Positions 1-58,914 of a stretch of DNA of 58,914 nucleotides are shown one piece after another. Every line of letters begins with the position of its first letter. Position 1 is the stretch's first letter. The stretch is from NCBI GenBank assembly GCA_030533085.1, contig JAUNJZ010000012.1:1-58914 (forward strand). Direction: 5' to 3'. Origin of the DNA: Synergistaceae bacterium (GTDB taxonomy: Bacteria; Synergistota; Synergistia; Synergistales; Synergistaceae). The notes under the pieces were generated by a model. The model saw nothing but the letters and a program-made list of their open reading frames with translations, was not told where the DNA came from and searched no databases. Position numbers and translations under genes: made by a program.

Positions 1-1
1 T

Positions 2-142
2 CTGATGGCAAGCTGCGGCTTCAACCTGAAAAAACTCCTGAACCACCTCAGGAGAATTGTTTATTTTTTGCTGTTCATGAAAAGTCCGCTAAAAAGAGAG
101 TATTCAGCGGACTTTTGGATGGAAGAAGCGGCTTGCTCCTAA
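2..142 (+). mobile_element. IS transposase, C-terminal fragment (cut by window edge)
   Basis: An open frame enters from the left edge and stops at 140-142, giving 46 residues that begin LMASCGFNLKKLLNHLRRI. A Cys/Ala-Gly-Phe-Asn-Leu-(K/R)-K-Leu stretch close to the C terminus is typical of DDE transposases of the IS5/IS1182 type; this family call is from memory. The T-rich sequence after the stop (about 146-160) could be the IS end. I could not identify a terminal inverted repeat, because the other end lies outside the window. Confidence 0.6.
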
Positions 143-145
143 TAA

Positions 146-340
146 GGGGGCTTTTTCAGTGACGACTATGTAGATAAGGAAAAAGGGATTGATTTGTTGC
201 TCTATCGGCATGACGGAGTGTCAAACAAGGTCAATACTGTTCAGGTCAAAATGTCAAAAATATATTATAGAACAGGAGGGGGCATAGATGGACGCAAAGG
301 GAAGAGAAAATTTCTGGTCAGTACTGACGTCTATTACTGA
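146..340 (+). pseudogene. Possible PD-(D/E)XK nuclease-like fragment
   Basis: A frame without a start codon runs from just after the IS fragment to a stop at 338-340. It reads DDYVDKEKGIDLLLYRHDG and then VNTVQVKMSKIYY. A G-I-D...V-Q-V-K spacing resembles the acidic/QxK core of restriction-type PD-(D/E)XK folds. The simplest reading is that an IS insertion near 160 removed the front of a small nuclease-like gene whose tail overlaps the next gene. The stretch is short, so the family call is weak. Confidence 0.3.
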
Positions 341-1283
341 CGACAACGAAGCAATATTGAAGAAACTCTGGCAAGCCTCACCAATACAGGAGAGTCTTTG
401 TCGTTTTCGTGCGGTAAGCTGTAGCTCTTTGCTGCAATTACAGGAAAACAGACAGTATTTTTCGACCGCGAACTATTACGACGATCCATTTGACACATAT
501 TTTAAAGTAGACACTGATAGAATACAGAAAGAATATGAAGGATCAAAAATGAAACTCTCCGGCGGTGATGACGGAGATATAAGAAAGATAATAGATGAAC
601 AGCATTTTGATAGATTATCCACCGATGATTATATCCAAAAATTAAAAGAAACATCTCTGGACGTTTCGCAGTTGAGTTTTTATTTGAACGGACTCAGGAA
701 TGCCGTCCAGGCACATACAGCTTCAATTTGTTTCTGTGAGAGTGCCGTCAATGAAACTATGTGGATGAAGTACGCTGACTGTCATAAAGGTTTTGTTCAG
801 GTTTACGATTTCAATAATCCAGAGACATTTCCCGATGCAGATGAAATAGCGGCCGGACAAGATACTTTAAGACGCCGTGTCCCGTACCTCTTTCCGGTTT
901 ATTATTCTGATGAAAAATATGACGCAACTTTATTTGCAATGGCAATCTCAGCTCAAACCTTCGGAAAACAATTTATGGAACAGCACACAGAGAGTCAAAA
1001 GATGTTTTATTCATCGACAATGTGGCAAATAGAAAGAATATCTCTGATAAAAAAACACTGCCATCACTATGATGAAGAATGGCGTATGCTGTATCCGCTC
1101 CAATATGTAGACAGACCGTACATTGAACTGAAGCCCTGCCGTGTTATCATCGGACTGCGAACTCCCAAAATCGAGGAACGTTTAATCATTTCAGCCGCGA
1201 AAATTGCCAGTATAAAATCATTATATAAGATTTGCATAGACAAGAACAATGAACTGGGTATGATAAAAATAGATGAAGCGTAG
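288..1283 (+). CDS. DUF2971 family protein
   Basis: The 331-residue protein has the layout of DUF2971. Near the N terminus is a segment about a person- or record-like 'dropped out' strand (RQYFSTANYYDDPFDTYF), and in the middle is the family hallmark NETMWMKYADCHKGFVQVYDF, equivalent to the W-x-x-Y-x-x-x-H-x-G-F pattern. The family is common in accessory and defence-like regions; its biochemical function is not established. A strong AGGAGGGGG lies just before the ATG. The gene is visibly AT-richer than everything to its right and sits beside an IS remnant and a broken nuclease-like frame, so recent acquisition is likely. No signal peptide or membrane segment is seen, so it should be cytoplasmic. 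Confidence 0.75.
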   Translation: MDAKGRENFWSVLTSITDDNEAILKKLWQASPIQESLCRFRAVSCSSLLQLQENRQYFSTANYYDDPFDTYFKVDTDRIQKEYEGSKMKLSGGDDGDIRKIIDEQHFDRLSTDDYIQKLKETSLDVSQLSFYLNGLRNAVQAHTASICFCESAVNETMWMKYADCHKGFVQVYDFNNPETFPDADEIAAGQDTLRRRVPYLFPVYYSDEKYDATLFAMAISAQTFGKQFMEQHTESQKMFYSSTMWQIERISLIKKHCHHYDEEWRMLYPLQYVDRPYIELKPCRVIIGLRTPKIEERLIISAAKIASIKSLYKICIDKNNELGMIKIDEA

Positions 1284-1589
1284 ACCATGCCTTTTAGCAG
1301 CACAAAAGGATCAGGCTTTGAAAACCTTATTGTGAAATGGATGGTCAAGCGCAGCGCCGGCCGCCGCGGGCTAAATTGCCGATTTTTCGTGTGCGGACTT
1401 GCATATCGGGGCGGGCTGTGGTACTATTTCGCAGTTGGTTGAGGTCAATGGGTTTCAAGCAGAGGAATGCGCCTCTCGCCTGCCGGTGTTTTTAGCTGTC
1501 AGGTCAGCCCCCGAAAGATGTTTTCATGGGTCTGGGTGCATTCTTGTGCGCGCAGGCTTTTTTGTTTTGTATAAAAATCAGGAGGTGTA
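1284..1589 (+). other. Gene-free leader upstream of infC
   Basis: This 306-base stretch has no convincing gene. A 63-codon frame at 1399-1590 overlaps the infC ribosome site and has no homology-like features. The composition shifts from AT-rich to GC-rich at about 1345, marking the edge of the accessory scrap. Ribosomal protein L20/IF3 operons often carry a long structured leader for autoregulation, and the length here is compatible, but I cannot draw a specific L20-binding fold from the sequence. Confidence 0.4.
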
Positions 1590-2234
1590 ATTACCATAGC
1601 GAACACAAAGGAAGATGAACCCCGCGTAAATTCCGAGATAAGAACGGCGCAGGTGCTGCTTATCGATGAACAGAACGCAAAACGCGGAGTCGTGAGCATT
1701 CAGGAGGCTCTGAAGATGGCCGAAGCGGCCGAGCTGGATCTGGTGGAGGTCGCTCCACAGGCTACGCCGCCGGTATGCCGTATCATGAATTACGGAAAGT
1801 ACCGTTTCCAGCAGCAGAAGCGAGACAAGGACGCGCGCAAGAAGCAGAAGAATCAGGTAGTGAAAGAGATAAAGATGCGTCCGAAGATCGATCTTCACGA
1901 CTATGAGTTCAAGGTCAAGGCTATCAAGGCTTTCTTGCAGGACGGACACCGCGTCAAGGTTTCGGTCTTTTTCCGCGGACGCGAGATGGCTTTCCTTGAC
2001 AGAGGGCGCGAGGTGCTGAATAAGGTGCTGGCGGCCATCGGAGATTACGGGAAGGTCGAGATGGAGCCGCGCATGGAAGGTTCATATATGAGGATCATGA
2101 TCGCCCCGGCCGCTGATCTGCCAGCCAAGAAGCCGGCCGCGCGCGCGCCGGAGGGCGAGAAGAAACAGGCAGAGGCTCCGGCCGCCGCGCCGAAGGCGAA
2201 GAAGAACGTTCTGCCGGACGCGGATCAGATATAA
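1590..2234 (+). CDS. infC: Translation initiation factor IF-3, non-AUG start
   Basis: IF-3 binds the 30S subunit and proofreads initiator tRNA and start codon. The frame contains the N-terminal signature VNSEIRTAQVLLIDEQNAKRG, the linker rich in Lys/Arg and the C-domain motif VKVSVFFRGREMAF. The N-terminal conserved block begins before the first ATG (1653), so an ATG start would delete it. Upstream in the same frame, a GGAGGTG at 1581-1587 precedes an ATT at 1590. AUU is the classical autoregulated start of infC; the neighbouring ATA at 1596 is the other possibility. The predicted length is 214 residues, longer than the usual ~175-180 because of a C-terminal Ala/Pro/Lys-rich tail. rpmI and rplT follow, the standard operon. 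Confidence 0.93.
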   Translation: MTIANTKEDEPRVNSEIRTAQVLLIDEQNAKRGVVSIQEALKMAEAAELDLVEVAPQATPPVCRIMNYGKYRFQQQKRDKDARKKQKNQVVKEIKMRPKIDLHDYEFKVKAIKAFLQDGHRVKVSVFFRGREMAFLDRGREVLNKVLAAIGDYGKVEMEPRMEGSYMRIMIAPAADLPAKKPAARAPEGEKKQAEAPAAAPKAKKNVLPDADQI

Positions 2235-2287
2235 GGGATTTTTATTTACCCCTTTTCGGGTAAGAAATTTAGAGGAGGAAACATCTA

Positions 2288-2485
2288 ATGCCTAAAATGA
2301 AAACACATTCCGCCACAAAGAAACGCTTCAAGATAACAGGCTCAGGCAAGGTGAGCTTTAAGAAGAGCGGACGCGGACATCTTCTTATTTCCAAGAATTC
2401 GAAGCGTCTCCGCACGCTGAGGAAGAAGGGTATCCTTCCGACAGGCGTTGAGGCGCACGTAAAGAAGCTTCTCCCCTACGCGTAA
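2288..2485 (+). CDS. rpmI: 50S ribosomal protein L35
   Basis: A 65-residue basic protein starting MPKMKTHSATKKRFKITGSG, the universal L35 N terminus, with the later LLISKNSKRLRTLR segment. The size is normal. An AGAGGAGG site precedes the ATG. It lies between infC and rplT in the conserved order. The 53-base gap before it contains a small TTACCC/GGGTAA hairpin (about 2246-2263) that may tune expression. Confidence 0.97.
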   Translation: MPKMKTHSATKKRFKITGSGKVSFKKSGRGHLLISKNSKRLRTLRKKGILPTGVEAHVKKLLPYA

Positions 2486-2537
2486 GCGCCGCGGGAAGAG
2501 GGATTAAAGAGATAATTTCATCAAGGAGTGACATACA

Positions 2538-2888
2538 ATGCGAGTAAAGGGATCCAGCGCAAGCCGCAATAAACAGAAAAAGCTGTTCAGCATCACGAAA
2601 GGTTTCTGGGGACGCAAGAAGAATGTCTACCGCCGCGCCCGCGAGGCCTATCTGCACGCTCTTACGAGCGCTTTCACGGGGCGTAAGCTCAGGAAGCGCG
2701 ATTTCCGCAAGATGTGGATCATCCGTATCAACGCCGCCGCGCGCGCGAACGGTATCGCTTACAGCGCGCTGATAAACGGGCTGAAGAAGGCCAATATAAT
2801 GATCAACCGCAAGATGCTTGCCGACCTCGCGATCAACGACGCTCCGGCGTTCACGCAGCTGGTCGAGAAGGCGCGCGCCGCTCTGTAA
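2538..2888 (+). CDS. rplT: 50S ribosomal protein L20
   Basis: A 116-residue protein of normal L20 length, with the N-terminal basic tail and the globular motifs KGFWGRKKNVYRRAREA, RKRDFRKMWIIRINAAAR and LADLAINDAPAFTQLV. L20 organises 23S rRNA early in 50S assembly and represses its own operon in many bacteria. An AAGGAGTGA precedes the ATG with good spacing. Confidence 0.97.
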   Translation: MRVKGSSASRNKQKKLFSITKGFWGRKKNVYRRAREAYLHALTSAFTGRKLRKRDFRKMWIIRINAAARANGIAYSALINGLKKANIMINRKMLADLAINDAPAFTQLVEKARAAL

Positions 2889-2921
2889 AATTGCGGAAAT
2901 TTCGTCTCAGAGTGGGTTAAA

Positions 2922-4250
2922 TTGCGTTTTCATACCTCTTATAAGGTAGAAAGAGTCATCGTAACCGGGTTCCTGCTGGTAATACTGGCAGGAGCCTTTC
3001 TCTTATGGCTGTCGAATAATTTCATCCATCGCTCGGTTCTCTCTCCTGTGGACGCTCTTTTTATGGCGACTTCGGCGGTCTGCGTCACCGGTCTCGGCAC
3101 TGTCGATTTATCCGCCGATATGGGGCCGCTTTCGCAGATTATCATGCTGGCGCTGATTCAGATAGGCGGGCTGGGGATAATGACTGCTATGATGACGCTC
3201 TCTCTGGCCGCCGGACGCAGGATAGGCATCAAGGGGAGGATATTTTTTCTGGGCGGCCTCGGCATGGACGGAGTGCAGGGGGCGCTGTCGCTTTTTTCCA
3301 CTGTTATCAGATATACGCTCTTTATCGAGGGGGCCGGGGCGCTTTTATTTTTTATCGCTTTTATGCTTAATGGGGAGGCTTTTCCCCGTTCTCTGTATTA
3401 CGCCGTCTTTCACGCAGTCAGCGCTTTCTGCAACGCCGGCTTTTCCCCTTACGGCGGCGGGCTGATTCGCTTCAATATGACGCTGCTCGTTCCCGGCGTG
3501 ACGATGGCGCTCGTCGTTCTCGGAGGCGTCGGCTTTCCGGTCTTTGCCGAGTGCGCGGCCTGTATCCGCGACAGGCGGGAGCATCTTTCCGTTTACGCGC
3601 GGCTGGTGCTGATAATGACCGGCGGGCTGATAGCGGCTGGGACGCTGATGATGGCGCTCGCCGATTGGGATGGCGCTTTCGGAGGTATGCCGGTATGGGC
3701 CAAATTATGGAACGCGCTTTTTGCAAGCGTTACGGCGAGGACGGCCGGCTTTGAGACTGTTCCGTCAGCCTCGCTCTCGGGCCTCGGTCAGGCCGTTATG
3801 ATAATCCTGATGATAATAGGGGCCTCTCCCGCGTCAACGGGCGGCGGCGTAAAGACCACGACCTTCGGAGTTCTGGCTATCTCCGTATGGAGCGAGCTGC
3901 ACAGGCGCAGGCAGACGACCTTTATGAACAGGGGAATATCTGAAAGGACGTCGCGCCGCGCCATTTCTATAATTGCGATATATCTCTTTACGCTTCTTGC
4001 AGGGGCGACGCTGCTGACGTTTATTGAAGGGCTTCCCTTTTCTTATATACTTTTTGAGGCGGCGTCCGCGCTGGGAACGGTCGGCCTTACGCTTGGGATA
4101 ACGACTGAGCTGTCCGCCCCCGGCAAGCTGATAATAGCTCTCCTGATGTTCTGGGGGAGGGTCGGACTTTATTCTTTCATATCCACGCTTGTCACCGCAG
4201 ACGGCAATTCCGGGATTCATTACCCTAGCACAAATATTCCGATAAGCTGA
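2922..4250 (+). CDS. ktrB: K+ uptake channel subunit, TrkH/KtrB family
   Basis: The 442-residue membrane protein has the four selectivity-filter repeats of the TrkH/TrkG/KtrB/HKT superfamily: SAVCVTGLGTVD (about residue 50), HAVSAFCNAGFSPYG (about 165), FASVTARTAGFETV (about 270) and EAASALGTVGLTLG (about 380). The GASPASTGGGVKTTT loop before the fourth transmembrane pair is also characteristic. Its length suits KtrB rather than the longer TrkH. The frame starts with TTG at 2922, and the upstream site is weak. The NAD/nucleotide-binding partner follows 20 bases after its stop, so the two should form a KtrAB-type complex in the inner membrane. Confidence 0.92.
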   Translation: MRFHTSYKVERVIVTGFLLVILAGAFLLWLSNNFIHRSVLSPVDALFMATSAVCVTGLGTVDLSADMGPLSQIIMLALIQIGGLGIMTAMMTLSLAAGRRIGIKGRIFFLGGLGMDGVQGALSLFSTVIRYTLFIEGAGALLFFIAFMLNGEAFPRSLYYAVFHAVSAFCNAGFSPYGGGLIRFNMTLLVPGVTMALVVLGGVGFPVFAECAACIRDRREHLSVYARLVLIMTGGLIAAGTLMMALADWDGAFGGMPVWAKLWNALFASVTARTAGFETVPSASLSGLGQAVMIILMIIGASPASTGGGVKTTTFGVLAISVWSELHRRRQTTFMNRGISERTSRRAISIIAIYLFTLLAGATLLTFIEGLPFSYILFEAASALGTVGLTLGITTELSAPGKLIIALLMFWGRVGLYSFISTLVTADGNSGIHYPSTNIPIS

Positions 4251-4270
4251 CGAAAGGGGCGTATTCCCGA

Positions 4271-4984
4271 ATGGAGAACAGAAAGAAGACTTTTCTCATA
4301 GTGGGGCTTGGACGTTTCGGCACGGCTCTCTGTGAAACGCTGGCGAGTCTCGGCCAGAATGTTATAGGCGTAGACGGCAAGGCGGCGCCCGTGATGGAGC
4401 TGTCCGATGTGATAACGGTGGCGGCGCAGATGGATGTCACGGATGAAGCCTCTCTTATCAAGATAGGGGCCAGGGATGTGGATGTGGCCGTGGTGACGAT
4501 AGGCGAGGCGGTGGAGCCGAGTATCCTCTGCACGGCGCTGCTTGTGGATTTGGGTGTGCCGCTGGTCATCGCCCGCGCCGCGAATAAGCTTCACGCGAAG
4601 GTGCTGGAGCGGGTCGGCGCGCATAAGGTCATTTCTCCAGAATGCGATATGGGTTCCCGTATCGGCGAGACGCTGGTATATCCATGGTATTCTACATTTA
4701 CAAGGATAGACGGCGGAGATTTCGTCCTTGGAAAGATATCCCCGCTGCCTGAAATGCTCGGAAAGGATATGGCTCAGCTCAAATTTTCGCAAAAATACAA
4801 AGTTATTGTTATACTTATGGAATATGGGGGACGTCAGCATACCCCGTCACCGACGCGCCCTTTCGAGAAGGGGGACAGGCTTTGGGTGCTGGGCACGATA
4901 GAGGATATTAACAGGATCATTGAAAAAGAAGATCAGGATCGGCTGATGGATATGAAGGAAATAAATTTACCCGGCGCGCAGTAA
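4271..4984 (+). CDS. ktrA: K+ uptake regulatory subunit, RCK (TrkA-N/TrkA-C)
   Basis: The 237-residue protein starts with a Rossmann strand and loop VGLGRFGTALCETL (GxGxxG) followed by an acidic residue at the end of the second strand (VIGVDG), the nucleotide-binding TrkA_N/RCK fold. The second half (about residue 150 on) has the TrkA_C layout ending in GDRLWVLGTIEDI. It should form the cytosolic ring that gates the KtrB channel immediately upstream. One domain pair rather than two fits KtrA and not the duplicated TrkA. Confidence 0.92.
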   Translation: MENRKKTFLIVGLGRFGTALCETLASLGQNVIGVDGKAAPVMELSDVITVAAQMDVTDEASLIKIGARDVDVAVVTIGEAVEPSILCTALLVDLGVPLVIARAANKLHAKVLERVGAHKVISPECDMGSRIGETLVYPWYSTFTRIDGGDFVLGKISPLPEMLGKDMAQLKFSQKYKVIVILMEYGGRQHTPSPTRPFEKGDRLWVLGTIEDINRIIEKEDQDRLMDMKEINLPGAQ

Positions 4985-5010
4985 TGGCCGCCGCGGCAGG
5001 AGGCATAAAT

Positions 5011-6096
5011 ATGCGGGAGAATGAAAGGACGAACGAGCCGCAGAACGGGGACGGAGGTCTCCTTGAACGGCTGGAGATGATAAAGGAGGCGGGGCTTGAG
5101 AAGATAGCGAAAAGCACGCTGCCGGAGCAGCTGCAGCTGGTGCGGGCGAATCTTCTCGGGCGCAAGGGCGAGCTGACCGACATCCTCAAGAGCGTTGGAC
5201 AGGCAGCGCCGGAGCTGCGTAAGGTTTTGGGGCAGGCCGCCAACGAGGTGAAGCAGATTCTGGGCGACGCGGTCGAAAGACGCGGCTCCGAGCTGCTGGA
5301 GAACCTTTCCGCCTTCGAGGGGGAGGCTGATATATCCGTTCCTGGGGTCGAGCCATTTCAGGGTGGGCTTCATCCGGTAACGCAGATGTGTTACGACCTG
5401 AACGACGCTTTCCGCTCGCTGGGCTTTGAGATATTCTCCGAGCCGGAGATAACGAGCGAGAAGTTTGCCTTTGACAATCTTAACTTTGCCCCCGAGCATC
5501 CGGCGCGCGAGAGCATGGACACCTACTGGCTCAAGGGGCACGACGAGGAGCGCGGCGCGAAGCGTCTCTGCCTCCGTCCGCATCTTACCGGGGCCAGCGT
5601 GCGCTATTTGCGCGAGCACGGCGCACCAGCGCGTTTCGTCTATCCGGGGCGCGTCTATCGCAACGAGACTACGGACGCGCGCCATGAACGCGCTTTTTTC
5701 CAGTATGAGGCTCTTATAGTAGATAAGGATTTTTCTTTCGCCTCCGGCATGGTGCTTATCAGGACGATTCTTGAAAAGGTATTCGGCCACGAGGTTGACG
5801 TGCGTATGCGCGTCGGCTTCTTCCCCTTTGTGGAGCCGGGCTTTGAGATAGACATGAAGTGTCAGGTCTGCGGCGGCGAGGGCTGCCGCGTCTGCAAGCA
5901 TGTCGGCTGGATAGAGGTGATGCCGGGCGGCACGCCGCATCCGAACGTCCTCAGGGCGGCGGGGCTGGATCCCGCGGTGTGGTCCGGCTTCTATATCAAT
6001 ATCGGTCTTGACCGCCTTGTGATGATGCGCTACGGCGTGGATGACGTGCGCCTTTTCCACAGCGCCGACCTGCGTTTCCTGAAACAGTTTAAGTAG
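5011..6096 (+). CDS. pheS: Phenylalanyl-tRNA synthetase alpha subunit
   Basis: A class II catalytic subunit charging tRNA-Phe with phenylalanine. Diagnostic segments are HPVTQMCYDLNDAFRSLGFEI, LCLRPHLTGASVRYL, YRNETTDARHERAFFQYEAL (motif 2) and INIGLDRLVMMRYG (motif 3). A Cys-rich C-Q-V-C...C-R-V-C hairpin precedes motif 3, as in many bacterial PheS. The N-terminal 85 residues are the usual coiled coil. I placed the start at ATG 5011 because AGGAGG lies 7 bases before it; an in-frame ATG at 4984 overlaps the ktrA stop but has no ribosome site. pheT follows. Confidence 0.97.
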   Translation: MRENERTNEPQNGDGGLLERLEMIKEAGLEKIAKSTLPEQLQLVRANLLGRKGELTDILKSVGQAAPELRKVLGQAANEVKQILGDAVERRGSELLENLSAFEGEADISVPGVEPFQGGLHPVTQMCYDLNDAFRSLGFEIFSEPEITSEKFAFDNLNFAPEHPARESMDTYWLKGHDEERGAKRLCLRPHLTGASVRYLREHGAPARFVYPGRVYRNETTDARHERAFFQYEALIVDKDFSFASGMVLIRTILEKVFGHEVDVRMRVGFFPFVEPGFEIDMKCQVCGGEGCRVCKHVGWIEVMPGGTPHPNVLRAAGLDPAVWSGFYINIGLDRLVMMRYGVDDVRLFHSADLRFLKQFK

Positions 6097-6112
6097 GAGG
6101 GGATTATTTATC

Positions 6113-8545
6113 ATGAAATTATCGTTGAACTGGATAAAGCAGTATGTCGACCTTCCTGCCGACCTGACGATGGCTAAACTTTCGTATGACCTGACTATGT
6201 CCACAGTCGAGGTCGAGGGGGCGGTCAGCCTTTCAGATAATCTCGCCGGACTTGTCATAGGGAGGATACTTACGGTGGAGCCGCATCCCGACGCGGACAA
6301 GCTCCGTATCTGCACTGTCGATGTCGGCGACCCCGCACCCTCGACGATAGTCTGCGGCGGCGTGAATCTCGCCCCCGCTCAGCTGGTCGTCGTGGCGAAG
6401 CCAGGCGCGTGGGTGAAGTGGCACGGCGAGGGCGACCCTGTCGAGATTAAGCCGGCGAAGCTGCGCGGCGTGATGAGCTTCGGCATGATATGCGCCTCCG
6501 GGGAGATAGGTCTGGGAGAGCTTTTCCCTGCCTCTGAGCACGCGGAGATAATGGACGTAAGCGAATTTGACGCGAAGCCTGGGACGCCTGTCGCGGAGGC
6601 GCTGGGGCTGGACGATATTATTCTTGAGATAGACAACAAGTCCATGACGAACCGCCCCGACCTGTGGGGGCATTACGGAATGGCGCGCGAGCTGGCGGCC
6701 ATATACAAATGCCCGCTGAAGCCGATAGAGCCGGCGGAGCTTCCCGCCTGCGCGGACGGGCTGGAAGTCGTAATAGAGGACTCGGAGCGCTGCCCGCGCT
6801 ATCTTGGGCTGGTCATCAGGAATATAAAGAATGTCCCGTCCCCCTTTGAGCTGAGAAGTATGCTCTGGCGCGTCGGTTCGCGTCCGATAAATCTTCCGGT
6901 GGATATTACAAATTATCTGATGTTCGCGACCGGCGAGCCGACTCACGCCTTTGACAGCCAGCATGTCGGCGGCAGGATTCGCGTGCGCCGCGCCGCCCCC
7001 GGAGAGAAGCTGGAGCTGCTCGACGGTGAGCTGCTCGACCTTACGGAAGAGGATCTTGTAATAGCGAACGAGACGAAGCCGATGGCTCTCGCAGGCATAA
7101 TGGGGGGCAAACTCGATTCCATTCTGCCGGAGACCACGGATGTAATACTTGAAATAGCCAACTTTGAGGCGCTTGGGATACGCCGCAGCTCTCAGCGTTT
7201 CGACGTGCGCACCGAAGGCTCCGCGCGCTGGGAGAAGGGGATAGACCCGCAGCGCGTTGACATCACCGCCGCGATGGCTGTGAAGATGTTCCGCGAAGCC
7301 TTCCCCGAAGCTGTGATAAGCGGCTGCGTGGATAACTATCCGAAGCAGCTTGAATGCGCCAAGGTCGAGGTGAGCCTTGATTTCCTGAGGAAGCGTCTCG
7401 GCAGGGAGATATCGGCAGAAGAGGTTAAGGAGATACTTTCACCGCTGGGCTTCAAAACCGAGGCGAAGGATGGGCTGTTGCTCGTGGAGGCTCCGTCGTG
7501 GCGCTCCACCGGAGATATATCGCTGCCCGACGATATCCTTGAAGAGGCCGCTCGCCTCATGGGCTACGAGAATTTTGAATTTTCGCCTCCGACCGTGCTT
7601 CTCGATAAAGCCGTCAATCAGCGGCTGCCGGATATGGAGCGCGCCCTGCGGGAGTATCTGGCTTTCCGCTGCGGTATGCAGGAGATATTCACCTATCCGT
7701 GGATAGAGGACGAATATATCAGCGCCTCCGGCGCGGAGACAGAGGAGATGCTGGAGCTTTCCACGCCTCCCGCGCCGAATGAGGCGAGGCTGCGTTCGAC
7801 GCTGGTTCCCGGCCTGCTCAAGGCGGTAGTGACGAATCTCCGCTATTTCACCGATTTCAGGATTTTTGAACTGACGCAGGTGTTCTTTGACAGGAATTAC
7901 AGCAGCATCAGCGGCACTGATGAGCTGCTGCCGGAGATGGCGCGCCGTCTGGGGGCGGCCTTTGTCGGTTCGGACGCGCGCGCCCTCTTCCGCGAAGCCA
8001 AGGGAACGCTGGAATATATGCACCGCGCCGTTCAGATGGAGCCGCTTTCATTTGAACAGCGGGAGAAGCCGGCGTGGGGCGATGAAAAATTATGGGTCAA
8101 CGTCATTCGCGGCGGAGAGATCATCGGAGCGCTGGCGCTCGTCTCGCCGCGCTGCGCGAAGGCCGCCGGAATAAAGCGGAGCCTCGCGCTTATCTTTGAG
8201 CTTGACGTCGAAAAGCTTGTCCCGCTGCCATCGCGCCAGAATGTATTCTCGCATCTGCCCGCCTATCCGCTCGCCGATTTCGACCTCTCGATCGTCTTTG
8301 ACGAAAATGTCAGATGGGAGGAGATAGAGGCGATAGCGAGGAAGGCGGAGCTGGTCAGGGATGTGAAGTTCATCGACGAATATCGCGGCGCGCAGATAGG
8401 GGCGGGCAAAAAATCCGTGACCTTCAGAACGTGGGTCGGCTCGGACAAGGGAACGCTGACCTCGGAGCAGATAGAGAACGTTTCAAAGCAGGTCGTCAAA
8501 AAAATAGGAAAGAAATTCGGTGGAGACGTGCGCGGAGCGCAATAG
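6113..8545 (+). CDS. pheT: Phenylalanyl-tRNA synthetase beta subunit
   Basis: An 810-residue subunit with the full bacterial domain order: an EMAP-II-like tRNA-binding domain (about residues 40-150, VIGRILTVEPHPDADKLRIC), B3/B4 editing domain (about 210-380, PVDITNYLMFATGEPTHAFD and NFEALGIRRSSQRF), B5 domain (about 405-475), the catalytic-like core and a C-terminal FDX-ACB anticodon-binding domain (PAYPLADFDLSIVFDE). It forms the alpha2beta2 enzyme with PheS 16 bases upstream. An AGGAGGGG precedes the ATG. Confidence 0.97.
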   Translation: MKLSLNWIKQYVDLPADLTMAKLSYDLTMSTVEVEGAVSLSDNLAGLVIGRILTVEPHPDADKLRICTVDVGDPAPSTIVCGGVNLAPAQLVVVAKPGAWVKWHGEGDPVEIKPAKLRGVMSFGMICASGEIGLGELFPASEHAEIMDVSEFDAKPGTPVAEALGLDDIILEIDNKSMTNRPDLWGHYGMARELAAIYKCPLKPIEPAELPACADGLEVVIEDSERCPRYLGLVIRNIKNVPSPFELRSMLWRVGSRPINLPVDITNYLMFATGEPTHAFDSQHVGGRIRVRRAAPGEKLELLDGELLDLTEEDLVIANETKPMALAGIMGGKLDSILPETTDVILEIANFEALGIRRSSQRFDVRTEGSARWEKGIDPQRVDITAAMAVKMFREAFPEAVISGCVDNYPKQLECAKVEVSLDFLRKRLGREISAEEVKEILSPLGFKTEAKDGLLLVEAPSWRSTGDISLPDDILEEAARLMGYENFEFSPPTVLLDKAVNQRLPDMERALREYLAFRCGMQEIFTYPWIEDEYISASGAETEEMLELSTPPAPNEARLRSTLVPGLLKAVVTNLRYFTDFRIFELTQVFFDRNYSSISGTDELLPEMARRLGAAFVGSDARALFREAKGTLEYMHRAVQMEPLSFEQREKPAWGDEKLWVNVIRGGEIIGALALVSPRCAKAAGIKRSLALIFELDVEKLVPLPSRQNVFSHLPAYPLADFDLSIVFDENVRWEEIEAIARKAELVRDVKFIDEYRGAQIGAGKKSVTFRTWVGSDKGTLTSEQIENVSKQVVKKIGKKFGGDVRGAQ

Positions 8546-8561
8546 TCTGATAGACTTATGG

Positions 8562-8590
8562 GAGGGGGAGGGAGTTTCCCCCTCTCTTTA
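8562..8590 (+). terminator. Intrinsic terminator after pheT
   Basis: An 8-bp stem GAGGGGGA (8562-8569) / TCCCCCTC (8577-8584) with a 7-base loop is followed by a short T-rich run. It sits between pheT and the zapB-like gene. Confidence 0.65.
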
Positions 8591-8622
8591 CGGTCAAGTT
8601 TAAGAAAGCTGGAGGTGCGTTG

Positions 8623-8907
8623 ATGATGATGGAGCAGTTTGAAAAGTTTAACGAGGCGTTGGATCGTCTTGAAGGCGTGCTTGGGGGGCTGAAATCAGAG
8701 AACGAGGCTTTGCGCCGCGAGGTCGCGGAGCTGAAGGGGATAATCGAGGACAGAGACCTCGAAATATTGCAGCTTCAGGAAGACGCTGAAAAATCCGCCG
8801 CCGCATGCAAGGCTGAGAAAGAGGAGATAGGCGGAACGCTCGACAGCCTTCTCGGACGGATGGGCAGGCTGGCTCAGCTTAAAGAAGACGCTCCGTCGGT
8901 AGGCTAG
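8623..8907 (+). CDS. Small coiled-coil protein, ZapB-like
   Basis: About 94 residues, mostly heptad-patterned helix (FEKFNEALDRLEGVLGGLKSENEALRREV and later ILQLQEDAEK; only parts are quoted as pattern evidence), resembling ZapB or other short coiled-coil division proteins. It lies directly before zapA, which supports a divisome role by inference. Three ATG codons occur in a row after GGAGGTG (8611-8617). I chose the first ATG at 8623; a TTG at 8620 is too close to the ribosome site. No catalytic residues are expected. Confidence 0.6.
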   Translation: MMMEQFEKFNEALDRLEGVLGGLKSENEALRREVAELKGIIEDRDLEILQLQEDAEKSAAACKAEKEEIGGTLDSLLGRMGRLAQLKEDAPSVG

Positions 8908-8935
8908 ATTGCCTGCCGGTCGGGAAGAAGCGCCG

Positions 8936-9205
8936 ATGGACGAAGGCTCTGAAATAAAATCCCTGGGGGAAGGAAGATATTCCTTCTGGATCGGGCGGCA
9001 GAGATACACGCTTTCAACGAAGCTTGAAGCCGCGCGTTTCTGCCGCGTCGTCGATACAGTCAGGGAGCTTGTGGATGGTTTTCCTTCAAATCTGAGCCAG
9101 GATGAGCGGCTCGTGCTGGCGCTGATGGCCTTCTCTCATAAGCTGGACGAGCTGGGCGAGCGGGTGGATGAGCTGGCCGGCAGATTCGGCGGGGATAAAG
9201 ATTGA
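8936..9205 (+). CDS. zapA: Cell division protein ZapA
   Basis: An 89-residue protein with the ZapA pattern: a short beta segment SFWIGRQRYTLSTKLE, then DTVRELVDGFPSNLSQDERLVLALM, followed by a C-terminal amphipathic helix (LDELGERVDELAGRF). ZapA crosslinks FtsZ filaments at the Z-ring. An upstream in-frame TTG (8909) would add 9 residues; ATG 8936 is preferred because the family usually starts close to the beta segment. The stop overlaps the next start by 4 bases (TTGA). Confidence 0.8.
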   Translation: MDEGSEIKSLGEGRYSFWIGRQRYTLSTKLEAARFCRVVDTVRELVDGFPSNLSQDERLVLALMAFSHKLDELGERVDELAGRFGGDKD

Positions 9206-9822
9206 TCCTGAGCGCGTGGAACTACTGGGATATATTCTTCGTCATCATGGGCTGCTATTTCATCGTGCGCGGCGCCTTTCGCGGCTTCGTGGGCGAGGTG
9301 ATAACGCTGGCGGGCTTTCTCGCCGCCTTTTACTTATCCTTCCATTACTCCGCGCCGCTGGGGCGTTTCCTTGAACTGACGGCGGGGCTGAACGGATATG
9401 TCGCTCAGGCTGTGGCCGGCGTGCTGATATGGCTTTCGGTCACGATGATCGCCGCGGTGCTGCGCATGATAATGAAAGGGCTCATCGGCGCGGTGCGCCT
9501 TGGCGGAGTGGATAGGCTTCTGGGCTTCTTCTCGGGGGCGCTGAAAACGGTGATCGCCGTCTACGTGGTGATAACGGCAGGGCTGCTGCTTTCGCCGGTG
9601 ATGAATCCCACATGGATGTCGCAGAGCGACATCATGCGCTACGCCGGACGCAGCTGGCCCGCTTTCCGCGCTATGCTTATCGGCCTTGAGCTTGTGCCGC
9701 GCGACACGTCGCTGCCCAACGGCACGCTGGAGCAGATACTGCGCCCTTACCGCATGGGCGGCGGAGGGCCGGAGGGCTACGATTACGAGCGATACGGCGT
9801 TACGGAAAATATGGATATATAA
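9202..9822 (+). CDS. cvpA: CvpA family inner-membrane protein
   Basis: A 206-residue protein with four predicted membrane helices: WDIFFVIMGCYFIVRGAF, GFLAAFYLSFHY, a third at about residues 70-92 and a fourth at about 105-130. The GAFRGFVGEVITLAGFLAAF motif is typical of CvpA (colicin V production family). The role is poorly defined; the zapA-cvpA-mutS2 order is common in bacteria. It starts with TTG overlapping the zapA stop, which suggests translational coupling. Confidence 0.88.
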   Translation: MILSAWNYWDIFFVIMGCYFIVRGAFRGFVGEVITLAGFLAAFYLSFHYSAPLGRFLELTAGLNGYVAQAVAGVLIWLSVTMIAAVLRMIMKGLIGAVRLGGVDRLLGFFSGALKTVIAVYVVITAGLLLSPVMNPTWMSQSDIMRYAGRSWPAFRAMLIGLELVPRDTSLPNGTLEQILRPYRMGGGGPEGYDYERYGVTENMDI

Positions 9823-9870
9823 GAGGGCGGAGCTGGAACGACGCCCGGCGGAGATATAAACGGGATTGAA

Positions 9871-12225
9871 ATGTACATAGAAAAGGCAGCATACAAAAGT
9901 CTGGAAATTTCAAAAATAATAAAGCTGATAGCGCGGCGCTGCCGCAGCGAAACAGGGGCTCTGGTGGCGGAGCATATCGCCCCCGCCGGCGACCTTGAGG
10001 AGCTGAGGCGGCGTCAGTCGCTCTATAACGACGTGGAGCGCTATCGCGGCGTTAAAGGCGAGCTGCCGTGGGTAAACGGCCTCGTCTCCGTCGCCTTTAT
10101 GCTTGAGACGGCTGAGGAAAACGGGCTGCTCTCCGGCGAGGAGCTTGTGAAGGTACGGCTGCTGCTCACGCTCTCCGGCAGGATGAGGGAGGCGCTGACA
10201 GAGGCGCGCGAGGAATATCCGGCATTCTCTATCCTGCTGCGCAGTATGCGCGATTTTTCGGAGGAGAGCGAGATGCTTTCGGTCATCGACGACGACGGAC
10301 ATCTCTACGACTACGCCTCGGAGAAGCTGAGCGGGCTTCGCGCCCGTATGCGCGTGCTCAAGGAGAGCGTGCGGCGCAAGGCTCACGCTCTGCTCAACAG
10401 CCCGTCGATAGCCCAGATGCTTCAGGAGCGGGTGCTTACGCTGCGCAGCGGCAGACATGCCTTCCTTGTGCGTCAGGACGCGCTTTCACAGTTCCCCGGT
10501 TCGGTGATAGACCGTTCCGGTTCCGGCAGCAGCGTCTATATGGAGCCTCACTCGCTGATGGCTCTCAACAATGAATACAGCAAATTATACGGCGAAGAGA
10601 TGCTTGAGGAGACAAGGATCTTCCGTCAGTTCACCGCCGCCTTGATGAACCGCAAAAAGGGAATACTTGACACAGAAAATGTGCTTGGAACTATAGATCT
10701 GTTTTACGCGCTTTCGGAGATGACGCGCCTTGAGAAATGGCGGATGGCGGAGCTGTCGAAGCGCAGCGAATTCAGCTTCGTCCGCGCGCGGCACCCGCTG
10801 CTGAGGGAAAATCCCGTCCCCATAGACATCAGATGCGGCGGCGATTTTCGCATACTTGTCATAACGGGCCCCAATACAGGCGGCAAGACCGTTGCGCTCA
10901 AAACGGCCGGCGTCTGCCTATATCTGGGCTGGCTCGGCTTTCCCATCCCGGCGGGGGAGGGGTCGCTGCTGGGAGATATCGGAGAGCTGTTCACCGATAT
11001 AGGCGACGAACAGAGCATAGAGCAGAGCCTTTCCACATTCAGCGCCCATATAACGCATGTGACGGAAATTCTGAAAAATGTAACGCCGCGTTCCGTGGTA
11101 ATGCTCGACGAGCTTGGCGCGGGCACAGACCCCGAGGAGGGGGCGGCGCTTGGCGTCGCGCTGCTGGACTGGCTTCGCGGAGAGGGGGCCATGGTGTTGG
11201 CTACGACGCACCACAACCCGATAAAGAGATTTGCCCTGACGACGGAAGGTATCGAGACCGCGAGCGTCGAATTTGACGCGTCAACGCTCTCCCCGACCTA
11301 CCGTATACTAATCGGCATTCCCGGCCGCAGCAACGCGCTGCTGATAGCGGGAAAGCTCGGTATGCCGGAGCGGATAGTGAAGCGGGCAGCGAGCGCGATA
11401 AGCGGGCAGGAGATATCCATGGAGGATCTTATCGGCGAGCTGCACGAAAAGCGCGCCGCCCTCGAACGCGAGGCGCGCGAGGTCGAGCAGTCGCGCATGA
11501 AGCTCGAAAGGCTGGAAAAGGATTACGAGGCCAAAATAAAGGCCATAGAGGAAAAGCGCGACGCGCTTATCGCCAGCGCGGACAAAAAGGCCCTTTCCAT
11601 AGTGCGCAACGCGGAGGACTCCGCGAGGGCGCTTATCAGGAATATGTCGAACGCGGAGGCCGAGTCTCAGGCGCGGCGCGAGCTTGAAAAGAAGCGCAGC
11701 CATTTCCAGAAGATAGAAAAGAGCGCCGTAAAGCGCGAGGAGAAAAAAGAGATGGCGGAATCAGTAGCTGCTACGAAATATGAGCTGAAGGCGGGAGATA
11801 CGGTTCAGCTGTTGGGGACGAACAAGAGCGCCACAGTTACAGCGGTCGAGGGGGGAAAGGCGCGCGTTCAGGCGGGAGCCGTAGAGCTTCAAGTCCCGCT
11901 GACGAAGCTGAAGGTGATAACCCGCAAAGCCCCAGCGCCGGCACCGTCAGTGCAGATAAAGGTGAGCCGCCCCGTCGGCGTTCCCTCTTCGATAATGGTG
12001 CGCGGCATGACGATAGACGAAGCAATGCCGATGGTGGAGCAGTATCTCGATCAGGCCTACTGCGCGGGCTACGACAGCGTTACTGTGATACACGGACGCG
12101 GGCAGGGCATTCTGCGCCGCGAGGTTCAGGAATTGTGCAAGAGGCTGCCATATGTGCTCGACCATAATCTCGGAGGCCCCGGCGAGGGGGGCTACGGCGT
12201 TACCGTAGTCAGATTCAGGCGTTAA
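9871..12225 (+). CDS. mutS2: Endonuclease MutS2 with Smr domain
   Basis: A 784-residue protein. The ATPase core has Walker A GPNTGGKTVALKT (about residue 334), Walker B MLDELGAGTDPEEGAALG (about 410) and the TTHH switch region. A long charged coiled coil follows (about 510-630). The C-terminal Smr nuclease domain (about 710-784) carries HGRGQGILRREV. MutS2 acts on branched DNA and collided ribosomes rather than in mismatch repair; it lacks the MutS mismatch-recognition domain. It is the last gene of the pheST-zapA-cvpA group. Confidence 0.95.
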   Translation: MYIEKAAYKSLEISKIIKLIARRCRSETGALVAEHIAPAGDLEELRRRQSLYNDVERYRGVKGELPWVNGLVSVAFMLETAEENGLLSGEELVKVRLLLTLSGRMREALTEAREEYPAFSILLRSMRDFSEESEMLSVIDDDGHLYDYASEKLSGLRARMRVLKESVRRKAHALLNSPSIAQMLQERVLTLRSGRHAFLVRQDALSQFPGSVIDRSGSGSSVYMEPHSLMALNNEYSKLYGEEMLEETRIFRQFTAALMNRKKGILDTENVLGTIDLFYALSEMTRLEKWRMAELSKRSEFSFVRARHPLLRENPVPIDIRCGGDFRILVITGPNTGGKTVALKTAGVCLYLGWLGFPIPAGEGSLLGDIGELFTDIGDEQSIEQSLSTFSAHITHVTEILKNVTPRSVVMLDELGAGTDPEEGAALGVALLDWLRGEGAMVLATTHHNPIKRFALTTEGIETASVEFDASTLSPTYRILIGIPGRSNALLIAGKLGMPERIVKRAASAISGQEISMEDLIGELHEKRAALEREAREVEQSRMKLERLEKDYEAKIKAIEEKRDALIASADKKALSIVRNAEDSARALIRNMSNAEAESQARRELEKKRSHFQKIEKSAVKREEKKEMAESVAATKYELKAGDTVQLLGTNKSATVTAVEGGKARVQAGAVELQVPLTKLKVITRKAPAPAPSVQIKVSRPVGVPSSIMVRGMTIDEAMPMVEQYLDQAYCAGYDSVTVIHGRGQGILRREVQELCKRLPYVLDHNLGGPGEGGYGVTVVRFRR

Positions 12226-12286
12226 ACCGGAGCGGCTGTCTGTAATATTTCATAGCCGGGCCTTATTTAGCCGGTATATCCTTAAT

Positions 12287-12341
12287 TGTTACATTTTTGT
12301 TACATTCCCTGCACGCATCGTTTACGCTCCATCGCTATACT
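12287..12341 (+). promoter_or_regulatory. Putative PHO box array and -10 of the pst-pho operon
   Basis: Two near-identical 11-base units start at 12287 and 12298 (TGTTACATTTT, TGTTACATTCC). Two weaker units in the same phase follow at 12309 and 12320 (CTGCACGCATC, GTTTACGCTCC). A TATACT (12336-12341) lies 9 bases after the heptamer core of the last unit. Tandem 11-base heptamer repeats ending about 10 bases before -10 is the classical PhoB-box layout. The operon encodes PhoB itself, so autoregulation under phosphate limitation is the natural inference. Confidence 0.7.
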
Positions 12342-12371
12342 TCTAAGTACAAAATCTTAGGAGGAATAAGG

Positions 12372-13202
12372 ATGAGAAAGTTTGTAACGGTGTTTGTTGT
12401 GTTGGCGGTTCTTTCAATGGCTACGATGGCTATGGCTGCTCAATTGGTGATGGACGGTTCGACGACTGTTCTGCCCTTTGGACAGGCCGCGGTCGAGCAG
12501 TTTATGAAGGAGAACGCCGGAGTTAAGTTTTCGGTTTCAGGAACGGGAACAGGCAACGGATTCAAATCTCTTGCGGACGGAAGCGCGCAGATAGCGAACG
12601 CATCGCGCTTCATAAAGGATTCCGAAATCAAGAGCTGCTCGGATAAGGGCGTTTACCCGGTACCTTTCGCTGTCGCGCTGGACTGCATCGTGCCGATCGT
12701 ACACAAGGAGAATCCCGTCAAGGGGCTGACGCGCGCTCAGCTTAAAGATATATACTCGGGCAAAGTGACCAACTGGAAAGAGGTCGGCGGGGCAGACGCG
12801 CCGATAGTCGTAATCGGACGCGATACCAGCTCCGGCACCTACGGGACATGGCAGGAAATGATCATGGACAAGGGCGGCAAGAGCCGGGTCACGCCAAAGG
12901 CGCAGGTCGCATCGTCAAGCGGAGCCATGCTCTCCTCTGTCGGCAAAAACAAGAACGCCATAGGCTATGAGGGAATGGGCTACGTCAACAATACGGTCAC
13001 CGGGGTCAAGGTAGACGGCATAGACGCGACGGCGGCGACGGCGCGCAGCGGCAGATATCCCCTCTCACGTTACCTCTACATGTTCACCAACGGCTGGCCT
13101 GAAGGCGAACTGCTTGACTTCATCATGTACATGCAGAGCGACGACGGACAGAGAATCGTAAACGCGGCGGGCTTCGTATCGCTCCGCGAGCTTAAGAAGT
13201 AG
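12372..13202 (+). CDS. pstS: Phosphate ABC transporter substrate-binding protein PstS
   Basis: A 276-residue periplasmic protein with a signal peptide ending at AMAA (about residue 22). The phosphate-binding motifs are GSTTVLPF, VSGTGTGNGFKSL, IGRDTSSGTYGTW and NAIGYEGMGYV. It delivers phosphate to PstCAB. ATG 12372 is chosen because AGGAGG lies 7 bases upstream and the signal peptide begins there; the frame is open further upstream but crosses the promoter. Confidence 0.95.
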   Translation: MRKFVTVFVVLAVLSMATMAMAAQLVMDGSTTVLPFGQAAVEQFMKENAGVKFSVSGTGTGNGFKSLADGSAQIANASRFIKDSEIKSCSDKGVYPVPFAVALDCIVPIVHKENPVKGLTRAQLKDIYSGKVTNWKEVGGADAPIVVIGRDTSSGTYGTWQEMIMDKGGKSRVTPKAQVASSSGAMLSSVGKNKNAIGYEGMGYVNNTVTGVKVDGIDATAATARSGRYPLSRYLYMFTNGWPEGELLDFIMYMQSDDGQRIVNAAGFVSLRELKK

Positions 13203-13228
13203 TTTTGCGGAAGAGGACTGGCAGCCCT

Positions 13229-14134
13229 ATGAGCGCTCTGACAAAAACCGCTGAGGCGGAAGCCTTCGGAGGAAAAGGAGACAGGATCATGTCGCGCGCG
13301 GTCCTCTGCGTGGCGGCGACGGGGATAGTAATCCTGATCTTCATCCTCGGATTCCTGGTGGCGAACGGGCTGCCGGTTCTCAGGAGCGTTTCGCTGAGAG
13401 AGCTCTTCTTCTCAGCGGAATGGTATCCGGCGGAAGAGCCGCCGGCGCTGGGAATGGCGGCGCTGATAGCGGGAACGCTGGCCGCCACACTTCTTTCGAG
13501 CGTAATCGCCATCCCCGCGGCGCTTGCGCTCGCGCTTTTCACGGCGGAGATAGCGCCGAGCCGGCTGAGAAACTTCTTTAAGGTCATGCTCGAAATGCTG
13601 GGCTTCCTGCCGTCGATAGTCCTGGGCTTCATCGGCATGATGCTGGTAGCTCCGTGGATGCAGGATTCCCTGAATATCGCCAGCGGCCTTAACCTGCTTA
13701 ACGCCTCGCTGCTTCTGGGCTTTCTGATAATACCGGTCGTCGCCTCGCTCTCCGACGAAGCGCTCGCCGCCGTCCCGCGCGAACTGCGGGACGCCTCTTA
13801 CGCCCTGGGCGCGACGAGGATAGAGACGATACAGAAGGTCGTCGTACCCGGCGCTCTGCCGGGGATCATCGCCTCCGTGCTGCTTGGCGTAATGAGGGCG
13901 CTCGGCGAGACGATGGTCGTGCTGATGGCGGCCGGCGGAGCCGCGATAATCCCAACGCTTCTTACGGAGCCTGTGCGCCCGCTGACCTCAACGATAGCGG
14001 CGGAGATGGGGGAGACGCCGGTCGGCAGCGTCCATTACCACGCGCTCTTCTTCGCCGGGCTTATACTTCTCGTGATGACGCTGATGATAAATCTCGCGTC
14101 TCTCTATATTGAAAAAAGAGGTGTCAGAAGATGA
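13229..14134 (+). CDS. pstC: Phosphate ABC transporter permease PstC
   Basis: A membrane permease of about 301 residues with six predicted helices. The permease-ATPase coupling loop ELRDASYALGATRIETIQKVVVPGALPGI matches PstC/PstA permeases (only the EAA-like pattern is relevant). Start choice is uncertain: TTG 13205, ATG 13229 and ATG 13289 are all in frame, and the last has the best AAGGAG spacing. I kept 13229 because the extra residues resemble the N-terminal tail of PstC. It overlaps pstA by 4 bases. Confidence 0.92.
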   Translation: MSALTKTAEAEAFGGKGDRIMSRAVLCVAATGIVILIFILGFLVANGLPVLRSVSLRELFFSAEWYPAEEPPALGMAALIAGTLAATLLSSVIAIPAALALALFTAEIAPSRLRNFFKVMLEMLGFLPSIVLGFIGMMLVAPWMQDSLNIASGLNLLNASLLLGFLIIPVVASLSDEALAAVPRELRDASYALGATRIETIQKVVVPGALPGIIASVLLGVMRALGETMVVLMAAGGAAIIPTLLTEPVRPLTSTIAAEMGETPVGSVHYHALFFAGLILLVMTLMINLASLYIEKRGVRR

Positions 14135-14994
14135 ACAGAACCCTTCTGCGCAAAACATACGACAGGCTTATGACGCTTGTCTTCTGCCTCTTCGCGCTGC
14201 TGCTGACGGCGGTGATCGGCGCGGTGGCGGCCTACCTGATAAAAAACGGCGCGTCTGCGCTCTCATGGGAATTTCTCACAGAAGCGCCGAGGGACGGTAT
14301 GCTCGCCGGAGGCATTCTGACCCCGCTGGTCGGCACGATGCAGCTTGTGCTGGTCTCAATGGGGGTGGCGCTTCCGGTGGGCATTATGACCGGACTCTAC
14401 TTTGCCGAATACGCCAGGGACACTTGGCTGGTGAGGCTCATGAGGATATCCATACGCTCTCTGGCCGGGGTCCCCTCCGTTATCTTCGGCCTCTTCGGCC
14501 TCTCTCTATTCGTCGTCTTTATGCGCTTCGGCTCCTGCCTGCTTTCGGCTGGGCTGACGCTCGCCTGCCTTTCGCTGCCGCTGGTGGTGACTGTAGCTGA
14601 ACAGGCGTTTCTCGCCGTGCCGCAGGATTACCGCGACGCCTCTTACGCCCTCGGCGCGACGAAATATCAGACGATAATAAAGGTCGTGCTCCCCTCGGCG
14701 GCCTCGACGATAATCACCGGCGCGATACTCGCGGTCGGGCGCGTCGCCGGGGAGACAGCGCCTATCATGTTCACAGGAGCGGCCTACTTCGCCCCCGATA
14801 TCGCGAAGAGCCTTTTCAGCCAGGTGATGGCTCTGCCCTATCATATATATGTGCTGGCGACCTCCGCGACTGATCCGGAGGCGGCCGCACCGATAGAGTA
14901 CGGCGCGATACTGGTGCTCATAGGACTTGTAATGGGAACAAGCGCGGTAGGAGTAATCGCCCGCGCCCGTCTTGCGGAAAGGAACGGTAGATAG
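14131..14994 (+). CDS. pstA: Phosphate ABC transporter permease PstA
   Basis: The 287-residue second permease has the same loop (DYRDASYALGATKYQTIIKVVLP) as PstC and the PstA hallmark VGRVAGETAPIMFTGAAYF. It forms the transmembrane channel with PstC. The ATG overlaps the pstC stop (ATGA), and the pstB ATG follows immediately after its own stop, so the genes are translationally linked. Confidence 0.95.
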   Translation: MNRTLLRKTYDRLMTLVFCLFALLLTAVIGAVAAYLIKNGASALSWEFLTEAPRDGMLAGGILTPLVGTMQLVLVSMGVALPVGIMTGLYFAEYARDTWLVRLMRISIRSLAGVPSVIFGLFGLSLFVVFMRFGSCLLSAGLTLACLSLPLVVTVAEQAFLAVPQDYRDASYALGATKYQTIIKVVLPSAASTIITGAILAVGRVAGETAPIMFTGAAYFAPDIAKSLFSQVMALPYHIYVLATSATDPEAAAPIEYGAILVLIGLVMGTSAVGVIARARLAERNGR

Positions 14995-15798
14995 ATGGAA
15001 TATAACTCTGCGAAAAGAGAAGGGCTGGCCGGCGCGGAAGAAATGCCGGTAAAAATCTCTACGCGCGGCGTGGATCTTTACTACGGCGACAGGCAGGTGC
15101 TGAAAAAAATCAGCTTTGATATGGGGGAGAAGATGGTCACGGCCTTCATCGGCCCGTCAGGCTGCGGCAAAAGCAGCTACCTCCGCTGCCTCAACCGGAT
15201 GAATGATTTTATCTCTTCGGCGCGCGTAGAGGGTATAATTGAGATAGACGGGGAAAACATACTGGCGGCGGATACGGACGTTATCGCGCTGCGTCGCCGG
15301 GTGGGCATGGTCTTTCAGAAGCCGAACCCCTTTCCGATGTCCATATATGACAATATCGCATACGGCCCGCGGCTGAATGGGATAAAGGACAGAGGAACGC
15401 TTGACGGGATCGTGGAAAAGAGCCTTCGCGACGCGGCGATATGGGAAGAGGTGAGGGACAAGCTCAAAAGTCCCGGGACAGGGCTGTCGGGCGGTCAGCA
15501 GCAGAGGCTCTGCATAGCGCGCGCCGTCGCCACTCAGCCGGACATTCTGCTGATGGACGAGCCGACGAGCGCTCTGGATCCGATGTCTACCGCGCGAGTC
15601 GAGGAGCTTATCCGCGAGCTGAAAAAGGATTATACCGTCGTCATTGTAACGCACAACATGCAGCAGGCGGCGAGAATTTCGGACTACACGGCATTCTTCC
15701 TCCTTGGCGACCTGATCGAATACGACAGGACGGCGAAGATCTTCACATCGCCGCGCGACAGGCGCACGGAAGACTACATATCGGGACGTTTCGGCTAA
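14995..15798 (+). CDS. pstB: Phosphate ABC transporter ATPase PstB
   Basis: A 267-residue ATPase with Walker [21 protein letters not shown]-loop [22 protein letters not shown] (quoted in part as the PstB-specific [11 protein letters not shown]), signature LSGGQQQRL, Walker [14 protein letters not shown] and switch His in VTHNMQQA. These are all PstB-specific. It powers phosphate import and also takes part in signalling to PhoR. Confidence 0.97.
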
Positions 15799-15826
15799 GG
15801 CAAAAGATATACAGGAGGACGGCGCA

Positions 15827-16531
15827 ATGGACACAATAAATACAAGAAAAAGAATCGAAGAGGATATCGCGCTTCTTAAAAGCATGATATACCGCATGAG
15901 CGGACTGGCCTCGGAATCGCTGGAAAAGGCGGTCTGGGCGCTGAAAAATCAGGATGTCGAAGTAGCGCGGAATGTCATAGCGGACGGAGACATTATCGAC
16001 GAGCTTGAAGAAAAGCTCGACGCCGCCTGTATGGAATTCGCGGCGCGCTACCAGCCGCTGGGCGAAGATCTGCGCGTCGTGGTCAGCGTCATGCACATAG
16101 CGGTCGACCTGGAGCGCATCGGAGACTACGGCGAAAATATAGCGAAGGCAGCCCTTTCGCTCTCCAGACTGCCGCAGCTGAAGCCGCTGATAGACATCCC
16201 GCGCATGGTGGAGATAATCAAAGAGATGCTGCGGCTTTCTATGGCCGCGATAGACGGACACGACGGAGAGATGGCGCTTAAAGTCTTTCCGCTGGACGAC
16301 GAAGTAGACGACCTTGAAAGACAGATCATGCGCGAGTTGCTTTTGCTGATAATGGAAAAGCCGGAGCGCATAGAGCAGTCATTCAACCTGATGAACGTCT
16401 CGCGGACGCTCGAACGCGCGGGAGACCACGCGACAAACGTCGCAGAGCGCGTCGCCTACATGTATACAGGCCGCCCCGTGAAGGCTGGCAGCTACCGCCG
16501 CAGGAAGACGGCACAGGACGATGGAAACTAA
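15827..16531 (+). CDS. phoU: Phosphate signalling protein PhoU
   Basis: A 234-residue all-helical protein with the duplicated PhoU domain. Metal-binding E/D-x-x-x-D signatures appear in both halves: VDLERIGDYGENIA (about residue 95) and RTLERAGDHATNVAERV (about 190). It mediates negative signalling from PstB to PhoR when phosphate is plentiful. An AGGAGG lies before the ATG. The tail overlaps phoB by 11 bases. Confidence 0.95.
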   Translation: MDTINTRKRIEEDIALLKSMIYRMSGLASESLEKAVWALKNQDVEVARNVIADGDIIDELEEKLDAACMEFAARYQPLGEDLRVVVSVMHIAVDLERIGDYGENIAKAALSLSRLPQLKPLIDIPRMVEIIKEMLRLSMAAIDGHDGEMALKVFPLDDEVDDLERQIMRELLLLIMEKPERIEQSFNLMNVSRTLERAGDHATNVAERVAYMYTGRPVKAGSYRRRKTAQDDGN

Positions 16532-17222
16532 GATACTGGTCGTAGACGACGAAGAAAATCTGACGGATTTTCTCTGCCGCGCGCTGCGGCAGCAGGGATA
16601 TAAGACGCTCTGCGCGAACGACGGAGACGCCGCTCTCGCCCTCATCTATGAAGAGCTGCCGGATCTTGTGCTGCTTGACCTCATGCTGCCGCTGATGGAC
16701 GGCTGGGAGATATGCCGCCGCGTAAAATCGGACGCGGAGACGAAGCATATACCGATACTGATGCTCACCGCGCGCGGCTCCGCGGAGGACGTCGTGCAGG
16801 GGCTGGATCTAGGCGCGGACGACTACATGCGCAAGCCCTTCCCGCTTGACGAGCTGCTTGCGCGCGTGCGCGTGCTTCTGCGCCGCTCACGGCGGGAGGA
16901 CGACCTGCGCGGCCTGATAGAAGAGGGCGAGCTGAGCATCGACACGGAGGAAAAAGAGCTGCGGCTGCGCGGCGTACTGATAGAGCTCAGCCCGACGGAA
17001 TATTCAATAGTCGAGATACTGGCGCGCCGGATGGGGCACGTAGTGCCGCGCGAAGAGCTGCAGCGCCGCATCTGGGGCATCTCCGCCGGCGACAGCCGCA
17101 CCATTGACGTACATCTCTCGCGTCTGCGCAAAAAGCTCGACGACGGAAAAAAGCCGCTGCTTTCCGCGCAGACGCTCCGCGGGCGCGGCTACCGCCTCGC
17201 GTGGGAGGAGGAAGAGCAATGA
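16521..17222 (+). CDS. phoB: Response regulator PhoB (OmpR family)
   Basis: A 233-residue two-domain regulator. The receiver domain has the acidic pair DDEE, phospho-acceptor Asp in LVLLDLMLPLMDGWE (about residue 53), Thr in MLTARG and Lys in RKPF. The winged-helix DNA-binding domain (about 130-230) ends with SRTIDVHLSRLRKKL and LRGRGYRL. Genomic position after phoU and before a histidine kinase identifies it as PhoB/PhoP-like. The predicted targets are the tandem 11-base repeats at 12287 and 29322. Confidence 0.9.
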   Translation: METKILVVDDEENLTDFLCRALRQQGYKTLCANDGDAALALIYEELPDLVLLDLMLPLMDGWEICRRVKSDAETKHIPILMLTARGSAEDVVQGLDLGADDYMRKPFPLDELLARVRVLLRRSRREDDLRGLIEEGELSIDTEEKELRLRGVLIELSPTEYSIVEILARRMGHVVPREELQRRIWGISAGDSRTIDVHLSRLRKKLDDGKKPLLSAQTLRGRGYRLAWEEEEQ

Positions 17223-19000
17223 AATTCGGCACTCTGACTTTGAAAAAAAAGATAGCCATTCTCATAACCTCGGCGGTATTCGTCATAGGCGTCGCAGCCT
17301 GGCTCATACTCTACCGGACGGAAAGAAACGACAGCATAGAATACACACAGACAATGCTGTCGCGCTACCTTGACCTGATGGCCCTCTCCGGCGAGAAGGG
17401 GGGCGCGGAAGAGGTGAAGGAGCTATCCGATATATGGACGGCTCTCTACCCCGACGGCCGCGTCACCGTCGTCAGCATTACCGGCGACGTGCTGCTCGAT
17501 ACGAAGGCCGACCCGTCGCGGATGGAAAATCACTACACACGCGGCGAGGTCATGGCGGCCTTTGCTGACGGCGAAGGCTCGGAGCTGCGCTACAGCAAGA
17601 CCCAGCGCGAATGGCAGATATACATGGCGAAGCGCGTCACACTCCCAGACGCCTCTGAAAAGGCCTTTGTCGTGCGCCTCTCATACCCTGTGGCGAAGCT
17701 CTCCGGCCTGATAAAAAACGTCACGCTTCCGTTCATCAAATACTTTTCGCTCCTGCTGATATTTGTCTGGCTCGGAACATACCTACTGCTGCGCCTGATA
17801 ATGAAGCCGCTCAACTCTCTGAGCCGCGCCGCCTCGCTGATAGCGCGCGGCGAACCGGCGCGCTTCCCGATAACGGACGACGGCGAAATACAGGAGCTGT
17901 CAAAGACGCTGAACTACATGCGGGATTCTCTGCAAAAGAGCATTCTTGAAGCGCGCGAACGCAAAGAGGAGCTGGCCCAGCTTGTCGGAGCGCTGCCGAT
18001 AGGCGTCATACTGATCGACGACGACAGGAAAATCCGCTACATAAACCAGGCTGCGGGGGCAATAATATGCGGAAGCGCGGAGCTGCCTGCGCGCGGCTCC
18101 TCAGTCGAGCTGATACTGCCCTCACGCGAGCTGTACCAGATGCTGGATGAGGAGGACGCGAAAAAGACGCTCTCCATAATGCGCGGCGGCACGGCGGCGA
18201 TGCTTGTTGAGGCGACAACGCTGATACTCCCGCGCGGCAGACTTATCGTCCTTCAGGATCTCACGGAAAAGCTGCGCCTTGAAGAGCTGCGGCGCGACTT
18301 TTTCATCGACGCCGGACATGAATTCCAGACGCCGCTGACAATAATCCGCACCGGGCTGGAGCTGCTGAAAGGCTCGCCTGCGATGAAATCCCCCGGCAGC
18401 GCCGAAGAGGCGGAGACGATAGAAAGCCTTCTGCGCCAGCAGGAGAGGATAAGCGGACTTGTGGACGACCTGCTGCTGCTTGTGCGGCTTGATTCCGCTC
18501 CCGCCTCGCGCGCGACGGAAAAAATCAGCCTTGCGGAGCTGGCGCGCGATATAGCGGAGGAGCTGTCAGCGCTTCCGCGCGGCGAAGATATTGAAATAGA
18601 AATATCCGCCCCCGAAGAGGCGGCAGTCAGCGGCATATACGGCGACCTGCGCCGCGCCCTCTTCAACCTGATGGAAAACGCGCAGAAATATATACAGAGC
18701 GAAAATAAATCAGGGGGAAAGATAAAAGTCTCCGTCGTCAAGGCCGGCGAAAGCTGGAAAATCATAGTCGACGACAACGGCCCCGGAGTGCCGGAGGAAG
18801 AACGGAAGCTGATATTTGAACGTTTCCGCCGCGGCGACAGTCACAGGGCGCGCCGGAAAAAGAGCGGCGGCTACGGGCTGGGGCTATCCATATCGCGCCG
18901 CGTGGCGGAGCGTCACGGCGGCTCGCTGGAGCTGGGGGATTCGGAGCTTGGCGGCGCGGCCTTCGTGATCAGCCTGCCTGAATGCTCAGGAAGCCGCTGA
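17219..19000 (+). CDS. phoR: Phosphate sensor histidine kinase PhoR
   Basis: A 593-residue membrane kinase with TM1 (about residues 11-32), an extracytoplasmic sensor of about 130 residues, TM2 (about 170-195), HAMP, a PAS domain (GALPIGVILIDDDRKIRYINQ, quoted in part), HisKA with phospho-His in GHEFQTPL (about 370), and HATPase with N-box NLMENAQKYI, G1 DDNGPGVP and G2 GGYGLGLSIS. The start is ATG 17219, overlapping the phoB stop (ATGA) with GGAGGAAGAG upstream. PAS-containing PhoR with a large sensor is the Bacillus-like arrangement. Confidence 0.9.
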   Translation: MKFGTLTLKKKIAILITSAVFVIGVAAWLILYRTERNDSIEYTQTMLSRYLDLMALSGEKGGAEEVKELSDIWTALYPDGRVTVVSITGDVLLDTKADPSRMENHYTRGEVMAAFADGEGSELRYSKTQREWQIYMAKRVTLPDASEKAFVVRLSYPVAKLSGLIKNVTLPFIKYFSLLLIFVWLGTYLLLRLIMKPLNSLSRAASLIARGEPARFPITDDGEIQELSKTLNYMRDSLQKSILEARERKEELAQLVGALPIGVILIDDDRKIRYINQAAGAIICGSAELPARGSSVELILPSRELYQMLDEEDAKKTLSIMRGGTAAMLVEATTLILPRGRLIVLQDLTEKLRLEELRRDFFIDAGHEFQTPLTIIRTGLELLKGSPAMKSPGSAEEAETIESLLRQQERISGLVDDLLLLVRLDSAPASRATEKISLAELARDIAEELSALPRGEDIEIEISAPEEAAVSGIYGDLRRALFNLMENAQKYIQSENKSGGKIKVSVVKAGESWKIIVDDNGPGVPEEERKLIFERFRRGDSHRARRKKSGGYGLGLSISRRVAERHGGSLELGDSELGGAAFVISLPECSGSR

Positions 19001-19031
19001 GCGTAAGCGAAATGATTTAACCTGCGCTTCC

Positions 19032-19499
19032 TTAAAAGAAAATATCTATAACCGACGACGTATCGCGGCTCTCTCCTGTAAAAGTGTCTATCAGCAGAGA
19101 GCCGCGCACTATATAGGCGCGCCACGCCAGCGCGCGCCCGGAATCGAGAAAGAAAAGCTCCGCCGAGCGAAGGCCGCGCCTCCAGCCGCGCGCCTCTTCC
19201 GGCGAAGCGGCCGTCTCCGCGACAGCCTCCGCCTCCGCAGGCGACAGCTTGACCGGCAGCTCACGCGCCGCGGCCGGCAGCTCCGGCGCGGCGCAAAGCT
19301 TCACCCTGCCGTCACAGGAAGTGGCTCTGCCGCTGGAAGCGTCCACCAGCACGGTTTTCGTCGTAAGCTTCACCCGCGTCAAAAGGCCGCGCTCCATGAT
19401 ATTTACCGGCAGCAGATAGACGGGGGAGAGCAGGACTTCGTCTCCGGCCTCGGGGAAAATTTTAAGAGGAAGAAAAAGTTCGGGGCGATCATTCACCAT
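19032..19499 (-). CDS. Hypothetical protein downstream of SRP RNA
   Basis: A 155-residue protein I do not recognise. It has no signal peptide or membrane helix. The N-terminal half is a run of alternating hydrophobic residues suggestive of beta strands (EVLLSPVYLLPVNIM, VKLTTKTVLVDASSG), and the middle is Ala/Glu-rich (PAEAEAVAETAASPEEA). A clear GGGAGG lies 5 bases before the ATG, which supports translation. It lies 33 bases downstream of the SRP RNA on the same strand and converges with phoR. Confidence 0.65.
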   Translation of the reverse strand: MVNDRPELFLPLKIFPEAGDEVLLSPVYLLPVNIMERGLLTRVKLTTKTVLVDASSGRATSCDGRVKLCAAPELPAAARELPVKLSPAEAEAVAETAASPEEARGWRRGLRSAELFFLDSGRALAWRAYIVRGSLLIDTFTGESRDTSSVIDIFF

Positions 19500-19531
19500 G
19501 GCTGCCTCCCAATAATAAAATGCGCCCTTTG

Positions 19532-19637
19532 CAGGAACTCCAGCACCCCCATGGCGCCCGCAAGATTCCGCTTATCGCTGCTTCCTTCCGGACCTGACGA
19601 GGTTCACGGGCTCACGCCGCATGGGACTGGAGTCCCT
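19532..19637 (-). ncRNA. ffs: Signal recognition particle RNA, small bacterial type (4.5S)
   Basis: The minus strand contains the universally conserved SRP domain IV core GTCAGGTCCGGAAGGAAGCA near the apex of a long hairpin. The outer arms pair (GGGACTCCAG near the 5' end with CTGGAGTTCC near the 3' end). The length of about 106 bases is that of the short 4.5S form without an Alu domain. The ends are approximate. It lies 35 bases downstream of tRNA-Ser and is probably co-transcribed with it. Confidence 0.95.
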
Positions 19638-19672
19638 GTAAAAGGCACACAAACGAGATTTGGGCATAAAAA

Positions 19673-19764
19673 TGGCGGAGAGGATGGGATTTGAACCCAT
19701 GGAAGAGTTTGACCCCTTCACTCACTTTCCAGGCGAGCTCCTTCGACCGCTCAGACACCTCTCC
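19673..19764 (-). tRNA. tRNA-Ser (GGA)
   Basis: On the minus strand the acceptor GGAGAGG pairs with CCTCTCC, followed by G and an encoded CCA. The anticodon stem CTCGC/GTGAG encloses loop CTGGAAA, giving anticodon GGA (serine). A long variable arm (about 15-20 bases, GGGGTC..ACTCTTCC) and the T-arm ATGGG-TTCAAAT-CCCAT confirm a type II tRNA. Total length is 92 bases including CCA. Confidence 0.97.
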
Positions 19765-19799
19765 GCATAGCCGCTCTCATGTCGCTATCGACGGAGGAC

Positions 19800-19828
19800 A
19801 TTATATCTTATTGCCCCGACGATGTCAA
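19800..19828 (-). promoter_or_regulatory. Consensus sigma70 promoter for tRNA-Ser / SRP RNA
   Basis: On the minus strand a perfect TTGACA (19828-19823), a 17-base spacer and a perfect TATAAT (19805-19800) lie 36 bases before the tRNA 5' end. This is the strength expected of a stable-RNA promoter. The rest of the gene-free stretch 19829-20108 holds only a doubtful 66-codon frame and nothing I can assign. Confidence 0.9.
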
Positions 19829-20108
19829 AAGCCGCGTAAAAGGAAAATCCCCTCTGAATTGCAAAAGTAACTGCCGCCCAAAAATCTTATATTCAGCCTC
19901 TCGCTTAGCTGTGCCGCAAATTCGCTGGAAAGAGAGACTGAACAATAAGACGTGCCGGATAAAATATACAAAAATTTGACAGCCGACACTATTACATATG
20001 CTTATTGTTAGCTTGTCTTATGTTGATAACGGTTTAGCGAGCATGCCTTTTATCGTTCTGATTTCAATTCAGCGTGACTGGGCCGGAGAGGGAGTTTTTA
20101 TCGCGGCG

Positions 20109-20861
20109 CTATCCCCTGGCTTTATCGACGACCGCTTTGAAGAGCGAAGCCTGTACGCCGTCTTCTCCTGCCAGGCATTCCGGATGCCACTGTACGCCGA
20201 CGGCGTATTTAGCCTCTGGAAGCCACAGCGCCTCGATGATCCCGTCCTCTGTCCGCGCCGCCGCCTCCGCACCGTGGCCGAGGCTTTCGACGGCCTGATG
20301 GTGCATTGAATTTACCTTCAGCCTTTTGCCGTTGTGGCCGGGGAAGATCTGCGGCGTCAGGATGTTTACGTCGTGGACATAGCCTTTTACGACGTCGGGG
20401 CGGCTGTGCAGCTTCCAGCTTTCGTTCAGCGCCGGCAGATGCTGGGCGAGGCTGCCGCCAAGCGCGACGTTCAGCAGCTGGCAGCCACGGCATATTCCGA
20501 GCAGCGGCCGCTCTTTTTCAAGGACCTCGCGGCAGAGAGCGAGTTCAAAGCGGTCGCGCTCGATATTCGGGGCTATGCTTCCCTTGTCCTCCGCGCCGTA
20601 CAGCGCTGGGGAGATGTCGCTTCCGCCCGCGAATACGAAGCCGTCGAGCTTTGAGACTATCGTCTTTATCTCCGCCGCGTCGTCAGTTGCCGTCAGCGGA
20701 AGAGGGAGTCCGCCCGCTTCGCGCACGCACGAGATTATCTTTTCCGTCAGCACCGAAAGGAGCCAGAAGTAAGCGAGCGATTCTTTGTCCATATCGGCAA
20801 GCGCTCTTTCTGAATAGACATGTCTGAACGGCGCTGTCGGTATTCCGATAAGAGGTCTCAT
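20109..20861 (-). CDS. Class I glutamine amidotransferase-like hydrolase (peptidase C26, PuuD-like)
   Basis: A 250-residue protein with the C26 fold: nucleophile elbow LGICRGCQLLNVALGG (Cys at about residue 122), oxyanion/substrate loop FAGGSDISPALYG and catalytic His-Glu in GVQWHPE (about 222-224). PuuD and relatives hydrolyse gamma-glutamyl amides such as gamma-Glu-GABA. It begins 65 bases after ugd on the same strand, so it may be the tail of the arn transcript, but a functional link with lipid A modification is not obvious. The exact substrate is unknown. Confidence 0.85.
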   Translation of the reverse strand: MRPLIGIPTAPFRHVYSERALADMDKESLAYFWLLSVLTEKIISCVREAGGLPLPLTATDDAAEIKTIVSKLDGFVFAGGSDISPALYGAEDKGSIAPNIERDRFELALCREVLEKERPLLGICRGCQLLNVALGGSLAQHLPALNESWKLHSRPDVVKGYVHDVNILTPQIFPGHNGKRLKVNSMHHQAVESLGHGAEAAARTEDGIIEALWLPEAKYAVGVQWHPECLAGEDGVQASLFKAVVDKARG

Positions 20862-20925
20862 TTTTTCAATCTTCCTCCGTTGTGTTCTCTGAATTTTATT
20901 ATCGCGACGTTAAGCGGCGGCGCGG

Positions 20926-22257
20926 CTAATGGCCGGGGCGCATATTGCGGCCGATGCAGTAATATTCAAAGCCAAGCCCGCGCATTTTTTCCGGGTCGCA
21001 GATGTTGCGGCCGTCGAAGACGATTTTCTGCTTCATCAGCCTGCCGAGCCTTTCCCAGTCGGCCTCCCTGAACTGTGGCCATTCCGTTACGATAACGGCG
21101 CAGTCTGCGCCGGCGGCCAGCGCTTCAATGTCTTCCGCGTAGCTGACGTTCTCCGGCAGCAGCTGACGCGCCTCATCCATCGCAATCGGGTCGTATGCGC
21201 GCACCGCGGCTCCGCGGTTGAGCAGGCCGCGTATCAGCGTTATGGAGGGGGCCTCGCGCATGTCGTTTGTATGCGGCTTGAAGGCCAGCCCCATTATCGC
21301 CGCGCATATTCCCTCCATGTCGCCGCCGAAACGATCGCGCATCATGATGTGAAGCAGTTCCTTCTGTTTGCGGTTCACCTTCGCCACGGCGGAGGCGAGC
21401 GTCATGTCAAGCCCCTGTCCCTCGCCGATGTAGCAGAGCGCCTGCACGTCCTTGGGAAAGCAGGAGCCGCCGTAGCCGCAGCCGGCGTTGAGGAAAAATT
21501 CGCCTATACGGCGGTCGGAGGCCATTCCCTCTTTTACGGAGATGACGTCCGCGCCGACCTTGTCGCAGAGCTGCGCTATCTCGTTCATGAAGCTGATGCG
21601 CGCCGCGAGCATCGTGTTCGCCGCATATTTGGTGATCTCCGCCGAGGCCGGGTCCATGAAGATTATCTTTTCCTCTCCTGCGAAGGGGCGGTAAAGCTCG
21701 CGCATTACCGCGCGCGCCTCTTCGGAGGCCGCTCCTATCACTATCCGATCCGGGTGCATACAGTCCTCTATAGCCATTCCCTCTTTGAGAAATTCCGGGT
21801 TTGAGAGCACTTCGAGATTTATCTTTTCAAGGCCGCGCTCGCGCAGATGGTTTCTGATACGTTTGCAGAGCAGCGTGCCGGTGCCGACGGGGACGGTAGA
21901 TTTGACGACTATGTAGCAGGAGTGCGACAGCTCCGAGCCGATATCGTCTATGGCGGAAAGCACCTGCGCGAGATCCGCGCGTCCGTCGTCCGCAGGCGGG
22001 GTGCCGACCGCGATGAAGCATAGCTGCGTCCCATCAAGGCCGTCTTTTATTCTGGTGGAAAAGATGAGACGCCCCTCGCGCCGGTTTTTCTCGATCAGCT
22101 CGTCAAGGCCGGGTTCGTAGATGGGGCTGACGCCTCTGTTGAGCTTTTCTATACGTTCCTCGTCGATATCGACGCAGCATACTGAGTTTCCCTTTTCCGC
22201 AAAGCAGACGCCGGTGACCAGTCCGACGTAACCTGTTCCAACAACGCATATTTTCAT
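20926..22257 (-). CDS. ugd: UDP-glucose 6-dehydrogenase
   Basis: A 443-residue enzyme oxidising UDP-glucose to UDP-glucuronate, the first step towards UDP-L-Ara4N. It has the N-terminal NAD site VVGTGYVGLVTGVCFAEKG, the middle dimerisation helix and the catalytic GCGYGGSCFPKDVQAL with the nucleophilic Cys (about residue 260). The C-terminal domain contains GLAFKPHTNDMREAPS. Placement at the end of the arn genes supplies the UDP-GlcA that ArnA decarboxylates. Confidence 0.95.
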   Translation of the reverse strand: MKICVVGTGYVGLVTGVCFAEKGNSVCCVDIDEERIEKLNRGVSPIYEPGLDELIEKNRREGRLIFSTRIKDGLDGTQLCFIAVGTPPADDGRADLAQVLSAIDDIGSELSHSCYIVVKSTVPVGTGTLLCKRIRNHLRERGLEKINLEVLSNPEFLKEGMAIEDCMHPDRIVIGAASEEARAVMRELYRPFAGEEKIIFMDPASAEITKYAANTMLAARISFMNEIAQLCDKVGADVISVKEGMASDRRIGEFFLNAGCGYGGSCFPKDVQALCYIGEGQGLDMTLASAVAKVNRKQKELLHIMMRDRFGGDMEGICAAIMGLAFKPHTNDMREAPSITLIRGLLNRGAAVRAYDPIAMDEARQLLPENVSYAEDIEALAAGADCAVIVTEWPQFREADWERLGRLMKQKIVFDGRNICDPEKMRGLGFEYYCIGRNMRPGH

Positions 22258-22272
22258 TGTCTGTTTCTCCTG

Positions 22273-22647
22273 TCAGCTTTTGGCGGCGAGCAGCGTTATC
22301 CCGGCCAGGATAAGCGCCATGCCGCCGATCCGCATAATTGTTATTTTTTCATGAAATATAAAAAAGCCTATCGCAAGCAACAGCAGATAGACGACGCCGG
22401 ACATAAGCGGGTATGCCAGCGTCAGCTCGGCGCGCGACAGCGCGGCGGCCATAAAAAAGAAGGATATCCCGAAGAGCCCCAGGCCGAGGAGGATCCACGG
22501 ATTGAGGGCTATTTTCAGAAATGCTCCGACGAGGCCGGATGAAAACATTTCGCTGTCGCCGCCGTAAGCATGCTTCATGACGCTGCTGCCGAGCGCGTTT
22601 GTCGCGGCGGAGGCAAGTATAAGGGCTAGAGTTATCTTATCCGGCAT
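22273..22647 (-). CDS. arnE: SMR-family undecaprenyl-P-L-Ara4N flippase subunit (ArnE-like)
   Basis: A 124-residue protein with four predicted helices of the small multidrug resistance/EamA type. It overlaps the arnD 3' end by 11 bases. In enterobacteria ArnE and ArnF together flip undecaprenyl-phosphate-Ara4N across the inner membrane; here only one such gene is present, so a homodimer is inferred. Assignment to ArnE rather than a general SMR pump rests on context. Confidence 0.75.
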   Translation of the reverse strand: MPDKITLALILASAATNALGSSVMKHAYGGDSEMFSSGLVGAFLKIALNPWILLGLGLFGISFFFMAAALSRAELTLAYPLMSGVVYLLLLAIGFFIFHEKITIMRIGGMALILAGITLLAAKS

Positions 22648-23536
22648 TTTTATTCTCCTTCGACTGCACGGCGAGCATTCCCGCCCGTCCCGTCAGCCTT
22701 CCGTTTTCTATTTTTCCGCGCGGAAGCGGCGCTTCATCCGCGTATTGAGCGAGTGTGCGGAATTCCGTTCCGAGCGCCTTTGCCATGTTGAGGAAGTTTT
22801 CAAATACCGTGAGCTTTGATATTCCTTCCATCTCCGCGTGGACTGTGAGGACGTTCCATTCCTCTGTCATTCCGTCAAGCCAGCATTTCGGCAAGGTCAC
22901 GTCGTCGATTCCCGGCAGTCCGTATATCTCGTCCATCGTCGGCAGCGTCGTCGGTATCTGCGGCACGCCGTATTCTATCCCCTCGAATACCGGCATGAAA
23001 GGGGCGAAGCCGCGCACGTCGCTCGCGTAGTGAAGAGCCAGCTCATGCTCCGCCTCCAGCACAGCGTGCGAAAGCTGCCAGCCCGGCGCTGCGGCGGAGC
23101 AGGGCTTCGCGCCGCACAGCTCTGTGTAAAGCTCTTCCGCGCGGCGATAGAGTTCAAGGTATTCTTGCTTTGATATCTTCGCGAGGCAGTCCTGCACGTA
23201 TACATGATCCCAGGCATGTATGCCCACGTCGTGCCCTTCGGCGGCGGCGCGCGCAGCGATGTCGGGGGCGGAGGGCACTATCAGCGGCGCGGGCAGCAGC
23301 GTACCGTACAGCAGCGTCTTGAGGCCGTAGGTCGACGGCGCCTTCGTGCGCAGCATTTTGGAGATGAAGCCGGGGCGAAAGATACGCCGTATCGCCTTTC
23401 CAGAATTGTCGGGGCCGAAGGAGAAGAAGATGCTGGCGCTGATCCCCTTTCTCCTGAAAAGGTCGAGCAGGCGCGGCACGCCTTCAAGGTAGCCGCGCAG
23501 CGTATCAACGTCGACCTTGACGGCAAGCCGCGTCAT
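22637..23536 (-). CDS. arnD: 4-deoxy-4-formamido-L-arabinose-P-undecaprenol deformylase ArnD
   Basis: A 299-residue polysaccharide-deacetylase-fold enzyme with the ArnD hallmarks VDVDTLRGYLEGVPRLLDL, ISASIFFSFGPDNSGKA, GIHAWDH (metal His), CSAAAPGWQ, QIPTTLPTMDE and TVHAEMEG. It removes the formyl group from undecaprenyl-P-Ara4FN. The alignment with the enterobacterial protein, recalled from memory, is close along the full length. It touches the ArnA decarboxylase stop. Confidence 0.93.
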   Translation of the reverse strand: MTRLAVKVDVDTLRGYLEGVPRLLDLFRRKGISASIFFSFGPDNSGKAIRRIFRPGFISKMLRTKAPSTYGLKTLLYGTLLPAPLIVPSAPDIAARAAAEGHDVGIHAWDHVYVQDCLAKISKQEYLELYRRAEELYTELCGAKPCSAAAPGWQLSHAVLEAEHELALHYASDVRGFAPFMPVFEGIEYGVPQIPTTLPTMDEIYGLPGIDDVTLPKCWLDGMTEEWNVLTVHAEMEGISKLTVFENFLNMAKALGTEFRTLAQYADEAPLPRGKIENGRLTGRAGMLAVQSKENKNAG

Positions 23537-24558
23537 TATTCAGCCTCGCGCTCGGCGTACCACTTTACAGTCCGGTGAAGCAGCTCGCGCATTCCGGTCT
23601 CCGGCTTCCAGCCCAGCCGGCTTTCCATCTTTCTGACGGAGGGAACGCGGTTTTGCATGTCGTCGTAGCTCTTGCCGTAGTATGTGGAGGCGGGGATGAT
23701 TTCAAGCTCCGTCGCCTCAGCCGCCTCGCGGAAATTCGGAAATTTTTTCGCCTCGTTGATGAGCAGCTCCGCCAGCTCTTTCACCGAGTAGTTGTTGGCG
23801 GGGTTGCCGATGTTGAATATCTCTCCGTCGGCCTTTCCGTTTTTATTTTCGATTATCGCCATGAGCCCCTTGATCCCGTCTCCGACCCATGTGAAGCTGC
23901 GGCGCTGCTCTCCGCCGTTTACGAGCGATATCCGGCGGCGGTGCAGGATATCGTAAAGCATCTGAGTTACGGAACGGGCCTGGCGCTCCTCCGCGTCTTT
24001 GAAGCTGTCAAGGCGCGGCCCTACCCAGTTGAAGGGGCGGAAGAGCGTATAGCGCAGATCCTGCTCCTGCCCGTAGGCCATTATCATTCTGTCCATCATC
24101 TGTTTGGAGCAGCTGTATATCCAGCGCATTTTAACGATAGGGCCGGTCGTGAGGGGGCTTTCGTCCTCTTTCAGCTCGCTGTCGCCGCTCATTCCGTAGA
24201 CCTCCGATGTGGATGGGAATATTATCCGTTTGCCATGCTTCGCGCAGAGACGCACCATTTTGAGATTCTGCTCAAAGTCCAGCTCGAATGTCCAGACGGG
24301 CTTTTTGATGTAGCAGGCTGGGCGGGCTATGCCGGCCAGCGGAATGACGGCATCGGCCTTTATCACCTCGGCCTCAATCAGCTCATTGTCCCTGAATATA
24401 TCTCCGCGGCGGAATGTGAAGCGGCTCTTTCCCTCAAAGGGTGCGAGATTAGAGGAGGCGACGTCGAAGCCGCTGACCTCCCAGTCGCTTTCCGCCAGAA
24501 TATTCTCCAGCAGATGAGTTCCGATAAATCCGTTTATTCCGGTTATAAAAAGTCTCAT
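23536..24558 (-). CDS. UDP-glucuronate oxidative decarboxylase (ArnA C-terminal half as a separate gene)
   Basis: A 340-residue short-chain dehydrogenase/epimerase with NAD site ITGINGFIGTHLLENIL, catalytic Ser/Thr in FPSTSEVYG and the Tyr-x-x-x-Lys in YSCSKQMMD. RPFNWVGPRLD is highly characteristic of the ArnA dehydrogenase domain. It produces UDP-4-keto-pentose. In E. coli this is fused to the formyltransferase; here it is a separate gene whose ATG overlaps the formyltransferase stop by 4 bases. Confidence 0.92.
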   Translation of the reverse strand: MRLFITGINGFIGTHLLENILAESDWEVSGFDVASSNLAPFEGKSRFTFRRGDIFRDNELIEAEVIKADAVIPLAGIARPACYIKKPVWTFELDFEQNLKMVRLCAKHGKRIIFPSTSEVYGMSGDSELKEDESPLTTGPIVKMRWIYSCSKQMMDRMIMAYGQEQDLRYTLFRPFNWVGPRLDSFKDAEERQARSVTQMLYDILHRRRISLVNGGEQRRSFTWVGDGIKGLMAIIENKNGKADGEIFNIGNPANNYSVKELAELLINEAKKFPNFREAAEATELEIIPASTYYGKSYDDMQNRVPSVRKMESRLGWKPETGMRELLHRTVKWYAEREAE

Positions 24559-25433
24559 GATAGAACCTCTCTCTCCTCTTTCTCTTCAGCTTCCAGCTCT
24601 GTCACTTGCAGCAGTCCGTCTCCCGTTCCCAGCAGGAGCGGCTCGCGGCTGACTATCTCCCCCGGACGCGCTTTGCCTTCCGCGGGAAGCGCCCTCCATA
24701 TATAATATTTCTTTCCGTCCAGCTCTGTAAAGGCCCCCGGAAATGGGCGCGTCAGCGCGCGCACAAGATTATATATCTCCACGGCGCTTTTATTCCAGTC
24801 TATTTCTCCGTCGGCCGGGCGGCGGCGGCCGAAGTATGTCGCCTCGGCCTCATCCTGCGGAACTCGCGGCGCCCTTCCGGCCTCAAGCTCCGGCAGCCGC
24901 CGCGCTAATATCAGACGCGCGGCCTCCGCCACCTTGAGAAAAACGTCGTGCGCCGTGTCGCTGAACTCTATCGGCACAGCCTGTTGGTCTACAATGTCGC
25001 CGCGGTCGGCCTGTTCCGTCATTACATGCAGCGTAGCCCCCGTCTCCCTTTCGCCGTTGAGCACGGCCCAGTTGACGCAGGCGCGTCCGCGGTATTTCGG
25101 CAGCAGCGCGCCGTGAATGTTGTATGCTCCGAGGCGCGGGATGTCGAGCGCCGCCTTCGGTATCAGCGCGCGGTAATAGAAGGAAAAGAGAAGCTCCGGC
25201 TCAAGCGAGCTGATATATTTTATTTCGGCCTCGTCTATTTTCGGAGGCTTACGCACAGGAATGCCGGCGGAGGCTGCGATATCCGCCGCCGACTGAAACC
25301 AGATGTTCTCCTCCGGGTCGTCCTCGTGGCTGTAGAGGCAGACTACATTCGCTCCGGCCTTTATCAGTTCGCGGAGGCAGAGCGCTCCGACCTCGCTGTA
25401 GGCGAAGAGGACTATCCTAGGCCTTTTCATCAT
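24555..25433 (-). CDS. UDP-L-Ara4N formyltransferase (ArnA N-terminal half as a separate gene)
   Basis: A 292-residue formyltransferase of the methionyl-tRNA formyltransferase fold. It has YNIHGALLPKYRGRACVNW with the catalytic Asn and His (about residues 101-103), and Asp in EQADRGDIVDQQ. It uses 10-formyl-THF to formylate UDP-Ara4N. The length is that of the stand-alone ArnA N-terminal half. Two ATGs are adjacent after GGAGG; I kept the first. It overlaps arnC by 17 bases. Confidence 0.9.
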   Translation of the reverse strand: MMKRPRIVLFAYSEVGALCLRELIKAGANVVCLYSHEDDPEENIWFQSAADIAASAGIPVRKPPKIDEAEIKYISSLEPELLFSFYYRALIPKAALDIPRLGAYNIHGALLPKYRGRACVNWAVLNGERETGATLHVMTEQADRGDIVDQQAVPIEFSDTAHDVFLKVAEAARLILARRLPELEAGRAPRVPQDEAEATYFGRRRPADGEIDWNKSAVEIYNLVRALTRPFPGAFTELDGKKYYIWRALPAEGKARPGEIVSREPLLLGTGDGLLQVTELEAEEKEEREVLS

Positions 25434-26391
25434 CTTTTCCTCCGTGCTCGAATATTTTCCTCACGGAATAGCGCGGACGTTTGCTCACCTCGCGGTAGAT
25501 GCGGCCGATATACTCGCCGATGATGCCGAGCGAAAAGAGCGTTATCCCGCTGATAACGAACAGCGAGGCGTCGAATGCCTGTTCGAGGAAGGACTGCCAT
25601 GTCCCGATGCCGAGGAAGAGACGGCGCGCGAACATGTAAAAGAGCAGCAGGAAGGAGAGCGCGGAGAGAAGCATTCCCGCCATTGTCACGAGCTGCAGGG
25701 GGACGAGCGAGAAGCTCGTCATCAGGTCGAAGTTGAGGCGTATAAGCTGAAAGAGGCCGTACTTCGATTGTCCAAGCTCGCGCTCGCGGTGCGCCACCGG
25801 TATCTCTATGGGATCGACGGCGAATTTCTGCGCCAGCGCCGGAATGAATGTGGTGCTTTCGTGGCTTTGGTTGATTATATCGATGATGCGGCGGTCGTAG
25901 CCGCGCAGCATACAGCCGTAATCGCGTATCTTGAGCTTTGCGATGCGGTTTGTGAGCCTGTTTATGCACTTTGAGGCGACCTTGCGGAAAATCGGGTCCT
26001 GACGGCCGACGCGGTATGTGCCGACAACGTCGTGCCCCGCGTCCATCTGCTTCAGAATATTCGGTATTTCGGAGGGTGGATTCTGCAAATCCGCGTCCAG
26101 CGTGATTATCTTGCCGCCGCGCGAGTGGTCGAAACCCGCCATGATCGCCATGTGCTGGCCGAAATTGGCTCCGAGGTCTATGACGCGCACCTCCGGGCGG
26201 CTGATGTAAAAGTCGTAGAGTATCCCCATCGTCGAGTCGCGGCTGCCGTCGTTTATGAATATTATCTCGAAGCTGCGTCCGAGATTTTCCATCACCGGCC
26301 ACAGCTCTTCAAAAAGCCTGTGCAGCGATTCCTCCTCATTGTAGACGGGAATAACGACGGAAAGCTCCACCTCGCCGCCCTTCGTCAGCAT
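25417..26391 (-). CDS. arnC: Undecaprenyl-phosphate 4-deoxy-4-formamido-L-arabinose transferase ArnC
   Basis: A 324-residue GT2 glycosyltransferase with ELSVVIPVYNEEESLHRLF, IIFINDGSRDSTM, acidic motif ITLDADLQNPPSEI and DYGCMLRGYDRRII, followed by two C-terminal membrane helices (about residues 225-300). It transfers the formylated sugar to undecaprenyl phosphate on the cytoplasmic face. GGAGGT lies 7 bases before its ATG inside the end of arnB. Confidence 0.93.
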   Translation of the reverse strand: MLTKGGEVELSVVIPVYNEEESLHRLFEELWPVMENLGRSFEIIFINDGSRDSTMGILYDFYISRPEVRVIDLGANFGQHMAIMAGFDHSRGGKIITLDADLQNPPSEIPNILKQMDAGHDVVGTYRVGRQDPIFRKVASKCINRLTNRIAKLKIRDYGCMLRGYDRRIIDIINQSHESTTFIPALAQKFAVDPIEIPVAHRERELGQSKYGLFQLIRLNFDLMTSFSLVPLQLVTMAGMLLSALSFLLLFYMFARRLFLGIGTWQSFLEQAFDASLFVISGITLFSLGIIGEYIGRIYREVSKRPRYSVRKIFEHGGKDDEKA

Positions 26392-27548
26392 TGGCAGACC
26401 TCCTTTATCGCGGCGACTACGTCGCGCGCGTCTTCGTCGCTCATCGCCGGGAAGAGCGGCAGAGATACGATGCGGTCCGAGACATATTCCGCCTCCGGCA
26501 GATCTCCGCGCCCCTTGCCGGTTATCTTATGGTAGCAGGTGAAAAGATGCAGCGCCTGATAGTGCAGCGCCGTGCCGATATTCCTCTCCTTCATCCGCGC
26601 CATGAATTCGTCGCGCGAGAAGCCGAGGCGCTCCGTATCTATAAACGGGGTGAATATATGCCAGGAATGTTCATGCTCCCACGGCGCGCGGCGCGGCAAA
26701 ATAATTCCCGCAGCGCCGTCCAGCTCGCGCAGATAGAAGGCCGCCAGCTCAGCGCGGCGGCGGTTGAAGGAATCCAGCTCCTTCATCTGCGAGCTGCCTA
26801 TAGCCGCCTGAATGTCCATCATTGTGTACTTGAGGCCGGGGAAGAAGATGTCGTAATTCGCGCTGCCCTTCGCCGCGTAGCGGTTCCACGCCCCTTTTGA
26901 CATGCCGTTCTGACGCAGCACCATTATCTTTTCCGCCAGCTCTTCGTCTGCCGTGCAGATCATGCCGCCCTCGCCGGTCGTGATATTCTTCGTCGGGTGA
27001 AAGCTGAAGACGGAAAGCCTGCGCGCGCCGCGATCCGCGCCGATTCGCCGCCCCTTGTAGGAGGCGCCGAGCGCGTGCGCCGCGTCCTCGACCACAGCCA
27101 GCCCGTATTTATCCGCGATAGCCTCTATCCCGTCCATATCGCAGGGCATTCCGGCGAAATGAACAGGAATCAGGCACTTCGAAGCCTTCGTCACGGCGCG
27201 TTCGATATTCTCCGGCACGATGTTCAGCGTCCGGCGGTCAATATCAGCGAAAACCGGCTTCGCGCCGGTAAAAAGAATCGCGTTCACAGTCGCCGCGAAG
27301 GTCATCGGCGTCGTGATCACTTCGTCGCCGGGGCCTATCCCCAGCGCCATCAGCGCGCAATGCAGCCCCGCCGTGGCGGAGTTGACTGCAAGCGCGTATT
27401 TCGCCCCCACATACCGCGCGAAAGTCTCCTCAAAGCGTATGGTCTTAGCCCCCATCGCGAGCCAGCCGCCGCGAATGGAATCCGCCACATCCAGAATAGC
27501 CTCCTCGCTGACGCTCGGTCTGGCGAAAGGCAGAAATTCTTTTCTCAT
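26385..27548 (-). CDS. arnB: UDP-4-amino-4-deoxy-L-arabinose aminotransferase ArnB
   Basis: A 387-residue PLP enzyme of the DegT/DnrJ/EryC1 family. It converts UDP-4-keto-arabinose to UDP-L-Ara4N with glutamate. Seen are LPFARPSVSEEAILDV at the N terminus, VNSATAGLHCALMALGIGPGDEVITTPMTF (family core, quoted as its first residues), AVVEDAAHALGASY and the PLP lysine in SFHPTKNITTGEGGM. The ATG overlaps the arnT stop by 4 bases. Confidence 0.93.
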   Translation of the reverse strand: MRKEFLPFARPSVSEEAILDVADSIRGGWLAMGAKTIRFEETFARYVGAKYALAVNSATAGLHCALMALGIGPGDEVITTPMTFAATVNAILFTGAKPVFADIDRRTLNIVPENIERAVTKASKCLIPVHFAGMPCDMDGIEAIADKYGLAVVEDAAHALGASYKGRRIGADRGARRLSVFSFHPTKNITTGEGGMICTADEELAEKIMVLRQNGMSKGAWNRYAAKGSANYDIFFPGLKYTMMDIQAAIGSSQMKELDSFNRRRAELAAFYLRELDGAAGIILPRRAPWEHEHSWHIFTPFIDTERLGFSRDEFMARMKERNIGTALHYQALHLFTCYHKITGKGRGDLPEAEYVSDRIVSLPLFPAMSDEDARDVVAAIKEVCQC

Positions 27549-29215
27549 TTTGCCGCTTCCTCCCTGTAAAAGAGAATCACATATTTTCCGCGCTCTATCT
27601 TTTCAGCTCCCCCCGTCTCTCCGTCGGGGAATATTTCTTCAAAGCGCCCATTCTTTTTCACGACAAGTATAAAGCGTTCCTTCCTTTCACGCCACCGCGA
27701 GAGGAACTCTTCCTTGGAGATGAACCAGCCCTCCCCCTCCGGCTGCATGGAGCCGTATTCAAGCTCCCCGGGGCTGCCGGCCATCATCACGCGCCGCTTC
27801 GTGTAAAACGGAATGCCCTGAAGCACCTCGTCGTAAGCCACTATCGTATCGCCGTCCCTCATCTCTCTTATTATAACCTCGGAGACCTCCTTCATGGTAC
27901 GCTGCGGTGCGACGATGGCGTAAACGTCCTGCAAGCCGCTGATGAAAAGCGCCGAACAGAGAATGAGCGCGCGTATTGCCTCCTTATGCTTTTTTCTGCC
28001 GTGCGACGTGTAATACCACATCGTAACAGGCATTCCGATAAGTCCGAAGCCGGCTTTCAGCGCTATGGGCCACGCCTTCGCCGGCGTCGCGTGCTCACCG
28101 AAGAGCGGATAAATTATCAGCGCCGCGCCAAGCAGCCCGCTCGTCAGCGAAAGCCAGAGAAGCGGCCGTCCGTGCCACTCCCTGCTTTTAGCCATTCGGA
28201 AGATGTCCGCGCCTATCAGTATCGCCAGCGGCGGAAGGCAGGGGACGATGTAGGGGATAAGCTTGGAGCTGGAAAAGGAAAAGAATATCAGTATCACGAA
28301 GAACCAAATCAGCAGATAGCAGCGCGCGCGCCCCTCCTCCGGCGTTCCGGGCGAGCGGACGACGCTCTTTTTACTGAAAAGCGAAAAGAGAAAGGCCGTC
28401 CACGGTATAAGGGCCGCCGGAATCATTGGCAGGAAGAACCAGAAGGGTTCATAGCGGCCGTGCATCTTCGTCGAGTAGCGCAGAAAATGCTCCTGAATGA
28501 AGAAGAAGCGGAAAAAATCAGGATTGTCGCGGCAGACCAGATAAAACCACGGCAGACTCACCGCGAAAAAGAGAGCTATCCCCGGCAGATAGAGCGGCTT
28601 GTAAAAGAGCTTCCACTGCCGCGTAAAGAGGATATAGAAAAAAATCACAGCGCCGGGCAGCACGACGCCGACAAGCCCTTTCGTCAGCAGCGCCAGCGCG
28701 CAGAAGAGGTAGAAGAGCAGATAATATTTCTTCTCCTCCCTGACATGAGCGACATAAAAAGAGGCGAAGGCCGCGGTCATAAATGCCGACAGCGGCATAT
28801 CCGTGATATTTATCGTGCCTATCGCGAAGTAGAGCAGCGAAGTCGCCGTCACCACCCCCGCGATAAAACCGGCGATCTTTCCGTACATGAAAGCTCCGAG
28901 CAGCGCCGTCGCCGCCGCGCCGAGCAGCGCGCAGAGCGCGACGCCTACGCGGGCTGCAAACTCATTCTCACCGAAGATGTGAAAGCTGGCGGCATTCATC
29001 CAATAGAGGAGCGCCGGCTTCTCAAAATACTTTACATAATTCAGCATCGGAGTGATGTAATTGCCGGAGGCTATCATCTCGCGCGGTATCTCCGCGTAGC
29101 GCCCCTCGTCCGGCTCCATGAGCGGGTAAGAGCCAAGCGGCACTATATAAAGCAGCAGCAGCGCCGCCGCGATTGCGATGAAAAAGATATTGCGTCTGGA
29201 GACTGGAACTGGCAT
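27545..29215 (-). CDS. arnT: Lipid A 4-amino-4-deoxy-L-arabinosyltransferase ArnT
   Basis: A 556-residue GT-C membrane glycosyltransferase, about 12 helices, with the acidic periplasmic loop motif MEPDEGRYAEIPREM just after TM1 and the later EHFLRYSTKMHGRYEPFWFF region (quoted in part). It moves L-Ara4N from the undecaprenyl carrier to lipid A phosphates on the outer face of the inner membrane. This lowers negative charge and raises polymyxin resistance in known systems. It is the first gene of the operon. Confidence 0.92.
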   Translation of the reverse strand: MPVPVSRRNIFFIAIAAALLLLYIVPLGSYPLMEPDEGRYAEIPREMIASGNYITPMLNYVKYFEKPALLYWMNAASFHIFGENEFAARVGVALCALLGAAATALLGAFMYGKIAGFIAGVVTATSLLYFAIGTINITDMPLSAFMTAAFASFYVAHVREEKKYYLLFYLFCALALLTKGLVGVVLPGAVIFFYILFTRQWKLFYKPLYLPGIALFFAVSLPWFYLVCRDNPDFFRFFFIQEHFLRYSTKMHGRYEPFWFFLPMIPAALIPWTAFLFSLFSKKSVVRSPGTPEEGRARCYLLIWFFVILIFFSFSSSKLIPYIVPCLPPLAILIGADIFRMAKSREWHGRPLLWLSLTSGLLGAALIIYPLFGEHATPAKAWPIALKAGFGLIGMPVTMWYYTSHGRKKHKEAIRALILCSALFISGLQDVYAIVAPQRTMKEVSEVIIREMRDGDTIVAYDEVLQGIPFYTKRRVMMAGSPGELEYGSMQPEGEGWFISKEEFLSRWRERKERFILVVKKNGRFEEIFPDGETGGAEKIERGKYVILFYREEAAK

Positions 29216-29278
29216 GTGGGCGATCAGACCTTTCTTTTGGCTTTAGATTCAAAACGGCCGCCGTTTTTCAACTCGGAC

Positions 29279-29343
29279 ACTATAGCACAAAGAGAGCGCC
29301 AAATGTTTAAAAAACGCCCCGGCAATGTAACAATAATGTAACA
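29279..29343 (-). promoter_or_regulatory. PHO-box-like repeats upstream of the arn operon
   Basis: On the minus strand TGTTACAT occurs twice with an 11-base period (starting at 29343 and 29332), the same octamer and period as upstream of pstS. A weaker unit in phase, TTAAACATTTG, starts at 29310, and a possible -10 TATAGT is at 29284-29279. It lies 107-128 bases before arnT. Control of arn by PhoB is an inference from the identical octamers. Confidence 0.6.
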
Positions 29344-29381
29344 AAAAAGTTTCCTCATATCCGGCGGCGGCCGCGTTAAAG

Positions 29382-29415
29382 ATTATATAACAGCAGGTAC
29401 AACAAAAGTACAACA
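29382..29415 (-). promoter_or_regulatory. Second arn promoter with GTTGTAC direct repeat
   Basis: Minus strand: GTTGTAC, four bases, GTTGTAC (11-base period), nine bases, then a perfect TATAAT (29387-29382). The same arrangement, with 23 identical bases, occurs at 44074-44107. The layout is that of an OmpR-family response-regulator promoter, but the heptamer differs from the PHO-like TGTTACA. Confidence 0.6.
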
Positions 29416-29441
29416 CAAAGGGGGAGGCAAATGCCTCCCCC
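29412..29441 (-). terminator. Intrinsic terminator of the nucleobase permease gene
   Basis: A 9-bp stem GGGGGAGGC/GCCTCCCCC with a 4-base loop (29420-29441) is followed on the minus strand by TTTGTGTTGT. It lies 40 bases after the permease stop and overlaps the edge of the second arn promoter. Confidence 0.75.
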
Positions 29442-29480
29442 TTGCGTGAACACTGTCTGATGAAGAAAAGCGCCTCTGCC

Positions 29481-30896
29481 TTACGCCTTCGGCTTTTTCA
29501 CATTCTCCTGCGCATCTTCGATACCGGCTGCGATTCCGCGCTCCTGCGGCGTGCCGGGGATAATATTGTCGCATATAGCCGCGAGTATGCCGGCGACCGC
29601 CATCGGCGTTTTCAGGACGGCCCAGAGCATACCGCCGAATGTCGTGCCGAAGATTCCCGTAAAGAGAGCCTGATTGGGCTCCACCCAGCCGGGAAGGCCG
29701 AGCGCCATCAGGAAGGCGAAGCCGACGATGAGCACATTGCGCTGGCTGCCCATATCCGCGCGCATCAGATTCTGAATGCCCAGAGCGCCTATCGTGCCGA
29801 AGAGGGTGATATAAGCGCCGCCGATGACAGGCGAGGGCATTGTTGCGATGAGCGCTCCGAGCTTGCCGATGAGCGACAGGAAAATAAGTATCACCGCGCC
29901 GGCGCGGACGACGTGACGGCTGGCTACGCCGGTCAGGCCGATGAGGCCGATATTTTCCGTGTAAGAGGTGGTGCCGACGGAGCCGAGCAGTCCGGAGAGG
30001 GCGCAGCAGGCCCCCTCAGCGCCGATCCCGCGGTTGATCTGCTCCGGCGTCGGGTCGTCGATGCCAGCCGCGTAGGAGCAGTTGTGATAGTCGCCGATAG
30101 ACTCTATCATTACGCAGAAGAAGCCCGCGGCAATAGCCCCCATCGCGAGGCCGGAGAATTTAGGCGCCCCCCAGGGCATGATAAGCTTATAGCGAAGCCA
30201 CGGCGCGTCGTAGACGCTCTGAAGATTGATATAGGCAGGATGCCCGGCCGCAAAGACTCCGCTCACTGAAAGAGCGAGACAGAGCAGATAGGCGATGACG
30301 ATAGAGCCGAGCACCGCGAAGATGTTGAAATATCTGTTTTTGGAGACGAGGCTGAAGAAAAATACCAGCGCCACGACCAGCAGCGAAATGGGCCAGAAAT
30401 TTGCCGCGTTGAACTGTATCGCCGTCGGCGCGAGCGAGAAGCCTATCGCCATTATCGTCGGGCCGATCACGACGGGGGTGATTATCTTTCTGATGCGTCC
30501 GATGAGCTTGCTGTAGCCGAGCAGCGAGAGAACGATGCCGCCGGCGAAAAGCGCGCCGCCGACATACTGCATGATCACGTCCGGGCCGAGGCTCTTATAC
30601 GCGCCGATGATAGTCATGATGGGCGGGATGAAGCTGAAGCTGGAGCCCTGCACGATCGGCAGCCCGGAGCCGAGCTTAGGATGCGTCTGAATTAGCGTGG
30701 CTATGCCCATGCTGAAATATACGCAGCCGATAAAAGCGCCGATCTGCTGCGTGGACATTCCCATAGCGGGGCCGAAGATAAGCGGAACGAGAGTCGTCGC
30801 CCCGAAGAGCGTAAGAACATGCTGCGCGCCGGCGAGGATGAGGATTGGAGTCGGCGGACGGTCGTCGATTCCGTAAACCAGTTTTTTCTTTGCCAT
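29481..30896 (-). CDS. NCS2 family uracil/xanthine permease
   Basis: A 471-residue inner-membrane nucleobase:cation symporter with about 14 helices. Family motifs include GAQHVLTLFGATTLVPLIF, QGSSFSFIPP, SVGTTSYTENIGLIGLTGVASR and TLFGTIGALGIQNL. Motifs are intermediate between uracil and xanthine carriers, so the base is not settled. The ATG at 30896 is chosen for ACGGAGGTG just upstream; the frame is open for 23 more codons. A PurR-like operator lies 21-36 bases upstream of the start. Confidence 0.9.
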   Translation of the reverse strand: MAKKKLVYGIDDRPPTPILILAGAQHVLTLFGATTLVPLIFGPAMGMSTQQIGAFIGCVYFSMGIATLIQTHPKLGSGLPIVQGSSFSFIPPIMTIIGAYKSLGPDVIMQYVGGALFAGGIVLSLLGYSKLIGRIRKIITPVVIGPTIMAIGFSLAPTAIQFNAANFWPISLLVVALVFFFSLVSKNRYFNIFAVLGSIVIAYLLCLALSVSGVFAAGHPAYINLQSVYDAPWLRYKLIMPWGAPKFSGLAMGAIAAGFFCVMIESIGDYHNCSYAAGIDDPTPEQINRGIGAEGACCALSGLLGSVGTTSYTENIGLIGLTGVASRHVVRAGAVILIFLSLIGKLGALIATMPSPVIGGAYITLFGTIGALGIQNLMRADMGSQRNVLIVGFAFLMALGLPGWVEPNQALFTGIFGTTFGGMLWAVLKTPMAVAGILAAICDNIIPGTPQERGIAAGIEDAQENVKKPKA

Positions 30897-30916
30897 GTTG
30901 CACCTCCGTAAAATTT

Positions 30917-30932
30917 TTGCAATCGGTTGCAA
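30917..30932 (-). promoter_or_regulatory. LacI/PurR-type operator before the permease gene
   Basis: TTGCAATCGGTTGCAA is an inverted repeat of TTGCAA about a TCGG centre. It matches the LacI-family pattern TGCAAnCGnTTGCA used by PurR-like repressors. It lies just upstream of the permease ribosome site, downstream of a minus-strand TATAAT at about 30957, where a repressor would block elongation or initiation. Confidence 0.5.
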
Positions 30933-31001
30933 GATTATGCCGCGGAGTATTATATGGGAAATCACGCAAAATTTCCAGATGTAGGAAAAATAAAGTCGGA
31001 C

Positions 31002-31034
31002 GCGCGGCGAAAATGAAATTGCCGCGCCTTTTTT
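31002..31034 (+). terminator. Terminator-like hairpin in the hisS upstream region
   Basis: GCGCGGC (31002-31008) pairs with GCCGCGC (31021-31027) and is followed by C and seven T on the plus strand. No plus-strand gene precedes it, so it would end a short leader transcript 143 bases before hisS. A likely hisS promoter (TTGTCT, 18 bases, TATTAT at about 31070) lies downstream of it. Confidence 0.55.
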
Positions 31035-31177
31035 TGCTCTGCATATTGTCTTGCGCTATACTTATGAAGTATTATATGAGTTTGAGCGACGGATTTTTTT
31101 TCGGCGGCGGGCGCGGCGGCGTCTTGTCCGCGCGGAATTGCTTTTTACAATCAAAATATGAGATGGAGGCGGTTCGG

Positions 31178-32428
31178 ATGGAAGCTGTTAAAGCGCCGCG
31201 GGGAACAAGGGATATTCTTGGGGATGAATCGTGGAAGTGGGCTTATGTGGCGGGTGTCTGCCGCGATGTGGCGGACGACTACGGATACAGAGAGGTGCAT
31301 CTGCCCATTTTCGAGCATACGGAGCTTTTCTGCCGCGGTGTGGGGGAGACGACGGACGTCGTTGAAAAGGAAATGTACACTTTCACAGATAAGGGAGGGC
31401 GCAGCATCACACTTCGTCCTGAGCTGACCGCTTCAATGGTGCGCTCTTATCTGGAGAATGAGATGAATAAGGGAACGCAGCCCGCGAAGCTGTGGAGCAT
31501 CGGGCCGATGTTCCGCTACGAGCGCCCGCAGAAGGGGCGCTACCGCCAGTTTGTGCAGATGGATATCGAGGCGCTTGGAGCGCAGGACGCCTTTGTAGAT
31601 CTCGAAGTCATAGACCTTTCGATGGAGATATACCGCCGGCTGGGGCTTTCCAATTTGCAGGTGGTGCTGAATTCCGTGGGCTGTCCCAAATGCCGCCCCG
31701 TCTATCGCAAGGCGCTTCAGGATTATCTGCGCGGACGCTTCGACGAGCTGTGCGATACCTGTAAGAGCCGTTTCGACCGCAATCCTCTGCGTATTCTGGA
31801 TTGTAAAAGCCCGATATGCAAGGAGATCACGGAGGGAGCCCCATCTGTAACTGAGCACCTCTGCGGCGAGTGCAAGGAGCATTTCGAGGAGCTGGGGCGC
31901 GGCCTTGATAGAATAGGCGCTGTCGTGAAGCATGATAAGCGTCTGGTGCGCGGGCTGGATTATTATACAAAGACGGCCTATGAGATACTTTCTGGGGATC
32001 TTGGCTCGCAGAACGCGGTATGCGGCGGCGGACGCTACGACAACCTCGCGGAATCCATAGGGGGGCCGCATGTGCCGGGCGTCGGCTTTGCCTCCGGTAT
32101 CGAGCGCGTTATCCTTACGATGGAGGCGCAGGGCTGTTCCTTCGGACGCAAGCCGGAGAACCGCGTTTACGTGGTGGCGGCGGAGGCATCCGCACGTATA
32201 GAGGCGATGGCGCTGACGCGCGAGCTGCGCATGAGGCGCATTTCAGCCGATATGGATTATATGGGGCGCGGCATGAAGGGGCAGATGAAGAACGCCGGCA
32301 ATGCCGCAGCTTACGCCTGTATCCTTGGCTCAAGCGAGATTGAGAAGGGCGTCATTACAGTTAAGGATCTGAAAGCTGGTTCGCAGGAAGAGCTGTCCTT
32401 TGAGCAGCTCGTCAACAAGCTGGCGTAG
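31178..32428 (+). CDS. hisS: Histidyl-tRNA synthetase
   Basis: A 416-residue class II synthetase with N-terminal APRGTRDIL, motif 2 MFRYERPQKGRYRQFVQMDIE (quoted in part), histidine A site LVRGLDYYTKTAYEI and motif 3 GGRYDNLAE...PGVGFASGIERV. An inserted segment has several Cys pairs (CPKCRP, CDTCKS, CGECKE), which suggests zinc binding as in Firmicutes-type HisRS. The start is ATG 31178, 7 bases after GGAGGC; a longer open frame upstream crosses the intergenic region and is rejected. Confidence 0.96.
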   Translation: MEAVKAPRGTRDILGDESWKWAYVAGVCRDVADDYGYREVHLPIFEHTELFCRGVGETTDVVEKEMYTFTDKGGRSITLRPELTASMVRSYLENEMNKGTQPAKLWSIGPMFRYERPQKGRYRQFVQMDIEALGAQDAFVDLEVIDLSMEIYRRLGLSNLQVVLNSVGCPKCRPVYRKALQDYLRGRFDELCDTCKSRFDRNPLRILDCKSPICKEITEGAPSVTEHLCGECKEHFEELGRGLDRIGAVVKHDKRLVRGLDYYTKTAYEILSGDLGSQNAVCGGGRYDNLAESIGGPHVPGVGFASGIERVILTMEAQGCSFGRKPENRVYVVAAEASARIEAMALTRELRMRRISADMDYMGRGMKGQMKNAGNAAAYACILGSSEIEKGVITVKDLKAGSQEELSFEQLVNKLA

Positions 32429-32438
32429 CCTGTCTTGA

Positions 32439-32474
32439 GGCGCGGCCGGTCATACGCGCCGGCCGCCGCCTTTG
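32439..32474 (+). terminator. GC-rich hairpin after hisS
   Basis: The sequence CGGCCGG (32443-32449) pairs with CCGGCCG (32459-32465), and the stem is extended by flanking GC pairs. It is followed by a short TTT. It separates hisS from aspS and is a probable weak terminator. Confidence 0.5.
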
Positions 32475-32530
32475 TGATGTATGTTTGGAATGTTTAAGGA
32501 AAATATTTTTTAAAAAGAGGGATTGTTTCT

Positions 32531-34318
32531 ATGGAGCGATATTTTGACGCCTCGTGGCGCAGAACGATCTATTGCGGCCTGCCGCGTCCTGAGGATGCGG
32601 GAAAGGATGTTGTGTTGAACGGGTGGCTGCGCTGCCGCCGCGACCTTGGCGGGATCATTTTCGTCGAGCTGTGGGATAAGACCGGCGTGACGCAGGTCGT
32701 TTTCAACCCCGAGCTGAACGCCGAGGCTCACGAGCGCGCCGGAGCGCTGCGCAGCGAGTATGTGCTGGCGGTAAAGGGAAAGCTGCGCCGCCGTCCTGAG
32801 GGCACAGAGAACCCTGAGCTTGCCACCGGCGAGGTGGAGCTGCTTGTTGACGATTTTATCGTTCTCGCGCCGGCGAAGCTTATCCCCTTTGAGATTGACA
32901 ACGCGGACGGCGTGAATGAAGATCTGCGTCTGAAATTCCGCTATCTTGACCTGCGCCGCGAGTCGATGCAGGCGAATCTCAAGACGCGCCATGACGTAAC
33001 GCGCTATACGCGCAATTATTTCGGCGATAACGGCTTCATCGAGGTGGAGACGCCGATGCTTACGAAGTCCACGCCGGAGGGGGCGCGGGATTATCTTGTG
33101 CCGAGCCGCGTGAACGCCGGCAAGTTCTACGCGCTGCCGCAGTCGCCGCAGCTCTTCAAGCAGCTTCTGATGGTGAGCGGCTGCGACCGCTATATGCAGA
33201 TTGCCAAATGCTTCCGCGACGAGGATCTGCGCGCCGACAGGCAGCCGGAGTTTACGCAGATAGACCTTGAGATGAGCTTTATCACCGAAGAGGACATCAT
33301 GACGCTGGTGGAAAACTTCCTCGCCGGGCTTTTCCGTGAGATAAAGGGCGTGGATGTTGCGGCTCCCTTCCTCCGCATGACGTGGAGAGAGGCCATGGAT
33401 AAATATGGCTCTGACAAACCCGATTTGCGCATCCCGATGGAGATGGTGAGCCTCGAGGCGGTTTTCGCCGGAGGCGAGAATCCCTTTGCGTCACTCGCGG
33501 CGGGAGGCGGCGCGATAAAGGGGCTGCGCCTGCCAGGCGGGGCCTCGCTCTCGCGCAAGGAGCTGTCGGAGCTTGAGGGACGCGCGAAGGCGCTCGGCGC
33601 GAAGGGAATGGCGAATTTCCAGCTGAAAGAGGGAGAGCTGAAAGGGCCTCTGGTCAAATTCCTTAACGAAGAGCGGCTTGCGGCGCTGAGGGAGCTTTCA
33701 GCCATAGAGAACGGCGACGCGCTCTTCATCATGGCCGACGAAAGCTGGCGCAAAGCCTGCGAGATTCTGGGGCAGATCCGCCTCGAACTCGGACGTGAAC
33801 GCGGCCTCGTCGAAGATGGCTTTAAATTCCTTTGGGTGACGGAATTTCCGCTCTTTGAATGGGACGACGAGACGGGGCGCTATACCGCCGTTCATCATCC
33901 CTTTACCGCGCCGATGGACGAGGATATGGAATATCTGCTTACGGAGCCGGGGAAGGTGCGCTCGCGCGCCTATGACGTAGTGCTGAACGGCACGGAGCTG
34001 GGCGGCGGCTCCATAAGGATACATAATCCCGAGATGCAGCAGAAGGCCTTCCGGGCGCTGAATTTCACGCCGGAGGCGGCGATGGAGCGCTTCGGCTTCC
34101 TGCTCGACGGCCTCAGCTACGGCACGCCGCCGCACGGCGGACTGGCTATAGGGCTTGACCGCCTTGTGATGCTGATGACAGGAAGCCGCTCTATACGCGA
34201 CGTGATGGCCTTCCCCAAGAATCAGAAGGCGCAGTGCCCGATGACGGACGCTCCCTCTGAAGTGGAGACGAAGCAGCTCGACGAGCTTTCGATAAAGACG
34301 ATAGAACCGCTGGTATAA
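32531..34318 (+). CDS. aspS: Aspartyl-tRNA synthetase, bacterial type
   Basis: A 595-residue class IIb enzyme. It has the N-terminal OB-fold anticodon domain (about residues 15-110), motif 1 and FIEVETPMLTKSTPEGARDYL, motif 2 QIAKCFRDEDLRADRQPEFTQID (quoted in part), the bacterial GAD insertion (about 280-425) and motif 3 GGLAIGLDRLVMLMTG. The GAD domain and length make it the bacterial form, which may be non-discriminating; no gatCAB genes are visible here to decide. Confidence 0.97.
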   Translation: MERYFDASWRRTIYCGLPRPEDAGKDVVLNGWLRCRRDLGGIIFVELWDKTGVTQVVFNPELNAEAHERAGALRSEYVLAVKGKLRRRPEGTENPELATGEVELLVDDFIVLAPAKLIPFEIDNADGVNEDLRLKFRYLDLRRESMQANLKTRHDVTRYTRNYFGDNGFIEVETPMLTKSTPEGARDYLVPSRVNAGKFYALPQSPQLFKQLLMVSGCDRYMQIAKCFRDEDLRADRQPEFTQIDLEMSFITEEDIMTLVENFLAGLFREIKGVDVAAPFLRMTWREAMDKYGSDKPDLRIPMEMVSLEAVFAGGENPFASLAAGGGAIKGLRLPGGASLSRKELSELEGRAKALGAKGMANFQLKEGELKGPLVKFLNEERLAALRELSAIENGDALFIMADESWRKACEILGQIRLELGRERGLVEDGFKFLWVTEFPLFEWDDETGRYTAVHHPFTAPMDEDMEYLLTEPGKVRSRAYDVVLNGTELGGGSIRIHNPEMQQKAFRALNFTPEAAMERFGFLLDGLSYGTPPHGGLAIGLDRLVMLMTGSRSIRDVMAFPKNQKAQCPMTDAPSEVETKQLDELSIKTIEPLV

Positions 34319-34340
34319 AAAATTAAAATCCGAAAAATAC

Positions 34341-34376
34341 CGTATAAGCCGCCGCCTACGCGCGGCGGCTTATACG
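34341..34376. terminator. 15-bp perfect hairpin after aspS
   Basis: CGTATAAGCCGCCGC (34341-34355) and its exact reverse complement (34362-34376) are separated by six bases. There is no T run on the plus side; the minus side reads into a T-rich stretch. It may work as an aspS transcript 3' end stabiliser or a weak terminator. Confidence 0.55.
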
Positions 34377-34389
34377 TATGCGGCGCGCC

Positions 34390-34436
34390 GTTTCCGTTAA
34401 AGAGTCGTTCCCGTTATAATATGTTTCCGTTATAAT
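34390..34436 (+). promoter_or_regulatory. Triplicated promoter-like repeat before the MBL hydrolase
   Basis: GTTTCCGTTA, GTTCCCGTTATAAT and GTTTCCGTTATAAT start at 34390, 34407 and 34423 (periods of 17 and 16 bases). The last two contain a perfect TATAAT. The repeat could provide overlapping promoters for the gene at 34481. Confidence 0.45.
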
Positions 34437-34480
34437 AATTGGAAGTAAGAATAAAATAAATATGAACAGGGGGCAGAATA

Positions 34481-35176
34481 ATGCCGAAACTTCGTTTTCT
34501 CGGACACAGCGCGTTCTACATTGAGGGCGACGGCCTGAAAGGGCTTATCGACCCATTCCTTACCGGAAATCCGCAGGCGGCGGCAAAGGCCGGCGATTTT
34601 ACCGATATCAACGCGATATTTCTTACGCATACGCACGGGGATCATCTGGGCGATACTGTTGAGATAGCAAAGCGCACGGGAGCCACGGTCTTCACCTGCA
34701 ACGAGACGGCCGGCTGGCTCGCGTCGAAGGGGGTCAAGACCGAGGGAATGCATATCGGAGGAAGAGCGAAGTTTTCCTTCGGTACGGTAAAGCTGACTCC
34801 GGCCTGGCACGGCGACCCGATAATCGAGGACGGCCAGATACGCTACGGCGGTATCGCCTGCGGCTTCGTGATAGAGGTGGAGGGCAAAAAAATCTACCAC
34901 GCCGGCGATACGGGACTTACGACTGAAATGAAGCTTTTGGAGGCGGAGAACATCGACGTGGCCTGCCTTCCCATCGGCGGCTATTTCACGATGGATATCA
35001 CGGACGCGGCGCGAGCGGTCGGTTTTATCCACCCTGTAAGGGCGGTCCCGATGCATTACAACACCTTCCCGAAGATAGCGGCGGCGCCGGAAGATTTCGC
35101 AATGGCGGTGAGTCAGGCGAATCTGCTGGGCACGGAGATCGTGATTCTGAATCCGGGAGAGAACCTGGAATTTTAA
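34481..35176 (+). CDS. Metal-dependent hydrolase, metallo-beta-lactamase fold (UPF0173)
   Basis: A 231-residue cytoplasmic protein with the MBL metal motif THTHGDHLGD (about residues 46-55), then HAGDTGLT (about 145) and a final MHYNTFP His (about 190). The N-terminal KLRFLGHSAFYIEG is typical of the UPF0173/UlaG-like subfamily. The substrate is unknown. A weak GGGGG site precedes the ATG. Confidence 0.9.
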   Translation: MPKLRFLGHSAFYIEGDGLKGLIDPFLTGNPQAAAKAGDFTDINAIFLTHTHGDHLGDTVEIAKRTGATVFTCNETAGWLASKGVKTEGMHIGGRAKFSFGTVKLTPAWHGDPIIEDGQIRYGGIACGFVIEVEGKKIYHAGDTGLTTEMKLLEAENIDVACLPIGGYFTMDITDAARAVGFIHPVRAVPMHYNTFPKIAAAPEDFAMAVSQANLLGTEIVILNPGENLEF

Positions 35177-35191
35177 TGGAGATGATTTGCC

Positions 35192-35731
35192 ATGAGTAAT
35201 TTCTACGAACTTGCGACGCGCAGGGAAAGCTGCCGCAGCTTCAAAGATAGGGAGGTTGACGGGGAGCTGCTTGTCCGCTGCGTAAACGCGGCGTCGCTCG
35301 CCCCCTCCGCCTGCAACAGCCAGCCGTGGAACTTCGTCATCGTGACGAAGAAGGAGACGCGGCGTGAGCTGGCGAAGCTTGTGCAGGAGATGGGATTCAA
35401 CAGCTGGGCGGAAAACGCTCCGGCCTTCATCGTGGTATCCGAGGATGCGAATCCTATTCTGATGCCGGCCGTCGCGGAGAAATACGGAGCGAAGCATTTC
35501 GCCGCCGGAGACGTCGGAATGGCGACAGCCTATCTGCTTCTGGAAGCGGCGGAGGAGGGGCTTGGCAGCTGCGTCATCGGAACATTCAGCGACGCGGCGG
35601 TGAAGAAGCTGCTGGATATTCCGGAGGGAGATATCGTGCGCGCTGTGATAGCGATAGGCTACCCGGAACACGAATCGCCGCGCCCGAAAAAGCGTAAAGA
35701 GGTCAGCGAGATAGCAAGGCTGATTGACTGA
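35192..35731 (+). CDS. Nitroreductase family flavoprotein
   Basis: A 179-residue FMN-dependent oxidoreductase with the family N-terminal motif RRESCRSFKDREVD, the FMN-binding APSACNSQPWNF and the helix MATAYLLLEAAEEGLGSCVIG followed by IAIGYPEH. It reduces nitroaromatics, quinones or similar electron acceptors with NAD(P)H in known members. It follows the MBL gene by 15 bases and probably shares its transcript. Confidence 0.9.
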   Translation: MSNFYELATRRESCRSFKDREVDGELLVRCVNAASLAPSACNSQPWNFVIVTKKETRRELAKLVQEMGFNSWAENAPAFIVVSEDANPILMPAVAEKYGAKHFAAGDVGMATAYLLLEAAEEGLGSCVIGTFSDAAVKKLLDIPEGDIVRAVIAIGYPEHESPRPKKRKEVSEIARLID

Positions 35732-35756
35732 CGGCGCATCTGACCGGCGGAAAGCG

Positions 35757-35859
35757 CGTTTGCATTATTATGCAAACGTTATTTGATAAGCCTTTCCCTA
35801 AAGAGAGAAAGGGGAGCGCCGTTTGGGAGCCTGTCTCCCTTGCGGCGCTTTCCGCTCTT
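35757..35859 (+). terminator. Two hairpins between the nitroreductase gene and msrAB
   Basis: The first, CGTTTGCAT-tatt-ATGCAAACG (35757-35778), is a perfect 9-bp stem followed by TTATTT and probably ends the nitroreductase transcript. The second pairs AGCGCCG with CGGCGCT around an inner GGGAG/CTCCC stem (about 35815-35847) and is followed by a T-rich run near 35855. It sits in the msrAB leader and could act as an attenuator. Confidence 0.5.
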
Positions 35860-35897
35860 TTTCAGGTGAAGAAAGGGGCGCGAAGGAGGCGCGAAAA

Positions 35898-36887
35898 ATG
35901 ACGGCGAAAGATCCGACATATACGGCAAAAGATGGCGAGGCTGTCATCTACCTTGCCGGAGGCTGCTTTTGGGGAATGGAAAAATATATGGAAGGCATTC
36001 CGGGGGTATTGGACGTCGTTTCCGGTTACGCGAACGGCAAAGGCTGCGAGCCGGTGAGCTATGAGGAGGTCTGCCGCGGAGGCACGGGCTATAAAGAGAC
36101 GGTGCGCGTCCTCTACGACCCGAAAAGGGTCTCGCCGGAGACGCTGCTTTTCGCCTTTTTTCGTGCGATCGATCCGAGCCAGCGCGACCGTCAGGGAAAC
36201 GACGTCGGAACGCAGTATCAGACGGGGATTTTCTATACCGACGCCGCATCGGAGGCGGCCGCGCGCCGCGTAGCGGAAATTGAGCGGGAGCGCGCGGAGA
36301 ATGGCTTTTATGTGCTTATCGAGCCGCTGCGGATATTCCACGAGGCTGAGGAATATCATCAGAATTACCTTACGAAGCACCCAAATGGCTATTGCCACGT
36401 CAGGCCGGAGGAGATAGCGGAGGCGAGCGGGCTGAAAATCGACGCTGGGCGCTACGTCAGGCCCTCCGACGAAGAGCTGAAAAAGAGACTGACGGAGCGG
36501 CAGTACGCGGTGACGCGAAAAAACGCTACGGAAGCGCCATTTGTGAACGAATATTTCGGCAATACGGCGCGGGGGCTCTACGTTGACGCGGCGACAGGCG
36601 AGCCGCTTTTTTCGTCGAGCGACAAGTATCAAAGCTCCTGCGGCTGGCCGGCCTTCACAAAGGGTATAGATGAAAATGTCCTGATATATAAAGAGGATCT
36701 TTCCCACGGAATGCGGCGCACCGAAGTGCGCAGCCGCGCCGGAGATTCCCACCTGGGACATGTCTTTACCGGCGACCGCGAATCGCCAAACGGCACGCGA
36801 TACTGCATAAACAGCGCCGCCCTGCGCTTCATTCCCTACGAGGATATGGACAAAGAGGGCTACGGAGAGCTGAAAAAATACGTGTAA
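35898..36887 (+). CDS. msrAB: Bifunctional peptide-methionine sulfoxide reductase MsrA-MsrB
   Basis: A 329-residue fusion repairing both S- and R-methionine sulfoxides. The MsrA half (about residues 12-170) has the nucleophile in GGCFWGMEKYM and EEYHQNYL. The MsrB half (about 190-329) has SCGWPAFTKGI, RSRAGDSHLGHVF and the catalytic Cys in GTRYCINSAALRF. The zinc-binding CxxC pair of many MsrB proteins is absent (DAATGEPLF where C-x-x-C would sit), so this is the metal-free type. There is no signal peptide, so it should act in the cytoplasm. ATG 35898 is chosen for the upstream AAGGAGG. Confidence 0.95.
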   Translation: MTAKDPTYTAKDGEAVIYLAGGCFWGMEKYMEGIPGVLDVVSGYANGKGCEPVSYEEVCRGGTGYKETVRVLYDPKRVSPETLLFAFFRAIDPSQRDRQGNDVGTQYQTGIFYTDAASEAAARRVAEIERERAENGFYVLIEPLRIFHEAEEYHQNYLTKHPNGYCHVRPEEIAEASGLKIDAGRYVRPSDEELKKRLTERQYAVTRKNATEAPFVNEYFGNTARGLYVDAATGEPLFSSSDKYQSSCGWPAFTKGIDENVLIYKEDLSHGMRRTEVRSRAGDSHLGHVFTGDRESPNGTRYCINSAALRFIPYEDMDKEGYGELKKYV

Positions 36888-36952
36888 CGGACGGCGGGAA
36901 ATAGGAAATCGTGAATCAATCCATCAGAGGCATACGGCGGGCAGGCGCTTAG

Positions 36953-36978
36953 CAGGCGCGCCCCCGCCGCCTGTTTTT
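36953..36978 (+). terminator. Intrinsic terminator after msrAB
   Basis: CAGGCG (36953-36958) pairs with CGCCTG (36968-36973), followed by TTTTT. A second CAGGCG at 36942 could pair with the same partner. Confidence 0.65.
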
Positions 36979-37117
36979 GCGATATTGCTCTCCTTCGCGC
37001 GGCGGCGGAAATTTTAAAAGCTCGGCCTCTTGCCGCGGCTCTTGTATTGTGCTAAGATTTAATCGTACTTTTTAGCTAAATAGAAATCGTTCTGATTGAC
37101 GATGATTCGTTCGGAGT

Positions 37118-37190
37118 CGGAAGGCGAGTTTGCGGGATTTTTCCGCTGTCCGCTTTTGCCCCTCCGCCTTCGTCAGCGGAGGGATTTTTT
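37118..37190 (+). promoter_or_regulatory. Terminator/antiterminator leader of the nitrogenase-like operon
   Basis: CCCTCCGC (37160-37167) pairs with GCGGAGGG (37176-37183) and is followed by ATTTTTT, a textbook terminator ending 24 bases before the first gene. Upstream, GAAGGCG (37120-37126) is complementary to CGCCTTC (37165-37171), so pairing there would destroy the terminator stem. The 36979-37117 stretch contains an imperfect inverted repeat AATCGT..ACGAT (about 37085-37103). I do not recognise the ligand-binding fold, if there is one. Confidence 0.6.
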
Positions 37191-37214
37191 ATGGCCGGGA
37201 GGCGGAGGAATGTT

Positions 37215-37976
37215 ATGATAAAAATAGCTATCTATGGCAAGGGCGGCATAGGCAAATCCACAACGGCGTCGAATATCGCGGCGGCTTTCGCGCAGTCCGG
37301 GATGACTGTGATGCAGATAGGCTGCGACCCCAAGGCGGATTCTACCGTCTGTCTGCGGGGCGGACGTCCCCTTTCGACGGTGCTTGATCTTATTCGCGGA
37401 CGCGGAGGACGTCTTGAGCTTGAGGAGATGGTGACGCCAGGCTTCGCCGGAGTGCTCTGCGTCGAGGCGGGCGGCCCCGCTCCCGGGCTGGGCTGCGCCG
37501 GACGCGGCATAATCGCCGCGATGGAGAAGCTGGAAGAGAAAAAGGCCTTTGAGGTTTACAGGCCCGACGCGGTTATCTACGACGTGCTCGGCGACGTGGT
37601 CTGCGGCGGCTTTGCGATGCCGATACGCGAGGGCTACGCGGAGAAGGTGTTTGTCGTAACGTCGGGAGAGAATATGGCTATTCATGCGGCGGCCAATATC
37701 GCGCAGGCCGTGGCGAATTTCCGTTCGCGCGGTTACGCGAGCCTTGGCGGGATAATCCTCAACCGCCGCAATGTGCCGCGCGAGGATGAAAAGGTGGCTG
37801 AGCTGGCGGCGGACGTCGATTCTCGGCTTGTCGGCGCGCTGAATTTCAGCCCCTTCGTCCAGAGGGCGGAGGAGCTTTCTCAGACGGTGCTCGAGGCCTT
37901 TCCCGACAGTCCGATGGCGGAGGAGTATCGGGAGCTGGCGCGGCGCGTCCTCGCCGCCTGCGGGGAGACGCGATGA
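37215..37976 (+). CDS. Nitrogenase iron protein-like ATPase (NifH/BchL/CfbC superfamily)
   Basis: A 253-residue NifH-type reductase. It has the P-loop [19 protein letters not shown] (residues 5-23), switch region GCDPKADST, the first cluster Cys in [13 protein letters not shown] (about residue 96) and the second in [17 protein letters not shown] (about 131). Both ligands of the intersubunit [4Fe-4S] cluster are thus present, so it should pass electrons with ATP hydrolysis. It is shorter than NifH (about 290). ATG 37215 is chosen for the GGAGG 6 bases upstream; an in-frame ATG at 37191 lacks a site. Its partner subunits follow with 4-base overlaps. Confidence 0.92.
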
Positions 37977-39304
37977 TCGACCTTCATAATCCCGATTGGA
38001 GCGGGGCCTCCGTTCGGATAGCGGAGGCTGATTTTGAATCCCCTTACGAATATGGCCTTGAGTACGGCTCGCCGGCGCGCGGGCTGTGGAATATCGTGCA
38101 TACCGGTATGCTGCTGCCCGAAAGCCATCAGATATTTGTCTGCGCGCAGGGCTGCCTGCGCGGCGTCGTGCTGACGGCGGCGGAGATGGGGGCGCAGGAG
38201 CGTTTTTCAACGGTCGCCGTCTGCGAAAATAATGTTCTTGACGGCGATATGGAGGCGCTTATCATCGACGGAGTGACCGATGTGCTGAACAGGCTGCCGA
38301 AAAAGCCGCGGGCGGTGCTTGTCTTTACGAGCTGTATCCACCATTTCATGGGCTGCGACCTTGATTATGTCTACGCTCAGCTTCGCGGCCGCTTCCCTGA
38401 TATATATTTCACCGATTGCTATATGAATCCCATTATGCGCAAGACGAAGACTCCGCCTGACCCGATGATGCGGATGAGGCTCTACAGCTTCCTCGAAGCG
38501 GGGGAGCCTCGCGACGAGAGCTGTCTTAATATAATAGGGAACAATTATCCCACGGAGCTTTCGTCGGACTTTATGCGTATGCTGCGCGGCGCGGGGCTGG
38601 AAACGCGCGACATTACGCGCTGCGGCTCCTTCGACGACTATCGCCTCATGGCGCGCAGCCGCGCGAATATCGTCTATATGCCCGCCGCGCTTCCCGCCGC
38701 GCGCGATTTGAAAGAGCGGCTGGGGCAGGACTATATCTATATCCCGCTCAGCTACGACTACGGCGAGATAGAAAAAAATATCGCGGCGCTGGCCGCTTAT
38801 CTTGAAATTCCGGCTATCGACGCCGCAGCGCTGAGAAGCGAGGCGGAGGGGGCTCTTTCCATGGCCTCGCGGCTGCTGCGCGATACTCCCGTCGTGCTGG
38901 ATTACACCGCGACTCCGCGCCCGCTGGGGCTGGCGGAGCTGCTTCTGGAACATGGTTTTAACGTGCGCTCCGTCTACGCCGACGCCTTTATCGCGGAGGA
39001 GCGCCCTGCCTTTGAGCGTCTGCGCGCGAAATATCCGTCGCTGGAGCTGTGCGCGACGGTGCATCCCAAGATGGGGCTGCTGCCGCGCGCCGCCGCGCGC
39101 GAGAGGAAGGAAAAGATTGTCGCGATCGGTCAGAAGGCCGCGTACTTCTGCGATACTGAGTACTTCGTCAACATGCTCGAGGGGGGCGGACGCTGGGGGT
39201 TCGACGCTATAACGCATATCGCGGAGGAGCTGTGCGACGCTTTTATCAACGAAAAAGATACGAAAGGCATAATACAGATCAAGGGATGGGGGTGCTGCTG
39301 TTGA
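37973..39304 (+). CDS. Nitrogenase component 1-like protein, NifD-type subunit
   Basis: A 443-residue protein of the oxidoreductase/nitrogenase component 1 family. Cys positions resembling the cluster ligands of NifD/BchN are in [12 protein letters not shown] (about residues 52-56), [12 protein letters not shown] (about 82) and [19 protein letters not shown] (about 123-130). The C terminus ends WGCCC, which is unusual. FeMo-cofactor ligands could not be placed. The ATG overlaps the NifH-like stop (ATGA). It should pair with the next gene product to form the catalytic heterotetramer; substrate unknown. Confidence 0.85.
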
Positions 39305-40440
39305 AACAGAGCTGTTCCATACTGTCCACCTATACCGCCGACGTCTCCGGCGTCTGCTCGGCGCTTTACGAAATGGGCGGCATGACCGTGATGCACGACG
39401 CATCCGGCTGCAACTCGACCTACAATACGCACGACGAGCCGCGCTGGTATGATATGCCGTCGATGGTTTTTATCTCGGCGCTTGCCGAGGTGGACGCCCT
39501 GATGGGCGACGATGAAAAGGCGATCGACGATATCAGCCGCGCCGCGCTTGAGCTGCGGCCGCGCTTTGTCGCCATTGCCGGGACTCCGATCCCGATGATG
39601 ATGGGAACGGACTTCCGCGCTATGGCGCGTCTTGTCGAGGAGCGTACCGGAATCCCCTCCTTCGGCTTCGCCACAAATGGCATGAATTCTTACGATCAGG
39701 GCGCAGGGATGGCGCTGGCCGCCGTAGCCGAACGCTTTTGCCCGCCGGAGTTGAAGGCTGGGAAGCCTGCTGCCGGCGGGCGTCCCGCCATTAACCTGCT
39801 CGGCGTTACGCCGCTTGATTTTTCCATAGGCGGCAATGCCGGCGCGCTGAGAAAAATATTTGAAGAGAAGGGCTTCCGCGTCGTCAGCTGCTGGGCGATG
39901 GGCTCCCCTTGGGAAGAGCTGATGAAGGCGGGGGAGGCGAATGTCAATCTCGTCGTATCGTCATCCGGCGCGCCTCTTGCCAAGGCGCTGCGCAAGAAAT
40001 ACGGCGTTCCCTTCGTAACAGGGCTGCCGGTCGGCAGAAAGGCGAGCGACGACCTTTTCCGACTGTTGGAGGAAGCCGCTGCCGACGGCGAGAACAAAAT
40101 GCCGGAGCCTCCATCAAGCGGAGAGGACGGCAAGCTGTTCGTCGTCGGAGAGCCGGTGCAGAGCGCGGCGATAGCCCGCGCGCTGGAGCTCGACTACGCT
40201 ATGGAGGGGGTACGCCTCCTCTCCCCGCAGATTTTCCCGGACGAAGAGGCGGTATTCGCTGCTCTGAGCGGAGCGCGGACGGTTGTCGCCGATCCGCTCT
40301 ACCGTCCGGCCTTGCCGCGCGGCTGCCGCTTTGTCCCGCTGCCGCACGAAGGCTACTCCGGGCGCATCTACAGGAAGGATATACCGATATTTATCGGAGA
40401 GAGTTTCAACGATTGGATAGAAAGGGAGCTTGAGCTATGA
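39301..40440 (+). CDS. Nitrogenase component 1-like protein, NifK-type subunit
   Basis: A 379-residue partner subunit. The N-terminal part has TADVSGVCSALYEMGGM and HDASGCNSTYNTHDEPRW, which supply two Cys in the positions of NifK cluster ligands. At the position of the third ligand it reads IAGTPIPMMMGTDF, without Cys. A P-cluster is therefore unlikely and a simpler [4Fe-4S] cluster is inferred. TTG 39301 overlaps the previous stop (TTGA) and has GGGGGTG 6 bases upstream; ATG 39286 would add five residues but has no ribosome site. Confidence 0.85.
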   Translation: MKQSCSILSTYTADVSGVCSALYEMGGMTVMHDASGCNSTYNTHDEPRWYDMPSMVFISALAEVDALMGDDEKAIDDISRAALELRPRFVAIAGTPIPMMMGTDFRAMARLVEERTGIPSFGFATNGMNSYDQGAGMALAAVAERFCPPELKAGKPAAGGRPAINLLGVTPLDFSIGGNAGALRKIFEEKGFRVVSCWAMGSPWEELMKAGEANVNLVVSSSGAPLAKALRKKYGVPFVTGLPVGRKASDDLFRLLEEAAADGENKMPEPPSSGEDGKLFVVGEPVQSAAIARALELDYAMEGVRLLSPQIFPDEEAVFAALSGARTVVADPLYRPALPRGCRFVPLPHEGYSGRIYRKDIPIFIGESFNDWIERELEL

Positions 40441-41525
40441 AGATTCTGGCCGCTCTGATAATGAGCGCGATGATATTCGCTGGCGGCGCGGCCGAGGCCG
40501 CGCGCGTGATAACGGACGAAAACGGCGACAGCGTGACATTGCCGGAGAAGATAGAGCGCGTCGCGGTGGCGGGGATTCTCCCCTTCCCATCTGTAGTGAC
40601 GGTCTTTCTCGGCTCGGCGGAGAAGCTTGTCGGCATACCTCCCGCGTCGATGGGGGCGGCGAAGGCCGGACTGCTGGGCGAGCTTTTTCCGGAAATACTG
40701 AAGGCTGAGACGGGCTACAGCTCCGGCCTCGACCTGAATATCGAGGAGCTGATGAAGCTGCGCCCCGACGTGGTATTCTATCTCGCCGGCAATAAGGAGA
40801 TGGGACGGATGATAAGGAACGCGGGAATTGCCGCGGTCGCCGTTTCCCCGACAAAGTGGAATTACGACGTGCTTCGCACATACGACGAATGGATAAAGAC
40901 GCTGAGCCTGGTATTCCCTGAGAGCGCGAAGAGCGGGGAGGTTTCCGCCTACAGCAGGAAGGTCTATGAGGATATTCAGAAAAAGGTGAAAAAGCTCAGG
41001 CCGGAGGAACGGAAGAAAGTCCTCTTCCTCTTCCAGTACGACGATAAGCGCATGGTGACATCCGGCAAAAGCTTCTTCGGCCAATACTGGTGCGACGCGG
41101 TTGGCGCGCTGAACGCGGCGGAGGAGGTTCCCGCCGACAACTCAAACGCTCTTATCACTATGGAGCAGGTCTACAAATGGAATCCGGACGTGATATTCAT
41201 TACCAACTTTACCTCCGCGCTGCCGGAAGATCTCTACGGAAATAAGATCGGCGGCCACCGCTGGGATGCTGTTGCTGCTGTAAAGGAGCGCGCGGTCTAT
41301 AAGATGCCGCTCGGCACATACCGCAGCTATACCCCCGGCGTCGATACCCCCGTGACCCTTATGTGGATGGCGCAGAAGGTCTACCCGCAGCTCTTTAAGG
41401 ATGTAGATATGAAAAAAGAGACGCGCGGTTACTATAAAAAGCTCTACGGCATCACGCTGAGCGACGGACAGATAGAGCGCATGTACAATCAGGGGCGCGC
41501 TTCGGCGGCCGGCTTCGTCAATTAG
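40437..41525 (+). CDS. Periplasmic substrate-binding protein, FecB/BtuF type
   Basis: A 362-residue protein with a cleavable signal peptide (MKILAALIMSAMIFAGGAAEAA) and the two-lobed Peripla_BP_2 fold linked by a long helix. Segments such as GLDLNIEELMKLRPDVVFYL, and a C-terminal region ending SDGQIERMYNQG, fit the family that binds siderophores, haem, cobalamin and other metal chelates. The ligand cannot be read from the sequence. The ATG overlaps the NifK-like stop by 4 bases, so it belongs to the same operon. Confidence 0.88.
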   Translation: MKILAALIMSAMIFAGGAAEAARVITDENGDSVTLPEKIERVAVAGILPFPSVVTVFLGSAEKLVGIPPASMGAAKAGLLGELFPEILKAETGYSSGLDLNIEELMKLRPDVVFYLAGNKEMGRMIRNAGIAAVAVSPTKWNYDVLRTYDEWIKTLSLVFPESAKSGEVSAYSRKVYEDIQKKVKKLRPEERKKVLFLFQYDDKRMVTSGKSFFGQYWCDAVGALNAAEEVPADNSNALITMEQVYKWNPDVIFITNFTSALPEDLYGNKIGGHRWDAVAAVKERAVYKMPLGTYRSYTPGVDTPVTLMWMAQKVYPQLFKDVDMKKETRGYYKKLYGITLSDGQIERMYNQGRASAAGFVN

Positions 41526-41527
41526 CC

Positions 41528-42532
41528 ATGAAAAGGCGGAGGATTGCGCTCGCGGCGATGGCGGCGCTGCTGCTGGCCGCGCCGCTGGCGGCTCTTACGG
41601 TTGGACGCTTTCCCGTCTCTATCTCCGAGACGCTGGCGGCGCTCTTCCCCTATATTGCCGGAGGAAGGGAAACAGATCAGATGGTTCGCGACGTGATACT
41701 GAACATCCGTCTGCCGCGCGTGCTGCTTGCGATGCTGGCCGGAGCGGGACTCGGCGTCGCGGGCGGCGCCTTTCAGTCGCTCTTCTCCAATCCTCTCGCC
41801 ACCCCCGACACATTGGGAGTGGCTACCGGAGCCTCCTTCGGCGCGGTGCTTGGGATTCTGCTGGGGCTTCCGTCTCCGCTGGTGCAGCTCTCGGCGCTGC
41901 TCATGGGGCTGCTCTCAGTCGCGATAGTGGCCGCAGTCAGCCGCGTGCGGGGCTCTTCTCCCGTGATAATGATGATACTGGCCGGCATGGTCGTCAGCGC
42001 GCTCTTTTCCGCCCTCGTCTCGCTGGTGAAATATGTCGCTGACCCGCAGGATGTGCTTCCGGCGATAACATTCTGGCTGATGGGCAGCCTCTCCTCCGCG
42101 ACGCGCGGCAGCCTCGCGATGGGGGCTCCGATGATAATATTCGGCACGGCGCTGATATGGCTGCTGCGCTGGAAGCTCAACGCCATGACGCTGAGCGACG
42201 ACGAGGCGGCCTCGCTCGGGATAAATGTGAAGAGAATAAGGCTGCTTGTGATAACGGGGGCGGCGATGATAACCGGCTCCGTCGTCTCCATGTGCGGGCT
42301 CATCGGCTGGGTGGGGCTGCTAATACCGCACGCCGCGCGGATGATATTCGGAAGCGACAACCGCTGCGTCGTGCCGGCGAGCATCGTGCTGGGGGCGCTT
42401 TTTATGCTCGCCATCGACACGGCGGCGCGCAGCCTGACGGCCTCTGAAATACCGGCCTCAATACTGACCTCGGTCATCGGCGCTCCATTCTTCATACTGC
42501 TGCTGAGAAAGACGGGAGGGGTACGGGGATGA
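41528..42532 (+). CDS. FecCD/BtuC-type ABC transporter permease
   Basis: A 334-residue permease with about ten helices. FecCD motifs include IRLPRVLLAMLAGAGLGVAGGAFQSLFSNPLATPDTLGVATGA (only the RLPR and NPLA-P-x-x-LG elements are needed for the call) and CGLIGWVGLLIPHAARMIFG near the C terminus. It should form the homodimeric channel for the chelate delivered by the upstream binding protein. The gap to the preceding stop is two bases, and it overlaps the ATPase start by 4 bases. Confidence 0.93.
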   Translation: MKRRRIALAAMAALLLAAPLAALTVGRFPVSISETLAALFPYIAGGRETDQMVRDVILNIRLPRVLLAMLAGAGLGVAGGAFQSLFSNPLATPDTLGVATGASFGAVLGILLGLPSPLVQLSALLMGLLSVAIVAAVSRVRGSSPVIMMILAGMVVSALFSALVSLVKYVADPQDVLPAITFWLMGSLSSATRGSLAMGAPMIIFGTALIWLLRWKLNAMTLSDDEAASLGINVKRIRLLVITGAAMITGSVVSMCGLIGWVGLLIPHAARMIFGSDNRCVVPASIVLGALFMLAIDTAARSLTASEIPASILTSVIGAPFFILLLRKTGGVRG

Positions 42533-43590
42533 ATTTCGAGGTGCGCGGCGGATATTTCAGCTACGACGGCGAGAACGGCAGCCTGTGCGATATAAATTTC
42601 AATGTGAGAGAGCCGGAGATATTATCAGTTTTAGGCGCGAACGGCGCGGGAAAGACGACGCTGATAAGATGCGCTCTGGGGCTGAGGCCGTGGCGAAAGG
42701 GCGCTTCATATCTTGACGGCGTGGATATCAGGAAGATGCGCTCAGGAGAATTCTGGCGGCGCGTCGGCTACGTGCCGCAGGCGAAGCTCTCCTCCTTCGT
42801 ATACACAGTTCGAGAAATGACGCTGCTGGGACGCAGCGCTCATATCGGCGCTCTGGGGACCCCAGGGGCGAACGACATGAAAATTGCCGAAGAGGCGATG
42901 GAGCTGGCCGGGATCAAGCATCTTGCCGATAAGCTGTGCAGCAGGATAAGCGGCGGAGAATATCAGCTCGTCATGATAGCGCGCGCGCTGGCGGCGCGCC
43001 CCTCCCTGCTTGTGCTGGACGAGCCGGAGTCAAATCTCGACTTCAAAAACCAGCGGGCGGTGCTGCGCGTCATATCTACGCTCTGTAAAGAGCGCGGCAT
43101 AGCGGCGCTGATAAACACTCATTATCCGGAACACGCGATGGACATATCTCAGAAAGCCCTGCTGCTGACGGCGCGCAGCGGCGCGATATTCGGCGCGGCG
43201 GAGAAGGTGCTTACGGAAGAGAACATGAAAGAGGCCTTCGACATAGCGGTACACATACAGCGCTTCAAGGTCGGAAGGAGAAGCTACGCGAGCGTTCTGC
43301 CTATGGACGAAGAGGATAAAAAACAGACGGAAAGGCTGATACCGATGGAAACAAGAATAGCGCAGATAGGAATAATCGTTGAGGAACCGGCGGCGGTGGA
43401 AAAGATAAACCAGCTGCTGCATGAATACAGCGAATATATAATAGGGCGGATGGGAATGCCTTACCGCGAACGCAACATCTCGATAATAAGCCTTATCATC
43501 GACGCGCCGAACGAAAAGATAAGCGCCCTCTCCGGCAAGCTGGGCATGTTCGACGGAGTGAGCGCGAAGACGGTATATTCAAAGATATAA
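42529..43590 (+). CDS. FepC/BtuD-type ATPase fused to a TM1266-like regulatory domain
   Basis: A 353-residue protein. Residues 1-245 are an ABC ATPase with Walker A LGANGAGKTTLIRC, Q-loop VPQAK, signature ISGGEYQLVMIARAL and Walker B LLVLDEPESNLDF. After a charged linker, residues 273-353 form an extra domain (IGRMGMPYRERNISIISLII, ISALSGKLGMFDGVSAKTV) matching the ACT-like TM1266 family, known as a putative regulator of [FeFe]-hydrogenase maturation systems. The fusion is in frame and uninterrupted. An internal ATG at 43345 opens exactly at the extra domain, so a separate product is possible. Confidence 0.88.
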   Translation: MNFEVRGGYFSYDGENGSLCDINFNVREPEILSVLGANGAGKTTLIRCALGLRPWRKGASYLDGVDIRKMRSGEFWRRVGYVPQAKLSSFVYTVREMTLLGRSAHIGALGTPGANDMKIAEEAMELAGIKHLADKLCSRISGGEYQLVMIARALAARPSLLVLDEPESNLDFKNQRAVLRVISTLCKERGIAALINTHYPEHAMDISQKALLLTARSGAIFGAAEKVLTEENMKEAFDIAVHIQRFKVGRRSYASVLPMDEEDKKQTERLIPMETRIAQIGIIVEEPAAVEKINQLLHEYSEYIIGRMGMPYRERNISIISLIIDAPNEKISALSGKLGMFDGVSAKTVYSKI

Positions 43591-43600
43591 TCCGCCCTCA

Positions 43601-43909
43601 TCACATGTGATTTCCCCATTCCCGCATAAGGAAGTCCCGCAGATTTTCTCTGTCTGAGGCCGCCCTGCCTGCCGGAAGCGTCTCATACAGTGTTTTGGAG
43701 AGGGCGCGCTCCAGCTCGCCGGAGGTGAAATCATAGCCGAGACTCCGCAGCGCGTCTCCGCGCCTCCTCTCAGGCAGCAGCAGCGCGATATCCATAAATC
43801 TGGCGCGCATGTCGCTGTCTTCCAGCAGGTCGTAAAGGAAATCGGCCGCTCCGCGCTTTTCCTTCCGCCCCGTTTTCAGAATCGACCCCAAAATATTTAT
43901 TCCCATCAT
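43601..43909 (-). CDS. Small Nif11-like protein
   Basis: A 102-residue protein. The segment FLYDLLEDSDMRARFMDIAL followed by LRSLGYDFTSGELERALSK resembles the Nif11 domain (FL..L..D..LR...., then A...GYDFT..EL..A). That domain is found in nitrogen-fixation clusters and as leader of some RiPP precursors. No Gly-Gly cleavage site or Cys/Ser/Thr-rich core is present, so a RiPP precursor is unlikely. AGGAGT lies 8 bases before the ATG. It converges on the nitrogenase-like operon. Its promoter shares a 23-base motif with the arn operon. Confidence 0.6.
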   Translation of the reverse strand: MMGINILGSILKTGRKEKRGAADFLYDLLEDSDMRARFMDIALLLPERRRGDALRSLGYDFTSGELERALSKTLYETLPAGRAASDRENLRDFLMREWGNHM

Positions 43910-44073
43910 AGAGCATTACTCCTTTGCGGATGGATAATAAGCCGCCCGTACAAAAGGGGCTCCTTTCAGCCATCGGGCGATATTCCGGCGCGCCCCTCCC
44001 ACGCGGACAAAAGCGGCGCGGCGGACTCATGAAAGCCCCGCGCCATGCCGCGCCTCTCTTAAAGTTCATTATG

Positions 44074-44107
44074 ATTATAGCGCCGCAGGTACAACAAAAG
44101 TACAACA
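44074..44107 (-). promoter_or_regulatory. Promoter motif identical to the second arn promoter
   Basis: Minus strand: GTTGTAC, four bases, GTTGTAC, nine bases and TATAAT (44079-44074). Twenty-three contiguous bases (44085-44107) are the same as at 29393-29415. It lies 165 bases before the Nif11-like gene. The remaining gene-free bases between 43910 and 44207 show nothing else I can assign. Confidence 0.6.
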
Positions 44108-44207
44108 AATCCGCCCCGCGGCGTGCCTTTTACATGATTTTCCTGAAATTATTTTGTGGAAATGACGTAAATATAATGAGAAAAGTGATCCTCCGGCAGC
44201 CGTCCTC

Positions 44208-45857
44208 TTACGGCCTGCCGATTATCTTTATCCTTCCGTCCTCATTCGGCTCCACGCGGCGATTCAGCGCCTGCGCGAAGTATTCGTCCAACAGCGCGAG
44301 CGTCTGCTTTCCCAGAGGCGACGAAGAGATGACATCCCAGTATTTCGCTGTGTAGTCAAGCGTTGCGACGGAATATATTTTGTCATCAGCCAGAGGCTCC
44401 CAGCCGCGCGCGGAATCGACGGCAATATTTTTTACGCGGCTGCCGGGAACTATGACGCGCCTGTTCACGACTTCGGCTGCCGGCTCGTTTAGATCTATCT
44501 CAAAGCGCAGCCCCGCGACCTGCAAAAATTCCCCGGATGACATGCGGCGCATCGGGTTGAAATCGTCGTTCACCCCTCTGAGCGCGGAGGCGGAGCCCTC
44601 GAGCAGCTTTCTTATCTCCGCGCCGCTCATGAGCAGCCGTACCGGAGCGTTGTCAAAGGGCATGAGGTCGAACATGTCCCCGGCCGAAAAGGAGCCGGGG
44701 GGTATTATGCGGCCAATGCGCAGCCCGCCGCTGTTTATCAGCCCTATACGCGCGAAGGCGGCGCGGCGTAGCGCCTCCGCCGCGATGCTGCCCAGCGCGT
44801 TTTCTCCTGAGCGCATAGTCTCTTTACGGCCATCGACGCTCAATGTGAAATATGCTGCGGGGTCTGAGATGTTGAGAGATGCGGCGAGCTTTTTCTGAGC
44901 CTCGACGCCGAGTGCGCGGCTCACCTCTTCTTCCTCTGTGTTCGGGCGCGTCTCCATCAGCTTCCACGAGGATTTTTCCGTGACGAGCGCCCCATCGTCC
45001 ACCGTTACGTCGAATCTGCCTGCAAAGCGGCCGTCCAGCCCCGCCTGCCCGATGAGCGTCCGCGTTCCCGAGGGATTCTCGACGAAGAGCGGCTCTCTTA
45101 CCGCGTCGTGTGAATGCCCGCCTACAATGACGTTTATTCCCGGCACAGAGGCGGCCAGCTGTCTGTCCAGATCGAGGCCGATGTGGTTCAGAGCCACTAT
45201 CGCCTCCGCTCCGCGCGCGCGCAGCTCACGTACGCACTCTTCCGCCCTCCTGAAAATATCTTTATCCATGTCAAAGCCGGAGGGATCTGATATCAGCGCC
45301 TTGAGATCCGGGGTGACGAGGCCGAAAAGGCCGATTTTTACCCCATCTTTTTCGATTATCGCTGTTTTCGGATAATATTCAGCCGCAGCGCCGTGGAAAT
45401 CGATATTCGAGGCGAGGACGGTGAACTTGAGCGTCGCCCCAAGGCGCTCCAACACTGCTGTGCCGCTGTCGAAGTCGTGATTGCCGAGCACTCCGGCGTC
45501 GAAGCCGAGCGCGGCGAGCGAGCCGTATTCCGCCGCCCCGTCCTGCAGCCCGCCCTTTTTGCCGAGCATGATGTCTCCGCCCTCAAACAGGAAGATTGGG
45601 GCCTCTGAGACAGCTTCTATATTCTTTTTTTCATCTGCGACAAGGCGCAGCGCGCGCGACAGTCCGCCGACAGCCTCTACTTCTACAGCCCCCTCCGGCA
45701 GCCCCGCCTCCGCGGCCTCATAGTAAGGCAGGATATAGCTGTGAGGGTCGTTTATCATCAGAATATGAAAGCTTTTTTCCGCCGCCGCCGACGGCAGCGC
45801 GATAACAAGCAGCGCCAGCAGAGCCAGCAGTGAATTTCTCAGTCGTTTACAGTTCAT
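44208..45857 (-). CDS. Secreted 5'-nucleotidase / UshA-family metallophosphatase
   Basis: A 549-residue protein with a signal peptide (LLALLALLVIALPSAAA). The metallophosphoesterase domain has metal motifs ILMINDPHSYI (D-x-H), FEGGDIMLGK, LGNHDFDSGTAVL and VIVGGHSHDAV. The C-terminal nucleotidase domain (about residues 330-545) has NSGGLRIGRIIPPG and LMPFDNAPVRLLMSG. It should release phosphate from nucleotides in the periplasm, which fits the phosphate theme of the window, although no PHO-like repeat is seen before it. Confidence 0.93.
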   Translation of the reverse strand: MNCKRLRNSLLALLALLVIALPSAAAEKSFHILMINDPHSYILPYYEAAEAGLPEGAVEVEAVGGLSRALRLVADEKKNIEAVSEAPIFLFEGGDIMLGKKGGLQDGAAEYGSLAALGFDAGVLGNHDFDSGTAVLERLGATLKFTVLASNIDFHGAAAEYYPKTAIIEKDGVKIGLFGLVTPDLKALISDPSGFDMDKDIFRRAEECVRELRARGAEAIVALNHIGLDLDRQLAASVPGINVIVGGHSHDAVREPLFVENPSGTRTLIGQAGLDGRFAGRFDVTVDDGALVTEKSSWKLMETRPNTEEEEVSRALGVEAQKKLAASLNISDPAAYFTLSVDGRKETMRSGENALGSIAAEALRRAAFARIGLINSGGLRIGRIIPPGSFSAGDMFDLMPFDNAPVRLLMSGAEIRKLLEGSASALRGVNDDFNPMRRMSSGEFLQVAGLRFEIDLNEPAAEVVNRRVIVPGSRVKNIAVDSARGWEPLADDKIYSVATLDYTAKYWDVISSSPLGKQTLALLDEYFAQALNRRVEPNEDGRIKIIGRP

Positions 45858-45907
45858 CGTAATTCCTCCAGTAAGCTATGACATAGGCGCGCGGAAGCCG
45901 CCGCTAT

Positions 45908-45943
45908 ATTGTAGGCAAAAAAAAGCCGCTTTACAAGCGGCGC
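45908..45943 (-). promoter_or_regulatory. 5'-nucleotidase promoter overlapping a terminator-like hairpin
   Basis: Minus strand: TTGTAA (45936-45931), 17 bases, TACAAT (45913-45908). The -35 lies inside a 7-bp stem GCCGCTT/AAGCGGC (about 45925-45941), followed on the minus strand by eight T. The hairpin would end any longer leftward transcript entering from the right. Confidence 0.5.
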
Positions 45944-45945
45944 GC

Positions 45946-45975
45946 TTGACTAGAGTAAACTCTAACCGATATACT
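45946..45975 (+). promoter_or_regulatory. Promoter with internal dyad, possibly leaderless
   Basis: TTGACT (45946-45951), an 18-base spacer and TATACT (45970-45975) precede the ATG at 45983 by only seven bases. Transcription would therefore begin at or next to the start codon. Between -35 and -10 lies TAGAGT-aa-ACTCTA, an inverted repeat in the place used by MerR-family activators. Confidence 0.6.
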
Positions 45976-45982
45976 AGCCGTC

Positions 45983-47149
45983 ATGTTTAGATTGATACCG
46001 CTTGCGCTCTTTGTATATGTATGGCTCAGACTCGTCCTGCCGCTGCCGCTCTCCATTCCGGTGAAGGCGGCTCTTGCGGCGCTTTTTTGCGCCGCTTCGC
46101 TCAAGCAGCAGTTCTTCACCGGAATTGGAGGGAACTTCTTCTCTCCGGAGCTGCCGAAGTGGCTTATCGAGCTTTACGGCGTGGTCTTCGCCGCCCTCTT
46201 TTTGCTCTTCGCCTTCACGCTGCTGAGGGATATTTTGCTGACGGCGCTTGCAGCGGCTAGAATATTCTTCCCCTCCGCGCCGCGCCTCCCACACAGCGTC
46301 GGGTTGGCTCTTCTCTTTGCCGCCGTTGCCCTTTCTGCCGCCCTTTACGGCACATACGAGGCCCAGCGGCTGCCGCGCGTGAAGGAGCAGACCGTGGTTC
46401 TGCCTAGGCTGCCGGCCGCCTTCGACGGCTATAAGATAGCGCTGCTCTGCGATATACATATAAGCGCCTCGCGCCGCGGCGACTACGCGGAGGCTCTTGT
46501 AAAGCGGGTGAACGCGCTGTCGCCTGACCTGATTCTCATTGCGGGGGACTTCATCGACGGCGTAGTGAGCGAAAGAAGCGCGGATATGGCGCCGCTCGCC
46601 GCCCTCTCCGCGCCGGACGGCATCTACGGCGTGCTTGGAAATCATGAATATTACTTCAACGCCGGAGAATGGAGAGCTTTTATAGAAAACTCTCTTGGGA
46701 TAAAGATACTGCTAAACGAGCATGCGGCGATAGAGCGGGAGGGTGAAAATATCGCCGTCGCGGGGGTGGCCGACCTAGCGGCGCTGCGCTTCGCGGCGGA
46801 AGAGGCTCCGAACGCCGAAAAGGCGCTCTCCGGCATTCCGTCAGACACGGTCAGGATAATGCTTGACCACCAGCCGGGCGCGGCAAAGAGGAACGCGGCT
46901 GCCGGAGCGGATTTGCAGCTTTCCGGCCATACGCACGGCGGCATGGTTCCCGGCCTCTCGGCGCTTGTGAAAAAATTCAACGGCGGCTATGTCAACGGCT
47001 GGTACGACGTTGACGGCATGAAGCTCTACGTCTCCCCCGGCACCGGAATATGGAACGGCTTTCTGCTGCGCCTCGGCGTTCCGTCTGAGATAACGCTGCT
47101 GCGCCTCGCCCCCACAGCCGCGGCGGCTGATAAAGAGGCCCCGCTGTAA
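45983..47149 (+). CDS. Membrane-anchored metallophosphoesterase
   Basis: A 388-residue protein with about four N-terminal helices (residues 1-125) and a calcineurin-like phosphoesterase domain. Metal motifs are ALLCDIHIS (D-x-H), LIAGDFIDG (GD), VLGNHEYYF (GNHE) and LSGHTHGGMVPG (GHTH). This layout matches YkoQ/YaeI-type proteins; the substrate could be a lipid-linked phosphate such as UDP-diacylglucosamine, but that is not decided. There is no ribosome-binding site, and the promoter position suggests a leaderless mRNA. Confidence 0.88.
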   Translation: MFRLIPLALFVYVWLRLVLPLPLSIPVKAALAALFCAASLKQQFFTGIGGNFFSPELPKWLIELYGVVFAALFLLFAFTLLRDILLTALAAARIFFPSAPRLPHSVGLALLFAAVALSAALYGTYEAQRLPRVKEQTVVLPRLPAAFDGYKIALLCDIHISASRRGDYAEALVKRVNALSPDLILIAGDFIDGVVSERSADMAPLAALSAPDGIYGVLGNHEYYFNAGEWRAFIENSLGIKILLNEHAAIEREGENIAVAGVADLAALRFAAEEAPNAEKALSGIPSDTVRIMLDHQPGAAKRNAAAGADLQLSGHTHGGMVPGLSALVKKFNGGYVNGWYDVDGMKLYVSPGTGIWNGFLLRLGVPSEITLLRLAPTAAAADKEAPL

Positions 47150-47228
47150 GAAAAATATCTCTTTGGCAGCGGCCGCCTCTGCTGTATACTTATCATGAAA
47201 AAAGAGGTCGCATACGGAGGCGGATTAT

Positions 47229-47645
47229 ATGAATATACTGGTGATCGACGGACAGGGCGGCGGTATGGGGCGGCAGATCGTGCAGGCCGTGCGGGCAGCT
47301 ATGGCGGAGGCGGAGGTCACAGCGGTGGGAACGAACAGCATCGCCGCGGCGGCAATGCTGAAAGCCGGCGCGAACAGGGCCGCGACGGGTGAAAACGCCG
47401 TTGTAGTCTGCTGCCGCAGCGCAGACGTCATTATCGGCCCGGTCGCGATTGTGATAGCGGACTCGCTGCTCGGCGAAATAACCCCGACAATGGCCGCCGC
47501 TGTGGCGAGCAGCGGCGCGAAGAGGATACTCGTGCCGGTCAATTGCTGCAACAACATCATCGCCGGTGTCCCTGACCTCTCTGTAGGCAGGCTCGTCGAA
47601 TGCGTGACGGAAGAGCTGAAGAAAATCAGCGCGGCGAAAAAATAG
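47229..47645 (+). CDS. DUF3842 family protein
   Basis: A 138-residue cytoplasmic protein starting NILVIDGQGGGMGRQIVQAV, the glycine-rich opening typical of DUF3842, followed by TAVGTNSIAAAAMLKAGAN and a C-terminal PVNCCNNIIAGVPD with paired Cys. The function is not known; the N terminus looks Rossmann-like, so nucleotide binding is possible. CGGAGG lies before the ATG. Confidence 0.85.
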   Translation: MNILVIDGQGGGMGRQIVQAVRAAMAEAEVTAVGTNSIAAAAMLKAGANRAATGENAVVVCCRSADVIIGPVAIVIADSLLGEITPTMAAAVASSGAKRILVPVNCCNNIIAGVPDLSVGRLVECVTEELKKISAAKK

Positions 47646-47653
47646 AAAAGCCA

Positions 47654-47692
47654 GCCGCAAACGTGCCTGTGCGCCCTTTGCGGCCGGTCTTT
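47654..47692 (+). terminator. Intrinsic terminator after the DUF3842 gene
   Basis: GCCGCAAA (47654-47661) pairs with TTTGCGGC (47677-47684), followed by CGGTCTTT. It lies between two converging genes. Confidence 0.55.
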
Positions 47693-47745
47693 ATGCGGCG
47701 GCTGTACTATGTGCGCCCTTCGCGTCACAGGCGGCCGGCGTTTTT

Positions 47746-48906
47746 TTACAGCCTGCCGATGAGCGCCGCGTAGAATTCCGCGGCCTCCCTGATTTTGCTC
47801 AGCTCGCAGCTTTCGTCGCGCATATGCGCCAGCTTGTACTCGCCGGGGCCGAAGCCTATCGTCGCTATCCCCATGCTTACAGGAGTTACGGCGTTCGTGC
47901 CGAAGTCCCAGAAATCATATTTTGACGGCGCTTTCCCAAAGACGCTTTCGTAGGCGGCGTTAGCGGCGGCGAAGAGCGGAGAAGTCTCGTCCAGCTTCCA
48001 CGCCATGTGCAGAGGCTCGTAAACAAGCTCCGCGCCGCGCCAACTGCTGCGGCGCAGCGTGCCGCTCTTCCATTCCGCGCGCTTTCCGCGAATCAGCTCA
48101 TCCATCTCGGAGCGTACCTTCTCTTCCGTCTCGCCGAGTGCGAGACGGCGGTCAAGATATATCTCCGCTTCGCCCGGAACGGCGTTCAGAGAGGCTGTGA
48201 CGCAGCTTATATTTGACAGCACTATCGTGCCGTGCGGCTCCCCCTCTTCCGTCAGCCTTTTGTTGAGCGCCTCGACGCGGCTGATGATCTCCGCCATCTC
48301 GTAGACGGCGTTGATACCCTTCTCCGGCGCGGAGCCGTGGGCGGACAGCCCGCGCGTAATTATCCGCATCTGCGCCTTTCCCTTGTGGCCGAGCGTTATC
48401 ACATTGTCCGACGGCTCGCATATCACGACAAAGTCAGGGCGCAGCGCCAGCTCGCGATACATCATTTTGATATTCTCCCCGTCGCAGTACTCCTCGCAGA
48501 CGGAGCCGCTGACGCAGACTTTTTTCCCGCGAATGAAGCCGGCCTCCCGCGCGAGCGCCGCGCCGTATATCGACGCCGCAAGCCCCGATTTCATATCGAC
48601 GGAGCCGCGCCCGTAAAGCCGTCCATCCTTTATTTCAGCGGCGAATGGCGGCAGCTCCCACTTCTCCGCGTCGTTCACCTCGACCGTGTCCATGTGAGAA
48701 TCGAAATGAATGATCTTCTCCCCATCCCCGATGAAGCCGACGGCGTTTCCGGTAGAGTCGATGAAAGCCTCGTCGTAGCCCAGCTCCCTCATCTTCGCGA
48801 CGACAGCCTCCGCGACCTCTCCCTCATGGTCGGAATAGCTTTGCATACGGACGAGCCTCCGCGCGAATTCTATAAGCTCCGATTCAAATCTCTCTGACAG
48901 TGACAT
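47746..48906 (-). CDS. M20 family metallohydrolase, YgeY-like
   Basis: A 386-residue zinc hydrolase. Metal and catalytic motifs are FDSHMDTVEVND (H-x-D), GRGSVDMKSGLAAS, the Glu-Glu pair in SGSVCEEYCDGEN, a Glu/Asp in VICEPSDN and a C-terminal His in KLAHMRDESC. GLSAHGSAPEKGINAVYEMA and the ending resemble YgeY, a hydrolase linked to selenium/purine-related catabolism in some bacteria; no such genes are nearby. The substrate is therefore open (N-acyl amino acid or dipeptide-like). Confidence 0.88.
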   Translation of the reverse strand: MSLSERFESELIEFARRLVRMQSYSDHEGEVAEAVVAKMRELGYDEAFIDSTGNAVGFIGDGEKIIHFDSHMDTVEVNDAEKWELPPFAAEIKDGRLYGRGSVDMKSGLAASIYGAALAREAGFIRGKKVCVSGSVCEEYCDGENIKMMYRELALRPDFVVICEPSDNVITLGHKGKAQMRIITRGLSAHGSAPEKGINAVYEMAEIISRVEALNKRLTEEGEPHGTIVLSNISCVTASLNAVPGEAEIYLDRRLALGETEEKVRSEMDELIRGKRAEWKSGTLRRSSWRGAELVYEPLHMAWKLDETSPLFAAANAAYESVFGKAPSKYDFWDFGTNAVTPVSMGIATIGFGPGEYKLAHMRDESCELSKIREAAEFYAALIGRL

Positions 48907-49038
48907 AGATATCCCCTCCGAAGGGCGTAAAAGATTGTTTTGCTGCGGGTCGTTTTTTCTCCTAACAATAACGCCTCCGGCGGCATATTAACATCAGCGG
49001 AGTATTTTCGCAATCTGTAACGGCGCGGCGGCTTTTAT

Positions 49039-49067
49039 TTGACTTGCACTTTGCGCTGTCGTAAAAT
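49039..49067 (+). promoter_or_regulatory. Promoter of plsY
   Basis: TTGACT (49039-49044), a 17-base spacer and TAAAAT (49062-49067) lie 51 bases upstream of the plsY ATG. The rest of the 48907-49117 interval shows no gene. Confidence 0.65.
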
Positions 49068-49117
49068 TTACATGCGGGACGCGCTGTTGTTATTATTTTG
49101 TATATGGAGATGATTTT

Positions 49118-49708
49118 ATGACGAATGCTTTCTGGATTGTCGCCGGTTATCTTGCCGGCTCCTGTCCTACCGGTTTTCTGGTTGCGAAATATATTTACGG
49201 AGCTGATATTCGCGGCTTTGGCTCCGGCAATATAGGGGCGACGAATGTCGGCCGGCTGATGGGAAAGCGCTGGGCCGTCGCCGTAGCGGTCTTTGACATG
49301 CTCAAGGGGGGGCTGACCGTTCTGGCCGCCTCCCGTTTTGTCTCAGACCCCGCCGTGCTGGCGCTGACCGGCCTCTGCGCGGTGCTGGGGCATAATTTCC
49401 CGTTCTGGCTGGGCTTCAAGGGCGGCAAGGGGGTGGCGACCACCTTCGGCGTTATCGGCTTCTACGACTTTTTTCTGCCGTGGCCGGCCATCCTTGGCGG
49501 CGTTGTCTGGTATGTCGTGATGAAGACGACGAAATATGTCTCCGTGGCCTCTATCGTCGGCCTTTTTTCCGCGGCGGCGCTGACATTCTTTTTCGGTATG
49601 CCGGCCCCCTATGTGGCGGCCTCTTTCCTTCTGGCGGCGCTCTCTACCTGGCGGCACCGCGCGAATATCGAGCGGCTGCGCAAGGGCACCGAATCTAAGG
49701 TGAAGTAA
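49118..49708 (+). CDS. plsY: Acyl-phosphate:glycerol-3-phosphate acyltransferase
   Basis: A 196-residue integral membrane enzyme that makes lysophosphatidate, the first step of phospholipid synthesis. The three cytoplasmic loop motifs of PlsY are present: YLAGSCPTGFLVAKY with GSGNIGATNVGR (motif 1), GHNFPFWLGFKGGKGVATTFG (motif 2, quoted in part) and WRHRANIERLRKGTE (motif 3). GGAGAT precedes the ATG. Confidence 0.96.
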   Translation: MTNAFWIVAGYLAGSCPTGFLVAKYIYGADIRGFGSGNIGATNVGRLMGKRWAVAVAVFDMLKGGLTVLAASRFVSDPAVLALTGLCAVLGHNFPFWLGFKGGKGVATTFGVIGFYDFFLPWPAILGGVVWYVVMKTTKYVSVASIVGLFSAAALTFFFGMPAPYVAASFLLAALSTWRHRANIERLRKGTESKVK

Positions 49709-49716
49709 TACGGCTA

Positions 49717-49745
49717 TTGACAACGCCGAAAACAAATGATACAGT
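49717..49745 (+). promoter_or_regulatory. Promoter of the cobalamin-riboswitch transcript
   Basis: A perfect TTGACA (49717-49722), a 17-base spacer and TACAGT (49740-49745). A GCGGAG/CTCCGC hairpin at about 49757-49776, near a T run, may be the plsY terminator or part of the leader. Confidence 0.65.
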
Positions 49746-49802
49746 CACGCCGAAAAGCGGAGCCGGAATCCTCCGCAGTGACTTTTTATAACTGAATATT
49801 AT

Positions 49803-50012
49803 TCTTTGGAGTATGGGAATCCGGTTAAAAGCCGGAACGGCCCCTGCCACCGTAATCGGGACAAAGCCGCGTAACGCCACTGTCGAAAGATGGGAAGGAG
49901 CGGCAAGCGAAAAGCCGGAACGCGAACTACAGCGATTCCGCGCCGGACGCTTATCAGAGTGAAGCAAATGCTCTGAAACAGAGGATGAACGAAAGTCGGG
50001 AAACCTGCCAAG
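49803..50012 (+). promoter_or_regulatory. Cobalamin (B12) riboswitch
   Basis: The leader carries the class I/II cobalamin aptamer elements in order: GGGAATCCGGTTAAAAGCCGG (P3-like start, quoted in part), CCTGCCACCGTAATCGGG, the B12-box region GCCACTGTCGAAAGATGGGAAGG (GCCACTG being diagnostic) and the 3' segment AAACCTGCC. The ends are approximate. It precedes a TonB receptor and is followed by a strong terminator, so cobalamin should switch transcription off. Confidence 0.93.
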
Positions 50013-50070
50013 GGAGAGCTAGTGGCTTTAAATGCGCAGAGGGCGCATGGCAGCGGCCTGCCGGCGATAA

Positions 50071-50110
50071 ATATGCGGGAGACGGTGTCAAACCCTCCCG
50101 CATATTTTTA
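50071..50110 (+). terminator. Riboswitch expression-platform terminator
   Basis: ATATGCGGGAG (50071-50081) pairs perfectly with CTCCCGCATAT (50095-50105), followed by TTTTTA. It lies between the aptamer and the receptor ribosome site (GGAGGT at about 50121). Confidence 0.85.
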
Positions 50111-50133
50111 TATACCTTACGGAGGTAGTCGCT

Positions 50134-52180
50134 TTGAGATTAAAAGCCGGTTCGGTCATCTTCTTTCTGCTTCTTTTTGTATTACAGATAGCCCCCCCCC
50201 CATCAGATATGTAGTCTGTTTGTCAGCCCCAGCGACGCGGCGGAGGCTCCGGTCGCACTTCCGGAAGTGTCGGTTACAGCCGACGCCGAAGAAGAGGACA
50301 AGCTGCTGCTCTCCCCCGGCACAGTCACAGTCATTCGCCCGCAGGAAATGAAGGGCGAGCAGAAAAACCTCCCCGAACTCCTGAAACAGGTCCCGGGGCT
50401 TCATATAATAGAACTCAGGGGACGCGGCTCCTACACCACCGCCTCAGTGCGCGGCAGCACCGCCTCGCAGGTAGCCGTCTACGTGGACGGCGTACTGATG
50501 AACCTCGGCAGCGAAGCCGCCGTCGACCTTTCAACAATACCCGTTGAAAACGTCGAGCGCATAGAAGTCTACCGCGGCTACATTCCGGCGCGCTTCGGCG
50601 GCGCATCCATGGGCGGCGTCATCAACATCATCACGAAAAAACCCGACGGCAAAGGAGAAGGCTCGCTCTCCCTCGGCGCCGGCTCCTACGGCAAATTCCG
50701 CGCCAACGCCGCGTACAGCACGAAGCTCGGCGACGGCAATATATTCGTCGGCGTCACGCGCGACCAGGCCAACGGCGAATTTACCTACCTCAACAGCCGC
50801 AACGAATACGACCCGAACGACGACTACTGGGCGAAGCGCAAAAACAACTCCTACCAGAACACAGACGCCCTTATCAAATGGCAGAACGAAAACTGGACGA
50901 TTGAAGGAGCGTGGAAGCGCAACGACCGCGACCTGCCGCTGCCCATCATAGGCATCGAAAGCGACAAATCCTGGGAAAAAGGCCCTAAACAGGTCACAGA
51001 CCAGATGAGCTTCGCCGCCTCCCACCGCCGCGAAATAGGGGCGCTCGACCTCGGCCTGCGCCTTGAATATCTCCATCAGGAAAAGAAATACGACGACCCG
51101 AAAGAGGGCGACAGCCAGTTCGGCCTCCCCGGCTACAAAAACAAACACAACCGCTACCTCACAGACCGCTACGGCGTCGCGCTTGACGGCTCGCTGCCCG
51201 TCGGCGAAAGCCACCTGGTAGAATTTCTCTGGAACTACTACGACGAAACGCTGCGCACAAAAGGCGACATAGTTGAAAGCTACCCCGCGCTCAACGCCAC
51301 GGAAAAACATACCCGCTACGCATGGAACGGACAGATACAGGACACCATCAGCCTCAACAGGAAAGACAACCTCTGGCTCACGCCCATTATCCGCTGGAAC
51401 AGCGCCGACGGCCGCACCGAATTCTCCGGCGGCGCGGCGCTCAACTACAAATTTGACGAGCACTGGAGCGCGAAGGCCACCTACGGCACATACAACCGCG
51501 CGCCGAACATGTACGAGCTATACGGAGACGGCGCCTTCGTCGCCCCCAGCCTGGGGCTTGAATGGGAAGAGGGCACCCAGTGGGACGTGGGCGTCAGCTG
51601 GAAGGGCGACCTCTTCAAAGGCAAAAGCGAAGTAACCCTCACCTGGTTCGGCAGCCATGTGGAAAACCTCATCGAATACTTCGTCGTCAACCCGCAATAC
51701 GCGCGCTACGAGAACGTCGGCAAAGCCCACATCAAAGGGCTTGAGCTGGAAGGCTCCGTCAAATGGGAGGACTGGGAGATATACGGCTCCGCCACCTGGA
51801 TGGAGGCGATAGATAAATCAGACGACAGCGCCTTCGACGGCGTGCGCATCCCCAACCGTCCCGAATACGAGGGCTTCCTGCGCGTCGCGCGCGGCAACCT
51901 GCTCAAAAGCAAACAGCTCTCCGCCTTCGCCGAGGCGCGCTACATAGGCAACAACTTCTACGACCGCAAACAGGAGGTCAAACAGGACGACCTGCTGACG
52001 CTCGGCCTCGGCCTGCGCTACAGCGTCAGAGAAGACCTCAAGCTTGTCGTCGGCGTGGACGACATCTTTGACCGCGGGCCGGAGGTCTTCTTCCTCGCGG
52101 AAGGCTACGGCCCCGACCGCACCATGTGGTATCCGCTTCAGGGACGCACCTTCTACGCGACGCTGATATGGACCTTCTGA
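50134..52180 (+). CDS. btuB: TonB-dependent cobalamin receptor (BtuB-like), out of frame at a C10 tract
   Basis: An outer-membrane receptor. After GGAGGT, TTG 50134 opens a signal-peptide-like stretch (RLKAGSVIFFLLLFVLQIA). This runs into ten C (50192-50201) and then a TAG at 50212. The remaining 637 residues are open from about 50215 in another frame and hold a full plug domain (VSVTADAEEEDKLLLSPGTV, QVPGLHIIELRG, GGVINIITKKPDG) and a 22-strand-type barrel ending in an aromatic residue (LQGRTFYATLIWTF). Removing one C, or adding two, joins both parts. This may be phase variation or a sequencing error. The riboswitch points to cobalamin as the ligand. Confidence 0.85.
50192..50201 (+). repeat. 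Poly-C tract of 10 in the receptor signal-peptide region
   Basis: Ten consecutive C. With this length the signal peptide ends at a TAG 11 bases later; with 9 (or 12) C it is in frame with the receptor body. Confidence 0.95.
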
Positions 52181-52199
52181 AGAAAAGAGGTATGACAGA

Positions 52200-54005
52200 A
52201 TGACTGTGAAAAAAAGAAAACTTATTCCGCTGCTTGCTTTGCTGCTCCTCATTATACAGGCGGCCGCCGCGCGCGCCGACCTGCTCTTCACGCGGCAGAC
52301 CACCTACAGCGACCCCGTCTCGCTCGGCATCATCGTCGGCGACGGCGCCCCCTTCTCGCCGCTCCAATCCAACATGGGCGGCAACCAGGGCAACGGCATC
52401 CGCCCATTTCTTGACGCGAACGGCAAACTGCGCGTCGCCCTCACCTTCTACACCGGCGTCGGCGCCGCCGCGGCGGACACCGTCAACATATTCGACCCGG
52501 GCGGCAGGGCGAGCTGGGGCGTCCCCTCAAACTGGAACACGCCGCTCAAACAGTTCACCTGCTCCGTAAAAAACATCCGCGCCATGTCCACCATAGGCAG
52601 CTACCTCTACGCCACCGGCTACGACCGCTGCGTCATCTCGCGCATCGTCATGACAAACGATTCCTACGTTGAAAACAAAGTCTGGACGCATCCCGATCCG
52701 ACCTACAAGCACGGCGAGGGGCTCTTCACCTACGCGGGACATCTCTACGCGATAATAACCAACGCCCAGGGCGACCCCTTTGACCCGGCCATCTCCTACA
52801 GCCCGAACCAGATATGGAAATTCGACAAAGACCTCAACGTAATAGCCAGCGCAGACATGAAGGGGCGCAACATGGACGGCCAGCAGCCCGGCGTCTACAC
52901 CCGCGTCGGCAATAAGCTCTACGTATGCAGCTTCGGCGGCTACCAGGTCACGACGGGCGGCTACAATCAGAACACCACGATAGAAGTCTGCGACCTGGAT
53001 ACGCTGGAATGCACCCAGCTGCTGCGCGGAGAGGAGACGCACGCGCGCTTCCCCGAATGGGTCTATATGTTCAGCGGCATCGCCTTCCTGAACGACAAAG
53101 TCTACCTCCACGGCACCACCTGGACGGCCCCCGCCGGCGTGCAGGGCAGCCATGAGATGGTCGTCTACGAAACCACGGAAGAAAAGCTCGCGGCGGGAGA
53201 CATCGGCACGCGCATCGCCAGCTTCGTCGGCGACTACGGCGTGCAGATGGGGCTCAACTACGACCCCGTCACCGGCTACCTCTGGGCGCACGCCGGAGAC
53301 AGCATCGCGCGCTACAACGGCGGCACGAGCTGGACGGAGTTTAACGCCGCGGCGCTCGGCGGCTCTCTCACCGCCTCCGCCCCGATAGCCGTCGCCTCCA
53401 CCGGCGGCAGCGGCGCCGTCATCCCGACAATCGTCCCCGTCGAGGCGGCAGACATATCCGCGAGCGGCGGCACGGTAAGCTCTATAAGCGCGAACGAAGA
53501 CGCCCCCTCCGCCCTCGCCCAGGCCGTCACAGACGGCGGCTACGGCACGCTCATCACAGGCGGAGACGGCTTCGACGCCGTCAGCCTGCTCTGCTCCGTA
53601 ACGCTCGACCTCAGCCACGCCGGCTCAGACTCGGCGGCCTTCACGATAAAGAACTTTGACCACACGCCGCAGGCCGGCGCGTCGCTCTGGGCGATGCTGC
53701 GCAAAAAAGCGGGCTACGGCAGCAGCTACGACATATTCCCCGCAACGCTCGACGGCACGACGCTCACCTTCACCATTACAAAGCTCGACGATTACTTCAC
53801 GGAAAACACGATAGTAATAGCCGAGACGACCGCGGTGGAAATACCCGACGAGCCGACCCCCTGGACGGGAGACGGCGCGGGCACAGGCGGCTGCGACGCC
53901 GGCGCGGCGGCAATTGCGTTACTGGCTTTAATCCCCCTTGCGGCGCGCGGGGGGAAGGAAAAGATAAAGAGCGAAACAGAGGAAAGGGGCGGTACGAAAG
54001 GCTGA
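52200..54005 (+). CDS. Surface protein with beta-propeller-like domain and Synerg-CTERM tail
   Basis: A 601-residue exported protein. The signal peptide ends near AAAARA (residue 27). Residues about 30-400 are repeated strand-rich units with aromatic and Gly-x-x-Tyr elements (GSYLYATGYDRCVISRI, GHLYAIITNAQGDPFDP, GNKLYVCSFGGYQVTTGG, GLNYDPVTGYLWAHAGD), as in beta-propellers. A shared domain follows (about 460-560), then a Synerg-CTERM-like segment (GGCDAGAAAIALLALIPLAAR) with an unusually long charged tail. It lies 20 bases after the B12 receptor, so it may be a surface partner for cobalamin capture. Confidence 0.75.
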   Translation: MTVKKRKLIPLLALLLLIIQAAAARADLLFTRQTTYSDPVSLGIIVGDGAPFSPLQSNMGGNQGNGIRPFLDANGKLRVALTFYTGVGAAAADTVNIFDPGGRASWGVPSNWNTPLKQFTCSVKNIRAMSTIGSYLYATGYDRCVISRIVMTNDSYVENKVWTHPDPTYKHGEGLFTYAGHLYAIITNAQGDPFDPAISYSPNQIWKFDKDLNVIASADMKGRNMDGQQPGVYTRVGNKLYVCSFGGYQVTTGGYNQNTTIEVCDLDTLECTQLLRGEETHARFPEWVYMFSGIAFLNDKVYLHGTTWTAPAGVQGSHEMVVYETTEEKLAAGDIGTRIASFVGDYGVQMGLNYDPVTGYLWAHAGDSIARYNGGTSWTEFNAAALGGSLTASAPIAVASTGGSGAVIPTIVPVEAADISASGGTVSSISANEDAPSALAQAVTDGGYGTLITGGDGFDAVSLLCSVTLDLSHAGSDSAAFTIKNFDHTPQAGASLWAMLRKKAGYGSSYDIFPATLDGTTLTFTITKLDDYFTENTIVIAETTAVEIPDEPTPWTGDGAGTGGCDAGAAAIALLALIPLAARGGKEKIKSETEERGGTKG

Positions 54006-54091
54006 AAGCAAAGGCGCGGACGCCGGAGCGCCGCTGCTCTTCAAAAGCGGCGCATGGAGACCGGTTATTAAACGACAAAGGAGAGAACATT

Positions 54092-55456
54092 ATGAAAAAG
54101 ATAAGAATGATACTTTTACTGGCGCTCGCGGCGCTCGTCTGCTTCGCGGCGGCTGCATTGGCTGCGCCGAGGTCGATCATAATTGAAGATTCATCTGCAG
54201 TAGAAGAGGGAGGTCAGACGTATTCTTCGGAATATAACCTGAGTATTTACGATGCTAGCTATGAGATTTCTTTCAACAATGATGGAACAGATCCCACCTT
54301 AGCAGACCTCCCCACTGAAAACCTGCTCGAACAATTTACTCCCACTTCATATACAGGGAATGTTACGGCGACAGTTTTGGGCCGTCTTAAAATGCTTGGG
54401 CCTTCTGATTATTCTTCTTCTCCGTTGACAGAGCTCCCAGCAAAAGACTATTTGCTAATGTCTCAACGTTACAGTACACCGACATTTTTTGCTTCTGTCA
54501 AATCCGCTGACATGGTTATAATAGCCCCGAACTCTGGAGATGCCGCATCCTATGATATAACAGACGGAGATTGGAGTGCAAACTTTACCTTGGATGAAGC
54601 ATTCTCTCTTCCGGCGGCATTATATGTGGTCTCGTTTACAAATACACCAATACCCAAATACACGATAACCGCCACAGCCGGCGAAAACGGCACGATTACC
54701 CCCGCCAGCGCCGACGTTGAAGAGGGGGCGAGCGCAGACTTCACGATAACGGCGAACAGCGGCTACGTAATCGAAAGCCTGACTGTCGATAGCGCGGCTG
54801 TCGCGGAAGCGGCTGACAAGGGTACACATGTATACACATTTGACAACGTGACGGCGGCTCACACAATCGCCGCGACATTTGAAGTTGCCGCAGGACAGGA
54901 AAAGGTCTCCGACGTAGTAATCACCGGCAGCGGCGTGACTCTGGCTAAAGACCCCGTCTTTGTCGCGAGCGACAACGAGCTGGTCAGCACCTTCGACCGC
55001 TACACTGGCGGCTCAGCGGAGCTTTCGCTTATAAACGATGACGGCACGGCGAGCAGCGTCACATTCACTAAGGAAGAGGGCGGCTTCGTCTGCGCCGTGA
55101 CGCTTGACGTCTCGCACACTGACGACGCGGCGGCCGTCACACTCAGTCTCTCCCCGGTGTCAGGCTCCTCCTTCGACAGCGCTAAAAATTATTTCGCGAT
55201 GATTCAAAAAAAGGATAAGTCAGGTTACTCCATCTTTGCCTGCAAGCATGCGGACAGCCGGCTCGAAGTGACGGTGAAGCCGGTGGGCGACTACTTCACG
55301 GAGAACACCATAGCCGTTTACGCCGGAACGACGGCGGCGACCGGCGGCGACACACCGACCAGCGACGGCGGCGGAAGCGGCGGCGGCTGCGCCGCGGGCA
55401 TAGGCGTGCTGGCTCTGCTCGCGCTGATACCGCTCGCGCTGCGCCGGAAAAGGTAA
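54092..55456 (+). CDS. Secreted protein with InlB-like repeat and Synerg-CTERM
   Basis: A 454-residue exported protein with a signal peptide (ALAALVCFAAAALA). Residues about 30-185 are an unknown module, notably AT-richer than its surroundings. Residues about 188-268 form a divergent InlB/Flg_new-like beta repeat (TATAGENGTITPASADVEEG, ITANSGYVIESLTVDS). Then comes the domain shared with the neighbours (GGFVCAVTLDVSH to GDYFTENTIAVY), a Gly/Ser linker and the Synerg-CTERM (GCAAGIGVLALLALIPLALR). It should be anchored at the cell envelope by an unknown sorting enzyme. Confidence 0.85.
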   Translation: MKKIRMILLLALAALVCFAAAALAAPRSIIIEDSSAVEEGGQTYSSEYNLSIYDASYEISFNNDGTDPTLADLPTENLLEQFTPTSYTGNVTATVLGRLKMLGPSDYSSSPLTELPAKDYLLMSQRYSTPTFFASVKSADMVIIAPNSGDAASYDITDGDWSANFTLDEAFSLPAALYVVSFTNTPIPKYTITATAGENGTITPASADVEEGASADFTITANSGYVIESLTVDSAAVAEAADKGTHVYTFDNVTAAHTIAATFEVAAGQEKVSDVVITGSGVTLAKDPVFVASDNELVSTFDRYTGGSAELSLINDDGTASSVTFTKEEGGFVCAVTLDVSHTDDAAAVTLSLSPVSGSSFDSAKNYFAMIQKKDKSGYSIFACKHADSRLEVTVKPVGDYFTENTIAVYAGTTAATGGDTPTSDGGGSGGGCAAGIGVLALLALIPLALRRKR

Positions 55457-55462
55457 AAAACG

Positions 55463-55545
55463 CAGCTCCCGTCATGACGCGGGAGCGACTGTAGTGACAT
55501 TACCGGCTTTCCTTCCCTTTCGCTTCGCGCGAAGGGAAGGAAAGG
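55463..55545. repeat. Two strong hairpins between secreted-protein genes
   Basis: GCTCCCG and CGGGAGC pair around an eight-base loop (about 55465-55486). A second hairpin pairs CTTTCCTTCCCTT with AAGGGAAGGAAAG around a GC-rich loop (about 55508-55545). Neither is followed by a good T run, so 3' end stabilisation or a REP-like element is as likely as termination. Confidence 0.5.
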
Positions 55546-55643
55546 CTGATAATAAAAGCGCCGGAGACGGCGCGCGGCGTAATATTCAATCGGCGTACCC
55601 GCGTCGGACGGGTACAGAGAAAAGAACGAAAGGATGAGTATTG

Positions 55644-57137
55644 ATGAGTAAGAAAAAATTTCTAACACAGTTATTGGCTCTTGTAACGGCTCTAACGATG
55701 AGCTTCGCGGGAACCGCCTTCGCGATGGATGTATGGGACGGAACTGTCGGCACTGTACCTGCTGCGTCAAACAACGTAATAACGATAACGACGGGGGCGC
55801 AGCTCGCGGGGCTTGCGGCGTCGGTCAACGGCGGCACGGATTATGCGGCATATACCGTTCGCCTCGGTGACGACATCAATCTTAATAACTTAAGTTGGAC
55901 GCCAATTGGCCGTTTCTTCAACTACGGAAACGCCAGTAATAGAGCATTCTGCGGTACATTTGACGGCGCGGGCTACACGATCCGCGGCCTTAATGTTGTT
56001 AATAATCAGGCCAACTGGTCAACGCGCGGCGAGACCGCGGGGCTCTTCGGCTACATCGACTTTCCGACGGCGGCAGCCTCCGGCAGAAGCGCCGCTAAAA
56101 CGGCGACCGTGACCCCTGCCGCGCAGGCGGCGGCTGACGCGGCCGCGCTCGGCCTTACCGGCGACGAAGCCGATAAGGTAATCGCCGAGAGAACCGCTTT
56201 CTATAATGCTTTCGGCATAGAGCCGGCCGCGCCGGCAACCCGCACAACAGCGGCGGCGACCGGCGGTATAGTTAAGAATCTTAAAGTAATGGGTGTGGTC
56301 AGTAATACCTACGGACAGGGGGCGGCCGGCATTGTATGCTGGAATGACGGAGCTGTTGAAAACTGCTACTTCGAGGGGACTGTATCAAATAATCAGACAA
56401 GAACAAGGTCCTACGTCGGCGGCATCTCCGCTCTCCTTGGCGCAAGCACGCGCATAGTCAACTGTGTCGTCTCCGGAGACATAGCGGCCTACGGCACGCT
56501 CAGCTACGGCGGCGGAATAGCCGGTTACTGCTTCAATATGAGCACAGGCTACATTGTAAATTGTTCTGTTCAGCCTGGGTCAAGTATTTACTCTAATATG
56601 GATACAGGCGGCATTGTCGGCGGTTTTGCCTACCGTGTCTATAATTGTGTCTCCGCAGCTGCTACCGTCAATGTATCAGATACAGTCGCTGCGGAAAATA
56701 ATGATAAGCGTAATTACACCGGCGGCATTATCGGCGCTTACGGAGCCGTATATAATTGCTACTGGCTCTATGGCGGCGAATTGCAGCCGAACTATGCCAT
56801 TGGCGGAGGCACGAACAGCAATGGCAGGGTGACTTCAATAAACAGTCTGCCTATAGCTTCTGTTTTGCTTCCAGGTCTATCTTTCGCGGCGGGGAGTTCC
56901 GGCACCTTAACCGCTGTGACATATCCGACAAACGCTGCCGGTAATACTCCTATTTATTCCTGGAGCGCGACAGCGGGGTTAACCGTCAGTAATGTTACCA
57001 CAGGCACGACAACCGTCAGCGCATCGTCCGCCGGTAGCGGCACTGTAACCGCTACCGTCACCGACTCCACTAAATGGACGACATTGACTTCGCCGCACAC
57101 AGTCACGGCCGAGAGCTTTGTGACGGTCACAAACTAG
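55644..57137 (+). CDS. Secreted GLUG-repeat protein without sorting tail
   Basis: A protein of about 497 residues with a signal peptide (MSKKKFLTQLLALVTALTMS..FA). The body has GLUG-type repeats of a right-handed beta-helix: GGIVKNLKVMG, AGIVCWNDGAVENCYFEGTV, VGGISALLGASTRIVNCVVS, GGGIAGYCFNMSTGYIVNCS and TGGIVGGFAYRVYNCVS. An Ala-rich insert (about residues 150-200) interrupts it. The C terminus (about 400-497) is Thr/Ser-rich, Ig-like. Unlike its neighbours it lacks Synerg-CTERM, so it should be released or held by partners. ATG 55644 is chosen for the AAAGGA spacing; a TTG at 55641 is adjacent. Confidence 0.82.
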   Translation: MSKKKFLTQLLALVTALTMSFAGTAFAMDVWDGTVGTVPAASNNVITITTGAQLAGLAASVNGGTDYAAYTVRLGDDINLNNLSWTPIGRFFNYGNASNRAFCGTFDGAGYTIRGLNVVNNQANWSTRGETAGLFGYIDFPTAAASGRSAAKTATVTPAAQAAADAAALGLTGDEADKVIAERTAFYNAFGIEPAAPATRTTAAATGGIVKNLKVMGVVSNTYGQGAAGIVCWNDGAVENCYFEGTVSNNQTRTRSYVGGISALLGASTRIVNCVVSGDIAAYGTLSYGGGIAGYCFNMSTGYIVNCSVQPGSSIYSNMDTGGIVGGFAYRVYNCVSAAATVNVSDTVAAENNDKRNYTGGIIGAYGAVYNCYWLYGGELQPNYAIGGGTNSNGRVTSINSLPIASVLLPGLSFAAGSSGTLTAVTYPTNAAGNTPIYSWSATAGLTVSNVTTGTTTVSASSAGSGTVTATVTDSTKWTTLTSPHTVTAESFVTVTN

Positions 57138-57153
57138 GAAAACCAATTATCGC

Positions 57154-57197
57154 AGGCGGCAAAGGCGGGTAATAATCACGCCCACTTTGCCGCCTTA
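57154..57197 (+). terminator. Intrinsic terminator after the GLUG protein gene
   Basis: AGGCGGCAAAG (57154-57164) pairs with CTTTGCCGCCT (57185-57195), with inner GCGGG/CCC pairing and a following TTATTC. Confidence 0.75.
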
Positions 57198-57214
57198 TTC
57201 ACAGGAGATTTAAG

Positions 57215-58744
57215 ATGAAAAAGACGCTTTTCGTAGTTTTGACAGCTTTTATGATGCTCTTGTCCGTCGGCGCGGCTTTCGGCTCCGCGGTTTCAATAGA
57301 TATTGTTAACCACGACCCTAACGGCCTGACAAAAAATCTGCCGGGCTATATACAATGTAACGGAGGCATTGGCGGCGAATTCGCAATGGAAATGCTGTCC
57401 TGGGAAGTAGGCTCTGTCGACGCGGCCCCCCTGCCGTCGCCGGAAATGTTCGAGTCTATGATAGACCCGTCGTGGACGGGAACAGCTACGGTAAATATAT
57501 ACATGAGAGCCGAGCTCGCGTATGACAAGGCGAGTAAGTCTTCTATGTACACTACGCCTAAATACGAACACATCATCCAGATAAACGACTCCGGCAATTA
57601 CCAGACACAGGGGCAGATTGGATTTAGCGTTACAGCGGTGCCCTATGACAACGGGGATGCGTACCCAGACCTCGGCGGCGTGGAAAAGTTCGTCTGTGTC
57701 GACGCAAAGGGCGGGGTTCAGGTTATTGGCGCTTTCGGTGAATATTCAATTAATCGTCATAGAGGCGAACTGTCAACTATCGCATCCAGCTGGCGGTATG
57801 GTGTTACCATTGAAGGCCAGTATGGCGCGCAATGGGGCGAAGACGACGAGAATTACGACATACGGCAACACTTTCCGCTGCGTATCTACGGCGTCTCTGT
57901 AGAGCTTGTGCAGCATGAAATCACCGTTGCTGCGGATGAAACAAAAGGCAGCGTAGTGCCAATGGGCGAAAACGGAAAGGTAACTGTCAATCAGGGAAGT
58001 GATTCCACCTTTACAATCACGGCCAACAGCGGCTATCGTATCGCATATCTGCTGATAGACGGCGGGCGCGTCGAGGCGGAGGACAGACATCTATGCACCT
58101 ATACCTTTACGTCCGTCGCGGCCGACCACACGATAAGCGCCGTATTTGAAGAGGACACGAACGCGCCGGAAGTCAGCGCTGCCGACAGCGGTATAACGTC
58201 CGCCCTCATCGACGTTATCGAAACTGCCTCCGACGCGGAGGTCTCCGCGCTCGAGGAGGGCGGCTTTGTGAGCGGCGGGCAGACAATCCGCATCGTGGAC
58301 GCCTCGACGCTTGAGAATACGGGCGGCGCCTTCACCGCCGACGCGGGGGGCTTCGTGCAGGCTGTGAAGCTGAATGTGGAGTATGACGAAGGTGCGGAAT
58401 CCGGCGCCCTGACGCTGACCGTGAAGCCGTCGGACGCGGCGAAGCCCTTCAGCGCCGATAAGAGCTATTACGCGCTGCTGCTGAACAAGAAGACGAACTA
58501 TTACGACCTTTTCCCCGCGGCGCTGAACGGCGAGGGAAATCTTGAGATCAGGATTAAGCCGGTGGGCGATTATTTCAGCGAGGGTACGATATTCATCTAT
58601 TCCGGCACGGCTCAGGCGACCGGAGAATCCCCGACGCCCGTCGCCGACACGTCAGGCGCAAAGTCCGGCAGCGGCTGCGCCGCGGGGCTGGGCGCGCTCG
58701 CGCTGCTGGCGCTGATACCGCTCGCGCTGCGCCGGAAGAGGTAA
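57215..58744 (+). CDS. Secreted protein with InlB-like repeat and Synerg-CTERM
   Basis: A 509-residue exported protein with a signal peptide (LTAFMMLLSVGAAFGSA). The N-terminal module (about residues 25-230) is unknown and unlike that of the gene at 54092. A divergent InlB-like repeat follows (about 232-312, ITVAADETKGSVVPMGENGK, ITANSGYRIAYLLIDGG), then the shared domain (GGFVQAVKLNVEYDE to GDYFSEGTIFIY) and the Synerg-CTERM (GCAAGLGALALLALIPLALR). GGAGAT precedes the ATG. The function is unknown; an adhesin-like or surface-binding role is an inference from the repeat type. Confidence 0.85.
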   Translation: MKKTLFVVLTAFMMLLSVGAAFGSAVSIDIVNHDPNGLTKNLPGYIQCNGGIGGEFAMEMLSWEVGSVDAAPLPSPEMFESMIDPSWTGTATVNIYMRAELAYDKASKSSMYTTPKYEHIIQINDSGNYQTQGQIGFSVTAVPYDNGDAYPDLGGVEKFVCVDAKGGVQVIGAFGEYSINRHRGELSTIASSWRYGVTIEGQYGAQWGEDDENYDIRQHFPLRIYGVSVELVQHEITVAADETKGSVVPMGENGKVTVNQGSDSTFTITANSGYRIAYLLIDGGRVEAEDRHLCTYTFTSVAADHTISAVFEEDTNAPEVSAADSGITSALIDVIETASDAEVSALEEGGFVSGGQTIRIVDASTLENTGGAFTADAGGFVQAVKLNVEYDEGAESGALTLTVKPSDAAKPFSADKSYYALLLNKKTNYYDLFPAALNGEGNLEIRIKPVGDYFSEGTIFIYSGTAQATGESPTPVADTSGAKSGSGCAAGLGALALLALIPLALRRKR

Positions 58745-58764
58745 AATGGGTCGGTATTCCCGAT

Positions 58765-58804
58765 GCCGCGGCGACAGCCCTTTCAGCTAGGAAAGCGCCG
58801 CGGC
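58765..58804 (+). terminator. Hairpin after the last gene
   Basis: GCCGCGGCG (58765-58773) pairs with CGCCGCGGC (58796-58804), with an inner CTTTC/GAAAG stem. No T run follows directly. Confidence 0.5.
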
Positions 58805-58814
58805 GGGGCACAAG

Positions 58815-58914
58815 AGAGAAGCGGCCGCGCGGCCGCGTGGGGGCGGGTGGTGCTGTTTGTTTTTTTTTTTTTTTTATGTTTTTTTGGGGGGGGCCGCGGC
58901 CGCGCCGCTGCGCG
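58815..58914. other. Low-complexity window end
   Basis: The last hundred bases hold three GCGGCCGC octamers, an uninterrupted run of about 17 T, another of 7 T and a run of about 9 G. No gene is seen. This looks like a contig end or a poorly resolved stretch. Confidence 0.6.

Follow-up and report, generated by a model that had tools for sequence, protein, structure and literature searches.

NifHEN-like genes have already been described as neighbors of ABC transporters and, in Coprococcus catus, of hydrogenase maturation proteins, and a role in metallocluster assembly was suggested for such clusters (Dos Santos 2012, PMC3464626). In the portion of this source consulted, these Group IV nitrogenase-like (Nfl) clusters are presented with no mention of a TM1266 fusion, of HydG loss or of an alternation between importer and Hyp genes, and HydG is nowhere named in its text. 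Regarding the transporters, MetNI and ModABC are held by their C-terminal ATPase domains, which bind ligand at the interface of the dimer (PMC10710835). Our analysis concerned a stretch of 58,914 nucleotides (hereafter the window) from the genome of a Synergistaceae bacterium, an anaerobic gut-type organism (G000), in which an importer ATPase carries a C-terminal TM1266 domain and closes a nitrogenase-like operon. Through this fusion, an importer, a nitrogenase-like enzyme and hydrogenase cofactor assembly are physically connected, and a testable job is offered to the TM1266 family, for which a structure is available and, to our knowledge, no function is known; indeed, we are aware of no TM1266 protein for which a ligand has been demonstrated.

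The open reading frame check gave a single unbroken frame of 353 aa (42529–43590, + strand), which matches PF00005 as well as PF21699/TIGR03959 and for which the AlphaFold2 model reached a pLDDT of 90.8. Its nucleotide-binding domain (residues 1–260; 42529–43308, +) is BtuD/HmuV/HI1470-like and displays the Walker A (GANGAGKTT), signature (SGGE), Walker B (LLVLDEPE) and H-loop (NTHYPEH) motifs; with all motifs in place and with a FecCD permease and a Peripla_BP_2 substrate-binding protein (SBP) adjoining, it belongs to a type II (BtuCD/FecCD) ABC importer. The nearest folds to this part of the whole-protein model were HI1470 (2nq2, Z 31.1), heme importers and MetN. A flexible linker follows (residues 261–274; 43309–43350, +), with a pLDDT falling to about 66–71 in blocks 261–280, and then the TM1266 domain (residues 276–351; 43354–43581, +), for which profiles, structure matches and the model agree on a beta-alpha-beta-beta-alpha-beta fold.

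The earlier note, which was made from the letters alone, had assigned the last 81 residues (273–353) to TM1266, and this assignment was borne out, the scored domain being 276–351. Indeed, PF21699 aligned with residues 276–348 over its full 74-position model (E 9.6e-33, 112 bits for a cut-off of 27) and TIGR03959 with residues 276–351 (E 1.6e-33, 114 bits for a cut-off of 60.8). A NIL domain, which that note had named as the competing assignment, gave no match in the fused ATPase at E up to 1 in the profile search, so a MetN-type tail was ruled out against TM1266 at 1e-32. By sequence, the best solved structure for the tail was 2nzc (TM1266 itself, E 5.5e-16). When modelled alone, the tail reached a pLDDT of 95.8 with the same beta-alpha-beta-beta-alpha-beta fold and matched 2nzc with Z 16.1, rmsd 0.8 and 47% identity over 79 residues, followed by NikR C-terminal domains (Z about 13) and ACT domains (Z about 11); the predicted fold is thus of the NikR-C/ACT-like type. 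In the alignment, N22, L25, H26, R35, G37 and P39 were common to the tail and the TM1266 family. The 353-aa protein therefore holds a TM1266 domain and is not a stand-alone TM1266 protein. Note that a second, stand-alone TM1266 gene lies beside HydF on contig C53 of the same genome, and the two domains do not group together in the tree. In addition, the description of TM1266 as a normally stand-alone protein encoded near [FeFe]-hydrogenase maturation genes agreed with the genomes read, in many of which TM1266 genes adjoin HydE/HydF.

Comparison with known systems situates the fusion more precisely. Like MetN, the ATPase of the MetNI methionine importer with its C2/NIL domain, our protein ends in a small domain set off by a linker, the sizes are similar (about 344 vs 353 aa), and the ATPase parts match (Z 27.5); however, MetN combines a NIL tail with a MetI-type importer, whereas here a TM1266 tail accompanies a FecCD/BtuCD-type importer and gating is putative, so that the likeness is one of arrangement and not of family. 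TM1266 of 2nzc shares the fold and the conserved residues, but what is known under that name is a separate protein of the [FeFe]-hydrogenase system and not an ATPase tail in a nitrogenase-like operon. The C-terminal nickel-binding domain of NikR, the second-best fold (Z about 13), also gave a weak profile match to the tail, and His26 of the tail aligns with a NikR histidine; nevertheless, the LHVH histidines and the cysteine are replaced in the tail, which moreover has no DNA-binding domain. Taking the NikR nickel site to consist of four ligands (three His and one Cys), we rejected such a site in the tail because three of the four are not conserved. Finally, among solved structures the ATPase is closest to that of the HI1470–HI1472 metal-chelate importer (2nq2, 3psa; 3.8e-40, Z 31), whose SBP also matches that of the window strongly by profile, but HI1470 has no C-terminal domain.

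The earlier note did not mention the nitrogenase-like operon around the ATPase, in which neighboring genes overlap or lie apart by only a few bases and the fused ATPase is the last, in the order NifH-NflD1-NflD2-SBP-FecCD-ATPase::TM1266, all on the + strand. It opens with a NifH-like reductase (37215–37976; PF00142, 1.6e-86), whose ATG is preceded by a strong Shine-Dalgarno (SD) sequence (GGAGGCGGAGGAATGTT), and continues with two nitrogenase component 1-like proteins, NflD1 (37973–39304; PF00148, 1.4e-15) and NflD2 (39286–40440; PF00148, 5.1e-32; start set by comparison with L118), the SBP (40437–41525; PF01497, 9.5e-17; profile matches to 4ovk at 1.4e-77 and to HI_1472 at 1.7e-37) and the FecCD/BtuC-type permease (41528–42532; PF01032, 4.5e-86). 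No Nfl protein exceeded the cut-off of a nitrogenase equivalog such as NifD or NifK (the best score was 69 bits to NifE, for a cut-off of 505), and an N2-fixing nitrogenase was rejected on these scores. Upstream of NifH in the window, no Rfam match was found, so no riboswitch control was seen there, and a promoter scan performed no better than chance.

The earlier note had proposed a survey of ABC ATPases for the fusion, and our search of related genomes recovered it repeatedly. TM1266 matched in 87 of the 188 genomes of the phylum, and it was fused to the ATPase in eight Synergistaceae genomes of five genera (G000, G137, G138, G167, G169, G170, G171 and G172); SBP and permease always lie upstream, and NifH-NflD1-NflD2 wherever the contig extends so far. 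An assembly or frameshift artefact that joined two genes has practically no probability, since the same fusion recurs in these eight genomes, and two of them are single-contig assemblies, which excludes an assembly join. A second fusion was found in the Clostridia G319 and G511, in a different gene order and with a free TM1266 also kept in the operon. A single clade of fused operons was rejected by the NifH+NflD1+NflD2 tree (p-AU 1.1e-26) and by the ATPase tree (p-AU 0.001), while the same test on the short domain tree (81 columns) gave a p-AU of 0.42. Because the Nfl and ATPase trees thus reject a single origin, the join was probably made twice, apparently independently, which argues for the usefulness of the fusion. 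In Candidatus Merdivicinus (L035), the same operon has a 56% identical ATPase with a separate TM1266 gene directly after it. As a separate observation, tandem TM1266 gene pairs occur in another family of the order (G069:C5:55413–55895 and G071:C13:28716–29198).

Unfused relatives place the operon in a hydrogenase context. In the Clostridial locus L134, HydE-NifH-NflD1-NflD2-SBP-Perm-ATPase-HydF-TM1266 follow one another in a row, with HydE, HydF and TM1266 all over their cut-offs, an order that links the operon with [FeFe]-hydrogenase maturation; HydE immediately precedes NifH in L035, L118 and L134. These Hyd maturation genes adjoin the orthologous operons of L134, L035 and L118, but not the window operon itself. 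In other Clostridia, TM1266-HydF-HydE lies beside NflD1, NflD2 and NifH and is accompanied by a second pair, NflD3-NflD4, with HypF-HypD-HypE; the second pair leads straight into the Hyp genes, with the first Nfl set and with the importer absent, in L136:1–13668, L137:1176–12230, L138:4574–15568 and L139:2691–14064. Another group of operons, which we called type A (L123, L124, L125, L126, L129, L143, L144 and L145), has the same NflHDE + SBP + FecCD + ATPase order, but the ATPase has no TM1266 tail and neither TM1266 nor Hyd genes lie in the vicinity. These operons group in a separate clade with good support, and those of Clostridia are found mainly in genomes that have HydG, so the core operon can serve another role. 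Note that stand-alone TM1266 genes were also seen beside an ABC importer of a different kind (NMT1-type) in Lachnospiraceae and another Clostridia genome (L038, L041, L043, L045 and L051, 8972–11455).

The distribution of the maturation genes was surveyed in 323 Clostridia-class genomes with a completeness of 90 or more. HydG exceeded its cut-off in 206 of them and in none of the 15 genomes with strong Nfl (E below 1e-120 to the Nfl model, a cut picked after the list was seen; Fisher 1.3e-7), and HydF exceeded its own in all 15 vs one of the 65 other HydG-less genomes (80 tested, Fisher 2.4e-15); the genomes counted are not independent, and the p values overstate the evidence. The 15 genomes are G190, G243, G254, G299, G312, G319, G331, G366, G373, G388, G445, G461, G468, G499 and G511, with L050, L134, L136 and L138 as example loci. 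No Hyd-linked Nfl set had a best E above 1e-131, five weaker sets ranged from 1e-116 to 1e-81, and the cut lies between the two groups; among the weaker sets, the three loci read were all of type A and four of the five carriers have HydG. A lone exception was G333, where TM1266-HydE-HydF (L142:7047–9544) occurs and no match to HydG or Nfl passed the threshold. In G188, a sub-threshold HydG-like match adjoins a ThiE-like gene and, on inspection of the sequence by eye, is probably ThiH.

Among the Synergistaceae fusion carriers, HydG was absent in the near-complete G167, G169 and G172 (HydF being present in the last two) and present in the five others, namely G000 (contig C58), G137, G138, G170 and G171. 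The pattern of Nfl and HydF without HydG, which holds for all 15 Clostridia as well as for G169 and G172, is thus not that of G000, and replacement of HydG cannot be claimed for the genome of the window. In HydG-positive carriers, the operon is either dispensable for H-cluster assembly or active under other conditions. The Hyp genes add a further distinction: HypD was absent from all 13 importer-type carriers (the eight Synergistaceae, G188, G254, G319, G388 and G511) and present in all 16 two-pair carriers, of which four (G243, G331, G366 and G445) were typed from two Nfl matches alone, and the two-pair loci that were read had no importer. Since HypD is absent with the importer and present with two pairs, this alternation suggests that the importer supplies what the second Nfl pair and HypF/HypD/HypE otherwise provide. 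On the whole, the Nfl operon appears to stand in for a missing H-cluster maturation step in many anaerobes.

Taken as a whole, the locus is best explained, with belief and doubt in equal measure, by a gated importer that would serve NflHDE in [FeFe]-hydrogenase cofactor assembly, with the TM1266 tail as its sensor. The metal-chelate-type (BtuCD/FecCD) importer would serve the nitrogenase-like NifH-NflD1-NflD2, which would act in cofactor assembly as a HydG-independent route to H-cluster ligands or their precursors. By analogy with MetN and ModC, the tail may be a cytoplasmic sensor present in two copies per ATPase dimer, which would bind either a compound made along the pathway, final or intermediate (Fe-S or organometallic in nature), or the ligand brought in by the importer; ligand-bound tails would then pair and hold the ATPase domains in a non-hydrolysing state, and uptake would be halted when the precursor is plentiful. 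Going beyond the window, and leaning slightly towards doubt, we propose that a HydG-independent NflHDE pathway makes a CO/CN-ligated iron precursor of the H-cluster, together with either a second Nfl pair and HypF/HypD/HypE or the importer, which would bring in a precursor or ligand source equivalent to that precursor, and that TM1266 acts as the sensor that matches importer uptake to the demand for cofactor, a coupling that two lineages have made direct by fusing it to the ATPase.

Other readings of the operon have to be weighed against this gated importer. The operon could have nothing to do with hydrogenase and serve to take up and reduce metal chelates or tetrapyrroles, in which case the tail would gate uptake by sensing cellular iron or Fe-S status only. 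Nitrogenase-like enzymes already known reduce tetrapyrroles, the ATPase resembles HI1470 and heme importers and the SBP resembles HI_1472, and type A operons display the same NflHDE + SBP + FecCD + ATPase order outside any TM1266 or Hyd linkage. However, the branch to which the window operon belongs has HydE, HydF and TM1266 as immediate neighbors and goes strictly with HydG loss in Clostridia, and we consider this reading rather unlikely. It is quite improbable that the tail is a docking tether and not a gate, placing the importer in contact with HydE/HydF or the Nfl proteins so that the precursor is handed over directly: the flexible linker, the apparently independent origin of two fusions to this ATPase and the frequent vicinity of TM1266 and HydE/HydF genes would all suit a tether, but the G319 and G511 operons retain a second, free TM1266 that a simple tether would not need.

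A further reading concerns the internal ATG (43345–43347, +), which the earlier note correctly placed exactly at the domain start and from which it considered a separate product possible. According to this reading, the ATG would yield a free TM1266 besides the fused ATPase, the free form would be the working one and the fusion a by-product of a lost stop codon. The ATG and a preceding AGG are kept in all eight Synergistaceae fusions, and the METR start context (MENS in G167) is also that of a stand-alone TM1266 gene, in L035. Nevertheless, the weak SD-like GGAAAGG at 43329–43335 (+) is ordinary within its gene: duplex energies of GAAAGG ranged from −2.6 to −6.6 kcal/mol across the eight fusion genes, 28–50% of the positions of the same gene were equally good in six of them, and the duplex energy test gave internal initiation no support. 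The Clostridial fusions of G319 and G511 no longer have this Met, and all Synergistaceae carriers other than G167 already have a free TM1266 elsewhere. The free product is thus very improbable, and the ATG is best explained, judging from the retention of METR (or MENS) in the Synergistaceae fusions, as the former start codon of a once separate TM1266 gene.

Judged against the open-access literature, in which no paper joining HydG loss with nitrogenase-like genes was found, the novel parts seem to be the fusion and its apparent recurrence, as well as the co-occurrence in HydG-less genomes and the alternation of importer and Hyp genes. They provide a pointer to H-cluster assembly without HydG in many gut anaerobes; if true, the proposed pathway would extend the nitrogenase fold to a new biological use and reveal a new origin for CO/CN ligands, with consequences for genome-based prediction of hydrogen production by gut bacteria. 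Elsewhere in the window, a small ORF of 102 aa (43601–43909, −), convergent with the operon, gave a sub-threshold Nif11-like match (E about 0.03), and a cobalamin riboswitch (49790–50026, +) lies just before a TonB-dependent receptor gene (50267–52180).

What the first reader, a model, noticed from the sequence alone, without database searches (positions are those of the whole stretch)
50192..50212. Possible phase-variable cobalamin receptor via a C10 tract
The B12-riboswitch-controlled TonB receptor has ten C inside the signal-peptide coding region. At this length translation stops after 26 codons, and loss of one C (or gain of two) restores a full-length exported receptor. Poly-C slippage at the 5' end is a classic phase-variation device for surface proteins. 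For a vitamin receptor it could evade phages or colicin-like toxins that use it.
Basis: partly seen in the sequence, partly recalled or inferred. Interest (0 to 1): 0.78.

Follow-up and report, generated by a model that had tools for sequence, protein, structure and literature searches.

The report
Poly-C on/off switch in B12 receptor
A Synergistaceae bacterium carries a run of ten Cs in the export signal of its vitamin B12 receptor that currently breaks the gene and that one slipped base would restore; the same kind of run sits in front of at least ten other surface-protein genes of this genome and in two related genera, so it is most likely a random on/off switch for the cell surface.

Summary
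Window 50192-50201 is C10, 58 bases after a TTG start (50134) with a good ribosome site, behind a cobalamin riboswitch and terminator-like hairpin. At C10 translation stops after 26 codons; C9 or C12 gives a 681/682-residue exported BtuB-like receptor. The rest of the gene is intact and under purifying selection (dN/dS about 0.16).

The tract is not conserved in orthologues: other genera have C6, C5, C4 or none, in frame. Phase variation is nevertheless the best reading, because of the rest of the genome. It has 21 C/G runs of 9 or more. Ten lie in a duplicated promoter-leader cassette (at least 11 copies) at one place: start, 17 codons, C9-C12, signal peptide, surface protein. Two copies are ON, eight OFF. 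A C15 tract similarly breaks a prepilin. A closed relative (G015) and another genus (G005) repeat the architecture (2 ON, 6 OFF). A second riboswitch-controlled B12 receptor without a tract makes switching affordable.

Slippage itself, and phage or toxin evasion, are not shown: no reads or sister strains were available. A new member of a known kind; no report for a B12 receptor or for this phylum was found.

The parts
49790..50026 (+). cobalamin riboswitch aptamer (RF00174)
   Evidence: cmscan 56.7 bits, gathering score 31.5; riboswitches also precede the orthologues and the C23 paralogue
50069..50107 (+). terminator-like hairpin followed by a T run, presumed expression platform
   Evidence: MFE -26.9 kcal/mol, z -3.6 against shuffles
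50121..50126 (+). Shine-Dalgarno GGAGGT
   Evidence: sequence; the GGAGGT...TTG pair recurs in six orthologues and the paralogue
50134..50136 (+). TTG start codon of the receptor
50155..50190 (+). hydrophobic core of the signal peptide (VIFFLLLFVLQI)
   Evidence: translation, mean Kyte-Doolittle 3.1 over 12 residues
50192..50201 (+). C10 tract, the proposed switch
50212..50214 (+). TAG stop reached at C10 (OFF state)
50202..52180 (+). remainder of the BtuB-like TonB-dependent receptor, joined to the TTG start only at C9 or C12
   Evidence: Plug PF07715 and barrel PF00593; best curated family TIGR01779, below its cutoff; dN/dS 0.075/0.473 against G015
52200..54005 (+). neighbouring beta-propeller surface protein with Synerg-CTERM-like tail, likely same transcript
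   Evidence: next to btuB in six other loci; propeller model matching BtuG structures

Best explanation
The C10 tract is a slipped-strand contingency switch on a cobalamin receptor. During replication the run gains or loses a C. At C10, the assembled state, the ribosome starting at TTG 50134 leaves the frame inside the signal peptide and stops after 26 codons, so no receptor is exported. Cells with C9 or C12 make the full receptor whenever the B12 riboswitch permits transcription. The receptor belongs to a larger set of poly-C-switched surface genes in this bacterium: at least ten surface proteins (mostly Synerg-CTERM) behind a duplicated promoter-leader cassette, and a prepilin. The likely benefit is heterogeneity of the cell surface (hiding from phages, toxins or host recognition), and a second, non-switching, riboswitch-controlled B12 receptor on contig C23 covers the cost of OFF. 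Shown here: the tract, the frames, the intact and conserved gene, the recurrence of the architecture. Inferred: that tract length varies in the population, and what selects for it.
For: Exact ON/OFF frame geometry with a conserved start. Gene otherwise intact, dN/dS about 0.16. 21 C/G runs of 9 or more with a plateau in the length spectrum. Ten copies of one 5' cassette with C9-C12 at the same codon, 2 ON and 8 OFF; an eleventh has C8. Prepilin with C15, ON at C14. Same architecture in closed genome G015 (6 genes, 2 ON, 4 OFF) and in G005 (2 OFF). Homologues found by protein similarity alone: C7-C9 in 6 of 6 G015 loci and C7-C11 in 3 of 6 G005 loci, about 0.2 expected over all 30 loci at the window's rate. 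Tract meets the published cutoff of 9 for G/C tracts (PMC5953494). Tract-free paralogue with its own riboswitch.
Against: No tract-length polymorphism could be examined. Orthologous btuB genes lack the tract (C6, C5, C4 or none). The number of C runs of 9 or more is not above higher-order Markov expectation. The btuB tract lies after the hydrophobic core, not before the signal peptide as in the cassettes, so it is a separate origin.
Confidence: 0.73

Rival explanations
1. The gene is fixed OFF: a recent frameshift happened in its longest homopolymer and the receptor is a young pseudogene, made dispensable by the C23 paralogue.
For: Only one genome; out of frame; orthologues in frame without a tract; a paralogue exists.
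Against: 637 codons intact, dN/dS about 0.16; the break sits exactly in a C run of hypermutable length, in a genome where such tracts stand at the 5' ends of surface genes in both ON and OFF states.
Confidence: 0.12
2. The true length is C9 and the tenth C is a sequencing or assembly error; the gene is simply intact.
For: Long C runs are error-prone; draft assembly of 76 contigs; frame would be normal at C9.
Against: C8-C9 runs inside unrelated genes (minD-like, histidine kinase, glycosyltransferase, prepilin peptidase, patatin-like) are all in frame; A/T runs of 7 or more in ORFs are in frame in 24 of 25 scored cases; a closed relative shows the same mixture of states. Even at C9 the tract would remain switchable.
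Confidence: 0.09
3. Programmed slippage: RNA polymerase or the ribosome slips on the C run, so that C10 gives a steady low level of receptor rather than OFF.
For: Nine of ten OFF tracts at gene starts in this genome need the same shift, one C fewer, though most are copies of one cassette; runs of CCC codons are known sites of +1 frameshifting (own knowledge).
Against: The OFF tracts of G005 and one each in G015 and G000 need the opposite shift. Lengths differ between near-identical cassettes, as slippage mutation predicts. No stimulatory element was looked for.
Confidence: 0.06

Closest known systems
Neisseria HmbR and HpuA haemoglobin-uptake receptors (poly-G tracts in the reading frame; PMC3786947)
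   Same: Outer-membrane nutrient receptor systems switched by a G/C homopolymer of about 9-13 in the coding frame, ON at every third length
   Different: Ligand is haemoglobin, not B12; switching there is proven by strain surveys; no riboswitch layer is described there
Neisseria pilC (poly-G/C tract) and opa (CTTCT repeats) phase-variable families (PMC5953494; position in the signal-peptide region from own knowledge)
   Same: Repeat near the signal-peptide coding region; opa is a multi-copy surface family, each copy with its own repeat, like the cassette family here
   Different: Unrelated proteins and phylum; here a promoter-leader cassette is shared by proteins with different mature parts
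Listeria inlA 5' poly-A tract (PMC2831843)
   Same: Homopolymer close to the start gives a very short product and reversible inactivation of a surface protein
   Different: Poly-A, single gene, no gene family
Bacteroides BtuB-BtuG loci (PMC10404256)
   Same: BtuB-type gene next to a surface beta-propeller gene, several such loci per genome
   Different: BtuG is a lipoprotein; the protein here has no lipobox cysteine and carries a Synerg-CTERM-like tail; no phase variation of those loci is mentioned in the passages read

Membership tests
Translational phase variation by a simple sequence repeat | G/C tract of at least 9 (PhasomeIt cutoff) | tested here: met
   C10; cutoff from PMC5953494
Translational phase variation by a simple sequence repeat | Tract in the reading frame such that single-base length changes switch between full-length and truncated product | tested here: met
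   C9/C12 681/682 aa, other lengths 25-73 aa
Translational phase variation by a simple sequence repeat | Full-length frame intact and selected | tested here: met
   637 open codons, dN/dS about 0.16
Translational phase variation by a simple sequence repeat | Tract length differs between cells or strains | not testable with these tools
   No reads and no second genome of the species; viral contigs gave no match
Translational phase variation by a simple sequence repeat | Tract retained in orthologues (supporting, not defining) | tested here: not met
   C6, C5, C4 or none in related genera; tract retention is met for the cassette proteins
BtuB cobalamin receptor | Plug and TonB-dependent barrel domains | tested here: met
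   PF07715 2.6e-21, PF00593 2.6e-40
BtuB cobalamin receptor | Curated B12-receptor family score | tested here: inconclusive
   TIGR01779 is the best family, 176.1 bits, but the cutoff is 599.7
BtuB cobalamin receptor | Control by cobalamin | tested here: met
   RF00174 directly upstream, also in relatives; by sequence only
BtuB cobalamin receptor | Binds and transports B12 | not testable with these tools
   needs uptake assay
BtuG surface propeller (gene 52200-54005) | Beta-propeller fold like BtuG | tested here: inconclusive
   Model pLDDT 65.7; BtuG chains among the top matches, TM to 0.63 by target length, with other propellers alongside
BtuG surface propeller (gene 52200-54005) | Lipoprotein anchor (lipobox cysteine) | tested here: not met
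   Signal region MTVKKRKLIPLLALLLLIIQAAAARADLL has no cysteine; Synerg-CTERM-like tail instead, just under its cutoff

The most novel reading that the evidence does not exclude
Synergistaceae possess a poly-C contingency system: a duplicated promoter-leader cassette (at least 11 copies in this genome) and similar leaders in at least two other genera place a hypermutable C tract before the signal peptide of Synerg-CTERM and other surface proteins, and in this lineage a vitamin B12 receptor and a prepilin have joined it. Each cell would then display a random subset of surface proteins, a surface-variation repertoire in a phylum for which I found none described.
Probability: 0.6. Interest if true: 0.75.

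Novelty: new member of a known kind. Interest (0 to 1): 0.6.

Why it matters
Outer-membrane vitamin receptors are usually pictured as regulated by need alone, here by a riboswitch. A stochastic switch on top would mean that part of a population gives up one B12 route in advance, which points to a threat that enters through that receptor, and it can be tested by sequencing alone. The wider finding, a multi-gene poly-C switch set in Synergistaceae, would be a surface-variation system in a little-studied phylum of gut and oral bacteria, with ready-made loci for read-level tests in public metagenomes. Searches of the paper library found no description of either; the library lacks most subscription journals.

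Tried and rejected
Pattern scans of viral contigs for the btuB tract, the cassette tract and the C38 tract found nothing. Count-based enrichment of long C runs: Markov models of order 2, 3 and 4 disagree (4.5, 43 and 24 expected runs of 9 or more, 21 seen), so the count was dropped as evidence. A frameshift screen of the held DNA flagged mostly short-run cases that look like overlapping genes, not checked one by one. An internal restart giving an exported protein at C10 was considered and rejected: in the receptor frame the first usual start after the tract is GTG 50267, behind the signal peptide. Poly-C counts in some draft relatives (for example G021, G022, G023, G026) were not used because several tracts lie at contig ends and may be sequencing artefacts. 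The other C8 runs of this genome mostly lie in ordinary intact genes or between genes, so the pattern starts at C9.

Full report
Observation. The window reads ACGGAGGTAGTCGCT-TTG AGA TTA AAA GCC GGT TCG GTC ATC TTC TTT CTG CTT CTT TTT GTA TTA CAG ATA G-C10-ATCAGATATGTAG (TTG at 50134). With ten C the frame from TTG 50134 ends at TAG 50212 after 26 codons; with nine or twelve it runs to the stop at 52178-52180 as a 681- or 682-residue protein with a signal-peptide-like N-terminus. The start is not arbitrary: GGAGGT followed by TTG recurs in six orthologues and in the paralogue. The gene is preceded by a cobalamin riboswitch and a terminator-like hairpin.

What the gene is. The mature part has complete plug and barrel domains. 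Its best curated family is the B12 receptor TIGR01779, but below that family's cutoff, and BtuB chains are the best solved relatives. With the riboswitch, BtuB-like is a fair name; transport of B12 is not shown. The gene is open over 637 codons, and dN/dS against the 87%-identical orthologue of G015 is 0.075/0.473. The same genome has a second receptor on contig C23, 54-56% identical, with its own cobalamin riboswitch and no tract. Organism: relatives named in public records are Synergistes and Fretibacterium and the neighbours carry Synerg-CTERM tails, so I infer a Synergistaceae genome; its own name is not given.

Is the tract conserved at this gene? No. At the corresponding place, just after the hydrophobic core, G015 has C6, G005 C5, G047 C4, and Synergistes sp. 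RUG.71 no long run; all are in frame. The site is thus C-rich in several relatives and became a long tract in this lineage. By itself this would leave phase variation as a guess.

The genome around it. All C or G runs of nine or more were listed: 21, with lengths 9 (nine), 10 (six), 11 (two), 12 (three) and 15 (one). With 44 runs of seven and ten of eight (derived) the spectrum falls about four-fold from 7 to 8 and then levels off. Reading each place showed that ten of the 21 lie in copies of one sequence: about 280 bases with a TTGACA/TATATC-like promoter, AAGGAG, ATG, 17 codons, poly-C and a signal peptide, followed by different large surface proteins; of those scanned, several have GLUG or Big_2 repeats and a Synerg-CTERM tail. 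A DNA search with the cassette found these ten, an eleventh with C8 and three fragments at contig ends. Two copies (C37:112169 and C49:15763, both C12) are in frame and give 727 and 562 residues; seven need one C fewer; one needs one more. In addition a C15 run near the start of a prepilin-like gene is out of frame, and C14 would join it to the pilin leader GFTLVEI.

Other genera. In G015 (a single 3.585-Mb contig) six genes have Shine-Dalgarno, start, 13-18 codons, C9 or C10, signal peptide; two are ON and four OFF. In G005 two such genes are OFF. Because those were found by looking for C runs, I also took homologues of the cassette proteins found only by protein similarity and measured the longest C run near the signal peptide: 7, 9, 8, 9, 8 and 7 in all six G015 loci fetched, 11, 9 and 7 in three of six G005 loci, and at most 5 in the 18 loci of G014, G046 and G047. 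At the window's rate of such runs about 0.2 would be expected in 30 loci. The cassette DNA itself is not recognisable in G015 or G005, so the tract outlasts its surroundings. This is the strongest evidence that poly-C tracts at signal peptides are maintained and not accidents.

Why not an error. Runs of C8 or C9 inside other genes of this genome are in frame: minD-like, a histidine kinase, a glycosyltransferase, a prepilin peptidase, a patatin-like protein and one Synerg-CTERM protein. A/T runs of seven or more inside ORFs are in frame in 24 of 25 scored cases. The out-of-frame tracts concentrate at the 5' ends of surface genes, and the closed G015 genome shows the same mixture. Reads would still be needed to exclude an error at this one tract.

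Mechanism. Shown: the tract, the frames, the intact gene, the repeated architecture, the mixed states. Inferred: replication slippage changes the length; OFF cells lack this receptor; the riboswitch acts on top. HmbR and HpuA of meningococci, haemoglobin-uptake proteins with poly-G tracts in the frame, are the closest working analogues (PMC3786947), and a published cutoff for a phase-variable G/C tract is nine (PMC5953494). Phage use of BtuB is well documented in Salmonella (7 of 25 phages, PMC3424200), but nothing here shows that a phage or toxin uses the Synergistaceae protein. The paralogue on C23 makes loss of this receptor affordable.

Side finding. The gene after btuB (52200-54005) has a homologue next to btuB in six other loci, including the C23 paralogue. 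A modest AlphaFold model (mean pLDDT 65.7) is propeller-like and matches Bacteroides BtuG structures with TM up to 0.63 normalised to the target, among other propellers. It lacks a lipobox, so it is not filed as BtuG, but a BtuB plus surface-propeller pair anchored in a different way is plausible.

Verdict. As a kind of system it is known; the B12 receptor as target, and the Synergistaceae poly-C gene set, were not found described in the library searched.

Noticed in passing
G000 contigs C19:32967, C20:43723, C37:112169, C37:76639, C45:7538, C49:15763, C50:69517, C59:5713, C70:9657, C74:6171, C76:72208 (L100, L101, L104, L127, L107, L109, L110, L112, L113, L114, L115): Eleven copies of a promoter-leader cassette with C8-C12 before the signal peptide of large surface proteins, mostly Synerg-CTERM; two ON, eight OFF, one next to a short, probably decayed gene. 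Three more fragments sit at contig ends (C9, C15, C17).
   Followed up: yes
G000:C52:9022-9036 (L111): C15 tract (minus strand) near the start of a prepilin-like gene; out of frame as assembled, in frame at C14 (ATG 51 bases before the tract; its ribosome site is weak).
   Followed up: partly
window 52200-54005, and L226, L227, L228, L229, L230, L231: Beta-propeller-like surface protein with Synerg-CTERM-like tail next to btuB in seven loci; model resembles Bacteroides BtuG. Possible B12-capture partner anchored differently.
   Followed up: partly
G000:C24:44340-44350 (L103): C11 run about 120 bases upstream of an open frame for a polysaccharide biosynthesis protein (Polysacc_synt_2); could vary transcription or the leader.
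   Followed up: no
G000:C38:825-835 (L105): G11 run at the junction of a PAPS-reductase-like frame and a DNA-methyltransferase-like frame (by eye), in a contig that looks prophage-like; two more G9 runs in the same contig.
   Followed up: partly
G000:C19:32326-32334 (L100): A second C9 run inside the surface-protein gene of cassette C19, also at a frame break, so that this gene is interrupted twice.
   Followed up: no
L209, L216, L217 (G005); L219, L223 (G014): Repeated C9-C11 elements of another type (a purine-rich flank, C tract, then ...cctcc), mostly not at gene starts; nature unknown.
   Followed up: no
L077 (G024:C9:2867): C12 run at the end of the signal peptide of a beta-helix-like protein, in frame: the same position as in btuB, in another genus.
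   Followed up: no
G000:C13:58886-58944 (end of window and beyond): G8 and G9 runs on either side of a ten-N scaffold gap; sequence there is unreliable.
   Followed up: no
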